Positions 1 through 64,000 of a stretch of DNA of 64,000 nt are shown piece by piece; positions within the stretch are counted from its first letter, which is position 1, and the number at the start of each line of letters is the position of its first letter. The position numbers and the translations under genes are program-made. The DNA is from Amphirosellinia nigrospora. Lineage: Eukaryota; Ascomycota; Sordariomycetes; Xylariales; Xylariaceae. The notes under the pieces are model-generated. The model searched no databases. It had not been told where the DNA came from and was given only the letters and a program-made list of their open reading frames with translations. The stretch spans positions 5,386,001 to 5,450,000 of the forward strand of contig SCHM01000001.1 in the NCBI GenBank assembly GCA_004123355.1. The letters are read 5' to 3'.

Positions 1-65
1 AGGACCAGAAGATTGGCATGAAGGCTTTTGCGGAGAAGAAAAAGGCTGAGTGGACTCACCAGTAA
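1..65 (+). CDS. C-terminal end of an enoyl-CoA hydratase/isomerase-family protein (partial)
   Basis: Only the last ~21 codons are in the window (reading from base 3, TAA at 63-65). The tail reads DQKIGMKAFAEKKKAEW followed by THQ. This resembles the end of crotonase-fold enzymes, which commonly close with a D-x-x-E/I-G-M-x-A-F-x-E-K-R/K signature. The crotonase assignment rests on this tail alone; the catalytic part lies to the left of the window. No other family fits as well, but with so few residues the call is tentative. Confidence 0.55.
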   Translation, partial: DQKIGMKAFAEKKKAEWTHQ

Positions 66-2289
66 TGATGAAATAGCGCAATATAAGTAGTTAGCTCCCA
101 GACACTGGGTTGTAAGATCGAACCTTACACGAAATGCGATTAAGATGAATGAATCGAACAAGTACATGCTCTCCAATTCCGTCGAAAATGAAAATAGGGA
201 GAGTGTTCCGGAGTTCGGGTTCCCAAAACAATTACCTCGGCGTCAGTAAGCATGGCACATATGAAAAGGGCCTACGAAGCGGACGGTCGCTTGTGTTAAG
301 GTATATGTACATGATTGTATTTGAAAGTACGAACCGTGATATTCTCCATCTTTAACATGTCTCTTGAAGCCAAAACGATTGTATCTTCTCTTCTAGATCA
401 TAAGACATACTGTACCAGCAGTGTAGCTCTACTACGCGCGCATCGTGCCCCCCCACCGGGCACATAACAAGTAATTCGAGTGCGAGATTCTTTGCGAGGT
501 CTCAGGTTCTGTTTCCTGATTCGCCTAATGTCGTATAGCATACCGAGCCAGCTATTCGAGAGTGGAAGTAGAACAGGGACTGAGGTAGGTAGAGTGAAGT
601 AACACTGTTCAGACGTATAATGTCACAAGGGCCCAGATAGAGGGCTTGGAAATAGTTCAAATCGAATAATAATAAACCAAGGAGCCAAAGTTGCCATGAA
701 GACTTAAGTTTCCATTCTCCAGGCTGGAGGATTTCGTGTTCTCTTATGCTCGAATTTCCTCCTATCTTTCCTACAGCCTCGCGGACATCCGTAGACCTGG
801 ATAGAGAACTGTGTAGCCAGAGTCTGTGTGTCTCGGTAATCAATCTCGGCTTTTGGTGAATAACTGAGATTCAAGAGATTTATATGAATCCGTACGACTT
901 CATTAGCTTTGTAGGGTAGTGTTTAGCGAGCTCCGTGCGAGATCCGTATGACAGCTTTGGCAGAGGCCTGAGCCTTCATTTGTAATCTTTGATGACATAT
1001 ATAGAAATGTATATGCACTTCTGTATTTAGCCTTGACTAGTAATTAGTTAGTTCGAGCGAGCTATTTGGTGTTTAGGGCCAGGGGGATAGCAGAGTATGA
1101 AGATAGTCTGACCTGAGATACTGACTTCTAGAGAAGCGGTCTACGACGATATATCTACTATTGAGATAGTAGCTCTCTAGGAGGCCAGGCGTCCAGGGGC
1201 AGCGTCATTGAATAATTGTCATGGAAAAGTGGATACTGCCAGCCGACTGAAGCTATTCCCAAGGGTATATAGGCCCAAATGGGGATCTTCGGAGGTTAGG
1301 TCTCGTGATCGTACACGCAGGTCTATGTATATAGAGGGCACAGGTCACTCAGACTGCCCTGTGCCCACACACCCAATATATGACTTTTTGACCCCTGTAG
1401 CGATCCGTGAGAATGATTAAGTAGAGAACAAATTCTAATAAGATTCAGACATTCTATATATGTGTAATAGTTCACGATAATAAAAGATGCATGATCTAAG
1501 CAGACAAATTCTACTATACTTTTTCAGGAAAGTTTTCTCTAGCAATGAAAATGCCCAAAGGCCAATCAAAATCAGCCATCCATTCTAAGATATCAGTTCC
1601 AAAATTGGATCATGTCGCTGCCTGGACAGTATCTTTCACCTTAGGCCGTGCGTCATAACTCAGCTCTGTTTAGGAAGCGTAGGTGTAATTATTACAGTAT
1701 TGCACACTCGATATAAAAAAGGTCTCGCTAAGTTATTGTGGCGGAACAGCAGCCAGCCATTTGTCTACATTCAGGGACTATTGAAGCCACAAGCGTATGT
1801 ATCTAGCGTATGATACCCTGCAGACACACCTGTCGGCGATAGCGTCGGTCAATTAACCCAAGACAACATATTTAGGAAGCCTCCCGAGCTACGGCCCGTG
1901 TCCCAAGCGTTAGAAAAGGACCAAGCTGACTGGCGCCCCAGCGACCGCAGATCTGGTTCGCGAATCGCGTCCACTCACATCGTTGGCTTCTGCGGAGGGC
2001 CTCTCCCCATACGTGTAAAGCTGCATAACTGTTACCTACTAGTGTCATGGAGGATGCTTAAATCTCAATTATCTCCGTGGGGTACGGTGGCGAAAGATCA
2101 TTAGTGACCTTTACTCACCGTGATGACGTAGAAGCAGTGAAATATAACAACTAGAACTATTTGCAAAGGGATACTGAGGCGTGGGTATATTATACGCTGG
2201 TAGGACATCTGTCTTTCTTTCTGGAAACGGGATGAATGTGCCTTAATACCTACCACTATTGTATCCAAAAACAGAAATAGGCGCCCACA
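66..2289. other. Intergenic region without recognisable gene
   Basis: About 2.2 kb between the left-edge gene and the peroxidase. Open frames are short (under 115 codons), lack splice-linked continuations and resemble no family I know. The last part holds the promoter of the peroxidase. No tRNA, repeat array or transposon could be identified. Confidence 0.6.
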
Positions 2290-3703
2290 ATGAAAGCCTC
2301 TTCTCTTCTTCTTTCCGCAGTCCTGGAGGCCGGCCGTGTTTCCGCTTTCCCTGCACATTTGTCCGAGGCCTTCCTACATCTTCGTAGCTCGAGCGAGGCT
2401 CAGGCACAAGCCCGTGGCATTTCAGACTGCCCATTTGCAAAGCGGCAGGCCGCGGGCGTGACCCCTCCCTTCAACGCCAAAGAGCAGTACGTGAGCAACA
2501 CTGGCAAACATGCTTTCGTAGCTCCGTCAGCCACAGACCTACGCGGTCCTTGTAAGTGCCTCGTGACGGACCACCTAGTCGTGACTTGAGCTCACAGATT
2601 GGCAGGCCCGGGTCTAAACGCCATGGCGAACCACGGGTACCTCCCCCATAACGGCGTAGGAACCATCGATGATTTCATCAGTGGGACGATGGCGGCTTTT
2701 GGGATGGGTGTTGACCTGGCGACTTTCCTCGCCGTATACGGAGCCGTCTTCGATGGCGATCTCACCTCCTACTCTATCGGTGGTCCTGCACCGTCGCTGC
2801 TTGGGCTCGGTGGACTGCTCGGTGAGCCCACGGGCTTGTCCGGCTCACATAACAAGTACGAGGGCGATACGTCACCTATCCACGGGGATTTATACCAGTA
2901 GTAAGTGATGCGATTTGGCATCTTTTCCCTTTTCTTCTTACCCCGGCTAATACGACCCTAGCGGCAATAATAAACCCCAAGTCTCTCAGTTCGCCGCGCT
3001 ATACGAACTGGGCCAGCAAAATGGCGACTCCGTCGATCTCGACGTTCTGACGCATTTCCGCACAACCCGATTCCAAGAGTCAGTGTCCGAGAACCCATAC
3101 TTCTTCCTGGCGCCCTTCAGCGGTGTTGTCGTCACGTCGGCCGCGTATACTTTCATATACCGGTTCATGGCGAATAAGACGGCCGAGAACCCGATGGGCG
3201 TTCTCAACGGCGAGACGCTCAAGTCCTTCTACGCCATCACTGGCGACTACCCAAACTTTGTCGTAACGCCCGGCCACGAGCGCTTTCCGGACAACTGGTA
3301 TAAGCGCAACGCGCTCGACTATTACACCATCCCGTACCTCGTCGAAGACGCCCTCGCCATGCAGCTGCAACACCCCGAGTTCCTGTCTGTGGGCGGCAAC
3401 ACGGGCAAGGTTAATTCATTTGTCGGCGTCGACCCGGCCAACTTAACGGAGGGTGTGTATAACGCGCCGGACTTGCTGAAGGGGAATAATGCGTTCTGCT
3501 TCGGCACGGAGCTCATCTTGCAAATGGCGCCTTCTCTCTTGTCTGGTCTGTATGATGATATCACCCAGGCCTTGAATACATTAACGTCGGCTGTGACCAA
3601 TGCCACCCAGGGTCTGAGCTGTCCGCAGTTGACGAAGATCGACAAGAGCCAGCTGGGACAGTTCCCTGGTTATACGAAGCTGAGGTCGAATGGCGGGTAT
3701 TAA
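2290..3703 (+). CDS. Secreted heme-thiolate peroxidase (chloroperoxidase/unspecific peroxygenase family)
   Basis: Three exons: 2290-2551, 2606-2900, 2962-3703 (introns 54 and 61 nt with GTAAGT donors), giving 432 aa. The start gives a typical signal peptide (KASSLLLSAVLEAGRVSA, then mature protein). Splicing of exons 1 and 2 recreates the hallmark proximal heme motif, PCPGLNAMANHGYLPHNG, whose Cys is the thiolate ligand of this family (Pfam Peroxidase_2). Exon 2 carries the acidic EGD signature (NKYEGDTSP) used for Mg2+ binding and acid-base catalysis in long peroxygenases. Exon 3 contains the conserved ESVSENPYFF region. Family members use H2O2 to halogenate or oxyfunctionalise organic substrates outside the cell. 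The substrate cannot be inferred. The reading frame is intact throughout. Confidence 0.92.
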
Positions 3704-4291
3704 TCTAGGACATTAGAAATAGTGTAGATAATAAAAAGCTCGAATTTGAACATGAATAAAGTCAGAAGCTACCTACTTAGTATTATTGGTTCTTGGTGCC
3801 CTTGGTGACACAACTACAAGGATCAGTGGGTGGTTCCGTGGGCAGGGGGGTACTGTAGGTACTTAAGTAGGTAATATAGGCAGCTATCTACGGCCTACCT
3901 ACTCTATGTATATATAAGCCTATAAGTACCTAGCATATCATCGAGCTGGGGCTCTAGCACGCGTCTATTCGGCATAGCTCCAGCTAGATAATGCGTACTA
4001 TGGCCGCCTCAGGTGCCGTTTTGTAATTGGCCCTCTGTCGGGCGCACATATGCAGCGCATGGGCATGTGACGATACTGCATATCAGTGAAGGTGGTGTCT
4101 GCTGTACTGCTGTAAGTACTACTGTACCGCTGTATGTAGGCCAGGTACATGTGCTCCACGCACCACCGCCACTAAAGCTGACCACTTGTCCATGCATCAG
4201 AGACTCTTCGTTTCCAAATAAGATATCATTGAAACATAAATATATATAATTTGTGAGGCCACTCCAGCGCATTTTCTGCTAGAGAGCAGCT
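3704..4291. other. Intergenic region with promoter of the RING gene
   Basis: About 590 bp, AT-rich, with several short TAGGTA/TACCTA words. No coding potential beyond ~85 codons and nothing conserved is visible. Confidence 0.6.
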
Positions 4292-7200
4292 ATGGCGACC
4301 ACACGATCGGGGGTCGATTTAGAGAAAGAGTTGAATTGCTCGGTAAGCACTTGAACCTTATATGTATGCGATATGGTGGGAGGGGGGGGGAGTGTGTACC
4401 CTTCTACCTCCTCAGGTTCCAATTCTAGGTTTAATGTTGCAAGGCGCAACTGGCTAACTAGATGTATGTGTAATTACCTGTGTAGATCTGCACCGAGCTC
4501 CTGTTCCAACCTTTGACGCTTCTCGATTGTCTACACACTTTCTGCGGCTCTTGTCTGAGAGGACTGTTCGAGTGGCAGAAGATATCCGCCGAGACCTCCC
4601 CGACCCCTCCTCCTTCTGGCGCCAACATCTTTACCTGCCCAGCATGTCGCGCACCCGTCCGCGACACGCGCCGCAATGCGACCGTCACGAGCCTCCTCGA
4701 CATATTTCTGGCCTCGAACCCTGAGAAGGCCAAGTCGGAGGCAGAACAAGAGGAACTGCGCCAGAAGTACAAGCCCGGGGACAATGTTCTTCCTCAGGTT
4801 CGTCTACCTGAGCGGTCTGCCGAGGAGCGCCGGGCAGACCAGTTGGAACGGCAGATGATAGAGCAGGCACGAGAGATGAGTCTGCGTGATGCTGGCGTTG
4901 AATCCTCCTCGCGAGGGCACCGCCAACAGAGCCGGTCCGAGGGGGATGGCAGGAGTAGGGTAGAGCGGGATGCCAGCCGAGACACGCGACACCGACCGCG
5001 ACGGGAAGAGGAGCATAGACACCGAGCCGGCTCAACCGGCATGCTGCATCCCGAATCAATGTCTTCCGATGAGCGGCGTCGGCGACGTAGCGAGTCACGG
5101 CATCGAACTGATTCTCGACCTCAACAGCCGGCCCGCGACTCGTCATCCGCGAGAGCAAGGCATGTCGAGCACCAGTCGTCTATAAGATCATTGATCAGCT
5201 CCTCAAATGTAGACTCGAGGGATCTGGAACGTGAGATTGACGAATTCGCCCGCCAGATACAGGAAGAGGGTTTGCTCGACGGCTTAGACCTTGATAACCT
5301 CGATCTAACCCAGAATGACGAGCTAAGTCGTAAGATTACTGAGGCGTATCGGAGACGCCAGAGGGAGCGGTCGCAGACGGAGCCTACGAGAAGAGGCAAT
5401 ACAGCTGCCCCATCGAGCCGATCACAGACCTCACTACTTACGCCACGACCCACCGCCGCGGACACTCTGCGCCCTGGTAGTAGGCAGAGGTCAAGTTCTG
5501 CATACTCACCTAGAGATTCGAGTGTAGGAAGTCAAGTGAATGGTCGTAGTCGCCCTCCTATCACATCTACACGCTTAGATGTCGATAGCGATTACGAAAG
5601 GCATCGAAGAAGGAGGACGTCATCTGGCGCCAGGAGTGCAACCGATCCCATTCGACCGAGTACAGCTGAGGTACGCCCGGCAGCACGGTCTCAGACAGAT
5701 TTAACTCTACGTTCCCTGAGCTCTGACCCATCTAATCGTCGACCCTCTATCGTAGATGGACGAAGTTCTAGCACCCAGCAGAAAATCCTTCAAGGGCTCC
5801 ACCAACAAGTGAACAGCCTGGCAATGGTACGAGAGATTTGTCTTTCAGCGAACGAGCTTCAGCTACAGCGCAAGGATCGCAAAGCCCCATTCCTCAACCT
5901 CTATTTTCGCCTACCGATGACTCTGGAGGCGAGCGCACTAAGCGACGACAGAGGCCCTCTAGTTTAATCGTGCCTCACAGTCCGCTTCCTAGCCTTGGGT
6001 TGATACCTTCACCCACTCATCGAACACATCACCAACGGACACGTTCACAATTCTACCAGGAACCATCCATCACATGTTCACGGTGCCAGCGGTCTCATAT
6101 AGAGTATGAATTGCACTACAATTGCGCGAAATGTTCTGGTGGCGAGTGGAATATCTGCTTGAAATGTTATAGGAAGGAAAAGGGTGTCGACATTGGTTTG
6201 GGTTGGGTATGCAGCTTTCAAAAAATGGGAGCGGCAGCGTGCTACAGTCGACTATCCCCTTGAACCACCGCATCTACTCACTGCGAACCGTTATCTTCCA
6301 CCTCAGTCCACACCCGGCGGGGCCGAAGGCCGCAAGACACTCACAACAGAGGATCCGGCGAACCGCCTCGAAAGCGGCATGTTCTGTGCGCGCTGCAGTG
6401 TCTGGGTTAACGAGTGCTATTGGCGATGTGATGCGTGTAATGAAGGGGACTGGGGTTTTTGTAACCTCTGTGTGAACCAGGGATATGCTTGCACACACCC
6501 TTTACTCCCCTTGACGTATGTGTCACCGCCTTCCTCGCCTTCGCCTCTCCCTTCTCCCGTTTTACCTCACTCCGGCACCACTCCCCTGGGAGCCCTGGAC
6601 CAAAACAAGGGCTAAAACATAGTCGGCCGCGCTCGGCAACACTCTTCAAGGGCCCCAATGCTATGAACATTGGCAATTTTAGACCACTGACATTTATGAC
6701 AACATGTGATGTATGTCGACGCTCTATACCGCCTTCTGACCGTCGATATCATTGTGGCGCGTGCACAAGCACTATTATTCCAGAGACACAGCCCGGTGAC
6801 TACGATATTTGCTTCGATTGTTATGATGACCTCGTGGGAGATGGGCGTCTTTCGGCTGATAATGGTCCCGTAGGTTGGCGCGATGTTTGAACGGCCATCG
6901 CATGAGCATTGTTGGCTTTATTGAGGATAAAGGGGGGCAGAAGCGTGTGATCCTACGCGATATCGTTGGTGGAAGTGGACTTTCAGTTGAGACCTACGAG
7001 AACGACCAGACTCTTCAAAGATGGTGCTGGTATGCTGAAGGTTCAAAAGCACAACGTCTCACGACCGTCGACGTAGCTGCTAGTCCACCCGAGCAGCAGC
7101 AACGACATGACTTCCCTCCAGATGGCGGAGCTGGTCTAAGAGGAGCTGCTGCATGGTCATGGTACCCAGCATCCGACGCGAATGACGAGCTGATGTTTCC

Positions 7201-7312
7201 GCGAGGGGCTGAAGTACGTGAGATTGAGGATGTTAATGGGGATTGGTGTTTTGGATCTTATATGGGCGCTAAAGGACTATTTCCTACGCCATACGTGAGG
7301 GTCAATTCGTAG
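4292..7312 (+). CDS. RING finger protein with three ZZ-like zinc fingers and a C-terminal SH3 domain
   Basis: Exon 1 is 4292-4342; intron 4343-4485; the rest begins at 4486. The splice joins the first RING cysteines (NCS/ICTELL). The RING is C3HC4: ICTEL, then DCLHTFCGSC, then CPAC, residues ~16-70, which suggests E3 ubiquitin ligase activity. An Arg/Ser-rich disordered stretch of ~400 residues follows. Then come three Cys-rich ZZ-like modules (CSRCQRS..CAKC..CLKC; FCARC..CDACNEG..CNLC; TCDVCRR..CGAC..CFDCYDD) and a C-terminal SH3-like segment (GAEVREIEDVNGDWCFG, then GLFP). The frame breaks about five times: near 5782, at 6182-6184, at 6205-6207, between 6550 and 6630, and near 6870. Each break is equivalent to one missing base; five added bases give a length divisible by three (~960 aa). 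The first break could instead be an intron (5671-5771, GTACGC...TTCTAG). Substrates are unknown. Confidence 0.8.
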
Positions 7313-7940
7313 CTTGTAAAAGCGATATATCCAACTATATTCAGTCTGTCTGACCTCATATTATATCGAGAGAATGGTAACTTCGTAGATGGAATTTGAC
7401 TTGTTTAGAACTCTTCTGCTAAGCTAGCGATGTAGCTAATTTTCTGTCATTTGTACCTTGCTTAGCATTTCTCTTACTGCTATCAACTAATTGTTATTTT
7501 CATGTATTCTTGATATTAGGTAAACTAGTAGAACAGGGGTTATAGGTCTCGTCGTCTCTGTCGTACTTGCCCTGAAATAGAAGCAGCTTTTCCCCTAGTC
7601 TATTCGTTAGAACAATATTAGATTTATCAGCATCGATATTTAATCCAAGCACATAATCGCTAGTCGGCTGCAATATCAAACCATTTCGCCGTAGTTTCCG
7701 GCAATGGCGTGATCTGAGAGCCGGCGGCTCGGAAGAGAAACAGGTGGTGGCGGGTCCGGGAACTCCAGATTCGAAACGACCCCACCAAAATTCCACAAGG
7801 AACTAAGGAACGACTTAATAAGCTAATGAGCTCTCATGTTTATGAATGAATTCATGATATCGTGGCCGTAACTACCGGAGCTATTCAATTCGCCTCGACG
7901 TCGTCGAAATTCTTATTTGCATCCCCCCCACCTAGAAATC
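7313..7940. other. Intergenic region, 5' side of the cysteine synthase gene
   Basis: About 630 bp. A 98-codon open frame on the minus strand (7500-7796) shows no recognisable domain or splice extension and is probably chance. No repeats or RNA genes seen. Confidence 0.55.
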
Positions 7941-9312
7941 ATGTTCCGCCACAGCGTCCGGCGGTTCGCGACGACGGCCGCGCGTAGAGCCGTTGCGCCT
8001 GCGGCTGCTCATGAGCCCAGCGCTCACACGCTCGCCGTCTCCAAGGCGCAGGGTATCGCGAAGGGGCTTACTGGAGGTATGTTGGACTGTACATCTCGAT
8101 TTGATCTGAAAACACTCCGTGTTCATGTACGCTATGACGCTACGTTTTCTATCTCAAGATTACTAAGACTAGCACTCTGCTCATGGTATTTGACTCACGA
8201 GTGCTCGTCCGAGCTGTGACGAATACACGATACTCTACGACATCCTTTTCATTTAATGAAAATAATCTCCCTAGTCATTTCATTCAGACATTCCCACTGA
8301 CACATCAAATCCCAGCCATCGGCAACACGCCTCTGATCAGACTGAACAAGCTCTCCTCGGAGACGGGGTGCAACGTCCTCGGCAAGGCCGAGTTCATGAA
8401 CCCGGGCGGATCCGTCAAGGACCGGGCGGCGCTCTACGTCGTCAAGGACGCCGAGGAGCGCGGGCTGCTGAAGCCGGGCGGCACCGTGGTGGAGGGGACG
8501 GCGGGCAACACGGGGATCGGGCTGGCGCACGTGTGCCGGTCGCGCGGGTACAAGCTAGTCATCTACATGCCGAACACGCAGTCGCAGGGCAAGATCGACC
8601 TGCTCCGCCTCCTCGGCGCCGAGGTGTACCCCGTGCCCGCCGTGGCCTTCGACAACCCGGACAACTACAACCACCAGGCCCGCCGGCACGCCGAGCGGCT
8701 GGACAACGCCGTGTGGACGAACCAGTTCGACAACACGGCGAACCGCCGCGCGCACATCGAGACGACGGGCCCCGAGATCTGGGCGCAGACGGCCGGCGAC
8801 GTCGACGCCTTCACGTGCGCCACGGGGACCGCCGGCACGCTGGCGGGCATCACGCGGTACCTGAAGGACGTGTCGGGCGGCCGGGTCAAGAGCTACCTCG
8901 CGGACCCGCCGGGGTCGGTGCTGCACTCGTACATCCAGTCCGGGGGCAAGCTGGCGGAGCGCAGCGGCGGCAGCATCACCGAGGGATAGGGCAGGGGCGG
9001 ATCACGGAGAACCTGGCGCCCGACATCGGGCTGCTGGACGGCAGCCTGCACATCTCGGACGAGAAGAGCATCGAGATGGTCTACCGCTGCCTCGACGAGG
9101 AGGGCGTCTATCTGGGCGCCAGCAGCGCGCTGAACGTCGTCGCTGCGAAGGAGGTCGCCGAGCTCCTGGGCCCGGGACACACCGTCGTCACGATGCTCTG
9201 CGATGGCGCGTATAGATATGCAGATCGCCTGTTCTCGAGGAAGTGGCTCGAGAGCAAGAATCTGCTGGGCGCCATCCCGAAACATCTAGAGAAGTATATC
9301 GTCTTGGCATAG
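7941..9312 (+). CDS. Cysteine synthase (O-acetylserine sulfhydrylase-like), probably mitochondrial
   Basis: Exons 7941-8076 and 8316-9312 with a 239-nt intron (GTATGT...CCCAG). The first exon encodes an Arg/Ala-rich presequence ([15 protein letters not shown]) typical of mitochondrial import. The body is a fold-type II PLP enzyme. [12 protein letters not shown] holds the PLP lysine, [14 protein letters not shown] binds substrate, and [11 protein letters not shown] is the PLP-phosphate loop. It matches the fungal branch of cysteine synthases that also contains yeast YGR012W. The expected reaction is O-acetylserine (or related substrate) plus sulfide to cysteine. One base is missing in the GGG run at 8983-8985: the upstream frame stops at once, while the -1 frame continues with [15 protein letters not shown], exactly the expected sequence. 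With one base added the length is 377 aa. The central exon is markedly GC-rich compared with its neighbours. Confidence 0.9.
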
Positions 9313-9600
9313 ATGTGGCCTCAGGGGCTTAAGTTGATAAAAATTATACTATTGCGCCTCTTATGACTTCATCGAGCCCAGTATATCAAGTATAAGCAGA
9401 GACGAGTTCACGTGCTATAGAGGATACCCGCCAGGTGTCCGGCCTGTACTAAATAGGAGACCTGATCGACTAGATCTCTTTGTATATATCGCATTGTTAT
9501 ACATCTATTTGTATGTACAGCAAATGGGGATTTCGTTAGGGCGGTTGATATTACAACAAGTGTGCTCACGTCCCGCATAGGCGTGTCCTCTCTCTCCCGC

Positions 9601-10819
9601 TTAGGCACCGTAAAACTTCTTGTATACATTTATGCCCCTGATTTCCTGTGGAGCGATAGCATTGCGCGCTTCCTGAATCTCTACAACTAGCGTATCGCGC
9701 CGTGTCTGTAGCTGGCCCGCAAGCTCGGGCTTGACAACCTTGATGGCAGTTTCAAGGCCGTGTAATAGTGGGGTAGCCATAGCAAGGTATTTGTTGGGTT
9801 GGTTCAAATAGCCCATCTTGGTAGGGTCCGCGTAGAGCTCAGCGGGCTGCACCTCCTTCAATTTCTTATCCTTAGGCCACACGGTCACGACGTCCCGCGC
9901 GAGCTTGTGCACATTGTCCAGGAGTTCCTCGCCGGCGTCGTGCCGCGCCGCCAGCACGGCAGCCAGGTGCAGCGGCGCGAGTAGCACCATAGGGTCGCGG
10001 TACATGGCAAGCTCCCCGGGCACGAGGGGTCGTTCTTCAAGCGCTTAGGCTGGTGTGCTTTCTCGTGGAGCATCTCGATGATTATCTCAGCCTGCCGTAG
10101 GGCCTTCCGTGTCTTGGCCTCGTCCCAGTCGGCGTCGATGGCCTTCAACTGCACAAAGTGGAGCGCCTCCATGACCTTCTCGCTAGTGTTAAGCGCATAT
10201 CCGGTAGTTCGCACATTACGCGCACAGCTAATAATGTCGTAGATACGGCCCTTGAAGCCGATAATGCGTATGATTTTGCTGTAGAAGTCGTCGGATAACT
10301 TGCGGCGGCTGTGAAGGATGCCCTCGAAAAGCGGTTTTAGGTTGATAAAGTCGCTGCTCGTTTCGAATTGCCGGATGGCAGCCGTCAAGCTGTTGGTGGT
10401 GTCGGGGATGTCGGTCATGGGGTTCTGCCAGCGGAACTTGATGACCTCGTCGTCGATCTCTATGGTGATAGGGTCGGCCTGTAGTCTCTTTGCCCACTTG
10501 CTCGAGTATATTTTCTTGCGCTGCACCCTAGGTAGATATGATGGTAGGATGATCTTGTAGCGGATGTCGTTCAGGAGGGCGTCGAGTTGGGGAGATGAGG
10601 TGGGTGTGAAGTGCGCGATGTTCGCTGCTTCTCGGTTAGCCTATGGTCCCAGTCCAGCCCAGTCCAGGGGGCCGATCCGTCTACACAGGATATTCTCGTA
10701 CCGCTTCTTTGGGGCGTGGATGTGAAGCTCCGGTGCTGCTGGTTGACTATCCTCCTCGCCGTGGCCTCGAGTGCGCCATTGGCGACGCATACGGCGCCCA
10801 GCACCGATTTTCTCGACAT
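9601..10819 (-). CDS. Mitochondrial protein of unknown function (helical; divergent partner of bL19)
   Basis: The start at 10819 gives a basic presequence (SRKSVLGAVCVANGALEATA, later ending HRSFTSTPQR), the style of a mitochondrial targeting peptide. The rest is largely helical. It includes a segment SKIIRIIGFKGRIYDIISCA that recalls a PPR-type helix pair, but I do not recognise a named family. Two single-base losses break the frame: one near 10630-10640 and one in the G run at 10026-10029 (CCCC on the coding strand where CCCCC is expected). With both repaired the length is 406 aa. It shares a 364-bp promoter with the mitoribosomal bL19 gene, which hints at a role in mitochondrial translation. 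That is inference from context only. Confidence 0.75.
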
Positions 10820-10868
10820 GGTGCCCTCAATCGGATGAACCTCTTTCCTACAACTCTACCGGCCCGAA

Positions 10869-10903
<35 letters not shown>

Positions 10904-11183
10904 GGGTGAAGTTGTGTATATCGTCGTAAATGGCCGGCGATAAAAGTTTCCAGTGGCTATTCCATCCAACACGCTAAGCCATACGTCTAGCCCGACTGGG
11001 TTTAGACCAGCCAGCCCACTACCTAGGTAGGTGCGGGGGAGCGGTTGGAGCATAACCCACACGCAATAATGTTTCTCCACTCTATCAATCGGACGCTAGG
11101 CCCCTGTATTTTTGTGAGGACCTACCTATGTCAAAGATTAATCTCGAGCCATCGACAGACACCAACAACCCGCTCACCTCACC
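10820..11183. promoter_or_regulatory. Divergent promoter region between two mitochondrial-protein genes
   Basis: The 364-bp interval separates the start codons of the minus-strand mitochondrial gene (10819) and bL19 (11184). It contains a GT microsatellite and the palindromic word ACCTAGGTAGGT at 11021-11032. No specific factor site can be assigned. Confidence 0.5.
10869..10903 (+). repeat. (GT)n microsatellite
   Basis: Twelve perfect GT units (10869-10892) followed by imperfect GTAT/GTGT units to about 10903, in the divergent promoter. The tract could form Z-DNA and is likely length-polymorphic. Confidence 0.95.
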
Positions 11184-12029
11184 ATGCTCACACAACCCGC
11201 CCGGCGGCCGCTCGGCGCCTGGAAGGGCGTGTTGAGGCGCACACGCCAGCAACGTTCCACACCTTTCGCACGCGCAATGGCCACCGAGACGACACCGACT
11301 GCCTCCTCCACCGTAGAGCCTCCCGTCATACCGGCAGCGACATCAATACCACCTCGCAAACTACCTAAATCACCTAAACCATACATGCGTACGTCTTCTG
11401 CTATAGTTTCCCATGTTCAATTGGCATTACTATCTTGGCCCGCTTTCGACTACATCAGAACCATATCTAACCAACATCGAACAGACTCTCTAAAGCCCCA
11501 AATGCCCAACATACCCGCCCGCTCCGTCTTCGCAGTATATCCCCGCGTGCCGTCCTCCCGCTCTACCACACCCGCCGCCCTAGATTCATACCACGCCCAG
11601 CAGATCCGGCGACTAGATCCGAAGGGGCTACGGACGCAGCTCTTCTCGAAAGCGAGCCGGGACTCGGTGAAGCCGGGCGACGTGCTGCAAGTCACCACGA
11701 AGCGCGGGGAGCCCTTCGCGGGCGTGTGTCTGTCGATCCGGCGCGCGGGCGTCGACACGGCCATCCTGCTCCGGAACCACCTCACGAAAGTCGGCGTCGA
11801 GATGTGGTACAAGATCTACAGCCCCAACGTCTTGGGCATCGAGATCGTCTGGCGCCGTCCTAAGCGCGCGAGGCGCGCCCGCCTCATGTACATGCGCCAG
11901 CCCAAGCACGACATGGGCAACGTCGATCACCTCGTCGCCGCGTGGCGCCGCACCCGGAACGTGTTCACCTCCAAGGGTAGGGCTGGTAAAGGCGTGGCGG
12001 CCGCGGGGGCGAAGGGTGGTAAGAGGTAA
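11184..12029 (+). CDS. Mitochondrial 54S ribosomal protein bL19m (IMG1-type)
   Basis: Exons 11184-11388 and 11485-12029. The 96-nt intron (GTACGT donor, CTAAC branch, ACAG acceptor) is divisible by three and stop-free, so the frame stays open through it. Splicing gives 249 aa and a smoother junction (KPYM/HSLKPQMP). The N-terminus is an Arg/Pro-rich mitochondrial presequence. The C-terminal half is the bL19 fold: SVKPGDVLQVTTKR, FAGVCLSIRRAGVDTAILLR, and SPNVLGIEIVWRRPKRARRA. bL19 sits at the interface of the large and small mitoribosomal subunits. The frame is intact. The C-terminal Lys/Gly-rich tail is an extension beyond the bacterial protein. Confidence 0.93.
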   Translation: MLTQPARRPLGAWKGVLRRTRQQRSTPFARAMATETTPTASSTVEPPVIPAATSIPPRKLPKSPKPYMRTSSAIVSHVQLALLSWPAFDYIRTISNQHRTDSLKPQMPNIPARSVFAVYPRVPSSRSTTPAALDSYHAQQIRRLDPKGLRTQLFSKASRDSVKPGDVLQVTTKRGEPFAGVCLSIRRAGVDTAILLRNHLTKVGVEMWYKIYSPNVLGIEIVWRRPKRARRARLMYMRQPKHDMGNVDHLVAAWRRTRNVFTSKGRAGKGVAAAGAKGGKR

Positions 12030-12970
12030 AATCTGGGTTAGGGCGATGCTGACTTACCCAGATCGGCTCTATGGAGGTTGGCGGATATAATGTCATGGGG
12101 AAAAGGTGAGATTTTTAAATGGAGGAAATCCCTTAGAAATCATGACGATCCTCACAAGAGGCTCTGCGAAGAGGAATGCTAAACTCTAGGGAGATGATAA
12201 CATGAAAGACATTTAAAGTGGATGGCCTTGATTTCAATGCCGAGCAAATCCCGCCCTGGACATCCTGTACATAAATGGTCGGTAGACAATGTACTACCAC
12301 CACTGTCGAATTGACTACAATGAAGAAAGTATTGCATTATTTTTATCAGTCGCACAGCCCTCCTAAATGTGCCAAGAAGTCGATCGAAACATTCACTAAC
12401 GTCAAGCAAAGCGGAAAGCACTAATCAGTCATACGCTAGATTACTACGTATAAGTAACTAAAAGACCCTTACCTAACACCATCGCTTAGGTATAATATAA
12501 CAACAGCGGAGGCCTCGCTATTTGAGAACAGGAATTGCAGCAAATTTCCTAGGCCCCCGCCAAAACAGAAAGCAAATGTCTTTGAACTTGATTTCCATAT
12601 GAAAAAACTGGATACATTTGCTCCTTAGGACAACCTTCAAACCGGTACTCCCTGTCTAGCGTGAGCCTCCCTCTCTAAAAACAGATTTCGCCAAGGACGA
12701 GGGTTATTCTATCTTCTATTTACCGTCCTAAAACGCCTGTTCTGTTGGCCCCAGTATGTTATTAAGTTAGCTGACTGTTCTGTGTTCCAACGTACCACTG
12801 TATCTTATGGTTTCGACTGCGGCTCAGGGACTATCTCGTCTCCATTTGGGGCTCTGAAAGATAGGCTGTAGCAAAGATGGCACTGGTCCTGGTCTGCTTT
12901 GCTGATGGGCAATTCTACGAGCTCGCCGCGACCTTGGCGACCCTGTCGACCCTGTCGCGCTTTTCCTCCA
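12030..12970. other. Intergenic region between convergent bL19 and TRK genes
   Basis: About 940 bp holding the 3' ends of two converging genes. No convincing coding sequence, RNA gene or repeat is visible. Confidence 0.6.
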
Positions 12971-15748
12971 CTATGAGGTCACGGCGGGCTCCGTCTCCGA
13001 TCTTCGCGCTCCACTCTGATCCTGAGAACCCCGGGTTCTAGCTGAGGTAACACTGGCATATCTGTTCAGAGTATCCGGTCTATTGAGACCTGAGGCGTCC
13101 TCTGACTTAGCCTCGGATTTTGCCTTTGAGTACGCAGGTCCGACATGCAAGAGTCCAGTAATGATATTGTGTCGTTCTATACTGCGACTACGATCTCTTC
13201 GCATGCTCGGTGGTCGGCGGTCGGAAACAGACAAGGCGGATGCACGACGTTGTAGTCTGAGCTCGGCGTCCTCTGCCTCTTTACGGTTAAGATTCTCGCT
13301 TGGCAAGAGAACGGCTCTATCAAGCCCATAGGGTAGACCACGATGGCGCCCACGAATCATCATGGCAATAATGACGAGCTTTCCGAGAACAGAAAACTGC
13401 GCAACAAGCGAGGCATTTGTGCCAGGATACCCCAAACTCAGCCCAACGGTGCCGTAGGCACTGACAAGTTCAAAAAGTACGGCAAACATGGAAAAGTCCC
13501 CGGATATAAGGCGAGGACCTTCGGTAATGGCAAGAATGAAGTACCCAAGAAAGACATACCACAAATCGAATGATAGCTGGCGTCGCAAATGGGTTCCCAC
13601 ATAGGATATGCTGGGCTGGTCGTCATCTTCGTAGTCCTTCACGGCTTCGTACACGCCGAGAGATTTTTCCTCATACACGTTTGTCTTTCGGATCGAAATG
13701 GCTACAGGAAAGACAGAAATGTACATCATAATCAAGGAGGAAATCTGTACCGCTGGGTGGATTTCAGCGAGGTTGAGGCATGAAAACCCAGCAGTTCTGG
13801 TTGAGGCAGCTTGAAACCAGCCATCCAAAAACCGTATATTTAAGGGCAGTTCAGAAATCGGCCCGCGGCCCAACTATATACAGAGTCAGCGAAATCCAAG
13901 TCAAACAAGTATTAGATAGAAAACTTACGTCGAGAACAATAAATAATATCAAGTCAGTAGCATTAAGAGCAACAAGAATAAAGAAGAGCCACCAGTTGGC
14001 ATTCGAAGGGAAGAGCAATGTGAAACATCGTCGAGGGTGATCGAGAAGGAATCGAAGCTCTTCCCAAAGCCCCGAACCACGTGGGGCAACAAGTGAACCA
14101 ACCCATATCATAAAACGCAGTGCAACAGGAAACCCAGTATTCCCCAAGATGATGAGAAACGACATGACAAGCAGCGGGAACATAGCCGTATTGAAAGAGT
14201 TCATGCTGTCAGGGGTTAACGTAAACCCAAGATCCATGAATGCGGAATTGGATGTCCAAAAACCCCACCACACTGGATTGACGCCATCCGCCTTCACCAG
14301 CGAATTGTAGAAATCGTTGTTGTGCACAATCCACGGGACCAGGGTAATGATTCCGAATAAGCTGTAGCCCCAAAAATAGATGGTGAGAACCAATGCTAAA
14401 GTTTTCAGGGAACGGTATTCAATACCACCGAGCTCCTCTCTTTGTTCCTCGGTTAAATCGACGAATTGTGAGTTTCGGCCTATCGTCGGCTGCCAGCTCA
14501 GATATGGCATGGGATCTTCATCTTTACTTTGGGTCAAGACCGTTTTGATGCGGCGTAGCGGATTAACACGGTCTTGTGCTGTAGATGATGTGTCGCTTCG
14601 ATGAAACCTTTCTCCTTCCTTTCTCGGTTTTCGGAACCTAATGGCCCCAGCCACATGTGCGGCTGCTTCCACGTTATCTTCTAATTCTTGTGGTATGTTA
14701 TGGTGATCTTTTCTTGGCTTATCAGGCTCGGCGATGGTAATAGTTTGCTGCCGCTCCCCGTAAGGTAACGGCCGCTGTACCATTTGTGATCGCTCCACAC
14801 TTGATTCTCGTCGCTCATGCGGGATTTGTGGATCTTCGTCGACTCCATCGACTTCCTCTTCAAACTCCTCAGGCAGGGCTCCCATATCTGCATCTCGAGG
14901 CCCAGGAATCCTGAGTACACTTTTGTCGGCCTTACGTTGCTTCTCCAGGATAGCAATATGTTCGGCGTTGGACCTTCTCCCTGGTAAAGGAACCGGAGGA
15001 TCATCGTCGTCCTCTATGCGATCGCTTCTCCGCACTTCGTTTGCGAACTTGATCTGAGGAGGAGCCAATTGTGGCTCGTCATCTGAGCCCTTTTGCTCCG
15101 AACCGTCTTCCGACCCAGACGTATTAGCAAGCGGATCTAGTTTCGGCTCTCCGGTTATCGAGTATATGCGTCTAGTAGCATGCCGTCATTCGTGATTCGC
15201 GGAGACGTTCCCGCTCGCGTATAACATTGATACTTCGGCATTCAAGCCTCGCTCGGCGTTTTCCACATCGGGCTTGGCCTTTGAACGTGATTTACTAATG
15301 GTTACCCTCCGCGATCGTGCTTCTCGAACAATGTGCTGGAATCGTTTTTCGAACCAGTACAACCGAAGGAAGACCACAGAAGAGTGTATCGTAATGGGAT
15401 TTGATAGAAGCGCACAGAAGTACATGACAAGTTGCTGGAAGGTGTTAAGAAGGTTCAGGTCTACAGTGTTCAACCCAGCCTGAGTATTGGCACCCGCAGC
15501 AAAGGCCAGAGCATCGATGTAAGCCAGCTGGCCATGATCAGTGGCATACATAAGAATCGAGCCTACGATGGTCCATCCAATGATCCAGAAATCTACACAA
15601 TGGTCAGTTAGTTTCAGCCAGAAGTGGGAATGGAATTGGGGGATATCTTACAGTGGAGATTAATAAAGTTGAAGTGAGGATGTCTTGAGATGAAAGCAGG
15701 GCGAAGAGCCTGGGCCCACCTTGTAAGGTGCTCACGGGTATTCCCCAT
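12971..15748 (-). CDS. TRK-family high-affinity potassium transporter
   Basis: Exons (coding order) 15748-15652, 15592-13929, 13873-12971; introns of 59 and 55 nt with GTAAGA/GTAAGT donors; 886-887 codons. The protein has the Trk/HKT layout of four membrane-pore-membrane units. Visible selectivity-filter loops are GANTQAGLNTVDL, SNSAFMDLGFTLT, AASTRTAGFSCLNLA and SAYGTVGLSLGYP. A long acidic hydrophilic loop of roughly 200 residues sits between units 1 and 2, as in yeast Trk1. The C-terminus is Arg/Ser-rich and cytoplasmic. It imports K+ at the plasma membrane. One in-frame TGA occurs at 15186-15188, inside the hydrophilic loop. The neighbouring codons (HE, stop, RHATRR) suggest CGA changed to TGA, or a 54-nt intron. 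Everything else is intact, so I call it a gene rather than a pseudogene. Confidence 0.9.
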
Positions 15749-16750
15749 GGTCACAGGCAAGAATCGGCCGGTTCGCTGACGAAGGCGTTACGCAGAAGAA
15801 TGGGATGATAAAATAAATATGAATAAAAGCTTGGGTTAGAAATCTAAAACGTGAAAGACCTGACGCTTCAGATCATCGATACTCGCAAGGCAAGTCCAGA
15901 GCATTGTGCAAGATTCAGAGCCGAGGGGAAGCTGCAGTGAACGAGTCAGCACTTATAGACGAGATGGGCAGGCAATCCGGGTGGTCTAGCGTCTTTGTGA
16001 CGTGAAAGCGAGTGCGAGTAGGAACGAGGAATACAATGTGAGGTCCATCAAAAGAACATGAAAGAGCATTGATGGCGGGGGAGGACAGAGAGGATGACAA
16101 TCGACTTGTTCAATAAGATGCCAAGTGAATTGGGGGCTTAAGACGAAGCAAGTCTACTAGACTAGCCTTCAAGCCAATTGATCTCTCGCCTTGACTTACA
16201 ACGCCCGTGTTCCAACGTGGCTTGGTAGCGAGAACAGGAACTTTGTTTTCAAACTTACTCAAACAATGAAAGGTATCATTTGCATCGGTGGCGAGACGTG
16301 ATTCGTAGCAGCTACACGTAGGATATAGGTGTGAGCACGTAAAAGCAAGCGGATAGAGAGGAGGACAAAAGAAGGTTTGCTGGTTGTTGGCAGGTTGGCA
16401 GGTTGGCCGTGGCTGTGGGTCTAGATAGCGTAGGGAGGTGGGAATTTGGAGCGCAATACAAATATTGGAAATGGAGGTAGAATTGCATGTGGATGATGAT
16501 AAAAGAGTTGTATGGCAGTTAGCCCATTTGTTGCGCCGCCACGACTCGCGCGCTAGGATACCTTGGGTGCTTACATCTGTAGGTATCGGCAGTACCGAAA
16601 TACGGTGGCACTGTACTTCTATAGCTGTCCCCGGCCAAGTCTAGCGCCGTAGTGTCTGCAGCAGCATGCAGCATGCAAGTATGGATAAGCGCACACTGTA
16701 CGTGTACCGAGACAGCCTTTGCCAAGAAATTCGCGCAGGGGCGGCCCGGG

Positions 16751-16772
16751 GTCTCGTCCGGGTCTCGTCCGG
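16751..16772 (+). repeat. Tandem duplication of an 11-mer
   Basis: The unit GTCTCGTCCGG occurs twice in direct tandem, in a GC-rich patch. Function unknown. Confidence 0.85.
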
Positions 16773-17485
16773 GGTCTTTAAACTCAACGACCCTATAAAG
16801 CAACTATGATCCAAGGAGGCGAATGGGGACGTGGAGGCCGATGAACATTCTCCAACTGATAAGGCAGGCAGAGGCAGACAGAGGTAGGTCTGTCATGTAG
16901 TTATAGTCTTAAATGAATAACACTATTATGTCTAGCCAAAAGTGTCTTGGCTTGGATTGGCTGAGAAGAGCTGGAGTGAATAGTCACACAAGGGAGATCA
17001 TCCCGACTCTAGCTCCGACCAAAAATAATTCAGATGAAGCACTCTCGCTCAACGCTACCGTGACCTAACAGTCGACCAGAACATAACCCACGTGTTAGTA
17101 ATACAAGTGTCTCGGGTTCCCATCCCGTTGAATGGCGACTCGGTGTAGTAGGATAAAAATGGAGAATAAGACTTCAAGGTTGTTATACATGAGTTCTATT
17201 GGGTCGATCCTGGCATCTACTCTTGTCTTATTTTCGATTATGCGTGTTACAGGTAAGCCTTATCTGACAGAGGGCAGAATACTTACTACTTAGTACTACC
17301 TAATAAAGTTTGTTGATTTGCTACCTAAGTCAATCTTTTGGAATAGGTATCTTACCTAGGTAGTGTGATGCTGTGCAGCATACACTAGACTAGTTAAATT
17401 CCGGAGAGAAATGATGCAAGCGCTTCTACTGTCACAAGGGATAGGTACCTAGCGATTGCTATTTACAAACCTATATCCAGGGACT

Positions 17486-17512
17486 GATCTGTGCGATCTG
17501 TGCGATCTGTGC
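17486..17512 (+). repeat. Three tandem copies of a 9-mer
   Basis: GATCTGTGC is repeated three times without interruption. It lies in non-coding sequence. Confidence 0.95.
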
Positions 17513-18742
17513 AGTGATTGATACGGTGTCAATTACTTTTTCTGTTGACAATTTCTTTCCTCTCGTCAATAACCGAGCCGATAAGACTGTAGGACCGCGT
17601 AAGTCCAGGGGTGTTTGCTTGCCCTTCGACAACCCTCCGGTCATTTCTCCAAATGTTGCTGTTACGCATGAAAGTCTGGTCACCTGTTATGTACTCTTCT
17701 ACTCCAATTCGAACCCCTGTTCTGCAGTATTCCAGCCTATTGTAACCGTCCGAGAAACGGAGGGAATGAGCGATGAAAACCAAGATACGTACGTTGTCTA
17801 ACACCTGGGCACCAATAGTTTACTACCGAGTTGGAGTCCGAACCTCCCTCGGGAGCCTTATCTTGGGGTGCACAAGATAAGGCTGTGCACGAAAGCCGAT
17901 CTGTTTCACCATCTGGCACCTCCAAAAGAAGAATTAAGTCTTGCAGATTTACCAAGCCAAGATACCACCTCACAAGCAAATCTTTCCGATGTAACCCAAG
18001 TAGTACCAAGGTACCTACCGTATGTGCCTAGCGTACAAAAGGGACCCTTGACCGGCGCGGCACTGTCCATTCTAGTCCATTTCGGTAACAGACGTACATC
18101 AAATGATGTCATTAAAAGCCTACTAGAACCTTTCCTAGCTTCCAGCGCAGCATTTCTAGCAGACTACTGTACCTCAGCAGCAGCGGTCATTACAGAAAAA
18201 GGATGAGACCCGGGCTGAATATGTAGATGGTGTATATAGGATTTCCGCGTTAAGCGGCAACTTTCAAACTGAGTCTATCTAATTAAATAAATAAATAAAA
18301 TTTATGGTTTGTTTCGGGGATCGTGCAACTAGTATCTCCCTTCGAAACGGGCTGTTATGCAAGCCCGATCCCGGACCATGTATCGCAGTCAGCCCATGTG
18401 TTGTTTCCGACGGCTCTGATAGGGTGCGCGTCGTCTTCCTATATATCCGTAACAGCAAGTTTTACACCGCTCACATACTGATCGTGGTACTGTATTTACC
18501 TGGGAGGGATCCCGCGATTGCTTCTCCCCGATTAATTGTCTCTTACTATTAAATCATAAACGGCAACACAAAACAGCGGTGAGACCAGTTTTAGTTGCTC
18601 TTTCACAGCAAGCAATGCGTTCTCCGACGCTTTTACCCATACTCCTCGCAGTGCCCCAGACCTGTCGAAAAGGAATATCCGGTACTTACATACCCATAAT
18701 AATCAATCGGACGCCCTGTTTATGCTATGCCTCCATATCACA

Positions 18743-21279
18743 TTATTGCTGATCCTTGAGTCTTTGCTTCTCTCTAGCTATCTTTTTGAAGAAAACGTTC
18801 TGTTGTGGCTTTTTCTTGAGTGTTTTGTTCATGCTCTTCTTTTGCTCGATGTACGCCATGTCCTGTCCGCCACTGAGTTCGCCGAGCGTGCCGGCCGTAC
18901 GCCTTACCCGCCTCTTCTTAGATGCTGTATAGAAAAGGTCATCCGTGTCTTCCGCAAGTTCGCTTTGCTTCTTCTCTGCATCAACGAGCAGCTTCTGAAG
19001 AAGCTCACGGCGTTCCCGCGGTGTATTATACGCCAATCCTTCCATTTTTTCCATTCCCGCTAATTGTGTAATGACTTTGAACGAATAACCCTGATCAACT
19101 AAGAAAGCTTGTCGTTTGGTTGAGTAATACATTTCGAGTGTATCCTTCGATACGAGCGAGTAAAAGAACGCGTTGAATCCTTCATCGGATCTTCGCTTAG
19201 CTCGAAGAATACGGCCTAGCCGCTGGGCCTCCTGACGTCTCGACCCGTAATGTGACGAGATCTGGATTAAGCACGTTGCCTCAGGTAAATCGAGGGACGT
19301 ATCGCCAATCTTGGAGAGAAAAACCGTCCTGATAGCCGGATTGTGCATGAAATTGTCCAAGATTTGCATGCGCTCCGTATTTCCTGTTGATCCGCAGATA
19401 TAGGATTTGTTGAGCGCTAAAGCTACCGCCTGCAGTGCGTAGACGTTATCCGAAAATACGATAATCTTGTCCCCACGTCTTTCGTGATAGTCTATAAGGA
19501 ACTGGCAAGCCTGAATTTTACGCGGGTTCATCACGTAAAGATTCGACTTGAGACCACGGTCTTGTGTTCGCAGATACTCATCATAGAACTCTGTCGTCAT
19601 AGGGCACCACACCTCGGCGCATTGGACTTTCGCGATGTGGCCTTGTTCCGAAAGCTCCATCCAGTTCGCTTCAAATAATTTGGGTCCGATAAGGAAATTG
19701 AGATCCTGAATCTTATCATCTTCTCTTAGTAGCGTCGCAGTCAGTCCCAATTTTGCGTGACTCTTAATAGAATGAGAGACTTTTCGGAAGATTTGGGCTG
19801 GAACCACGTGAACTTCGTCTAGGAGCATCAGACCCCATTCTCGTCCTGTCAAAAAGTCCATCATCCTTTGTGAATCATACGCTCGTTTACCAGATTGAGT
19901 AACCATTGGGTAAGTTGTGACAATGATGCCGGTATTTCCAGGAAACTTTGTCTTGCTATCAGCTGTAAAAACAGCAATATCTTCGGCTCGTATGTTGGAC
20001 CACTTCAAGAACTCTTGACGCCACTGATGCGCCGACATCGTGCTCGTACAAAGCACTATACAGCCTTTCTTGATAGTGCATGCGGCAGTAATACCGACAA
20101 GGGTTTTGCCTGCACCACAGGGTAGAACGATGATACCACTCTTGGCCCGCCCGTTGCCAAACATCTTGCTAAGACTCTTTTCTTGGTAGCTTCTAATTTG
20201 CGTCGCGGGCCGAAGGTCAATCTCCAGGTTTGCGTTTCGGTCATCATTCCGAAAATCATACTCTTCGAGCATGGGAAACTGGATATCAAGGCACCGCTTT
20301 TGAACTGTCTCCACACTAGTATCAGGAATTTCGAAAGCATGCACGGCTTCCTGGTTGTCGTCGTCATCATCTTCCCGTAAAGCATCAAACGGATTTTCTG
20401 GCTGTGTCTTCTCGGCAGTCTCTGGATGTTGATGTTCGCCTTGCTGCAGTTGGGCCTGTTTAACACCAGCCGCGTTTGACGTTCCGGGAATGACAAGGCC
20501 ACCCATAGAAGGGGCATTTGTGACTGTTTCGGTACCTTGAACTCGACATGGGCCTATTATAGGGTCTTTGAGGAGTTTCTGCAATACTTCGGGATCGTTG
20601 CTTTCAACAAAATACTTCGTATCCTTGATGACTAATTTCACCTTCCCGTAGCTCGAAGCGCAGCTTCGAATGAAGCCTATAATGGACTGGGGGAGCGGTG
20701 TCTTCGAGAAGCGCTCGAGGGTATTCACAATATCCTGAGGTAGTAACCCAACCGAGACAGCAGCATAGAGGCTGTGTGGCGTCAACGAATATTCATGCAA
20801 GAAGGTCGGGCGGGACTGCGGCTCGGCGATCGTGATGAGGAAGTCTTTGGCTTGTTCGGCAAGCGGGTTGAAATTCTCTAGAATAATTTTCCCCCGCAAC
20901 GGATCTATCCAGATAGGACGACTCTTATAATCGGGCTTCAAAGGTAGGTAAGAAAAATCACGTTTGCCATTGTCACCAAAGTATCGCGAGGCGCTGTCGA
21001 TAGGGCCGCGTTTGACTTTATCCTGGTATGCAGCAAGCGTGAAACGGTCAACGGCCTTCTGGATGTCTTGTTCGTTCTCAACGGGCTCGACAGGAGAACT
21101 CGGCTCGTCATCACTATCGATGTCTCGAGGCGTTGAGGGACCGGGCGTGGACGAGGCAGAAGCCCTGCCAGACTTGGCAGCACCAGTGACGTCTTCAAGG
21201 GCAGGTCAGCATGATGGGCGCATTCAGAGATACGGATGTGCAATAGCTTACTTGCAGACGCCTTCCTCTTCGGCGCCAT
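18743..21279 (-). CDS. TFIIH 3'-5' DNA helicase/translocase subunit XPB (Ssl2/RAD25)
   Basis: Exon 1 is 21279-21252 (28 nt), the intron 21251-21193 (59 nt), and exon 2 21192-18743; 825 aa. XPB is the ATP-driven translocase of TFIIH that opens promoters for RNA polymerase II and DNA in nucleotide excision repair. The N-terminal damage-recognition-like domain begins at [20 protein letters not shown]. Walker A is LPCGAGKTL (~residue 370). The helicase box is DEVH in [11 protein letters not shown] (~468). The XPB-specific RED motif is in [10 protein letters not shown] (~500). Motif VI is [16 protein letters not shown]. The C-terminus is Lys-rich. The frame is completely intact. It is divergently transcribed from PUS7 across 639 bp. 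Confidence 0.97.
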
Positions 21280-21918
21280 CGCTTCTAGCGATCACACAAT
21301 AAGCATTCCACACTCGGGAGATAAAGAATACCTATAGAGGTCGAGAGCATCTGTGACAGAGAAGAGAGAAGGGAGATGGGGCTTCTCGGCAGAAGTGCCT
21401 AGATGACATCGGGGAATGAAGACAGTGTGGAGCACCCACGCCACATACCAAGTATCTATATGAGCAGAGATGGGTCTGCTTTTCTTTCAGGGCGTGTTAG
21501 TGGTGTTAGTCCCACTAAAGTTCTTAATCCCTGTCGGTTTGAGAACCAATACCCACACCGCCTTCCTTAATTATACTACATACCCAGTACCTTACATAAC
21601 ACCGCTCTATATGCCGCTTTTCTGCCGGCATAATCATATAATTTTGTGCTGCATCCTAACCCCACCAAGATACCCCATGCACCAATTGCACCCGCCAGTA
21701 ATAGCCTGCTAAGGCGTTCCATTCTCACAGCTTGGAACTTTGAACAGTCGAAGTGCATAGCCTTACAACGCCACCAGCAATCTTGTCCTCTTAATTATCA
21801 AACATCAAGCTATTCCAGACGTCCACCTACCTATTTTATACACCCTGTTTGGAGTCCTTGTGTTGAGAGAGCATGATCACTTTTTGTCTTTATCCCGCAA
21901 CAATTGATCCATTCAACG
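21280..21918. promoter_or_regulatory. Divergent promoter region between XPB and PUS7
   Basis: A 639-bp interval separating two outward-reading start codons. No specific binding sites are assignable; open frames inside it are short and show no family features. Confidence 0.5.
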
Positions 21919-24900
21919 ATGGCGACGCACACGGCAATGGCGCAAGGTAGTGATGCCTTGATGAGAAGCTCGTTGGAGCAGCATCTTGGCATTATTCACT
22001 TTGTGTCCACCAAGGAGCATGGCTGGTCCGGGCAATCTCGTACTAGGTAAATTTCCCGTTTCGGCTTCATATGTTAACAACATTTGCTATCGATTAGTGC
22101 GGCCTACAATCAGGTTTAGATAACGGAGGCCTGTTCTTTTCTGTGTCAAAAATTAGTTACTGATTGCAGTTAGATATACCGACTTTCAAGTCAACGAAAT
22201 CACACAAGATGGTGAGGTGGTCCACCTACATGATTTCTACAGCAACTCGAGAGAGCTAGCGCGAGCTGCAAGTCAAAATGTCTCATCGCCATCTAGCACT
22301 CACAACCCTTCCCGATCAAACAGACCAACGGGCGCAGCAAATGAAGAAGACACTGCTATGAAAAACAAGGAAGTCGCGATTGAAGAAAAACCAAAGGCCG
22401 AGATTGAAGCACCCCCTAATGATATTGTTGAGTCAGATAAGAAGACTTTGACAGATCTGGTTGGCCAGACAACTGCGGATGAATTGATCGATTTCTATAT
22501 GAAGATCCAACAGAAATCAAAAGCGACTCCCAAGTTTCAAGATGTCATTATCCCTACTATCGGAGACAAGTCCCAGAGATCTCAGGTTCATGGAGTGAGT
22601 AAATCCAAGTCAATATACGGCTCAGTAGCTGATATTTAAAAGGAAATCCGCCGCATATTTGGCGGTAAAGTCGAAACTACCACTAGTTCCGATGACACTA
22701 TCAAAGCTACAGCTGCCCGCGGAGGTAACAAGCAACGAGGTAATCGATCAACGAACGCTGGGCCCCGGAGCGGCCGTCAGAACGCTGCTCAAGGTAGCAG
22801 TGGACCGTATCTTCATTTCTCTCTTTACAAGGAAAATAAAGACACGATGGATGCGCTCAACCATATGGCCAAGACCCTTAGGACTCACCCAAAAGCGTTT
22901 GGGGCTGCGGGACTAAGGATCGCCGAGCTGTTACCGTTCAACGCGTGAGCATCAAAGGTCGTAACCCTGCTTCACTTATTCTCGTCAATGAACGAATCAA
23001 CAGCATCAAAATAGGCGATTTCAAGTATGCACAGGACCCTATCCGACTAAATGATCACGACGGAAACGAATTTGTCATTGTTTTAAAGAATTGTGTGTTT
23101 AGTGGTACCGAAAATCTCAACTTCGACGAGACACTCAACATAGCGAAGTCGACTATTGACTCAGCATTGAAACAAGTTATCCAGCATGGCTTTCTCAACT
23201 ATTATGGGACCCAGAGGTTTGGCACACATCAGATTGGTACCCAAGAAGTCGGTATGAAAATCCTAAAGGAAGATTTTGCTGGTGCAATTGAAGCGCTTCT
23301 ATCGTACGACCCACTTCTCCTCCAAGACTCGCAAGGTCAAGACCATGCCAAAGGTTTTCATAGGGAGGATATCAGCCGCGCTCGAGCGTGCTCGACATTC
23401 TTAGAAACCAAAAATTCTAAAGCGGCGCTGGACCACCTTCCACCACGATGCCATGTGGAAAAAACTGTGATTCAACATCTCGGTAAGAATCCGGCTGACT
23501 TCGTCGGCGCACTTATGTCTATCAATCGCTCGATGCGCACTATGTATGGCCACGCCTATCAGTCTCTCGTTTGGAACTTTGTTGCTAGCAAGCGATGGGA
23601 ACGATTTGGGGCCCAGGTCATCAATGGTGATCTCGTCTTGGTCAAATCTAAATCGGCCAGTGCACTACGTACAAATGATGGTGGGAAAGACACGGAAGAG
23701 TCCCTAGTGTGGGGAGAAGATTTCGCCACAGCCCAAAACTCCGGTCTTGTGCCACATGCAGTGACCGAGGATGACCTTCAGGATGGAAAATATTCAATCT
23801 ATGACGTCGTCTTGCCATCGCCAGGTTGGGATGTTGTATACCCGTCAAACGAGATAGGGGACTTTTACGTCGAGTTCATGAGTAAACCTGAAAATGGGGG
23901 CTTGGATCCCTATGACATGCGTCGACGCCAGCGAGATTTCAGTCTTCCGGGTTCCTACCGAAAATTAATGGGCAAACTCAAGAGAGTCCCAACAGCGTCT
24001 GTACAAGCATATTCCAGTGATATGGAACAGCTTGTTCCAACCGATTTGGACATCATCCGATCTCGTAAAGCTAAAGAAGAGGCAGAGCGTAATGTCGGTC
24101 AGCAAAGCGTTGCAACTTCATGGAATACCTTCACACAAAATGTCCGCCAGAATGAACTAGAGGAGTCAAAAGTGAGAATCGCTCAGCGCGAAATCGAGGA
24201 TCCAACACCACCTGCACGTGTAAATGATACGTGGGTTCAAACGTCGGTAGATGGTAGCAATAAACGCATCAGGATCGCAAGACATGGCGATACCGGCGCA
24301 AATAAAGCTGGGCTCATAGAAACCAATGATATCGATCCGATGCAAGTAGAGGACGTAACACAAGACGACAAATCCGCCGAGATCAATGCCAACGGAGCTG
24401 TGGTGAATCAACGAGACGGAATCAATGAGGCACAAGGCCAGCAATCACTTCATCAAAGTCTTGGTTCCTCAATTATTGCGGCAATAACAGCACAGGTGCG
24501 AGCCATCAAGAACAATTTTTTCAACAGATTCCATCAAGTGATGGCCTTCCTCAGAATGATCACTAACAAAACCTGTGCGAAGCCCACGCATCAAGAACCC
24601 CCGTCGAGACCACATGGAGCATCACTGAAGCCAGCATCGACTAATAACGAGACACCATCTATCGTCAACACAAACCAGTCGATCACAAAGACGGCTATAT
24701 CAAATTCTCCTCACGTAGGTGTTAACATTAATCCAGACGAGGTTCCTCTAAAGCAACAGTCATCGGATAGTGGCCAAGACTTGTCCTTAGATTCTACACC
24801 GGCGGTTCCTACTCCCACTGTAGCGACGGATAACGCCAATCCCCCTGAGGCTGAAACGATTGTTGCTGCTGACCCTACCAACATCAAGAAAATCGCAGTT

Positions 24901-24993
24901 ATCCTTCGCTTTGCTCTTGACACAAGTCAATATGCGACGATTGTGATTCGAGAGCTTCAAGGAGCACCTACCGCGAACAAGAACTCTGCTTAA
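21919..24993 (+). CDS. tRNA/snRNA/mRNA pseudouridine synthase PUS7 (TruD family)
   Basis: Exons 21919-22046, 22174-22594 and 22643-24993 (introns 127 and 48 nt). The enzyme isomerises uridine to pseudouridine in tRNA position 13, U2 snRNA and mRNAs. Conserved segments are TDFQVNEI, HGEIRRIFGG, GPYLHFSLYKENKDT, the LNYYGTQRFG block, and the C-terminal ILRFALDTSQYATIVIREL. The catalytic Asp lies in GTKDRRAVT. That motif appears only if one G is added to the GGG run at 22909-22911: as sequenced, the frame shifts just before it and soon stops. With one base added the length is 966 aa. This is far longer than yeast Pus7 (about 676 aa), because of an inserted low-complexity segment of roughly 250 residues before the last conserved block (about 24060-24870). 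Confidence 0.92.
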
Positions 24994-25935
24994 AACCTTG
25001 CTTCCGTTAGCTCAATTCCAGGCGAACGATGGTGATAAACTATTTAATTGCGTACTGTGAGGCTATTTTTGCTTCAACGTATTATACTACGTTATTTTCT
25101 CCCACCAGAAAACCGAAAGATGAATAGACGAAACCTAAGGCCAAACGTCATCCTACGACCAATATCGGGGGCATACAGCTCAAATGTAATCAGATCAGTT
25201 ACCAAGCTATTTATCGCCATGGAATATGTCCCTTGAGACGTATAGAAAAGGTATTACGCTATCTAATCTTAGTTCTGATGACTCGCCGAGTCTAATAGGG
25301 GCTGGATACTAGTGCTCTTAGTACAGGATCCGACGAAGCTTGACAAGTTTAGAACAATTGTAAATAAAATACACAGGCCAATAGATGAGATCCCATTGCT
25401 ACAATTCAATTGCTACAATTACCATCAATTCTGATCAGGCTGTTGGAAAGTAACGTGATAACATTCATCCAACCCTCCGCTCTCACCTTATGGCATTAGC
25501 TTCATTAATAGTAAAGAGAGAGCAGTCAGCTGCTCTATAACGTACTATTGCTTCTAAGTTTAAGTTTTGCTTGCCTATAAAATGAATGTCGAAATTCTAA
25601 ACTTAGTGTAGGTGGATCTTGCCATTAGAGGTTCGCAGCTGCCCTTCCTTTGTTCCCAACATGAAGATTGCGGGCCGAGCCTTTGTTCACAATGTCCGTC
25701 TTATCTTCGACCATATAAGATAGAGCAAAAGAGAAGACGGGCACACAGCATTCCTATCAGATTATTAACAATAAACTTGCGACATCGTGGTCCTCGCTTG
25801 CTTATACCGAATACAACTTGATATTTTTCTCTATTTTCTTCCATCTCAGATATTTATATTTGTCCTTATAGTGCTTCCTTCATTAATTACAATAAAGACC
25901 GACAAAGAAAATAGGCAAGTCTGAATCCAAACAAG
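24994..25935. other. Intergenic region between PUS7 and the SRA gene
   Basis: About 940 bp, AT-rich. No recognised coding sequence, RNA gene or repeat. Confidence 0.6.
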
Positions 25936-27565
25936 ATGAGCGTGCTGGAAAGATTCGCCAGGCACAACCATAGCCTCCGAGTGCGCCGTGAGAGACCGTA
26001 TTCGAAGCCGAAGCCGGTACGTATTAGCGATGGTGGAAACTCGTTATTCAGCCGGCAACGGGACATCATGAATCAGGTAAGCTTATATCATCGAGAAGCC
26101 TTCACCGCTGCAACTACTGAAAATTTTTTTTCAAGATGCTGAGTCCGACTATAAGACACTTTGGCTTCGATAGTAGTAGCAGTCTGCCGTTCAGTCGACG
26201 AACCCCATCGCCAAGAGGTGCGAAGAGACCCAATTAGATAGGTCAAATTTGGAGTGTCATATACTCAGCGCGTCATGACAGATCAATTCGACATATTAAT
26301 TCCGAGCGACTCAGACGGCCCTCATTGGAAGCAGACGGAGTTGTTAGATTTATCGGATTCTGTACGGGCAGGGCTACAAAATGGCTACGGTTTCAGTGTG
26401 GAAAAGCTCAGCAGCTTCCTCGAAGCCGCGTTGGACGAAGAGGAGGGAAGGTATCCCACGCTCGACTTTGAGACGATCGAGTACGCGCGTCTTGACAAAC
26501 TACTTTCCGAGATCCTCCAATTCGCCGAGACGATGAAAACCTCAGACCTACCACCAGAGTTTCTACTGCGACTTCGCGTCAATGTCTCGCAGGCTAAGAG
26601 TCTGCGTCGTCTCTGGCGTCGTCGGTTCCGCGAGCGGTTCTTCATGATGGACCAACATAGGCGAGCCATTCTTGTCGAGGGTGGACGACTCAAGGATGTT
26701 TCATTCAATAGCTCACTCGATTATGACTTGGGGAAATGGCGAACGATGAAGATGACTGGTCCAGTCTCGGAGGTTGAGGCCAATACACGATTCGAGCCCG
26801 GCCAGTAAGTGCGCTCGTTATTTCATTTCGCGATATTACATACACATGCGTAGTCATGGCGTCTGACTAATACGGAGTGAGTAGTTGGTGGCTAAATATT
26901 ACGTGCGCTGAGCGAGACGGCATTGTCAATAGCTCGTTGGAGATACCTACTACAGGTTGCTACGGATTTCCCACGCTCCCACTGCTGACCGGCTCGGAGG
27001 AGATGGTTCGCTACAACACGGTTAAATATGTGCGCGAGGGACGCACGTCTGATATGCACGTCCCTTTAATATCTCAAGTCGGACGAAAGATTCGAATTAT
27101 TCGGGGTTACAGGCTGAAGAGCATATTTGCACCAGAAGCCGGCCTAAGATACGATGGGATGTACGTCTAATTGACTGTTCACCCTAAAGTCGCCCTCTCT
27201 TGCTAATAGGCGTGACTAATAGGTACATTCTCCGGCAATACGGGTGTAAGCTAGATAGCAGTATTAACAAGTACCGATTAGAATTGATGCTCGAACGCGC
27301 CGGGGATCAACGATCATTCGAAGATATTTCCAAGGTACCGAAACCATCGCAGCTGGACGACTGGGCCTTGTACGAGAAGCTGGAAGGAGACAAGGTTAGG
27401 TTGCTGCAGGGTGAGTCAAGTTACCTGGGGTGGAAACTACAACGGGAAGAGGAGAGGCTTGACCGCGAAGCTTGGCAACGGGCGCGACTCTTCAGGGCTT
27501 CTTTCTCATTAGGGCCAGAGGGCCGGGACGAACGAGTTAGCAAGCGTGTTACTATTCATTTTTAA
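25936..27565 (+). CDS. SRA-YDG domain protein (candidate modified-DNA reader)
   Basis: Supported exons are 25936-26076, 26136-26804, 26885-27160 and 27223-27565, with introns of 59, 80 and 62 nt. The C-terminal half contains the SRA core signature: RKIRIIRGYRLKS, then FAPEAGLRYDGMYILRQYGC, then YRLELMLERAGDQ. This is the pattern of UHRF1/SUVH SRA domains, which flip out methylated or hydroxymethylated cytosine. The N-terminal ~200 residues (helical, basic: SLRRLWRRRFRERFF) match nothing I know. Between 26136 and 26275 the frame shifts twice, around the TAG at 26235-26237 and near 26265. Adding one base at each gives 476 aa with all exon phases consistent, but a different first exon or an internal start (ATG 26275) is possible. 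The gene converges on the tandem-repeat protein gene. Confidence 0.75.
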
Positions 27566-27852
27566 AGAATAGATACCAATTATTCCACCAATTTGGGGGT
27601 TTTGATAACATTATCCTAATACGAACACGTTCATATCACCCCCTCTATGTTAGTACATGGATGTGAAGTATGATTGAGATGGCTCCAATCTGTGTGAAGA
27701 CATGAGCATAGTGTATTTGACTTATTTCAATTGATAGTGTCATTAAAATTCATTACTTAAATCATTAGGTAGACGGCATCATTTCTCATATGTACCCGTC
27801 TGGTCCATGCCTCACATTATTACATTACTCTTTAATACCAGTCACTCCCTTC

Positions 27853-30800
27853 TTAATTCTGTTGCAGTAACGCCTGGAGTATAGCATTGACAAAGTCGGA
27901 TAGAGTGGCAACGATCTGGAGTGCAATTAGTAAAGTTTCGATTGGTATTGACAAGAAGCGAAGCAATAAGTGAACTTACCGGTGTCGCGTCACCAATCAA
28001 TTCCGTTGTCTGATCAACAAACGTAGCCGATAGTAAGGCCTTAGCGTTGTCTACAAGCGCCACGATACCCTTCACCGAATCGGGAGTGATGAGAGGCTTG
28101 ATCTGCTTGACGATGCCATCGATGTCGACATCATTGAGAGCTCCCAGGAGCGGCTTGATGCTCTTAATAAGACCGGACAAGTCGACCTCACTCAGCGTGT
28201 TGAGCAGAGGCTTGACTTGAGCCAAGAGACCTTTAGATCGATACCGCTGAGCTCACTGAGCAAAGGCTTAACCATCGCCAAGAGATCCTTGAGGTCAATC
28301 TGGCTGAGCTCGTCGAGCAAGGGCGATAGCTGGGCTATGAGACCTTTGAGATCGATATCGCCCAGGGCATCGACAAGTGGTACGGCGTCACCAATCAGAG
28401 TCTGCGTCTGGTTGACGAACCGGGCTGTTAATAACGACTCGGCGTTGTCGACAAGACCCACGATGCCGGAGACGGATTTGGGAGTTAATAGAGGCGATAC
28501 GGCTTCAAATGTGCCTTCGAGATCAAGCTTGCTGACCTCATCTAGGATAGGAGTGACCTTGTTAATTAAACCGGCCAAGTCTATCTTGCCTACGGCGTTC
28601 AAGATGGGCGAGAGCTGCTTCAGCAAGCTGTCGAAGTCAATAGAGCTGAGTTCTCCGAGGAGAGGCTCGATCATGCTGACGAGCTTGGTGAGGTCGATCT
28701 TGGACAACTCATCGAGTAGCGGTGCCACCTTGTCGATGAGTGCGGGTAAGTTGAGCTTCTTCAGCGATGTTATCAGAGGAACGGCGCCGCCGATAAGGGT
28801 CTGGGTCTCGTCTACGAAGTTCTTGGTCAGGAGTGCCTCCGCGTTTCCAAGAAGACCGACCAGGCCCTTTACGGAGTCCTCAGACAATAACGGCTTGACT
28901 GCGTCAAGTAAAGCAGGGAGGTCCAGCTTGCCAAGTTCGCTAAGGAGAGGCATGATCTGCTTTACTAAATCTTGAAGATCTAACTCGCCTAAACTCTTAA
29001 GTAGTGGCGCGGGCGCCAGAAATAAGGTCTGAGTCTGATCAACGAATTGACCAGTTAACACTTCTCTGCGTTTCCAAGAAGACCGACAAGCCTTTACGGA
29101 GTCCTCGGACAGTAACGGCTTGACTGCGTCAAGTAAGGCAGGGAGATCCAGCTTGCCAAGTTCGCTAAGGAGAGGCATGATCTGCTTCACTAAATCTTGA
29201 AGATCTAATTCGCCTAAACTCTTTAGTAGTGGCGCGGCGCCAGAAATAAGGTCTTGAGTTTGATCAACGAATTGACCAGTCAACAACTTCTCCGCATTTC
29301 CAAGAAGACCAACTAGGCCCTTCACGGACTCCTCGGACAACAGTGGCTTAACTGCGTCTAGCAAAGCAGGGAGATCAAGTTTACCAAGCTCGCTAAGCAG
29401 CGGCATAATCTGCTTAACTAGATCCTGAAGATCTAATTCGCCTAGACTCTTGAGGAGCGGAGCGGCGCCAGAAATGAGGTCTTGGGTCTGATCAACGAAT
29501 TGACCGGTTAATAGCTTCTCGGCATTTCCAAGGAGGCCAACTAGACCCTTGATAGACTGTTCCGATAACAAGGGCTGTACGGCTTGGTACAGACCCGCTA
29601 GGTCAAGCTTGCCGAGCTCACTGAGGAGTGGCATAATCTGCTTGACTAGATCTTGAAGATCTAGCTCGCCCAGACTCTTCAGAAGGGGCGCGGCGCCAGA
29701 GATAAGGTCTTGGGTCTGGTCCACAAACTGACCGGTGAGCAGCTTCTCAGCATTACCAAGTAGGCCGAGCAAGCCCTTAATAGACTGTTCTGTCAACAAG
29801 GGCTGGAGAGCATTGAATAGGCCTTCCAAGTCGAGTTTGCCGAGCTCATTCAGCAAAGGCTTAACCTGGTTAATCAAGCTTTCCAGATCTAGACCCTCGA
29901 GACTCTTCACAAGGGGTCCAGCACCCGAGATTAGGCCCTTAGTCTGGTCAACGAATTGGCTGGTAAGCAGGTTTTCGGCATTGCCAAGTAGGCCGACCAG
30001 ACCCTTGATAGATTGCTCTGTTAATAGGGCTGGAGAGCATTGAAGAGGCCTGTCAGGTCAAGTTTTCCAACTTCGGTTAGAATTGGCTTAACCTGGTCAA
30101 TCAGACCGGCCAAATCTAGGTCGCTGAGGCTCTTAATAAGAGGCCCAGCACCTGAGATCAAGCCCTTGGTCTGGTCGACGAATTGGCCGGTAAGGAGGTT
30201 CTCGGCATTGCCAAGCAATCCTACCAACCCCTTGATGGAGTCCTCTGTCAATAGTGGTTTGAGTGCGCTGAAAAGACCGTCCAGATCAAGCTTGCCGACT
30301 TCGTCAAGGATCGGCTTGAGTTGCTTGACCAGGCCTGCGAGGTCGATTTGCCCAAGTTTGAATGAGTGGCCCGGCGCCAGAAATCAGGCCCTTGGTTTCC
30401 TTCACGAAATCGGCAGTCAGAAGGCTTTCAGCGTTGGCTAATAAGAGTACGAGGCCGTGGATAGTGGAAGGTGTAAGCAATGGCTCGACAGCATCTAATA
30501 AGCCTTGGATATCGACCTTGCCAAGAGTTTCGAGAATTGGCTCAGCGGTCGTCAATAGCGTCTTCAGCGCATTGACGGTATTGTTATTCAAAGCTCTTCC
30601 GCGTTGCCAAGTAGAGAGACGATACCACTGATGGACTTGGGTTGAAGGAGAGGGTTTAGGGCGTCGAGAAGTCCCTTCAGATCAAGATCTTCCAAGGTGT
30701 CAATGAGCGGCTGAGCACCCTTGAGCAACGACTTCAGGTCGGTGACAGTGTCCTTAGTCAACAAGCTTCCAGCGTTGTTTAGTAATGTGACGAGACTCTG

Positions 30801-31522
30801 AATTGTTTCAGGCGTCAGGAGTGGCTTCAGTGCCGCTACTATTCCCTTAATGTCGATGTCGTTGATTTCATCAAGAAGGTCTTCGAGCGGTAGTTTGCCG
30901 AGAAGATCAACCAAGGGGCCTGCCTTCATAAGAAGGTTCCTGACAAGATCGGGAGTAGGCGGCCGAAGTGTCTGGGCTAGATATGTGAGAGAATCGTGCA
31001 CAGACACCAAAAAGTCGGGTGTTAATAGTTTTGAGAGAGCCTGGACGAGGGCTCCAAGTTGGCCCAAATCCTCGGCGATCGTCTTTAACCCATCGATCAG
31101 GTCGCCCAGATCACCGAGCCCTGGGATTATGTCACCAAGATCTCCTGTATTGAGGAGTCCGCCGGTTGAACCTGAGCCAGACCCTGATCCTGATCCCGAC
31201 CCTGATCCCGATCCCGATCCTGAGCCTGAGCCTGAGTTGGATCCCGAATCCGACCCCGAACCCGTCTCGTTTGTGTTATGTTGCCGGGATATAATGGAGC
31301 TCTGAATTGTTGTGCCTGGCTCTTCCTGAGAAGACTGTTCAGCTCCGTCAAGGCATCCGTAAGTTCTGACCGGGGCACTATAGCGAGATTATGCTTTGCC
31401 AGCAGGGCGTCTAGTGCTGCGGGGTCCAAACCGAGCTCTGCTGTTGAGGCTGTTGGAGCCGCGTTCTCTGCAAACAGTCTGGCCGGAGCCAGAGCTGCCA
31501 CTAAGAGGGTTGAGAAACGCAT
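27853..31522 (-). CDS. Large secreted protein of tandem 76-residue Leu/Asp-rich repeats
   Basis: The start at 31522 gives a clear signal peptide (RFSTLLVAALAPARLFA). A short region follows, then a Ser-Gly repeat linker, then a ~900-residue array of leucine-rich helical repeats. The period is 76 residues, with a ~21-residue sub-motif (LLSELGKLDLPALLDAVKPL and LLKSLGELDLQDLVKQIMPL) and a variable connector (GLVGLLGNAEKLLTGQFVDQ). The final exon follows a 64-nt intron (27979-27916) and ends at TAA 27853-27855. About ten frame breaks occur: near 31265, at 30590-30592, two at 30350-30365, at 30027-30029, a cluster at 29030-29095, and at 28230-28231. At most of them one missing base restores the repeat pattern exactly. 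I recognise no named domain. A cell-wall, biofilm-like or surface structural role is only a guess. Confidence 0.82.
28830..30620 (-). repeat. Coding tandem repeat array, 228-bp period
   Basis: About eight to nine units of ~228 bp. The conserved GNAE-coding block recurs near 28851, 29069, 29297, 29525, 29754, 29982, 30210 and 30438. Units between 28840 and 29700 are nearly identical in protein, pointing to recent duplication or gene conversion; outer units are more diverged. Confidence 0.9.
31165..31265 (-). repeat. Hexanucleotide repeat coding for a Ser-Gly linker
   Basis: Degenerate GATCCC/GACCCT units read on the minus strand as about a dozen Ser-Gly (and Ser-Asp/Asn) dipeptides. They form a flexible linker between the signal-peptide region and the repeat array. 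Confidence 0.9.
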
Positions 31523-34256
31523 GGTGGTAGGCGACAATGGAGTGCCGCTCTTGATATGTTGTTGTCTGCCTGTCCACGCCGAGACCCCTAGTGAGCTTCA
31601 AGGAGCGCGTCCAGCTTAGAGGAGAGGAGCACAGGCGAAGAGGCTGAATGGGTTGAGGATACGGGGTATGGACAGTAATAGTCCTCCGGCGGACCAGCTG
31701 GGTGCCTCCATCGTGTGCCTCGTTTAATGATCGACATCGTGTAATAATACATAGTACATCCACACTAAATTTTCACATGAAGATTGGGGGAAGCAGCTCG
31801 TGCGCCGACGAGAGCCTCGCATATTACTGACTAGTCTAGCGTTCTACTGCAGGATGCGAGGATGCGGAAGATCCTTTCCCTGTTTGGATACGTCCCCATA
31901 TTGGGCAACTAGCTAAGGTCAGCTATCCCGGCCAGATCCCGGTCTTCTCTAACCGATATGGACTAGTAGAGTCCACTTTCCCCAGCTCTATCCCGGCTTC
32001 ACGGAGTTATATCTGTTTACGGACATGGCGGGCTAAGCTACACAAGTAGTAGTCCATGCTCACGTTTTCTTGTTGCTCGAAGACCTGCCAGAGCCTATGT
32101 TCTTGTAAGTGGCGATACGTCACAACTGCATCGCCCCGCCTTCCCGTCACCCACAGCTCGGAAGAGCCAAGGAAAATGGATCTCGGAGGGCGGAAATGGA
32201 TACCAAGACTACTGTGAGTATGCGCTGTAGTGCTTGGATGTCTGGATGTGTCGTGCATGGTAGCTCAGACCGGAGGACGATCAAAATGTTCCTGGACGAG
32301 CGGGGTTGCTGGATGCCAAGCCGTGCTGATGCTGATGATAGGTGAGTTATGAGTATTATAATTTCGGCTTTGTTTCTTCTTGCTCTAATATGGTTGATTC
32401 AAGAACATGACGGCCTTTTTCGGGGTGAAATCACGTCTCAGAAGCTGTTCAAGTTTCCGAAACACTCTTAGATCATGCTCACGATACCAATGATTGATTC
32501 TGGGTGTTGTGGTGAGCCAAAAATGTACTTACTATTAAGCATGTCTTGCTTCTCGCTCGCATGTCTCTTGGCAGACCCAGTCTCACAAGCGAATTTTTAC
32601 ATTGCCGAGGCATTTTTGTTTAACAGATGAGGATATGCATACATCGACACGATGCTTAAGCCCCCGGTCCATGTAGGGCTATACACTGGACAGTACCTAT
32701 GTAAGTGGTTCGACGGGAATTGGCCCAGATCACTCCCGGATCAATCGCATGTTGCTAGAAAATAACCCCACAAACCCATAATAATTACCTACTTACTATA
32801 CCGCCGTTACATATACTTGTACCTAATGTAGTTAGATATACGTAGCATCCATCCGACTAGAACTACGGGCAGAACGGATCTGAACGGATATCTTCTGTAC
32901 CTACCTTAGGTACTAATCGAAGCTGATTATTTTGTGGAAGCTGGAATAGGAAAGCTAGTCGCCCATCCTTTGCTTCTGCGTTGGTTTATACTAGCATAAG
33001 CAGAGTCAAGCTTAGACTAAGATACTACCTTAGTGTCAGTATTGGCCCACCCTTGGCAAGACATACGAGAACGGCGAGCAGGCCTATAGAGTTTGTCTCT
33101 TTTTTCGGGTGGCGTAGCTGAGCTACTGTACGGTTAACAACGGTCACAAATCCAAACATTTGCCGGTACCCCAGACAAGTGACTCGCATGAACAACCCTG
33201 TATTTAGTGCACTTCACATGACCAACAGTCCTATATAACTTACAAGTATACTTACTGCAGGTGTTGCTGACCTTGCATTGTAACGAGGCTACTACCAGCG
33301 CCTTGGTCTGGGGAAACTCGAGCCTCGAACTCTCCCACCATCACACTTACATACATATGAATGCAAGATTTAAAAATATCCAAGTTGTCCTTATGGGGCT
33401 AGGTAGAAGTAAACTTGATCGCGATCGTGCTGACAAAATCCAGGGTTCGTGACTAGCCCAATGGTCACATCGTTTGTTGTATTCTAACGATATTTGTGAA
33501 CATCCTCATAAAACGAAAAACACCGTTTCTTGTTAGAATGACCCAGCAGAATCACTATAGTAGACACTAAAAGTTAAGCTTTCAGCTAGATTCCCGGGTT
33601 TGTCGTAGCAGTGTAAAATAGTCGGTATGGTTGCTGGGCGGCCGGACCAGATTCCTTTTCCGGAGGATCGACATTAAAAATGTCGCGCACACTAGAGAAG
33701 GTCACCTAGCGAGACTTCTGCAGAACTTTTTCGGAACCCACTCTGGTTGCTGGGACGTTAACTAGCACTGCCTGGATCGTCACTGACTCCAAAAGTAAAG
33801 GCGTGGAGGAGTGCGTGACCGGTCGAGAGCCAGTAGAGTAACAACATTTTGGAATAGTGTAAGACAAGTTGGCCGGGGTCCCTGCAAATATTGGCGGCCT
33901 TGCATGGTAACAACTAGGATCAGGACTTGTCTTGCATGCGGGGATGGAAATTGATACTACACTACACTATAGTACACATGGTGGGACCGTGAGGAGAAGT
34001 CTTGGGGTGCACGATGAAGCGACACGGGCTGGGCTGACAAAATTTTGGGCGCTGGAGATGACGATCTAGTCTGAGGGAGGATGGCACATATGTGGTGTAT
34101 GGTGTCATGCCGCGGTATCGCTGATAGTTCCTCGTGGCTATGATACCTCCCAATTAATCCCCGACTGCTCGTCCGACTTCTCGTCTGCTCGTTTGTCTCC
34201 CACCGTCTGTCGCCTCCCAGCAGCAGTGTGTCGCTGTCACCGAGAACATCCTAGCC
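31523..34256. other. Long intergenic region without recognisable gene
   Basis: About 2.7 kb with no open frame over ~85 codons that resembles a protein family. It contains the promoter of the repeat protein at its left end and of the DUF3712 gene at its right end. No transposon remnant, tRNA or array was identified. Confidence 0.55.
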
Positions 34257-35679
34257 ATGGCGTCCAAATTCCAGGAGCACTCTCATTTCGAATTTGAGGA
34301 CAGCAGCCCTCCAGCTTCGGTTCATGGCGCCAGAGGTGATGCAGGAGCAGACCCGTCCAACGCTCCGGGGAGAAACAGCGACGAGTCATCTGTTGACCAT
34401 GTCCAGGAGAAGGTCCCGGCAGCAGTTCCGTTGACGAAGTGGCAGAAGGTCAAGCGGCATTTTGGGCGATTCAAGTGGTGGTATCTAGGTGTTGGCCTTA
34501 TCCTCCTCATTATCTTGTTGCCGTTGTTGTAAGTGCTTCTAGAGTTGATGAAATACATTGCCAAATTAACTAACTCAACCCAGATTTACTAAAATCATCC
34601 CGGCCATCACGCAGGACATAGTGAATAATCAACAACTCCCTATTATCGGGGGTACATTCCAAGCGCTCTCGCCAACAGAACTCTCGGTGACACTGCATAC
34701 CCAGCTCGATACGCCGCTGGCAGCAGACATCGATCCCGCAACTCTGTTCGTGTACAACAAAGATACCCCGGAGTATTCGCCCTTCATCAACATCACTTTG
34801 CCAAAGATTCATGCGGATCACAAGACCCCAGTCATGGTTACAAACCAGACCGTCAAAGTTATCAACGAAACCGAACTTGTTAAGTGGTTTGGTCAGGTCT
34901 TTGACCAACCCAAAGCGGAACTATCTGTCAAAGGTAAAGCAACAGTTCGGTTGGGGGCGCTGAAGATGAATGCGAATATCGCCAAAACCATCGAAGCAGG
35001 GGCTCTCAATCATCTAGAGGGCTTCGGTATCACAAGCCTACGATTAATATATCCTGCTCTGGACGATGGCACCAACGTTAGGGGAACACTAAATTTACCC
35101 AATGCAGGTGTGCTAACCCTTGGACTGGGCAACCTCACCCTTAATCTGTTCTCCGGCGATATCAATCTTGGTTTCGTCAACGTATACGATGTGATTTTGC
35201 CTCCAGGAAACAACACACGAGATTTTGATGGCCAATTGTACCTGAACGAGCTTGTCCCCAACCTAGGTGCAATTTTGGACAGCCAATCTGGTGCCCTAGC
35301 AGATGGCAATATCGAACTGAAAGCTCGGGGCAACTCCACTATGGTCAATGGGGTACACATTGGCTACGTGGAACAGGTCCTAAACAACAAGACCTTAGTG
35401 TCGACTGTGCCGGTCATCAAACTGATAAGCGATGTTATTAGCAGCTTCTCTGCCAGTGGCAATGCTTCTCTCAGCGACTTGCTAGGCGATACGGTTGGTA
35501 ACTCGACATTCATCGAGGGGCTTTTGGACCACTGGAACTCGACGATGAGCACGAACAGCACTGGATCGACGCTGAAGAAGATTGGGCGCTCGAGCCCGTA
35601 TGGATCACGTACCATAAAGGCGCCGGCGACGAAGAACTTGCTGAAGATGGGCCTAAAGATGGCGTTGGCAAAGCTCTAA
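34257..35679 (+). CDS. Membrane-anchored DUF3712 protein
   Basis: Exons 34257-34528 and 34584-35679 (55-nt intron, GTAAGT...CTCAACCCAG). The first ~70 residues are acidic and cytosolic, followed by one strong transmembrane helix (WWYLGVGLILLIILLPLL, ~74-91). The large remainder is extracytoplasmic. It has the LEA-like beta repeats of fungal DUF3712 proteins (QLPIIGGTFQALSPTELSVT; later FSGDINLGFVNVYDVILPPG) and many N-glycosylation sites. Type II topology is likely. The family's function is not established; its LEA-like fold is also seen in lipid-binding proteins. The frame is intact, and the C-terminal tail is basic. Confidence 0.88.
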
Positions 35680-35917
35680 GGGAATAGGGGCATGTGGAAT
35701 ATTTATGAAACCTTACGTCGGTATTATGACTAACGTTTCGAAGCCGCTAGGATGGACATGTACACGTACCACGACTAGCAGATGATTTAATGATTAATGT
35801 CTTGATACTAAATGCAACACCCATCGAGGGTGAGATGAATTCAAACCAACGTGAATGTTTTCCATCTAATTTCATCAATCTTACTGCAACGTCTCCTAAC
35901 TTTAGTGATCGAGGGTC

Positions 35918-38052
35918 TTATCTCTTTCTCAAATCTGCCACAGAGAGTGTCGCCCTCTCGCCAGTCGCTGTCTCTTCATGTCGAACCGACTCCTTCCCTA
36001 CTGCAGCAGCGTAGGTCTCAACACCAACACAGACATATGTCTTGAATTTCCGCGCCGGAACTTTATTCTCAAACATTTCATGGATCTCTTCAAGGGTCCG
36101 ATCTCGAGTCTCGGGGAGGAATAGGTACGCGAACACGGCAACAATGAAGTTTGAGGCGAACCAGATGTATCCGTACTTTGGGCCCCAGCCGAGGCTTGCT
36201 GCTGCGGATTGTTAGCTTATTTATATAGAAGAATAAAAGATCAATTTAATTGAACTAGTATATTTACGGTTGATAAAATACGGTGCTGTCAAAGTGCCTA
36301 GGAAATTGCCGAGGAAATTTAACGCAGTCGCAACCCCGAAGCAATAACCACGCAGCGCGCTATTCGGATACTCGCCGCCGAGAAGCCAAGCAAATGGAGC
36401 TGGAGATCATCAATACGGGTCTTATGACGTCGAGAGTACTGAAGAGTTTATGGTTGTACGAAGTACGGTGTGGCTAGAACTCACCATAACCGACGTAGAA
36501 GAAGACAAATAGTCCGTTGAATGCGACGACTACGCTACCAGCCGCTGCTGATCCCGGACTTATAGTCCAGACAATTGCTTGTGCCAGCTGCGCAAGTCCA
36601 CATACTAACGGCTAGGCGGAGTGATATATTTGTTAGTATTTCCAGAAAAGGCATGGCTGTAGGTGATATTTCCAGAGAAGCGGGTAGGAAAGGGAACAAG
36701 TTGACCTGACTTCACTCACCCCAATTATCATAATAGCACGGCGGTCGATATAGCGCACGAATAATGAGCTGATAATGGCGGCAACAAGTCCAATGCCTGT
36801 TATAAGGATTGAGAAGCCGAAGGGGTTTGGAACCCCAGCGATTTCGAGGTAATATGTCGTGTAGATGTTAACCCACGAAGAACCTATGTTCCCGTCAATT
36901 TTCAGCTTGAAATCCGTATCCCCTAGCCTGATGATGAATACCAACCATTAGCGGAGTGGAAACACACGACGGCAATGGAAAGCAACGTTCGTCTAAGGTT
37001 CGTTCCTCGCCACATTTCTAGAAATAGCGCCTTCTTATTCTGCTCGACTTGCTCACGCGTTGATTGCTTAATCTCATTGAACTCAGCCCGGAGCTCGGTC
37101 TCATCGATACTTGAATTGCGCAGGCTACGCAACGCCGATTCTGCCTCGACCTCCCTCCCCTGGACTGCAAGCCACCGTGGCGAATCGGGGAAGAAGAACA
37201 ACGCGATCGACTGAATAGTAGGGGCGGCGAAGAAGATCGCGAGTGGAATTTGGTACGACTGACGACTCTCAATCTCGTGTGTCCCGTAGTCTACTGTCGC
37301 GCCGACGATCGAACCGATGGATAATTGACACTGATACACGGCGAAAGTTATCCCTCGAAGATGAGCCGGGGCTACTTCGTGAACGTACAGCTGTGAGAAG
37401 GTAAGAAACCAGCCCACGGAGATGCCTATCCAAATTGTAAATAGTTTGAAACTAAGTCGAGTCGGCTTTACGAAGAATCGTACCGAGTAATAGACGAGCA
37501 AAGTAGAGAGCCCCAAGTTTCGTCGTTCCCAGCATGATAGCCGTAGCAATGAAATTGAGCAGCGACGCCGCCCAAAGCCCGGCTTTTCTTCCAAACCTGC
37601 TACTAAAGGGGCCGACCAGAAGCGAGCCGATTAGAGTACCTATGGTCATTAGGCTTGATATAAGCTGCTGCACTGTTGGCTATCGAAGGGATCAGTCGAG
37701 AGGTCTTGCGGTATTGATTTTGGCGGCGCTTACGTCGATATTCCAAGCCTGGAGTTCAGTGTCATAGTACCCGTACACCCTTAAGAAGCCCGGCATACTG
37801 TTTATTCCTATCAATATTTGCGTGGGACAGCATCATGCTAAGCCGCAAGTACATACGAAAGGAAACCGCCCACGAGGGCGTAATCGAGGCCTGATGCGCA
37901 TCTTAGCTATGTCAAGGTATCTCCGCTTGTTTTCATGTGGAATTACCATATTGGAATGTCGAGATCGTAGCAATAAAACAGATCAAGATGCACTTGGTAT
38001 GACTTCTCACATCAAGCTTTAGGGGGTTAGCGGAGATCGTTGCATTAAGCAT
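35918..38052 (-). CDS. MFS transporter, sugar porter family
   Basis: Nine exons in coding order: 38052-37947, 37890-37857, 37797-37734, 37679-37484, 37425-36946, 36883-36720, 36611-36485, 36399-36268, 36201-35918. They sum to 1587 nt (528 aa) with all phases consistent and no frame break. The start is the first ATG of the open exon 1. Sugar-porter signatures include FQYG/LDYALVGGFLS in helix 1, RFGRKAG after helix 2, FFPDSPRWL before the central loop, and PETRDRTLEEIHEMFE at the end. Twelve membrane segments are expected. The substrate is not deducible from sequence. It is divergent from a TauD-type dioxygenase, which suggests linked uptake and oxidation of one compound. Confidence 0.93.
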
Positions 38053-38690
38053 ATTTTCACGGTCTCAAAGTTCTTTTGCTTCTTCGTTTCAATATTCAGA
38101 GGTCGAGGGAGGAGGGATTGAATATTATGAGAATCAACATCAGTATGAGATACTCTTATTAGCCTGCTGAGGCTTTGTCTCCTAATACCGCTGTCGGATA
38201 ATCTCCACGATCCGACCCTGACGCTCTGCTAGTTACAGTACCGGAGCTATGCTGCAATCATAACCAATGACGATAAGATTCCGCGACTCATGCAGGCAGG
38301 CGATCCCAGCCAGCAAAAAGATTGGGGAGCATTGTGCGACGACGTTTCTTGGCAGACTGTCGTATAGCTCCGAGATTGACTTGGAGTATATTTACCAAGT
38401 AATTGTGATAAGATGGGGGAGATATGCGGAGAAGTGGATGTCATTCAACTTAGAGAACCGGCAATTGTATTTTAGTCTACTGGATGATATTATAATCCGG
38501 GATTAATATGCGTGATCTAGGCTGGTAATAGACCGTAGGCTTCTGTCGACGGGTATATATTGTAAGATAGCGCCTGATAACATTCTACTATTTTCTTCAG
38601 AGCAAGGGGAGAATTTCCATGCCCTGAAACCTCCAAAGTTCAATCTTGAAATTCTTTCGGAGCAAGGTTTCCGAGAGTTCACCTGGAGTC
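38053..38690. promoter_or_regulatory. Divergent promoter between MFS transporter and TauD dioxygenase
   Basis: A 638-bp interval between outward-facing start codons at 38052 (-) and 38691 (+). No specific site is recognised. The head-to-head arrangement is the evidence for shared regulation. Confidence 0.5.
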
Positions 38691-40249
38691 ATGACTACAC
38701 AATCGAGGGGAAATTATGTCAACGGGACGAATGGGCATTTACCAGAGACCCCCAAACTACGACAAGAACCTCTCAAAAACTCCGGGTCGATCGACCACCT
38801 AGAATATGTAGATGCGACGCCGATAATTGGACGAGAGTACCCAACTGCTAAGATCAAGGACTTTCTGACTGCCCCTAACTCCGATCAGCAGCTACGAGAT
38901 CTAGCCATCACAATCTGCGAACGTGGCGTCGGTAAGCGGTTCCCAAAATTCCCAGTCCCTTTTTATTTAAGTAGAAAACTTGCTGTTTATCTACGATATG
39001 CCTTGGGGTTATGCATAGCTCCAAACTGTCACAAGATGAAAATTACTAACCTGTATTAATAGTGTTCTTCCGAGCGCCCCAGGATAACCTTACAGTCGAA
39101 GAGCAGAAACACATCACGTACATGTTAGGCAAACTAACTGGGCGTCCGGAAGGTCATGGTTTACACGTCCATCCATTGTTTAATGACCCTAACAATCTAC
39201 CAATGGCTGATGGAACTACGGACCCAAATATGTATGTATTTCGAATACCGGGCTGATGACCACCTCTTCCCCTTCAACGACTAAAGAAACCCTAACCAAT
39301 GCTGACTAACCTAGATACGTTATAAACTCGGAGGCAATGAAAAAGTTATATAAAACGATGAAAATTCCCTCGCGTGATCTTAATGAGCCCCGAGATCTCT
39401 CACGGGAGTGGCACAGTGACAGTAAGCTCCTTACTTTCTTGTCACCCGAGGACATAATTCCTAAAATGATTAGGTCTCTTTGAGAATTGTCCTTCGGACT
39501 TCAGTTTTCTACGTATGCAAGATACGCCGGCGTCAGGGGGTGACACTCTCTGGTGTTCCGGCTACGAACTGTACGTCTATCTCCCACCTTACGATGAAGG
39601 CATACGATATAGCGTGACCGGGAATGTAATAGACAAAAGCCCCATATGTTGACTCATGATGATCAAAGTTACGATCGAATATCGCCATCATTCCGGTCCT
39701 ACCTCGAAACATTGACCGCAACATGTGCTCAGCCGGTTTTCAAATCAGCTTGCGAGGCGGGTGGCTACGACGTCATGTCGCCCGAGGCTCACCACTGAAC
39801 AAGGACTACGAATTCGCGCCCTCGCACCCCGTCGTGCGCACGCACCCCGTCACGGGGTGGAAGAGCCTGTTCGCGGGCGTCGGCCTACACGTCTCGCGCA
39901 TCAACGACGTCCACGCATACGAGGACACGATGATTCGGGAATATATCATGCGATTGATCACGCGCAACCACGACTGCATTGCTCGCATGCACTGGACGAA
40001 GCAAGCTTGTGCGATCTGGAGTAACTTGTGCACATTGCACGCTGCCACTGTAAGATGAGCTTCGGTATATATTTCATCCAGAACACGCACGGTAAACTTG
40101 CTGACATATCTCCTTTTCCTTTATAGCCTGACACTCATCTTGCTGATGGGGTACGGATTGGAGTTAGAGCATCGGGGATTGGCGAGGTGCCCTATCTTGA
40201 CCCGGCCTCGAAAGGACGCCGTGAAGCGCTTGGACTGCCTTGGAATTAA
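38691..40249 (+). CDS. TauD/TfdA-family Fe(II)/2-oxoglutarate-dependent dioxygenase
   Basis: Six exons: 38691-38931, 39063-39231, 39315-39421, 39474-39570, 39669-40049, 40127-40249. The HxD iron motif is in SREWHSD, directly before an intron, and continues SLFENCPSDFSFLRMQDTPA. GGDTLWCSGYELY follows. HPVVRTHPVTGWKSLF is the conserved mid-section, and the distal His lies in TLHAAT. The C-terminus (LDPASKGRREALGLPWN) is intact. One base is missing near 39771-39778: the upstream frame ends in a stop, while the next frame continues ARGSPLNKDYEFAPSHP. With it the length is 372 aa. Relatives hydroxylate taurine, sulfonates, sulfate esters or aryloxy acids; the substrate here is unknown. It is divergent from a transporter gene. 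Confidence 0.9.
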
Positions 40250-40518
40250 CATCTCAGAGTCTGTATTTTCGTCTGGTATGCGTGGATAGATGTTGTTATA
40301 CTCGTAGTGGTCGAATTGTACGTAGAATTGAAATGACACAAAGGCATACCTCTCTATGTTACGTATCTATCTATGTAAGCAGCATATGCATTTATCACAT
40401 ATATAAACCGTCGCACGCCCCTCCATCAGGACTTGGGTGGGGTGATTGATATACCTATCTCCTCTCAGCATCCTCTCTGCATTATCAAAACAAACCTGAA
40501 TTGTAAAAGTCGTCGACT

Positions 40519-41128
40519 ATGGCCGGAAAGAAGAATAACAACGCCAAGGCCAAGGGCGACAGCAAGTCCGGCGGGGATGGGGACAAAGACAAGGGTGGTG
40601 GCAAGCTGAAGGGGGCAGAAAATCGAAGTCCGGCATATTCTCGTAAGTCTCAATCATATTTAATCATGTGATTATGAATAACAAAAATATTGATTATGTT
40701 CTAGTGCAAGAAACATTCACGGAAGGAAGAGGCCTTGGCCGAGATTCAGCGTCTCACGAGGGGAGACCCAAAGGAGGGCATTCCAGCATCTGAACCGGAG
40801 CCAATAGGAAAGATGAATCCAAAGACGAAGACGAAGGCGCCCACGCATGCCATATTCGTCCATGTGGCAAAACAGTTTTCAGAAGACAAGGCTAGTCAGG
40901 GTACGCAGTTCCCTTGCGCTGATCATTTACTCATGTTTGTTCGCAAAGACCACCAGGCTTACAATAACTCCAGGTGGTTCTCTTGGCCAGCAGACGAAAG
41001 GCTCATTACATCCCGAGTTCGAAAAAGTTGCATATAGTTTACAACCAACAGAGAACGGAATTGTTTCAATTGGTGAAGCAAAGACGGATTGGGGCTATCA
41101 TCTCATTGTGGTAGACAAGCGTCTGTGA
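40519..41128 (+). CDS. Parvulin-type peptidyl-prolyl isomerase (Par14/PIN4-like)
   Basis: Exons 40519-40642, 40705-40900 and 40974-41128. The N-terminus is a Lys/Gly-rich nucleic-acid-binding tail (AGKKNNNAKAKGDSKSGG). The parvulin core follows: KIEVRHIL, CKKHSRKEEALAEIQ, KQFSEDKASQGGSLG, HPEFEKVAYSL, and DWGYHLIVV. The reading frame slips at the G run 40611-40615. The core frame needs one base fewer (or two more) than sequenced; removing one gives 157 aa. An insertion of about 33 residues, rich in Pro and Lys, sits between EIQRL and the FVHVAKQFSED helix, where human Par14 has a short link. The likely role is in ribosome biogenesis or chromatin. It converges on RPS12. Confidence 0.88.
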
Positions 41129-41367
41129 CAGGCAATCATGATACTAAACTCTCATCACCGCACCTGCTTCAAAGAGTGTCATGGGAATAGAGCTTGGAGT
41201 CATCTTTTTTCAATGCAATTTTTTGTTTGATTCAGATGCGTAGCGGTTCCCATATTTCCGGCATCTATACCAGTTGAGAAAACCAAGATACGTTTAGAGT
41301 ATCTAGCGAAGATAGGAACGCCGAATTCCGGCTGTCTATATTCCTATGCACCTTAGACGAACCCCCT

Positions 41368-42037
41368 CTATTGCTCAGTCTGGAAGTAGTTGAGAAGGAC
41401 GGATCGCTCGGTAGACTCCTCGCCCCAGTCCTTAACCACGACACACGAGCAGTTGACAACCTTGCGAGCGTTACCCTCTCGGTCCAAGACACCTGGCACA
41501 CGATTATGAGTTCGGGTCCAATGCCACTATACGGGAAAGTACAGGTACTTACAGAGACCAGCCCACTCGCCCAGTTGCTTTCCATCGGGAACCTTAATAA
41601 GGGGGATCTTGTGCTCCTGGCACAGAGCAATAACCAGCTTCTTGTAGGCCTCCTCCTCGCAAGTCTCGTTTAGGACGCACATGTGAGCTTGGCGCCTGTC
41701 GAGGGCCTTGGAAGCTTCACGGAGACCACGGGCGAGACCATCGTGCATGAGGGCGAGCTTCAGAACACCCTTCAGGGCGTCCAGAACGGACATCTGACCC
41801 TTAGAGGCATCGGCGGAGACTTCGACCTCCTCGGGGGCGTCGGGGGCGTTGTTCTCTTCTACGTCCGACTATACAAGGCGGAAATGTTAGCTACAAGACG
41901 GTGGACGTTCGATGCGACTTCAATATCCAGGCAACCGGCCATGTTAGATGCAAGGCGAGGCGGGCTAATAAGCTGCGGCGTTGGCGAGAAAGAGGGCCGA
42001 AGACAAATACAATGGGGTTGCAGTCAGAACGTACCAT
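41368..42037 (-). CDS. 40S ribosomal protein eS12 (RPS12)
   Basis: Three exons: 42037-42035 (only the ATG), 41868-41553 and 41492-41368; introns of 166 and 60 nt; 147 aa. The N-terminus is acidic ([20 protein letters not shown]). The eS12 body is [20 protein letters not shown], then [38 protein letters not shown], and the C-terminus [16 protein letters not shown]. The frame is intact. The initiator codon alone forms the first coding exon, an arrangement seen in ribosomal-protein genes. It is divergent from RPS22, so both small-subunit proteins share one intergenic promoter. Confidence 0.96.
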
Positions 42038-42803
42038 CTTGACTTTATTGATACCGGTGCGATCCTCGAAGGAGTTGGTGTTGATGTGTGTAGAGTAGAG
42101 GTGAATGAGTGGCGTGTTGGGGGGAGGAAGAGGCGTGCAAGAAATCCAACAAAGTTTCGCGATTCGAGGTGTCAATTGAGCCTGGGCACAGGGTGCTGTA
42201 CTGGTGGGTGTCCCTGGCGCAACTTTTGGTGGGGTCCAGCTGTGTATCGCTGTGTATCGGTTAGGGTTCGATTTACCAGGGTTTGTCCCATTGGCTATCG
42301 TACTAGACAAGCAACCCACTTCGGGCCGTTGACAGCTGGTGGATCCGCTATCTGGTACCCAGGCACCACCACAGCTGAACAAATTGATAGCTGGCAGAGA
42401 AAATAGGCTGGGCTAGTGGTCATTGCTCGTTGCCTGCGAACTTTTCAAATTCTCCACCCGCCAAGGTAAACTCGGCTTCTACTTCCACTTTCTTCATCAC
42501 ACCTTTATATCAACTAGTCCGCCTCCAGTCGACGACGGTTTACCATCGCGTCACTTGCGATCACTATTAAAATATGTGAGACTCTCAGTGTACCGGATCG
42601 AAAAATCTGGGCATGCCAAACCCCTTTCCCGATATGCTATTCTGAGGCCAGGGGAGAGCAATCAGGCGCCTCGTCGCGTCCTGATACGCTTCTCCTCTCC
42701 GGTACAGAGCGGGCAGAACCTCTTCAACTTGCATTGAAGCAGGCACTCTCCATGCTCTAGGCTGATGAAGGCTAAACTGTCGCGTCAATATAGTACCGCC
42801 AAG
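42038..42803. promoter_or_regulatory. Bidirectional ribosomal-protein promoter (RPS12/RPS22)
   Basis: A 766-bp region between two divergent 40S protein genes. A TTAGGGTT box lies at 42261-42268 and an inverted CCAAT (ATTGG) about 20 bp further on. TTAGGGTT is the core bound by Tbf1-type factors at ribosomal-protein promoters in several ascomycete lineages. That it works here is inference. Confidence 0.5.
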
Positions 42804-43558
42804 ATGGGTCTCGAGGATGCGCTCAACGCCATGAACAACGCCGAGAAGAAGGGAAAGCGCCAGGTGCTTATCCACCCTTCATCTAAGGTCATCGTGAAGG
42901 TGAGTTCAAACCTCTCTTTTGTGGCTCACCTGTTTACACGTATTGTCCATCGTGTCATGCCGCGAAAAGTACTAACAATTGTGTCTACAGTTCCTTCAGG
43001 TTATGCAAAAGAAGGTACGGTAGAACTGTCACCACATATCCAAAATCATTCGCTGGGTTGCCTGCCCCCCCCATTCGGCATGATAACTGGACGACGGTCT
43101 CAACAATTCCTACGATCAAAGTCTTTTAAGTTGCCGATAGATCAATGGTTACCCAAGCGAAGGAGTCTTACACGTTTCTCTGATTCACGACATGAAGTCT
43201 TGACGTTTAGTCATTCGCTACAGTTTGCTAATACTTTGCATAGGGATAGTACGTTGGCACGGAAATCTGAGTACACGACCCTCGAAGGCTAACCCATTTC
43301 AGTATCGGCGAGTTCGAACAGGTTGATGATCACCGCTCTGGAAAGATCATTGTCCAACTCAATGGGCGTATCAACAAGGCTGGTGTTATCTCTCCGCGAT
43401 ACAATGTCCACCTTTCGCAGCTCGAGAAGTGGGTAGTCAAGCTTCTCCCTGCTCGTCAGTTCGGCTACATCATCCTCACAACGTCGGCCGGCATCATGGA
43501 TCACGAGGAGGCCCGTAGACGCCATGTGTCAGGCAAGATTCTTGGGTTTTTCTACTAG
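42804..43558 (+). CDS. 40S ribosomal protein uS8 (RPS22), with a 5-nt microexon
   Basis: Four coding exons: 42804-42899, 42991-43014, 43244-43248 (five nucleotides, GGATA) and 43303-43558. The sequence is uS8: [27 protein letters not shown], then GY from the microexon, then [15 protein letters not shown], and the C-terminus [20 protein letters not shown]. The microexon has a TGCTAATAC branch and CATAG acceptor before it and a GTACGT donor after it. It restores the universally conserved Gly-Tyr. Without it the frame does not connect. The N-terminus ([10 protein letters not shown]) is four residues shorter than usual for this protein. A missing base or a further 5' exon may hide the canonical start; ATG 42765 is an in-frame alternative. 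Confidence 0.93.
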
Positions 43559-44519
43559 ACAATGGTCGGCGATGAAGCCAGGAGGATGGAAACCACATGG
43601 GGTTGCGCGCACTTAGCATTTTCCGGGCGTTGGGGAATGAGGATTGTTGATATAAAAAAATTACGTGGGAATTTGATGTTATGTTTCTATGATACCACAA
43701 CCAGCTATGGGGCAATTAACAGCAAATGTTCAGTCAGCCAATATATAAGCATGCTCGTAACGTGATGGAGCCGTGAAATTAAATTAATATAACCAGAACA
43801 ACAATGTTCCCTTGCCATGTTAGAAATTCCAAGCATAGCAAAAGACTTGTTTGAGAATGTGGAACCCTCATCCGGGCGCGGCCCAAGAGTTCCAACTTTG
43901 CTGTGGTGCCACGTTAGTACGTCATAAAATCCATATTCGTATGGAACTGTATGAGCTGTAATTCGTTTCTGAATCTTGAGATCTGATTGTTTTCCACAAT
44001 GCAAGTCGAGACAGCGGATCAAGACCAGAGCACTAAAAAGTATTCAGAGGTAGCCAGCAGCTCACTCGCTTTGTCCCTGACTATTGGCCCCAGGAGAATG
44101 CTCTGATTGGGTCTGGGCGTCCAGGCTTTTAGTCTAAGCGTCTGGGCTAATAATAAACCAGTGAATCTAACACAAGGAAGGCACAGACACGGACTTGACT
44201 TGCGTTGCATCATGGTTTCCGATTTCCTTATCACATCCCCTAACTTAGTCTGATTGATTGATTTATCGATTGACCGACCAAACCGTGGCAACCCATAAAA
44301 CCACTCTTGCTTGCCGTCTGTCTTTCGCCCCCCCCATTCACCAAGTGCGCAGGCCTCTTCCGCCCTCCACAACTTCGTCTTCGAGGTGGTCCAATGTACC
44401 TGCCGATAACCTCACCACCGGGTGCAGATGCAAGCGCGCGAAAGCCCTGATTGATCGATCAACGCAGGAGAGCCAGCTATCTTCTGATCGAGAACAAATC
44501 TTCCCGTCCTGTACGCGCA
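43559..44519. other. Intergenic region between RPS22 and GT90
   Basis: About 960 bp. No supported coding sequence or RNA gene. The right part is the GT90 promoter and 5' leader. Confidence 0.6.
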
Positions 44520-46520
44520 ATGCGGCGGCGTCAGTTGCTGTTGTTGGCCGGCGGTGTCGCCTTCGTATTCATCTGCATCGCAAGCATCTTCGGCCTGGGC
44601 ACCGACACGGACCTCTTAGACGGAACTTTTGACACTCCTCTAGCTCACACACCTAGTAAGGGTAAACCCAACAACAAAGATGGCCACATGCCAGGCGGTC
44701 AATCCAAGTCACCGCCATCGTCGTCCTCGGGTTCAAATCCCTACTTCAAATACAAGACCGCGCCGTCGGGCGTCCATCCCATACAATTGCTCGTAGCGGA
44801 AGCGGAGAAGGAATTGAAAGCCACAAAGGCAAGGCAATCGAAAAACTTAGAGCAAGCCGTTACCGAATACCGTCGCCGTTATGGCATCCCTCCTCCACCC
44901 AATTTCAACAAGTGGTTCGAGTTTGCGCAAACGAAAGGCGTTCAGCTGATCGACGAATTCGATATGATCTACGAGTCTATCACCCCCTTCTGGGGCTTGA
45001 AGCCTTCGACGATACGAGACCGTGCGACAGAAGCCCTAGGGTTCGGCGATAATGCATTACTGGGCATTCAAATTCGCAATGGCAAGATAACACATATAGA
45101 GGGCGGAGCAGACTGGCAAAAGGAAGCGACCACCGGCATGATGGGCAAGTTCCTCAAATGGCTGCCTGACATGGACCTCTGTTTTAACCTGCACGACGAG
45201 TCGAGAGTTGTCGTGCCCCACGATGACATGGCCAGATTGGTCCAAAAGGCGAAAGAAGTTAATATGCCCGCGGCTAACATACCAAATCCGAAAAACGCTT
45301 TTACAGAACATCCAGAGGGCCTTAATGACGGGAAAACGTTCAAGGAAAGCAAGTTAACGCGCTTTAATGTCTTTGCCCACCAACCGACATGGACACATTC
45401 GAGAATGTCTTGTCCACCCGATAGCCCTTCAAGAGAGCTTGAAGAAACCGAGAGGAATGATGCTATCTCGAGATATGGGTTAGGCGAGCTAGGATTCATC
45501 TACAATGTGTCAGCCATGTCGGATATCTGCTATTCTCCGAGCCTGAGCTCTGCGTTTGGGTTTTTTGATCGTCCCAACGCGTACAATATTGTACACGACC
45601 TTTTCCCTATTTTCTCGCAGTCCAAGATTTCTTCATACGCCGATATACTCTACCCGTCGCCGTGGTACTGGCACGAGAAGGTCCATTATGACGAATCGCA
45701 GGATATGGGGTGGGATCAGAAGAAGGACAGGTTCTACTGGCGCGGCTCGACCACAGGCGGGTTTAGCAGGAACGGGGGATGGCGGCGCCAGCACCGTCAG
45801 CGGTTCGTGCAGAAGATCAACGCCGTTGACAACGCCAAGATCCTTGCCAATGCCGGGAGCGCGAGAAACGAGAAGTGGGAGACACATGTTGTCCCCAGGG
45901 GTGATTATAGACATTTGATGGACGTATACTTCAGTCACGTGGGACAGTGCGACGAGGGAGACTGCATCGCACAGAAGGAGTTCTTCAACATCCAGGGCCA
46001 CGCCGAGCCGCGCGAAGCATGGGGCTACAAATATCTCCTCGACATTGACGGGAACGCCTTTAGCGGTCGGTTCTATTCTTTCCTACAGAGTAAGAGCCTC
46101 GTGTATAAGTGGGCCGTTTTTAGAGAATGGCACCTCGAGTGGCTCAAGCCGTGGGCTCACTACATTCCACTTAGTCTCCAGGGTGATGATTGGCTTGAGG
46201 CCGTCAGGTACTTTGCAGACGGAGATGAGAAAGAGAAGGAGGCGGAACGCCTCGCGAATCAGCAAAGAGATTGGGCTGGTAAGGTACTCAGACACGAAGA
46301 CATGGAGATTTGGTTCTTTCGACTTCTTTTAGAGTATGTTTACTGGTCTTTTTTTTTCAATCCTCTCCAGCGTTGTGTTGCTAATACCAAGAGCAGATAT
46401 GGGCGAGTAATAGACGACCAAAGAGCCTCAATAGGCTATACGACCGGTACACCAGAATCCCAAGTTCGCGCTAGCGAAAAAAAGGAACAGGATGAACGTA
46501 CTCTAATGGAGGAATCATGA
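44520..46520 (+). CDS. Glycosyltransferase family 90 (CAP10-like) type II membrane protein
   Basis: Exons 44520-46333 and 46397-46520. The 63-nt intron (GTATGT, GCTAATACC branch, GCAG) is divisible by three and stop-free, so the frame stays open through it. The spliced length is 645 aa. The start is the first ATG before the anchor helix (LLLLAGGVAFVFICIASIFG); a Pro/Ser-rich stem follows. The lumenal domain shows CAP10/GT90 marks: KDRFYWRGSTTGG, then HVVPRGDYRHLMDVYF, EAWGYKYLLDIDGNAFSGRF, and LQSKSLVYKWAVFREWHLEW. Family members transfer xylose or glucose in the Golgi, for example onto capsule or cell-wall glycans. The acceptor is unknown. The frame is intact. Confidence 0.93.
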   Translation: MRRRQLLLLAGGVAFVFICIASIFGLGTDTDLLDGTFDTPLAHTPSKGKPNNKDGHMPGGQSKSPPSSSSGSNPYFKYKTAPSGVHPIQLLVAEAEKELKATKARQSKNLEQAVTEYRRRYGIPPPPNFNKWFEFAQTKGVQLIDEFDMIYESITPFWGLKPSTIRDRATEALGFGDNALLGIQIRNGKITHIEGGADWQKEATTGMMGKFLKWLPDMDLCFNLHDESRVVVPHDDMARLVQKAKEVNMPAANIPNPKNAFTEHPEGLNDGKTFKESKLTRFNVFAHQPTWTHSRMSCPPDSPSRELEETERNDAISRYGLGELGFIYNVSAMSDICYSPSLSSAFGFFDRPNAYNIVHDLFPIFSQSKISSYADILYPSPWYWHEKVHYDESQDMGWDQKKDRFYWRGSTTGGFSRNGGWRRQHRQRFVQKINAVDNAKILANAGSARNEKWETHVVPRGDYRHLMDVYFSHVGQCDEGDCIAQKEFFNIQGHAEPREAWGYKYLLDIDGNAFSGRFYSFLQSKSLVYKWAVFREWHLEWLKPWAHYIPLSLQGDDWLEAVRYFADGDEKEKEAERLANQQRDWAGKVLRHEDMEIWFFRLLLEYVYWSFFFNPLQRCVANTKSRYGRVIDDQRASIGYTTGTPESQVRASEKKEQDERTLMEES

Positions 46521-47241
46521 TATTAACACGGGTCACTTATACCCTATCATCACAGGCCTGTCTATGACATGCAGCAATGCATTTGTGTGCGTGTGTATAT
46601 ACTTAGATTGGGTGGTCAAAACGTTGCGGCGCTTCTCTTCCATCCTTGTACACGTATGGTCTGTTGGAGATAACATCGGATACGGATAGCATCATTTGCA
46701 TTAATAGGGTTGTTGGGGTCGCCATTGGATGGTACCTGACATAAATGGCAGTGCGGGCTTGGTAGCATTGTATATAGTGATGGAGGCCTGCTGGGCATAA
46801 TAATTCTGGTGACAATAAAATTGAAGATACCCCCTAGGTAGTAGATCCGAGAAAGGCAGTCTTTGGAGACTGGTGAGAAACGGCTATCAAATACTGCCTA
46901 CCTAGGTATAGAATTGGTATGGCTGCATCGTGACAGCTCTGAGGTGGCATGTATGTTTCAGACCGTAACGACGTTATGGGGTGTAACCATCTTAAAAGTG
47001 GGACCGCAAGCTCGGACATACGCTGGAGCTATAGGCGATCTTAGCCCCACATTTAGCCGTCGGAATCCCATCAAGCTACCGATTATCTTTCCTCCCTCCA
47101 AACATTCCAACACCAAGTTCAACTGCGACGCGTCAATTGACCTTCTGCTAGATCCCTCCGGCGGGCACCCCGGAACCGCCGAGTATTCACGAACCTAACT
47201 CGGCCGCTAAAAACCTCCTAGAAGGCGAATAACTCCCAATC
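46521..47241. other. Intergenic region between GT90 and SWD2
   Basis: About 720 bp with two CCTAGGTA palindromic words (46829-46841 and 46896-46910). No coding sequence supported. Confidence 0.6.
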
Positions 47242-48639
47242 ATGGCTTCCACACCGATGGACCTCGATCAGGTCGAATCTGCTTCACCAGCGAATGGCAC
47301 GCCCTCCCTCTACATTGCGCGAACACTAGCCAACAACCTTCCGAGCACTTCGGCTGTGCCAGACATAGTTGCCAACTTCAGACCGACTAAGGTACGGTAC
47401 ATCACTCTGCCACCTATCATATCGTAGCCGATTCGAGAGTTAGGGTGCTTTTGTTGCTGCCCAAGGCGCAGTTCGGTCAGGCGTGTCATGTCGCGCCGTC
47501 ACCCTGGCCGGATACAAGACACAGAAAATGCACTCATACATTTACTAACCACTCACAGCTTTTTAAGCGCGATGAAACAAAAGAGGGTCGCTCCCAGCCC
47601 TACGTTCTTAGTCTCGACTACGATGACCCTGGCGAGCTCCTGATGACGTCTGAGAGCGACGAAGCTATCCAGATCTATAAGATACGAGAAGGACGGCACG
47701 ATAAGCAATTACTCAGCAAGAAGTACGGCGTGAAACTGGCCAAGTTTACGCGGAATAGTTCAAGCATCATATATGCAAGCACCAAGCAGAATGGTAATAT
47801 TGCGAGGCCTTCGTACAGCGCTTTCGTCCGGCAAATGCTGACTCGTAACCCCAAACAGATGCCATTCGATACCTGACAACACACGACAATGCCTTCATAA
47901 GATATTTCGAAGGGCACGAGGGTGCTGTGACAAACCTGGCCATGCATCCTGGAAGTGATGATTTCATATCATGCAGCAAGGACAATACTGTACGGTTATG
48001 GAATACGGGAACCAAGAACGCAACCGGCGTGCTGCACCTGAATAATCCCTATCTGTCTGCCTTCGACCCCAGCGGACAGGTTTTTGCTGTTGGATCGCCG
48101 TCGGCAGGGCACGTTTTGATTTACGATCATCGTAATTTTGACAAGGCGCCGGTTAGCATGTTTGATATCGTGGAGTCGTGTGCATCGGTAGATACGGATC
48201 AATTAATGAAGGGCTGGACAAAACTGGAGTTCTCCAACGATGGAAAAACGATATTACTGGGTACCAAGGGCGGGGGCACTTCCTCCTCGATTCGTTCAAA
48301 GGACACCTTAAGGCATATCTGAAGAAACCCGAAGGCCGGACAAGTCGGTTAGCACCTGGGGAGGACGCCGCCATGAATGGTGGATGGAACAGCACAAACG
48401 TCGAAAGCAGCGGAGATTGCTGTTTCACTCCCGATGGCCGATTTGTCATCGGCGGCACCAAGCAGGGCGTCGTCGTATGGGACACTCTCGCGCATGTAGA
48501 GGAGAACAAGGTGCTGTCTCCCACCCACACAATTGAGGACCCAAGACAGGCGGCAGTAGTAGCTTTCAACCCACGGTTTAATTTCTTTGCGACAGCAGAT
48601 CAAGAGGTGTTGTTCTGGCTGCCGGATCCGCACGCTTAG
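47242..48639 (+). CDS. WD40 protein SWD2 (COMPASS / cleavage-polyadenylation factor subunit)
   Basis: Exons 47242-47391, 47559-47793 and 47859-48639 (introns 167 and 65 nt). WD40 repeats run through the protein, e.g. FEGHEGAVTNLAMHPGSDDF, SCSKDNTVRLWN, and FTPDGRFVIGGTKQGVVVWD. The length of ~388 aa and the layout fit Swd2/WDR82. That protein links H2B ubiquitination to H3K4 methylation in COMPASS and also works in transcription termination. One base is missing in the G run 48272-48276. The upstream frame ends soon after LLGTKGGG, and the next frame continues with HFLLDSFKGHLKAYL. Because Swd2 is essential in yeast, a sequencing error is the likelier explanation. Confidence 0.9.
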
Positions 48640-49514
48640 ACGGAGCCTGTTGCAAAGGAGGAGAATGCTTGTGGTAATGAAATTGTACCATGACAAAAAC
48701 GAGCACGCGCAGCTCGAATTGTACTTTGATAGACCCAAAAGATAAGATACCCCTGGTGTTGTTTCCGGCGTCTAAAAAGATGCGAGGCGGTGGATGGAGA
48801 CATGGCTATTATTATATTGGTAATTTAATAAATGAGTCTCGTTGTTGAACTTCTCTGGGTTAGATGAAATGTTTAGAGTGTCTACTTGAGGTTGTATGGA
48901 ATTGCCCCGCGATTTAAGCTCTGAACTGCCCGCACAAGGCGACGGAATGGGGAAATTTGAAGCGCCCCACCTTCGTCACTATTGCTGCAATCAGATCAGG
49001 TTAAAACTCAAGAACAGAGCCGGCCGTGACCACTCTTTTCCGGCATTCAAAGACGCCATTGCGATATTACTTACAGAAATAATCGCGAACGAAACATCAT
49101 CTGTGTCAGAACGATTGTCATTGTCCACAAGCTCACGGAACCCTGTTGCGAGAAACAACGTCTGGCCAAACCGCGATTATCTGTTCTGAGCTAAGTGATT
49201 TCACCGACGACGATCCCGCGTATATTTTCCTCGTCCGCTCGAGCCATAGCGGATCACCGACCGCGGCCCCAGACCTCGACACAATCGAGCGAGGCTCTCA
49301 CCAACCAACCGCATACCAACCGTTGCGCAAAAGACGCTTAGTCCGCGCCGGCTCTGTATAAGGGAACTCTTGTTTTCAGGATCAGGCTAGGCGGGATCTG
49401 AACTAGGAAGGGAATATCTGAACTAGGAAGGGAATAAATCAGCGAGGGGAGAAAAATAGAGAAGACATATAGATACACATACCCGAACAGCTCACCGAGA
49501 CCGAAAAAAGAAAC
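48640..49514. other. Intergenic region between SWD2 and SRP9
   Basis: About 875 bp. An open frame at 48896-49189 (+) has no recognisable features and is not called. The right end is the SRP9 promoter, with a 20-bp tandem duplication. Confidence 0.55.
49396..49435 (+). repeat. 20-bp tandem duplication upstream of SRP9
   Basis: The 20-mer ATCTGAACTAGGAAGGGAAT is perfectly duplicated in tandem, ending 79 bp before the SRP9 start codon. A regulatory role is possible but unsupported. Confidence 0.95.
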
Positions 49515-50183
49515 ATGCCCTACTACGAGACAAGCCAGGAATGGCTCCGGCAGTCCGCACTGCTGATCGAGGCGCGGCCAAACACCGTAAGTTCACGAGC
49601 CTCTCTTAACTTCCTCGTCCTTCACATTCGTCGACAATCAACCAAAGGACATACCTCCAAACCCAACCCACTTACTATTTCCCACACATACGTACATACA
49701 TACATATATACTAACCGAGCCCACCTTCGACAGACACGCATAACAACAAAGTACCACCTAACCGACAAGACGGGCTCATCAAAGAAGCGCCAAAAGCGGC
49801 GCCAAGAACAACAACAGCAACAGCAAGAATCCACCACATCCACATCCACATCCACCGCAGCCCCGACCCCGCGCGCCTCCCTAACCCTCAAGACGTACGA
49901 CCCCCACTCGGGCGCCTGCCTCAAGTACCGCACCACCAAGGCGGCCGAGGTATCTCGCCTGATCCTCTCGCTCGGGCAGCTCGGCCGGAGAATGGCCGCC
50001 CTACCCCTGCCCGCGGACGCCGACACCGTTATGGCCGATGCCGGAGCCGAGGAGATCGCGACGCCTGGTGCTGAGAAACCGGAGGGAGTGGAGGCGCTGT
50101 CAAGCAGACATCAACATCGCAAGGACCACAGCAGGGAGGTGGTAGTGGCGGTGGGAAGGGGAAGAAAAAGGGGGAAGAAATAA
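49515..50183 (+). CDS. Signal recognition particle subunit SRP9 (SRP9/21 family)
   Basis: Exons 49515-49586 and 49734-50183 (147-nt intron, GTAAGT donor, ACTAAC branch). The N-terminus PYYETSQEWLRQSALLIEAR followed by the splice to TRITTKYHLTD is the SRP9 start. A low-complexity insert (polyGln, then Ser/Thr repeats) interrupts the domain, which resumes at LTLKTYDPHSGACLKYRTTK and AAEVSRLILSLGQLGRRMA. SRP9 binds the Alu domain of SRP RNA with SRP14 and delays elongation. The C-terminus is uncertain: near 50100-50110 and in the G run near 50166-50170 another frame reads a Gly/Ser/Lys-rich tail, as in other fungal SRP9 proteins, so two small indels may be present. Confidence 0.88.
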   Translation: MPYYETSQEWLRQSALLIEARPNTVSSRASLNFLVLHIRRQSTKGHTSKPNPLTISHTYVHTYIYTNRAHLRQTRITTKYHLTDKTGSSKKRQKRRQEQQQQQQESTTSTSTSTAAPTPRASLTLKTYDPHSGACLKYRTTKAAEVSRLILSLGQLGRRMAALPLPADADTVMADAGAEEIATPGAEKPEGVEALSSRHQHRKDHSREVVVAVGRGRKRGKK

Positions 50184-50869
50184 GGAGATTTGAGTCGTAG
50201 GGTTATAAAATGAACAAATGTTGGGAAGAATGTGGATCACGTTTAGAAAATATCATACACAACCCTCCGAGAGCATGAGATGGAGCTTATCACAATAGCA
50301 AAACATTAGACTCAGCTAGGCGTGTTAATGCCGCCAGGTTATTCACACAGTCATGAAAGACGAGAGATCAATTTCAAGTCAGGTTCCAAACGTCATCGTT
50401 CGCATTAAGCGCTCGCAGGCGAGTCTCCTAGTACTAGCTAGAGTTACACTACCCCCTCCTTCGCTTTCAGATTCATTTCGTGCCATGTGTTTCATATTCC
50501 ACGGTGCCAAGTCATTTCAGACACTACACCGCCACCCAACCAGAAATCCAGAGGTCCTAGGCCAAGGCCTCGGTAAGCCCAACGAGGACGCCATGAACGC
50601 CGTTTCCGAGTATGGTGATGCCCCCTACCAACCGATGATCAGACATAAAAGAAAAAAAACTGCTATAGAAACCACCGCCGGATGCTCGCCATGCCTCTTG
50701 GTCTATGGTCTAATGCCATGAAAAATTTGGAGGCCAACAAAACTTCGTCTTAGACAAAGTTTAATATACATAGTGAGGCAGGTGCGATGCTATTATAAGA
50801 GAACAAAGAAGGGGTATCATGAGAAGGTAGTGAGAAGCCTCACTTTGAAGCAGACAACAAGAGAGTCGC
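50184..50869. other. Intergenic region between convergent SRP9 and RNR2
   Basis: About 690 bp. A 122-codon open frame (50353-50721, +) shows no family resemblance and is not called. Confidence 0.55.
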
Positions 50870-52324
50870 TTAGAAGTCGTCATCGAAAGTGAAGTCTCCG
50901 CCGTTCTCACCCTGGCTCTCAGTAGGCTCCGAAGCAGCCTCGGTAGAGACGTTCTTCTTAGTGCTGGCCATAACACCGGCCTTCTGGTACTCGCCGACGC
51001 GCTTCTCGAAGAAGTTGGTCTTGCCACCGAGCGAGATGTTCTCCATGAAGTCGAAGGGTTGGTAGCGCGGTAGACCTTGTCATTGCCTAGGGCGACAAGC
51101 AGACGGTCAGCCACGAACTCGATGTACTGCTTCATGAGGGTAGCGTTCATGCCAAGCAGGCCGCAAGGTAGGGCCTCTGTGAGGAATTCCTGCTCGATCC
51201 TGACAGCATCGACAATGACTGCTTCCACAACCTCTTTGCTGGGTCGGTTCTTCAAGTGAGAGAATAACAAGCAAGCAAAGTCAGTGTGAAGGCCCTCGTC
51301 ACGAGAGATGAGCTCATTAGAGAAGGTCAGGCCGGGCATGAGACCACGCTTCTTGAGCCAGAAGATGGAGGCAAAAGCACCACTGAAGAAGATGCCCTCG
51401 ACCGCCGCGAAGGCGATCAAACGCTGAGCGAAAGTAGAGTTACGGTCAGTAATCCACTTCAGGGCCCAGTCGGCCTTCTTGCGAATAGCAGGGACTAGAG
51501 ATAAGGTTAGCCTCGGCCTTAGCAAGGAAAACTCAATTGGGTCAACATACTTGTGTCAATAGCATTGAAGAGATGGGTGCGCTGAGAGGGCTCCTTGATG
51601 TAGGTATCAATGAGCAGAGAGTATGTCTCGGAATGGATATTCTCATCATAATCTGGAAGCCGTAGAAGCATCGAGCTTCGGGAATCTGAACCTCGCCGCT
51701 GAAACGCTCAACCAAGTTCTCGTTGACAATTCCGTCGGAGGCAGCAAAGAAGGCCAAGATATGCGAAATGAAGTATTTCTCATCCTCATTGATTCTGTTG
51801 TTCCAGTCGTGCAGATCCTTGGACAGATCAATCTCCTCGGCAGTCCAGAAAGAGGCTTCGGCTTTCTTGTACATTTGCCAGATCTATATGACAAAGTGGA
51901 TCGTTAGCCCCATGTCGCGTCAAAACCCACTTAACGCGTAAAGGACGCGTCACTCACCTCATGATATTTAATTGGGAATAAGACGAATCGCTGGGGTTCT
52001 CTTGTAGGAGGGCTCATCGGCCTCTTCAGGTTTGATACCAGAAGCAACGGCGGGCTTGGGTCCTTCCTTAGGCTTCTCTGGTGTTGTGATTGTGGTGTTG
52101 TTGGTATCGATCTGGTTGGCGAGAGTGTGGACATCGGCGTCGAAATGCGCGTTCTCCTTGCCAGAAGCGGCGAAATCTAGTTTCTTGACTGGGGATTCCA
52201 TCTTGAAAGACTCAATTGCAGAGGCAGCCTGTGAGAACAGCACGTTAGCCTCGAGGACATACAAAGAGATACTCGAGGGGGCGACGTTATGTACCTTCTT
52301 GGAGGGAGTGATCTCAGTTGCCAT
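50870..52324 (-). CDS. RNR2: Ribonucleotide reductase small subunit (R2)
   Basis: Exons in coding order: 52324-52295, 52228-51958, 51883-51551, 51494-50870 (introns 66, 74 and 56 nt). The R2 subunit carries the di-iron/tyrosyl-radical cofactor that makes dNTPs with the R1 subunit. Visible parts are [68 protein letters not shown] (iron ligand Glu), and the radical-Tyr region in the SETYSLLI context. The C-terminal FTFDDDF peptide docks onto R1. Four single-base losses break the frame: near 52001, 51993-51996, 51644 and 51056-51058. With four bases added the length is 420 aa, the usual size. R2 is normally essential, so errors in the sequence are likelier than loss. Confidence 0.94.
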
Positions 52325-52720
52325 TGTATGTGATGGGGAGATGATTATGCTGCAGATGAAGATATAGAAGACAAAGACCAATGGAAGGCTGAGCTGATCA
52401 CCGAAAGTAGTATTATTTCACGCGTAAAGTGTTTTGAAGGTGTGGTTTGGTGAGTGGTGGTGATTAAGGCGATGTAGAATTTGAAGCGTGTTCCGGGAAG
52501 CCAACCTTTTAAGCAGCGTCTCGCGCCAAGTCACGTGCGCTAAAATCAATTAAATCACCCTCTTCGCTATGTGGTGAATGAGCAATAACGCGCTACAATA
52601 GAGCCCCCCACTACGAACAACCCCTTGTAACGCGTTTTAATGCCCCGCCATCGTATTTTGACGCGTCGACAGGGGTTCGCCTGAAGATTTACAGGGGTTC
52701 ACAGCTCCAGCCTCACCCTA
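52325..52720 (-). promoter_or_regulatory. RNR2 promoter with MCB (ACGCGT) boxes
   Basis: Perfect ACGCGT boxes lie at 52420-52425, 52630-52635 and 52661-52666, with a near match (ACGCGC) at 52588. Two more lie inside RNR2 intron 2 (51934-51939 and 51945-51950). MCB boxes recruit the MBF complex to G1/S genes, and ribonucleotide reductase genes are classic targets in yeasts. Function here is inferred from that. Confidence 0.7.
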
Positions 52721-53668
52721 GCCTTTGTCCCATTCGTTCATTTTGTACTGTGCATCACCTTAACATTCGGCCCTTCGGCTCGAGACCTGATTTGTTAAAC
52801 CTCATAATCAGATCGGATCGGCGAGTGTAGCTTTCTAATATCTAGGACATTATCGGGCGCTACGGAGCTTTGAAATATCTCCCTACTCTGAGGAATACTC
52901 TATCACATATGGTAGGTAGGTTTGCTAGGTAGGTACCGAAGGTTAGGTACTAATTAAATACAACTTTGGTTAGGCTCGGAACAATCAAAAGCAGTACCAG
53001 GTTCATCTGACGTGCTTAATGATGCATTAAGATTATCAGATCAAGCAACCCGATACCTAGGTACCTTAGGTACCTAGTATGATCACAATTGCACAAAAGC
53101 AAATACCGTTCCAACTACCTTTGTGAAACGGATCTTGTATGCATTACAAAATGGTAGTGATCCGTTTAAGCGACTTCCTAGGAAGTCGCTCAAACACAAC
53201 CGCAAGCCTTACAGGAACTGCTATTATCGGTTAGGCTATAGCCAGCATCCATGATGAGCTGCAGCGGCGTGTTATCCCGCAAGAGTTATAGTAGAGATTT
53301 AGCCGCCTCTTCGAATTCGCTTCTCTTGTGCTGCCTGAATCCCAGATTTCTAGGACAGCGGGACTGGTCGCTAGAACAATATAATCAGTTGGCTAACCGT
53401 TTGCTCTCGCTTTATATGTAAAACCTAGGTACTAGGTAACTTACCTATCTTTCATACTATCTAGTACGTACTAATACCTGCTTCAATTTTTAAACGTTCT
53501 AAACTGGGAGGGGTATACTTACTGTAAATCTACCGTTAAGCTTACCCCTAGTATCTTTCGTTGAACCTGTATAGTGCTCGACATCTTTCCTTTTCCTCTT
53601 CTAAAACGGGAATCACCACGACCCGAGTCACCCATCATCTTCTTTGACTGACTGTTTACAAGCTAGGT
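52721..53668. other. Intergenic region containing repeat copy A
   Basis: About 950 bp, AT-rich, with many TACCTAGGTA/TAGGTA words (53054-53079, 53422-53441) and repeat copy A. No coding sequence. Confidence 0.6.
52938..53052 (+). repeat. Dispersed direct repeat, copy A (uninterrupted)
   Basis: About 115 bp running from AAGGTTAGGTACTAATTAAA to AAGATTATCAGATCAAGCAA. The same sequence, about 85-90% identical by eye, recurs in the same orientation at 55386-55690, where it is split by an insertion. Confidence 0.85.
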
Positions 53669-54581
53669 ATGTTTCGACAGAAGCCATCCGGGTTGGAAGC
53701 ATTGATCCACCGCCCACGTCCATCTGTCTTGGAACTCTTCTTACAAACCCTTGTACATTTCTATCTAGCAGGCTATATGCCCAGCGGCGCCTAGCTATCG
53801 CAAACACACCTCGAGATGATCTCGTGTCTGTGGTATGCATTTCAGACACGCACAATACCCGGTGCTCCATTCCGCAAGGCGACATTCTCATCCACGCCGG
53901 TGACCTTACCCAATCAGGCACCCTTGCAGAGCTCCAGGCTGCCATCACATGGTTGAGGCAACAGCCGCACCCTATCAAAATCGTCATTGCTGGCAATCAC
54001 GATCTTATACTGGACGTTGACCAGGACGAACAATGTGGCAATACCCCGGCCATAAGTGAGCAGATCGACTGGGGAGACATCTTGTATCTCCAGGACGCCT
54101 CGGCAACTATCACGTGCCCAAATGGCCGCCGCCTCAACGTCTTCGGTAGCCCTCGGTCAAGACGTAACGGCAACTGGGCATTTCAATACCCCAGGGAGGC
54201 AGATGTATGGAAGGGCCTGGTGCCCGACAACACCGATATTCTTATTACTCACGGACCCCGCGCGCCCATCTAGATCTGACAACACTCGGTTGCAATTACC
54301 TGCTTCGAGAATTATGGCGCGTACATCCTTCCTTGCACGTCTTCGGCCATGTTCATGAGGGGTACGGGTATGAATGGGCGCACTTCGACGAGCTTCAGTA
54401 TGCCTACGAAAGAGCTATTTTGGATGGTGGTGGTATTTGGAATCTCTTCTGTGTGCTTGGTGCCGTCATCCGCACCCTATTCCGTTCAACTCCAACTCTT
54501 GCTTGCCAGCTGGTAAACGCTAGTATAGTTGGAGGACTACGCGACGAAGCCCGCCGTAGGCCTGTTAGAATCTACATCTAA
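53669..54581 (+). CDS. Calcineurin-like metallophosphoesterase (MPPED-type)
   Basis: Single exon. All metallophosphoesterase motifs are present in order: VVCISDTHN (DxH), GDILIHAGDLT (GDxxD), IVIAGNHDLIL (GNHD), ILITHG, and VFGHVHEGYG (GHxH). These bind two metal ions. Fungal proteins of this type resemble the mammalian MPPED1/2 phosphodiesterases. The N-terminus has one hydrophobic stretch (LELFLQTLVHFYLAGY). Two single-base losses break the frame, both in C runs: 53780-53782 (before QRRLAIANTP) and 54256-54259 (after ITHGP, before RAHLDLTTLG). With both added the length is 304 aa. The physiological substrate is unknown. The gene sits between two direct repeats. Confidence 0.88.
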
Positions 54582-54673
54582 CGTGCTCCCTTCATATTCC
54601 CAGGTCATAGCCGTGCTGCCCATTTTTCCGTACCTGTCAATCCGTACATGCGAGCAGCTGATCCGACCTTAAG

Positions 54674-55012
54674 CTAAACAAAGAGGATATGGGGCTCCTC
54701 GCAGACAGTATTCTCGGCCAGAAACTGTTCACTCCACGTCTCTCTCGCGAGCTCACCACCGTCCAGCCCCGGTAATATAAGCCTCTCGACCAATGCTGGG
54801 ACTTTAGTAGCCCATTCTGGCTCCGTCTCTGAGACAGCAGGCCTCGAGCGCAGCTAGTCGAGCTCCCTAGGGCCAATGATAGCTAGACTGCCTCGGGGCA
54901 ATCCACGTTCTATCAATCTGTTGAAGGCTTTACAGAGATAGAACGGTAAGACGGATAGGATTGCGTAACATTTGGGATCTGGGTCTTCCGGATCTGTGAT
55001 TGCGCCCCCGTG
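54674..55012 (-). pseudogene. Gene relic: C-terminal fragment with an in-frame stop
   Basis: One minus-strand frame reads as real protein for over 100 codons. It includes EDPDPKCYAILSVLPFYLCK, then LIERGLPRGSLAIIGPRELD, an in-frame TAG, then VSETEPEWATKVPALVERLI and a C-terminus ending EEPHILFV with stop codon TAG at 54674-54676. No start codon or 5' exon is found, since the sequence upstream is repeat-like. I do not recognise the family. It may be a degraded copy or an exon of a gene whose 5' part was displaced. Confidence 0.5.
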
Positions 55013-55151
55013 CTAGTATGTTATCTAGACCAGGGCCAGTACGGCCTCAGACCGGTACGGGTTTGGTCGACAGACTGGTACGATACCTATGCGTACCGGC
55101 ACAGACCACAAACGACGGAGTATAGCACGGGCTTAGAACGGAGGTACGAAT

Positions 55152-55192
55152 AGGACTCCCGTACTAGTACAACGGTACCAGTACGGAGTCCT
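55152..55192. repeat. Near-perfect inverted repeat (hairpin)
   Basis: The arms AGGACTCCCGTACTAGTAC and GTACCAGTACGGAGTCCT pair almost completely around a 4-nt loop (AACG), with one bulged base and one mismatch. It is embedded in a cluster of GTACGG words. It could be a transposon terminus remnant. Confidence 0.85.
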
Positions 55193-55385
55193 GAGCTGTA
55201 CTGGTCCAGCGGCGTACTAATAATACAGTTTAAGGGCTGGAATCTTGACCCGTTTTAAGCTTCCATTGGAACCTTGTTGATTTCTTTCTGCATAAAGTAA
55301 TGCATAAATGCACAAGGGCAGTTGCACGGTCACGTACAGGGTGAGCTGAGCCTTGAGCAAAAACGGCGATTGCGCTAAGCCTACC

Positions 55386-55690
55386 AAAGGTTAGGTATGT
55401 ATTAATTAAATACAAACTTGGTTAGACTCGGAACAGTCAAAAGCAGCACCAGGCGATTTCATCTGACGTGTGAACACACTAAAACAAGGATCGGAGACTG
55501 AGTGGCCAAATCTAGGATAGATCTAAAAGGAAGGAATCTAGCTGGGCAACTACAACCGAGAGGGTTTTATGCTACGTGGGGCGTAGCCCCCCCATCTCCC
55601 CCCGCACTGCCACCACTGCCACTTCCACCCGCCACACGTGCTTAATGAATCGTTAAGATTATCAGATCAGATAATAACCCAGCAACCAGC
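55386..55690 (+). repeat. Dispersed direct repeat, copy B (interrupted)
   Basis: The same unit as copy A at 52938-53052, in the same orientation. The left part (to 55470) and right part (from 55641) match copy A, and 170 bp of unrelated sequence lies between them. Confidence 0.85.
55471..55640 (+). mobile_element. Small insertion (~165 bp) with 5-bp target-site duplication
   Basis: Comparison with copy A shows an insertion exactly at ACGTG. The 5-mer occurs once in copy A but flanks the insert on both sides in copy B (55466-55470 and 55636-55640). The insert begins TGAACACACT and ends CCGCCAC. If the duplication is read as CGTG the termini become TG...CA, as in a solo LTR. It has no coding capacity, no clear terminal inverted repeat, and a C-rich right third. 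Confidence 0.65.
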
Positions 55691-56142
55691 CCTTCCTTCC
55701 ACTGTTCCGGGTCTAGCAAATTAGGTAGCGCGACGCGTTTCGCATGGTAGTGGCAGGCAGCGCATTGCATGTCCTACACTACAAAACTGTTTGCCCATAT
55801 CCCACCCAGTTACAGTGAGGCACCTGGCAATTGTATTAGGATTACCAAATAGAATATCAATGTTTGTTGAATTTTGCTGGTAATTAATGTTGGCCATTAC
55901 GGAATTACGTGTTGAGTCCCATATCTGTGTCTCCTGCATTCTTTGAAACTCGTTCCTTCAAAATGAATTTTAGAACGCTCAATCAATCAATCCTCAATTG
56001 TGAGAGTCTTACCCACAGTTCCCAGTCGAAATGCTTCCGAGTTACGCCACGCAGTCGTTAGTAAAGATTACAATATCAACTTTTTAATAACAAAGCCCCT
56101 CTTGAGAGTCATCAATGCCCGCACTAGCTTAGTCCACCAACT

Positions 56143-57140
56143 TTAGCTGGCAGGGGCAACCCCGGTCTCGACATCGGTGGGCCGAGACTTCTTGCGACCA
56201 AATCCGAAGAAACCTCCGCCGGATCTGCCTTGGCGGTCATCGCGGACTCTCGCGGGAGCAGGTTGCGACGGCGGAGACTGTACGGATGCAACACCACTTG
56301 TTTGGGGAGCATGCTGACTTGGCGATTTATTGCTGGCTTCTTGGTTTGCACGCGACGTGCCGGATTCTGTATGGAGACGATCAAACTCGACCGGATCGCT
56401 GGGATCACTAGCAGGAATAGCCTGGCCGCTGGCACGAAGATTCTTCTTGCCCTTTTGCCGAAGATGCGCCTCCAAAGCGGCTGCGTTCCTTGTATTGCGA
56501 GGACTAGGGCATCAGCAATGTCGCCGACGAAAGGCACCAATCCAATGATCAAATCCACGAGCAGCCAGAAGTGCATGCTTAACCAAAGGTTGGGAGGCAG
56601 GCCGCCGTCGATCTGCTTGGCCGTGCGAATAACAAGTAGTCCGAGGAAGGTATCCGCGAAGTCTCCAAATCTAAAATGGAAGAAGCAGTTAGCAGACGAA
56701 GACCGGAGCTGCTAGCTAGACAACTCACATAGGGACGAGACCGATGAAGCTACCCCAACCGAACTTAATGCCCAGAAAGCTGCCGAATGCCATATCTAGC
56801 CGATAAGCCCTTCTCTTGACCTTGGTGAGGATCTCTGCATCGTGAGCGGAGATGCCAGGTGGTACAGCTTTGCGAACTTTCTTGAATTTGCCGTTCGGGT
56901 GCCGTTAAGTCTCGTTGCTGGAACTTGCTCAAAATAGGGATCCTATACAGCAAGTTAGTCTGCGACCTACAGTATAAGGTACAGCCGGCTATTGGCATCG
57001 AATCCGGCGCCCAATATTGGGTGCGCATTCCAAGGGTTGGGGATACTAACATCGACTCCAAACTTGTTCTCAAGCCTCTCTTTAAGAATCTTGTCTTGAA
57101 TAAGTTTCCCGCCAATCCACTTGGCCACATAACTTCCCAT
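56143..57140 (-). CDS. DUF4112 membrane protein
   Basis: Exons in coding order: 57140-57051, 56942-56729, 56670-56143 (introns 108 and 58 nt). The start is the ATG of GSYVAKWIGGKLIQDKILKE. The DUF4112 core follows: RAYRLDMAFGSFLGIKFGWG, SFIGLVPIFGDFADTF, and MHFWLLVDLIIGLVPFVGDI, with two or three hydrophobic segments. The C-terminal ~100 residues are Pro/Ser/Gln-rich and probably disordered, ending with a basic patch (FFGFGRKKSRP). Two single-base losses break the frame, near 56897-56899 and 56496-56498. With both added the length is 277 aa. The family has no established function; it is common in ascomycetes and bacteria. Confidence 0.88.
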
Positions 57141-58923
57141 GATGGGCGGATAGACGATATCGTAGTATTAAGAATTGCTGTAGGGAAGATAGGGAAAAAA
57201 GGTGTTCAGTTGAGTTTGGGAGGTATGGCCTTTGTTGGTGTAATTGTGGAGGGGCTAATAAAGCTCAAGAACGCAACTCCAGTCGGTATGCTCAATGCCA
57301 AGCGGTTTCAGATTACATCAAGCAGAGCCATTCAAAGGGAGAGAGAGGCCTTCGCTCTTTAAATCATAAATTTTGCTGTAACCAGGGCGTCACGCGGCGA
57401 CTAAATAGATATTGCCCAAAGTACCTATAACAACACGTCAACGCGCCAAGTAGCACAGCTCCCAAAGCTTGGAAATGACGATATTGTACCTATGATGTCA
57501 GTTCTGTCACCTTTGATGCAGGCATTGTGGGGTGCCCCATAGATTTGAGACTGCGGCTGTGCTGTGGCAGTTACTGTGGCTAGTAAGTGGCCTGAGGGAG
57601 TAGAGTTCTCATCATGATTCATGTCAAAAGACTAAACTAAACGCCATTACTCCATTGTTGATGCTTGCTTATCTCTAGACAACTTTCTACATGGCTCTTT
57701 ACGGTCGTTCAAAATAAAACGTAGAGAAAAATGAGCTTTATTGCCTCTTGAGCTTGCCTTCATCTTGGCCATCGAGAATTATTAAGTTACCCAAAGATAT
57801 AGCTTAGCGTAGATTCTTAGTGTTATAATACAGCGACCGGTGACACCTGACAGCATTACGAAACACTTGAAGCAACTCTTAAGACAGACTGAAACTTATG
57901 AAGCGATCTGCTAATAGGAGAAAAACTACGTAGATTCTTTTTGTCGCTCTCCAATTCTTCGACTTTTACTTCATATGTTGGCGAATTATCTGTGTACCAT
58001 CACCGGAGACCCCGACGCAAATTCGCTATACTTTCAGAATGGCTCCCTAGACGGATTTCATTCATGTTAGTTTCAGAAGCTCATCCCTTGCCTGACGCCA
58101 TTTAAAATTCAAGACATAGTCCCATTGCCAATGAGTTTTTCAAGAAGAGCATCGCCGGCTTCTAAACAGAGCTTCCCTATCAAGGCGAATGTAACTGCCG
58201 CCTTCGCCTATATTTCTAAATGACAGTGGTTATCATGACTAACAGAATACGCGCGCCTTCATAATCACGCTTTAGCAATACGTAGTCTAAACCACCATTG
58301 GGCGGCTGATGGCGCAGCACAGAGGCAATCTCTTCCGACTACATATATTTGAAAAAAATTAGTCCTTGGAATTTATGTTGGAAGTTTCTGACGTATTTTT
58401 TCCATAAAACAGCTCTTGGGTCAATGCATTCTATTGTCTATGTTGCCTAGGATTTCTCGGGGGTATAAATCTCTACCTAGGGAAATACGCTGGATATATA
58501 GATCCAGCAACCCCGCAAAACAATTACCTACTGACGGTATAGCCCTCTAGACTTGAGATTTCGTGATATGCTAATATAGTGTGAAGTGTACGAAGAAGCC
58601 GTCCAATTCATACACCGCCACGGCTGTTCGTAGTCCACCAACTTAGCCAGCACAGAATCCACCAAAGCCCAACCAACCTTGGCAGTATTATTCTTTGCTC
58701 TACTGCTTCACGCCAACCTACTTAATAGAATCCAAACCACCATATTAGGACAGTATACCTATAGTTACCAATTAAGCTAGCTCTACCACCTGTCAGGGAT
58801 TAACTACGGCAACAAACAACTAATCTAATGCTAGCGTAGTCTTACTACCACTATGAACCTTGAATCTGTATAGCGACCAACAAAGTCCTTTCTGCCATCG
58901 AAGCAAGCACTTCGTCTGCCATG
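57141..58923. other. Intergenic region without recognisable gene
   Basis: About 1.8 kb, AT-rich, between the DUF4112 gene and the tRNA. No coding sequence or repeat is supported. Confidence 0.6.
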
Positions 58924-59013
58924 AGTCGTATGGTCTAATGGTTATGATTTCTCGTTCACATGTATGTGTACTTTGACCCGAGAAGGTTCCGTGTTCGATC
59001 CACGGTACGACTA
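58924..59013 (+). tRNA. tRNA-Val (anticodon CAC) with a 17-nt intron
   Basis: The acceptor arms AGTCGTA and TACGACT pair over 7 bp. The D-arm is GGTCTAATGGTTATGAT. The anticodon stem TCTCG/CGAGA encloses the loop TT-CAC-A, with the anticodon at 58957-58959. An intron (58961-58977) interrupts one nucleotide after the anticodon, the canonical nuclear position. The T-arm is CCGTG-TTCGATC-CACGG. A TTTT run follows a few bases downstream, as expected for Pol III termination. The first base pair is A-U rather than the usual G-C. Confidence 0.88.
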
Positions 59014-59087
59014 TAATTTTGCCGGTCCTCCACACTTTTTGCCCCCTTTCCATCATGACATCAGCAATTATATACATAACAACTTCC

Positions 59088-59903
59088 TCAGAGCCCCCAA
59101 TTATCTACGTCCGCCATGAGGCTGTTGTTCTTCACACCTTCCGGAAAGTCTTCCTCTCCAAGATGAGTGGTATGCGCCCACGGTTTCAAGCTGTTCTCCT
59201 CCCTAATTGTTTTGGCAAAGCATCCGCTCCAGCCCTTCCGTGGAAACGCCCTATTAACATCCAGCCGAGTCGACTCATCAATCAGCTCGGGTTTACCACC
59301 CATGTTATCGTATATAGTGGCGAGCTGGATCACCTGGGCGAGGAACGTTATGGTCCCGACAGTTCCTAGATCCTGATGCCGGATGATGGCCTCCGCGACA
59401 GCTTCTGCCTGTGCCTTCGTTGCGCCATGTTTCTGTGTGAGATCCAGAGCAAGAATGCCGCCATAAAACTCGAAAGAAAGTAGTGTTGTGCGCAGATTGT
59501 CATGCGTGGTTCCAATATCGTGGAGTAGGCAGGCCAGTGCCCATGTGGACCAGGATAGCTTGCTGCCGTGCTCTGGAAATTGATCTTTGATGATTGAGAA
59601 GCCTGCAACAATCGCAAGTAAGTACGTTGTAAACATTCTCCTACGGATATGATCATATGTAAATACCCCAATGGTATACACGCATCGAATGATTGTACGT
59701 CTGCTCGGGAGATGCTCCTTCGCATAGCGTTGCACTTCCGCCACCACAGGGTCATTTGCCGGGAATTGTATATCAGCAACTTTCCACGCCGATGGTTTGG
59801 CTATGGGTTTCTTTTGAAAAATTAGGTTCGCATCGCGTGGGACGGCCGTCCATCCATGCTTAACGATATCATCTGCCGAAGCAGCTGGCGTGGTAGACGA
59901 CAT
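59088..59903 (-). CDS. Cyanamide hydratase-like HD-domain protein
   Basis: Exons 59903-59667 and 59602-59088 with a 64-nt intron. The start (SSTTPAASADDIVKHGWTAV) is chosen because it is the second in-frame ATG and fits the family's length; an upstream ATG adds 20 residues. HD-family metal motifs are the NHSMRVYHWG segment before the intron, CLLHDIGTT (the HD pair) and AIIRHQD. The enzyme hydrates cyanamide to urea, as in Myrothecium Cah and yeast DDI2/DDI3. One base is missing at about 59701; the error sits just before the first metal-binding His segment. Adding it gives 250 aa, and the intron phase then agrees. The 3' end lies 75 bp from the tRNA gene. Confidence 0.88.
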   Translation of the reverse strand: MSSTTPAASADDIVKHGWTAVPRDANLIFQKKPIAKPSAWKVADIQFPANDPVVAEVQRYAKEHLPSRRTIIRCVYTIGVFTYDHIRRRMFTTYLLAIVAGFSIIKDQFPEHGSKLSWSTWALACLLHDIGTTHDNLRTTLLSFEFYGGILALDLTQKHGATKAQAEAVAEAIIRHQDLGTVGTITFLAQVIQLATIYDNMGGKPELIDESTRLDVNRAFPRKGWSGCFAKTIREENSLKPWAHTTHLGEEDFPEGVKNNSLMADVDNWGL

Positions 59904-62691
59904 GATTTCTTTATTGTGGAAAACTCGATAACAAAGATTCCGACAAGTTCCGGCGAGCAGCATGTTGACTCAAAATACCGCTTAACTTTCGCTATTTTAT
60001 ATACGTTGTATACATACTGCTGCCTTGATCACGATGACGCTGATATTGCCGCCTCGTGAAGATAGAATTGGTAAGCAGTAGCGCTTAGATAAGGCGCTAT
60101 CTAGAATTCCGCGGGATTTGGTTTAAACAGACCCCGAAGCACAATTATTTCGGTATTGACCAGCCATGATCAACGTTAGTTAGATCGGTTTGATGTTCTC
60201 GGATCTTTAAATACTGATGTGGCGTCTAATCCCTATGCTTTTCGGTCTGGATATTAGCTCTTGAGTTAGGTGTCGTGAGTTTTACGACGAAAGCAGGAAA
60301 CGAACACATAAAAGTCCGTTAAAGATGGAGTTGAAGGCCTCAAGATATGTGTTATATACATATGCTGTCTCTTAATAAATAACACCCCCTTAGGATGCCA
60401 GTTCTAATTACTTGTATATCGATTTTATAGCGATATTAAACTGCTTTATTCTGTTTTCTACTTAAACCATTATGTCAGGATCCTGCGGTTTAATTGCTTC
60501 TTATTTTCCTTCCCTAAATATTTGATCTATTTCGGATGACAACTAGGAGAATCTAAGACTACCCTGTCACCGTCAGGACCTCTGGTATGGCGTAGGTAAG
60601 ACTCTTGTTGCGCAAGGGATCTATCTCTCCTGATGACTAGTCTCCATCTATATACACATACGTCATTTGTCTATAGGCTTCACCGGACTACTCATATCGT
60701 GACAGTTGACGTTCCGTTCATATGAAGCTAGACTAACGAGATGTCACACGGACCCTGGCCAGTGCGCAATACAGTGCCACACAGGGTCCCATACGGAGCT
60801 CGCGAAATACTACCCTACGAGGCTGAGGCAGTCGTACGAAGTTATCGTGAGTCTCAGAAGCAGACACCGAGCTGAACTCGAACCCGAAACACTCGCCTCA
60901 CCGGCTACAGAGGTCTTACCTTTCGGTCCCGTGAAGAAGGGAAAGGAAAGGAAAGGAAGGGGAATTCTGAGCATAAAAGGCGGCGAATCCTCCCCTCAAA
61001 CGGAGGAAGGAATTAGATCTATATGGCCCCTTTGGCACCATAGTCGTTTATTACTCAAATTGAACCTATTCCAAGCCCTCAATCAGAGCCCTTGTGACAC
61101 GAGAACCGTTCGATCATCCACTTTTCCTCGGCCTCCCTCGTTGCCTTTTTATGATCTGCGTATCTGTTCAAGTAGCCCTGGTATTCGCGTTTCTGACCGG
61201 AGCCCATATCCTCGCAGCGGAACGCGTGCTTGGTCCGTTCTCCCTTGTCGGGTGCCTCGATCCTCGCTTCAAGTGAGTCTCTATCTTCTCCTTTCTATGG
61301 CATCATCGTCCTCGCTTTAATTAAGCCAATCGATAGATAGCTAGCGCTAGAGTATATGGAGAAGAAGTCAGTATTAATAATGATGGAAAGTCTTTTTTTT
61401 TGGCGCCGAAGGTGGAAGGTTTTACCTCCCCTTGGCCAGTCTTGAAATAAATGTGGCGTTTGCTGATGAATATTTATTCGAATTTATTATAATGTATCCT
61501 ATAACCCACCTCGAAAGTAATCATGGGATCCGATCTTCTCTCCTACCTCGCACATCCTTCCGTCCAGGCCTTTTTGCGAACACACCATTCCCTCTCGTAC
61601 CAATGGATCAGATCACCCGCGACACCATCTCATCCAGATATAAACGTTGCTTGTCGAACTCTCCCTCTGCCCTGTATAGCCTTAACGTTAGTCATAGAGC
61701 CTTATCCCTATTACAAGATGCGAGATCGTAGGATCGGCCAAAAATTTAGTTCTGATACAGAGGTCTACACCCTACCCCTGCGAGGTCCCTGACACACATC
61801 AGTAGGTGTAATATCATGAATGGCCCTCATTTCAAGGATCTATAAGAGCTTCGTAAGCTCAATTGTTTGGTATAGTCCATTAATTGGTTGATTAGACCTC
61901 AGGCCATTTATTTAATATCAATTTTGGAATAATTAGATTGGTAAGCTATAAATTAAAACGCCCTGGTTCGAGAAGAGCAAGATCTTGGCCCCCGCAGAAC
62001 CTCGAAATAGATATGTTGGCTCCTTTTCGTCATGCTTGTTGCCGGCAGCTCTTGGCCCACACAGCGCTTTCCACGCGATCCGACTTCGCGGATATTCCAA
62101 GCACAATGGAAGCTGATGGCCGGGAATAAATCATAGAGCCTATGGGAACGCTGCATTCAGATCATCGGCCCAGCTGCGTAAGTACTTGTCGGCCTATTTC
62201 GACAATATGGGTTTAACAATAGACTGATTGAAATTACCGCTATTTAAACCGTCGCGGGCCGTTGATTGGGTTGAAGCGACTCGACGCATGCGCTGCACCG
62301 GTCCGCGCGCATCAAGGTAGCATTGCTAGGCGTCAAGGCAATTCTCCGCAGCTAAATGAGTGAGCCTCCATATTTCCCCTTTATTGTAGCTACCTACGAT
62401 GTACACACTGACGCATCAGGATAAAACAGCGATGCCTTCTTTCCAGCGCAAGAGTCATACAAGGGAGCTAAAGGATTTCACCGATTTTAATGGGAAATGT
62501 ATACAAACTACTAACCGCATTTAGAATCCTGGTTATTTCTATAAATATATACCCCTCAAGTTTTGATTCAGAGGATAGTCAGGTCAGCTGATCATTTCGA
62601 CAACCGAAAACACCACTGGCTTTTTACTTTGAATAGCAAGAGCCGCAACCTTTTATCGTATCTTCGGTTTGTCCAACCTCAATAGTACGCA
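59904..62691. other. Long gene-free region
   Basis: About 2.8 kb. The longest open frame (60706-61320, +, 204 codons) has scattered composition, no domain and no splice partners, so it is not called. A short GGAAA-type purine repeat lies near 60950-60980. No transposon, tRNA or rRNA was recognised. Confidence 0.55.
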
Positions 62692-63650
62692 ATGGCGCAG
62701 TACGGCTTGTTTCAGTACCTGTACCTCAAAGTGAAGGCAATTTCACTACGCCTTATCGTTGCAGTAACTAGCGCCGCCGCATTACGTCGAGACAAAGCGT
62801 TGGTCTCGCCTGCGGTGCGACAACAAAAACATGTCAAGATCCCATCACGCGAAAAGGGACGGTACATCCTAGTGGATATCTACTATCCGCCTACGACAGG
62901 TACAACTTTACCGGCGCCCCACCCGTCCTGTTAAATTGGCATGGGAGCGGCTTTGTGTTCCCATTTTTTGGCTCAGATATGTTATTCTGCTCTAGAATAG
63001 CGGAGAATGCCGGAGTTGTTGTGATAGATGTTGATTACCGCAAGGGGCCGGAGACCCCGTTTCCGGGTGCGATCAATGACGCCGAGGATACCCTTGGTTG
63101 GGTTACCTCTCAGGCACAGTTCGACTCGAATCGGGTCGCTGTTTCTGGCTTTAGCTCGGGTGGAAATATTGCCCTTGTCGCGGCCACGACACTGCGGAAA
63201 AGGCTTGCGGGGCTTCTTGACATATCTGCTGTCTTTGCCATGTATCCGCTTCTTAACCTGGCTATTCCCGCCGAAGATAAGAAAGTGCCCAAACCAATCA
63301 ATACCTTCCCACCATGGGTTTTGAGAGTATTCAACGACTGCTATGTGTTCAATCCAGACGCGAGGACCGATCCAATGGTATCCCCCGCCTTTGCTAACCC
63401 ATCCGATTTCCCTCCAACCGTAGCTCTCATTACGTGCGAAGGAGATGCCTTGCGGCCAGAGGCACAGGAACTAGCAGAGAAGCTCATCCAAAACAACGAA
63501 GACGAGAAGACAATAATCAATCACGTCCTCAAGGGTGTCCCTCATGGATTCGACAAGGGTGCCGTGGACGGAAGTATTGAGCAGATCCGACGCGAAGAAG
63601 CTTATAGCTTAATTGTGGATGCTCTGAAGGACACATTTCATATCGCCTAG
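62692..63650 (+). CDS. Alpha/beta-hydrolase of the hormone-sensitive-lipase (esterase) family
   Basis: Single exon. The oxyanion-hole segment is LLNWHGSGF, the nucleophile elbow is VSGFSSGGNIAL (GxSxG), VVIDVDYRKGPETPFP is the typical HSL beta-strand/loop, and the acid and base lie in ITCEGDALRPEAQEL and VPHGFDKG. Such enzymes hydrolyse short acyl esters or lactones; the substrate is unknown. One base is missing at the GG of 62899-62900. The N-terminal frame reads PTTG and soon stops, while the next frame reads YNFTGAPPVLLNWHGSG. With the base added the length is 319 aa. An N-terminal hydrophobic stretch (KAISLRLIVAVTSAAAL) may be a membrane anchor. Confidence 0.9.
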
Positions 63651-64000
63651 ATGAGTTGAGAAGCCATGTTATCTACGTAATTAGATTGCTGAATCAGTTC
63701 CGTTAATGACTGCTTTATCAGCTGCGCTGGCTCCATGTTAAGCTTGTTCCTAGCACCATGGGTGGAATGGGTACTCCAAGTAGCAGGAGTAAGGCAGCCT
63801 GTAGCGATTGTTTAGTTTTATTGTAATTTCTTGAGTGTTTTCTTATTTTTACACCAGCTTGGGTGTGTTGGCGGTTGTGCGGACGGTTGTGCGGACGGGT
63901 AACGGGGTAGGATCGAGTCCTATTAGCGGTAGCATTTTTACTTGCTTTATCTATCTCCGCGGAGTTCATTCAAACTATTTTGGAAGTAAGTTATGTTTCC
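63651..64000. other. 3' flank at the right window edge
   Basis: About 350 bp after the esterase. A 12-bp unit (GGTTGTGCGGAC) is directly repeated twice at about 63872-63895. No coding sequence is supported. Confidence 0.6.

What the first reader, a model, noticed from the sequence alone, without database searches (positions are those of the whole stretch)
27853..31522. Unfamiliar secreted protein made of 76-residue Leu/Asp tandem repeats
A signal peptide, a Ser-Gly linker and a ~900-residue array with a 228-bp DNA period, itself built from ~21-residue amphipathic units (LxxLxxLDLxxLxxxxxPLL). I know no named domain with this pattern. Central units are almost identical, so the array is expanding or homogenising and is probably length-variable between strains. 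Secretion plus a rigid helical solenoid suggests a surface or extracellular scaffold, possibly an adhesin-like or effector role. This is the best candidate here for an undescribed protein class.
Basis: partly seen in the sequence, partly recalled or inferred. Interest (0 to 1): 0.75.

Follow-up and report, generated by a model that had tools for sequence, protein, structure and literature searches.

The report
Fungal secreted protein of 19-residue repeats
A fungal gene encodes a probably secreted, leucine-rich protein built almost wholly from about fifty copies of a 19-residue helix-like unit that matches no family checked here; selection has kept many units alike as protein while their DNA drifted far apart, and what the protein does is still a guess.

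Summary
The array is real. The gene lies on the minus strand (ATG 31522, TAA 27855-27853) of a 48-Mb fungal genome, probably Xylariales (recalled ITS features). A hydrophobic leader and a Ser-Gly linker precede about 966 residues on a 57-bp/19-aa grid. The 76-aa unit is only the central arrangement of four blocks (B1-B2-A-A, seven times); near the N-terminus one A block, and near the C-terminus five, separate the B pairs. No convincing Pfam, PDB-sequence or NCBIfam match; no paralogue found in its own genome; no bacterial, archaeal or viral relative found. Fungal genomes could not be searched.

One recent duplicate pair exists. The frame breaks about nine times; two enzyme genes nearby break too, so assembly error is likelier than decay, but unproven.

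Both AlphaFold models were low-confidence (pLDDT 36 and 60), mostly helical. Best explanation: a secreted, acidic, cysteine-free amphipathic helical-repeat protein acting as a structural or surface-active coat component. Solenoid and effector roles remain untested.

The parts
27853..31522 (-). whole gene, ATG to TAA, frame interrupted in this assembly
31469..31522 (-). putative signal peptide (MRFSTLLVAALAPARLFA, end approximate)
   Evidence: read by eye; no signal-peptide predictor available
31263..31468 (-). short region between leader and linker; one sequon (NIT) near its end, where the frame may already be wrong; no second copy found in the genome
31167..31262 (-). Ser-Gly linker, largely on a 6/18-bp tandem repeat; in another frame than the leader
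30882..31166 (-). Leu/Asp-rich N-terminal part where the 19-residue profile finds no block
   Evidence: one search scanned it from 31067
30484..30881 (-). N-terminal blocks: B pairs separated by one A block
28894..30483 (-). central array, seven 76-aa units (B1-B2-A-A), several with frame breaks
27980..28893 (-). C-terminal array: B pairs separated by five A blocks
27916..27979 (-). probable 64-bp intron (GTAAGT...ACTAAT...CAG)
27856..27915 (-). last exon, IVATLSDFVNAILQALLQQN; no obvious GPI signal
   Evidence: absence of GPI signal judged by eye

Best explanation
A single-copy fungal gene for a probably secreted, non-enzymatic structural protein. Shown: an array of 19-residue blocks with Leu/Ile/Val at fixed positions, 24% Leu, no Cys in the clean pieces, net negative charge, purifying selection on the protein. 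Inferred: each block forms one amphipathic helix of about 16-18 residues (Asp10 as N-cap, Pro1 on the polar side), successive helices fold back on one another, and the chain makes a long helical rod or an amphipathic film on the hyphal surface or in the extracellular matrix, where repeat number sets length or avidity. The frame breaks are most likely assembly errors.
For: 19-residue grid; A, B1 and B2 share hydrophobic positions 2, 3, 14, 15 and 18, and register 0 is best of 19 rotations for A-B1 and B1-B2; mean helical moment 0.275 against 0.191 (sd 0.011) in 50 shuffles of one long piece that includes a short out-of-frame stretch; both models mostly helix; leader read by eye; pN/pS 0.02-0.49 over 21 unit pairs in the coding frame, while four central starts compared in the two other frames gave 0.77-1.92 and 2.4-7.0, one pair undefined; RNR small subunit and a PALP enzyme in the window are also frameshifted.
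Against: Models have pLDDT 36.0 and 59.5, pTM 0.18 and 0.22: no tertiary fold is shown, and a solenoid of near-ideal repeats might have been expected to model better. The second model runs one helix from residue 5 to 46, over two block borders, which one helix per block does not predict. A-B2 register 0 ranks only second of 19 rotations. Secretion rests on reading by eye. Frame breaks are denser here than in XPB (732 codons), GT90 (689) and TruD (682), which are open. No expression or localisation data.
Confidence: 0.5

Rival explanations
1. A recent pseudogene: the frame breaks are real, and the purifying selection seen between units is a record of the past. (This and the next reading do not exclude the best explanation in every part, so the odds need not add to one.)
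For: About nine frame changes in 3.6 kb; XPB, GT90 and TruD in the same window are open over 732, 689 and 682 codons. One place needs a gain as well as three losses of bases against its nearest copy.
Against: Two conserved enzymes in the same window are frameshifted as well. All five departures of block spacing from the 57-bp grid are net losses of 1-3 bases, as expected of long-read errors left unpolished in repeats (inference). pN/pS between units stays below 0.5.
Confidence: 0.2
2. An extracellular surfactant or lipid carrier: flexible amphipathic helices that spread at interfaces (working like latherin or exchangeable apolipoproteins, recalled) rather than a folded solenoid.
For: 24% Leu, few aromatic residues, no Cys, Pro-punctuated amphipathic units, strong negative charge; failure to obtain a confident fold.
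Against: No apolipoprotein or BPI-type model among the Pfam matches. Low model confidence may simply reflect a shallow alignment.
Confidence: 0.25
3. A host-directed repeat effector or adhesin.
For: Secreted repeat proteins occur among effectors of plant-associated organisms (PMC4617103, passages seen).
Against: Conservation of units rather than diversification; no known effector or adhesin domain in the Pfam scans; organism lifestyle unknown. No obvious GPI anchor (by eye).
Confidence: 0.12

Closest known systems
Alpha-solenoid repeat proteins (HEAT, TPR, Sel1, TAL)
   Same: Two 19-residue helix-like blocks make 38 residues, near the size of a two-helix repeat (34 for TAL and 31-36 for PPR in PMC11514114, passages seen; other sizes recalled).
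   Different: No Pfam match to any of them except HEAT_EZ at E 2.9; probably secreted; no confident fold.
Ustilago Rep1 and Hum3 secreted amphipathic repeat proteins (PMC4617103, passages seen)
   Same: Fungal, secreted, amphipathic tandem repeats; Rep1 is listed as a hyphal cell-wall repellent protein.
   Different: Those repeats are mostly separated by Kex2 sites; the clean array pieces here hold one dibasic pair (KK) and no KR or RR (the leader region has one RK and one RR).
Polyubiquitin genes (evolutionary pattern only; PMC10457151, passages seen)
   Same: Tandem protein units conserved while synonymous sites diverge, with occasional recent duplicates.
   Different: Unrelated protein; here units also differ in arrangement and many differ in sequence, and no related species was compared.
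LIN52 (PF10044)
   Same: One stretch scored 23.2 bits against a cut-off of 22.
   Different: The unit 28267-28494, which covers nearly the same residues, gives no LIN52 hit at E 1 on its own, nor do the other 9 rows: taken as a chance hit.

Membership tests
HEAT/TPR/Sel1-type alpha-solenoid | significant match to the family profile | tested here: not met
   Pfam; only HEAT_EZ at E 2.9, 9 bits against a cut-off of 27
HEAT/TPR/Sel1-type alpha-solenoid | stacked antiparallel helix pairs | tested here: inconclusive
   models pLDDT 36.0 and 59.5
Kex2-processed repeat peptides (Rep1, Hum3 type) | dibasic cleavage site between repeats | tested here: not met
   one KK, no KR or RR, in the clean array pieces
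HsbA / cell wall galactomannoprotein | match to its Pfam model | tested here: not met
   not among matches up to E 10, (HMMER filters may drop weak ones)
Exchangeable apolipoprotein | match to its Pfam model | tested here: not met
   not among matches up to E 10, (same caution)
Exchangeable apolipoprotein | binds lipid or interfaces | not testable with these tools
   needs protein
LIN52 | profile match carried by the matching unit alone | tested here: not met
   23.2 bits on the long piece, none at E 1 on unit 28267-28494
Secreted fungal protein | cleavable signal peptide | tested here: inconclusive
   hydrophobic leader by eye; no predictor

The most novel reading that the evidence does not exclude
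The first seen member of a class of secreted helical proteins built from a 19-residue helix, in which selection holds the protein units alike while their DNA is kept apart (53-83% identical between the 7 whole units compared), perhaps because tandem copies above roughly 80% identity would be hit by repeat-induced point mutation or lost by recombination (threshold recalled; one recent pair at 109 of 114 bases lies above it).
Probability: 0.12. Interest if true: 0.65.

Novelty: new variant of a known kind. Interest (0 to 1): 0.4.

Why it matters
If the class is real, it adds a secreted fungal scaffold or surface protein with a simple, regular 19-residue building block and no match in the family libraries checked, and a clear case in which tandem repeats persist by selection on the protein rather than by DNA homogenisation. 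If not, it is still a useful example of how repeat genes break in an assembly.

Tried and rejected
Recent homogenisation: rejected for most units; accepted for one pair, the A-A blocks at 29232 and 29007, 5 DNA differences in 114 bases and none in protein. LIN52: rejected. Other weak Pfam matches set aside as chance, all below their cut-offs: Cullin_Nedd8 E 2.2e-4, Anticodon_2 E 0.0024 and weaker ones on the long piece, DUF7169 E 0.0075 on the leader piece (partly out of frame); USH1C_N E 0.012 and CRR7 E 0.17, each on one of 10 unit rows (which prints no cut-offs). Kex2-processed peptides: rejected. TrkH as a third frameshifted gene: I first read it so, then found a 55-bp GT-AG gap and dropped it; the sugar transporter is left undecided. 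Bacterial, archaeal and viral relatives: 19 and 25 pattern matches, none confirmed. Literature: five searches aimed at this kind of repeat listed no title that describes it; only listings were seen, and passages of two listed papers. Two more searches looked for the organism's assembly (not found) and one for polyubiquitin. Fold search was not run because the models are low-confidence. The rule used to class blocks put one B2-like block among the 26 A blocks.

Full report
Where and what. The window lies in a genome of 48.1 Mb in 11 contigs. It is fungal by inference: introns, 5.8S rRNA, and an XPB helicase whose best PDB match is RAD25. Its rDNA spacer looks to me like that of Xylariales; this is recalled and was not checked against a database. 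The gene is on the minus strand from ATG 31522 to TAA 27855-27853, at the coordinates given.

Anatomy. The leader MRFSTLLVAALAPARLFA is followed by a short region, a Ser-Gly linker largely on a 6/18-bp repeat, a Leu/Asp-rich stretch without clear blocks, then the array. A 64-bp interval with GTAAGT, a branch-like ACTAAT and CAG fits a terminal intron; after it come 20 residues, IVATLSDFVNAILQALLQQN, and the stop.

The repeat. The unit is 19 residues (57 bp). A profile scan of five pieces, one of them in a wrong frame by my mistake, found 35 blocks against a mean of 0.8 and a maximum of 4 in 200 residue shuffles; the profile was trained on the same blocks. With the frame corrected, 46 blocks were read, each in a single frame; five further places on the grid are broken by frame changes, which makes 51 over about 966 residues (and my count). 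Three types occur: A (consensus PLLDELGKLDLKGLLKAVK), B1 (PLLTEDSIKGLVGLLGNAE) and B2 (KLLTGQFVDQTQGLISGAG). The sorting rule gave 26, 11 and 9, but one of the 26 A blocks is B2-like. The 76-aa unit is B1-B2-A-A, seven times in the centre. Near the N-terminus B pairs are separated by one A (twice), near the C-terminus by five (twice). Register 0 scored best of 19 rotations for A-B1 and B1-B2 and second for A-B2, so common descent of B2 with A is less sure.

Evolution. For seven whole 76-aa units (21 pairs) protein identity is 50-97% and DNA identity 53-83%; pS is 0.58-0.91 and pN/pS 0.02-0.49. Random codon choice for one unit gives a mean pS of 0.83 (5-95%: 0.72-0.95). The most alike pair, 29574 and 29346, is 97% identical in protein with pS 0.64. 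In the two other frames, pairs of four central starts gave pN/pS 0.77-1.92 and 2.4-7.0, one pair undefined. The units compared are therefore mostly old and kept by selection. An exception is the A-A pair at 29232 and 29007: 5 DNA differences in 114 bases. The pattern resembles polyubiquitin, where birth-and-death and slow concerted evolution are still argued (PMC10457151, passages); the authors of that paper favour concerted evolution, and without related species I cannot exclude a slow form of it here.

Frame breaks. One frame change lies between leader and linker. In the array block spacing departs from the grid at five places, by -1, -2, -1, -3 and -1 bases. At the -3 place the stretch leaves and regains the frame twice; against its nearest copy it shows three losses and one gain, and against a more distant copy three losses and three gains. 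That makes about nine changes in all (and my count). In the same window the ribonucleotide reductase small subunit leaves its frame after KVYRATNP, where the PDB match ends, and another frame goes on with [16 protein letters not shown] (that this is the normal continuation is recalled). A PALP-family enzyme changes frame after GGSITEG. TrkH, which looked alike, has a 55-bp GT-AG gap and is more likely an intron. XPB (732 codons), GT90 (689) and TruD (682) are open. I judge assembly error likelier than decay; without reads it is not proven.

Relatives. No convincing Pfam match on 4 pieces or on 10 unit rows; LIN52 at 23.2 bits (cut-off 22) is not reproduced by the nearly matching unit alone; the other matches lie below their cut-offs. 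PDB sequence searches gave nothing better than E 0.11 for one piece and 0.078 for the alignment. NCBIfam: none on 2 pieces. In its own genome, matches of three pieces at E up to 0.001, 1 and 10 (7, 11 and 17 rows) lie in this gene but for two rows at E 0.32 and 0.34 (only the best candidates are scored there); the leader piece matches only itself. GTDB genomes and IMG/VR: 19 and 25 pattern matches, none confirmed. No fungal collection is held, so absence of relatives says nothing about other fungi.

Structure. Two predictions were made with alignments of the window's own repeats only: 266 aa, pLDDT 36.0, pTM 0.18; 114 aa, pLDDT 59.5, pTM 0.22. Both are mostly helix. The second has breaks near the LD and GKL turns, which agrees with a helix starting at Asp10, but also one helix over residues 5-46, which does not. 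No fold is shown. Clean pieces: 24.1% Leu, no Cys, net charge -62 over 1,055 residues including the linker. Helical moment of one long piece: 0.275 against 0.191 (sd 0.011) in 50 shuffles.

Function. The most likely role is a secreted structural or surface-active protein; whether rod or film is open. No Kex2-type sites separate the repeats, unlike Rep1 and Hum3 of Ustilago (PMC4617103, passages). Effector or adhesin roles have no direct evidence.

Noticed in passing
50761-51525 minus: Ribonucleotide reductase small subunit loses its frame near the C-terminus and seems to go on in another frame; suggests indel errors in this assembly.
   Followed up: yes
8183-9312 plus: PALP-family enzyme split over two overlapping frames without room for an intron.
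   Followed up: yes
12971-15068 minus: TrkH-type cation transporter, two ORFs joined by a probable 55-bp intron.
   Followed up: partly
34257-35679 plus: Two neighbouring ORFs, one ending in a hydrophobic stretch and one with a DUF3712 domain, about 2.7 kb from the repeat gene's start and on the other strand.
   Followed up: no
31167-31235: Ser-Gly linker is itself a 6/18-bp tandem repeat and may vary in length.
   Followed up: no
L027 (contig C10): Three 5.8S rRNA matches on contig C10 (39 of 1190 candidates scored); the spacer looks like Xylariales (recalled).
   Followed up: partly
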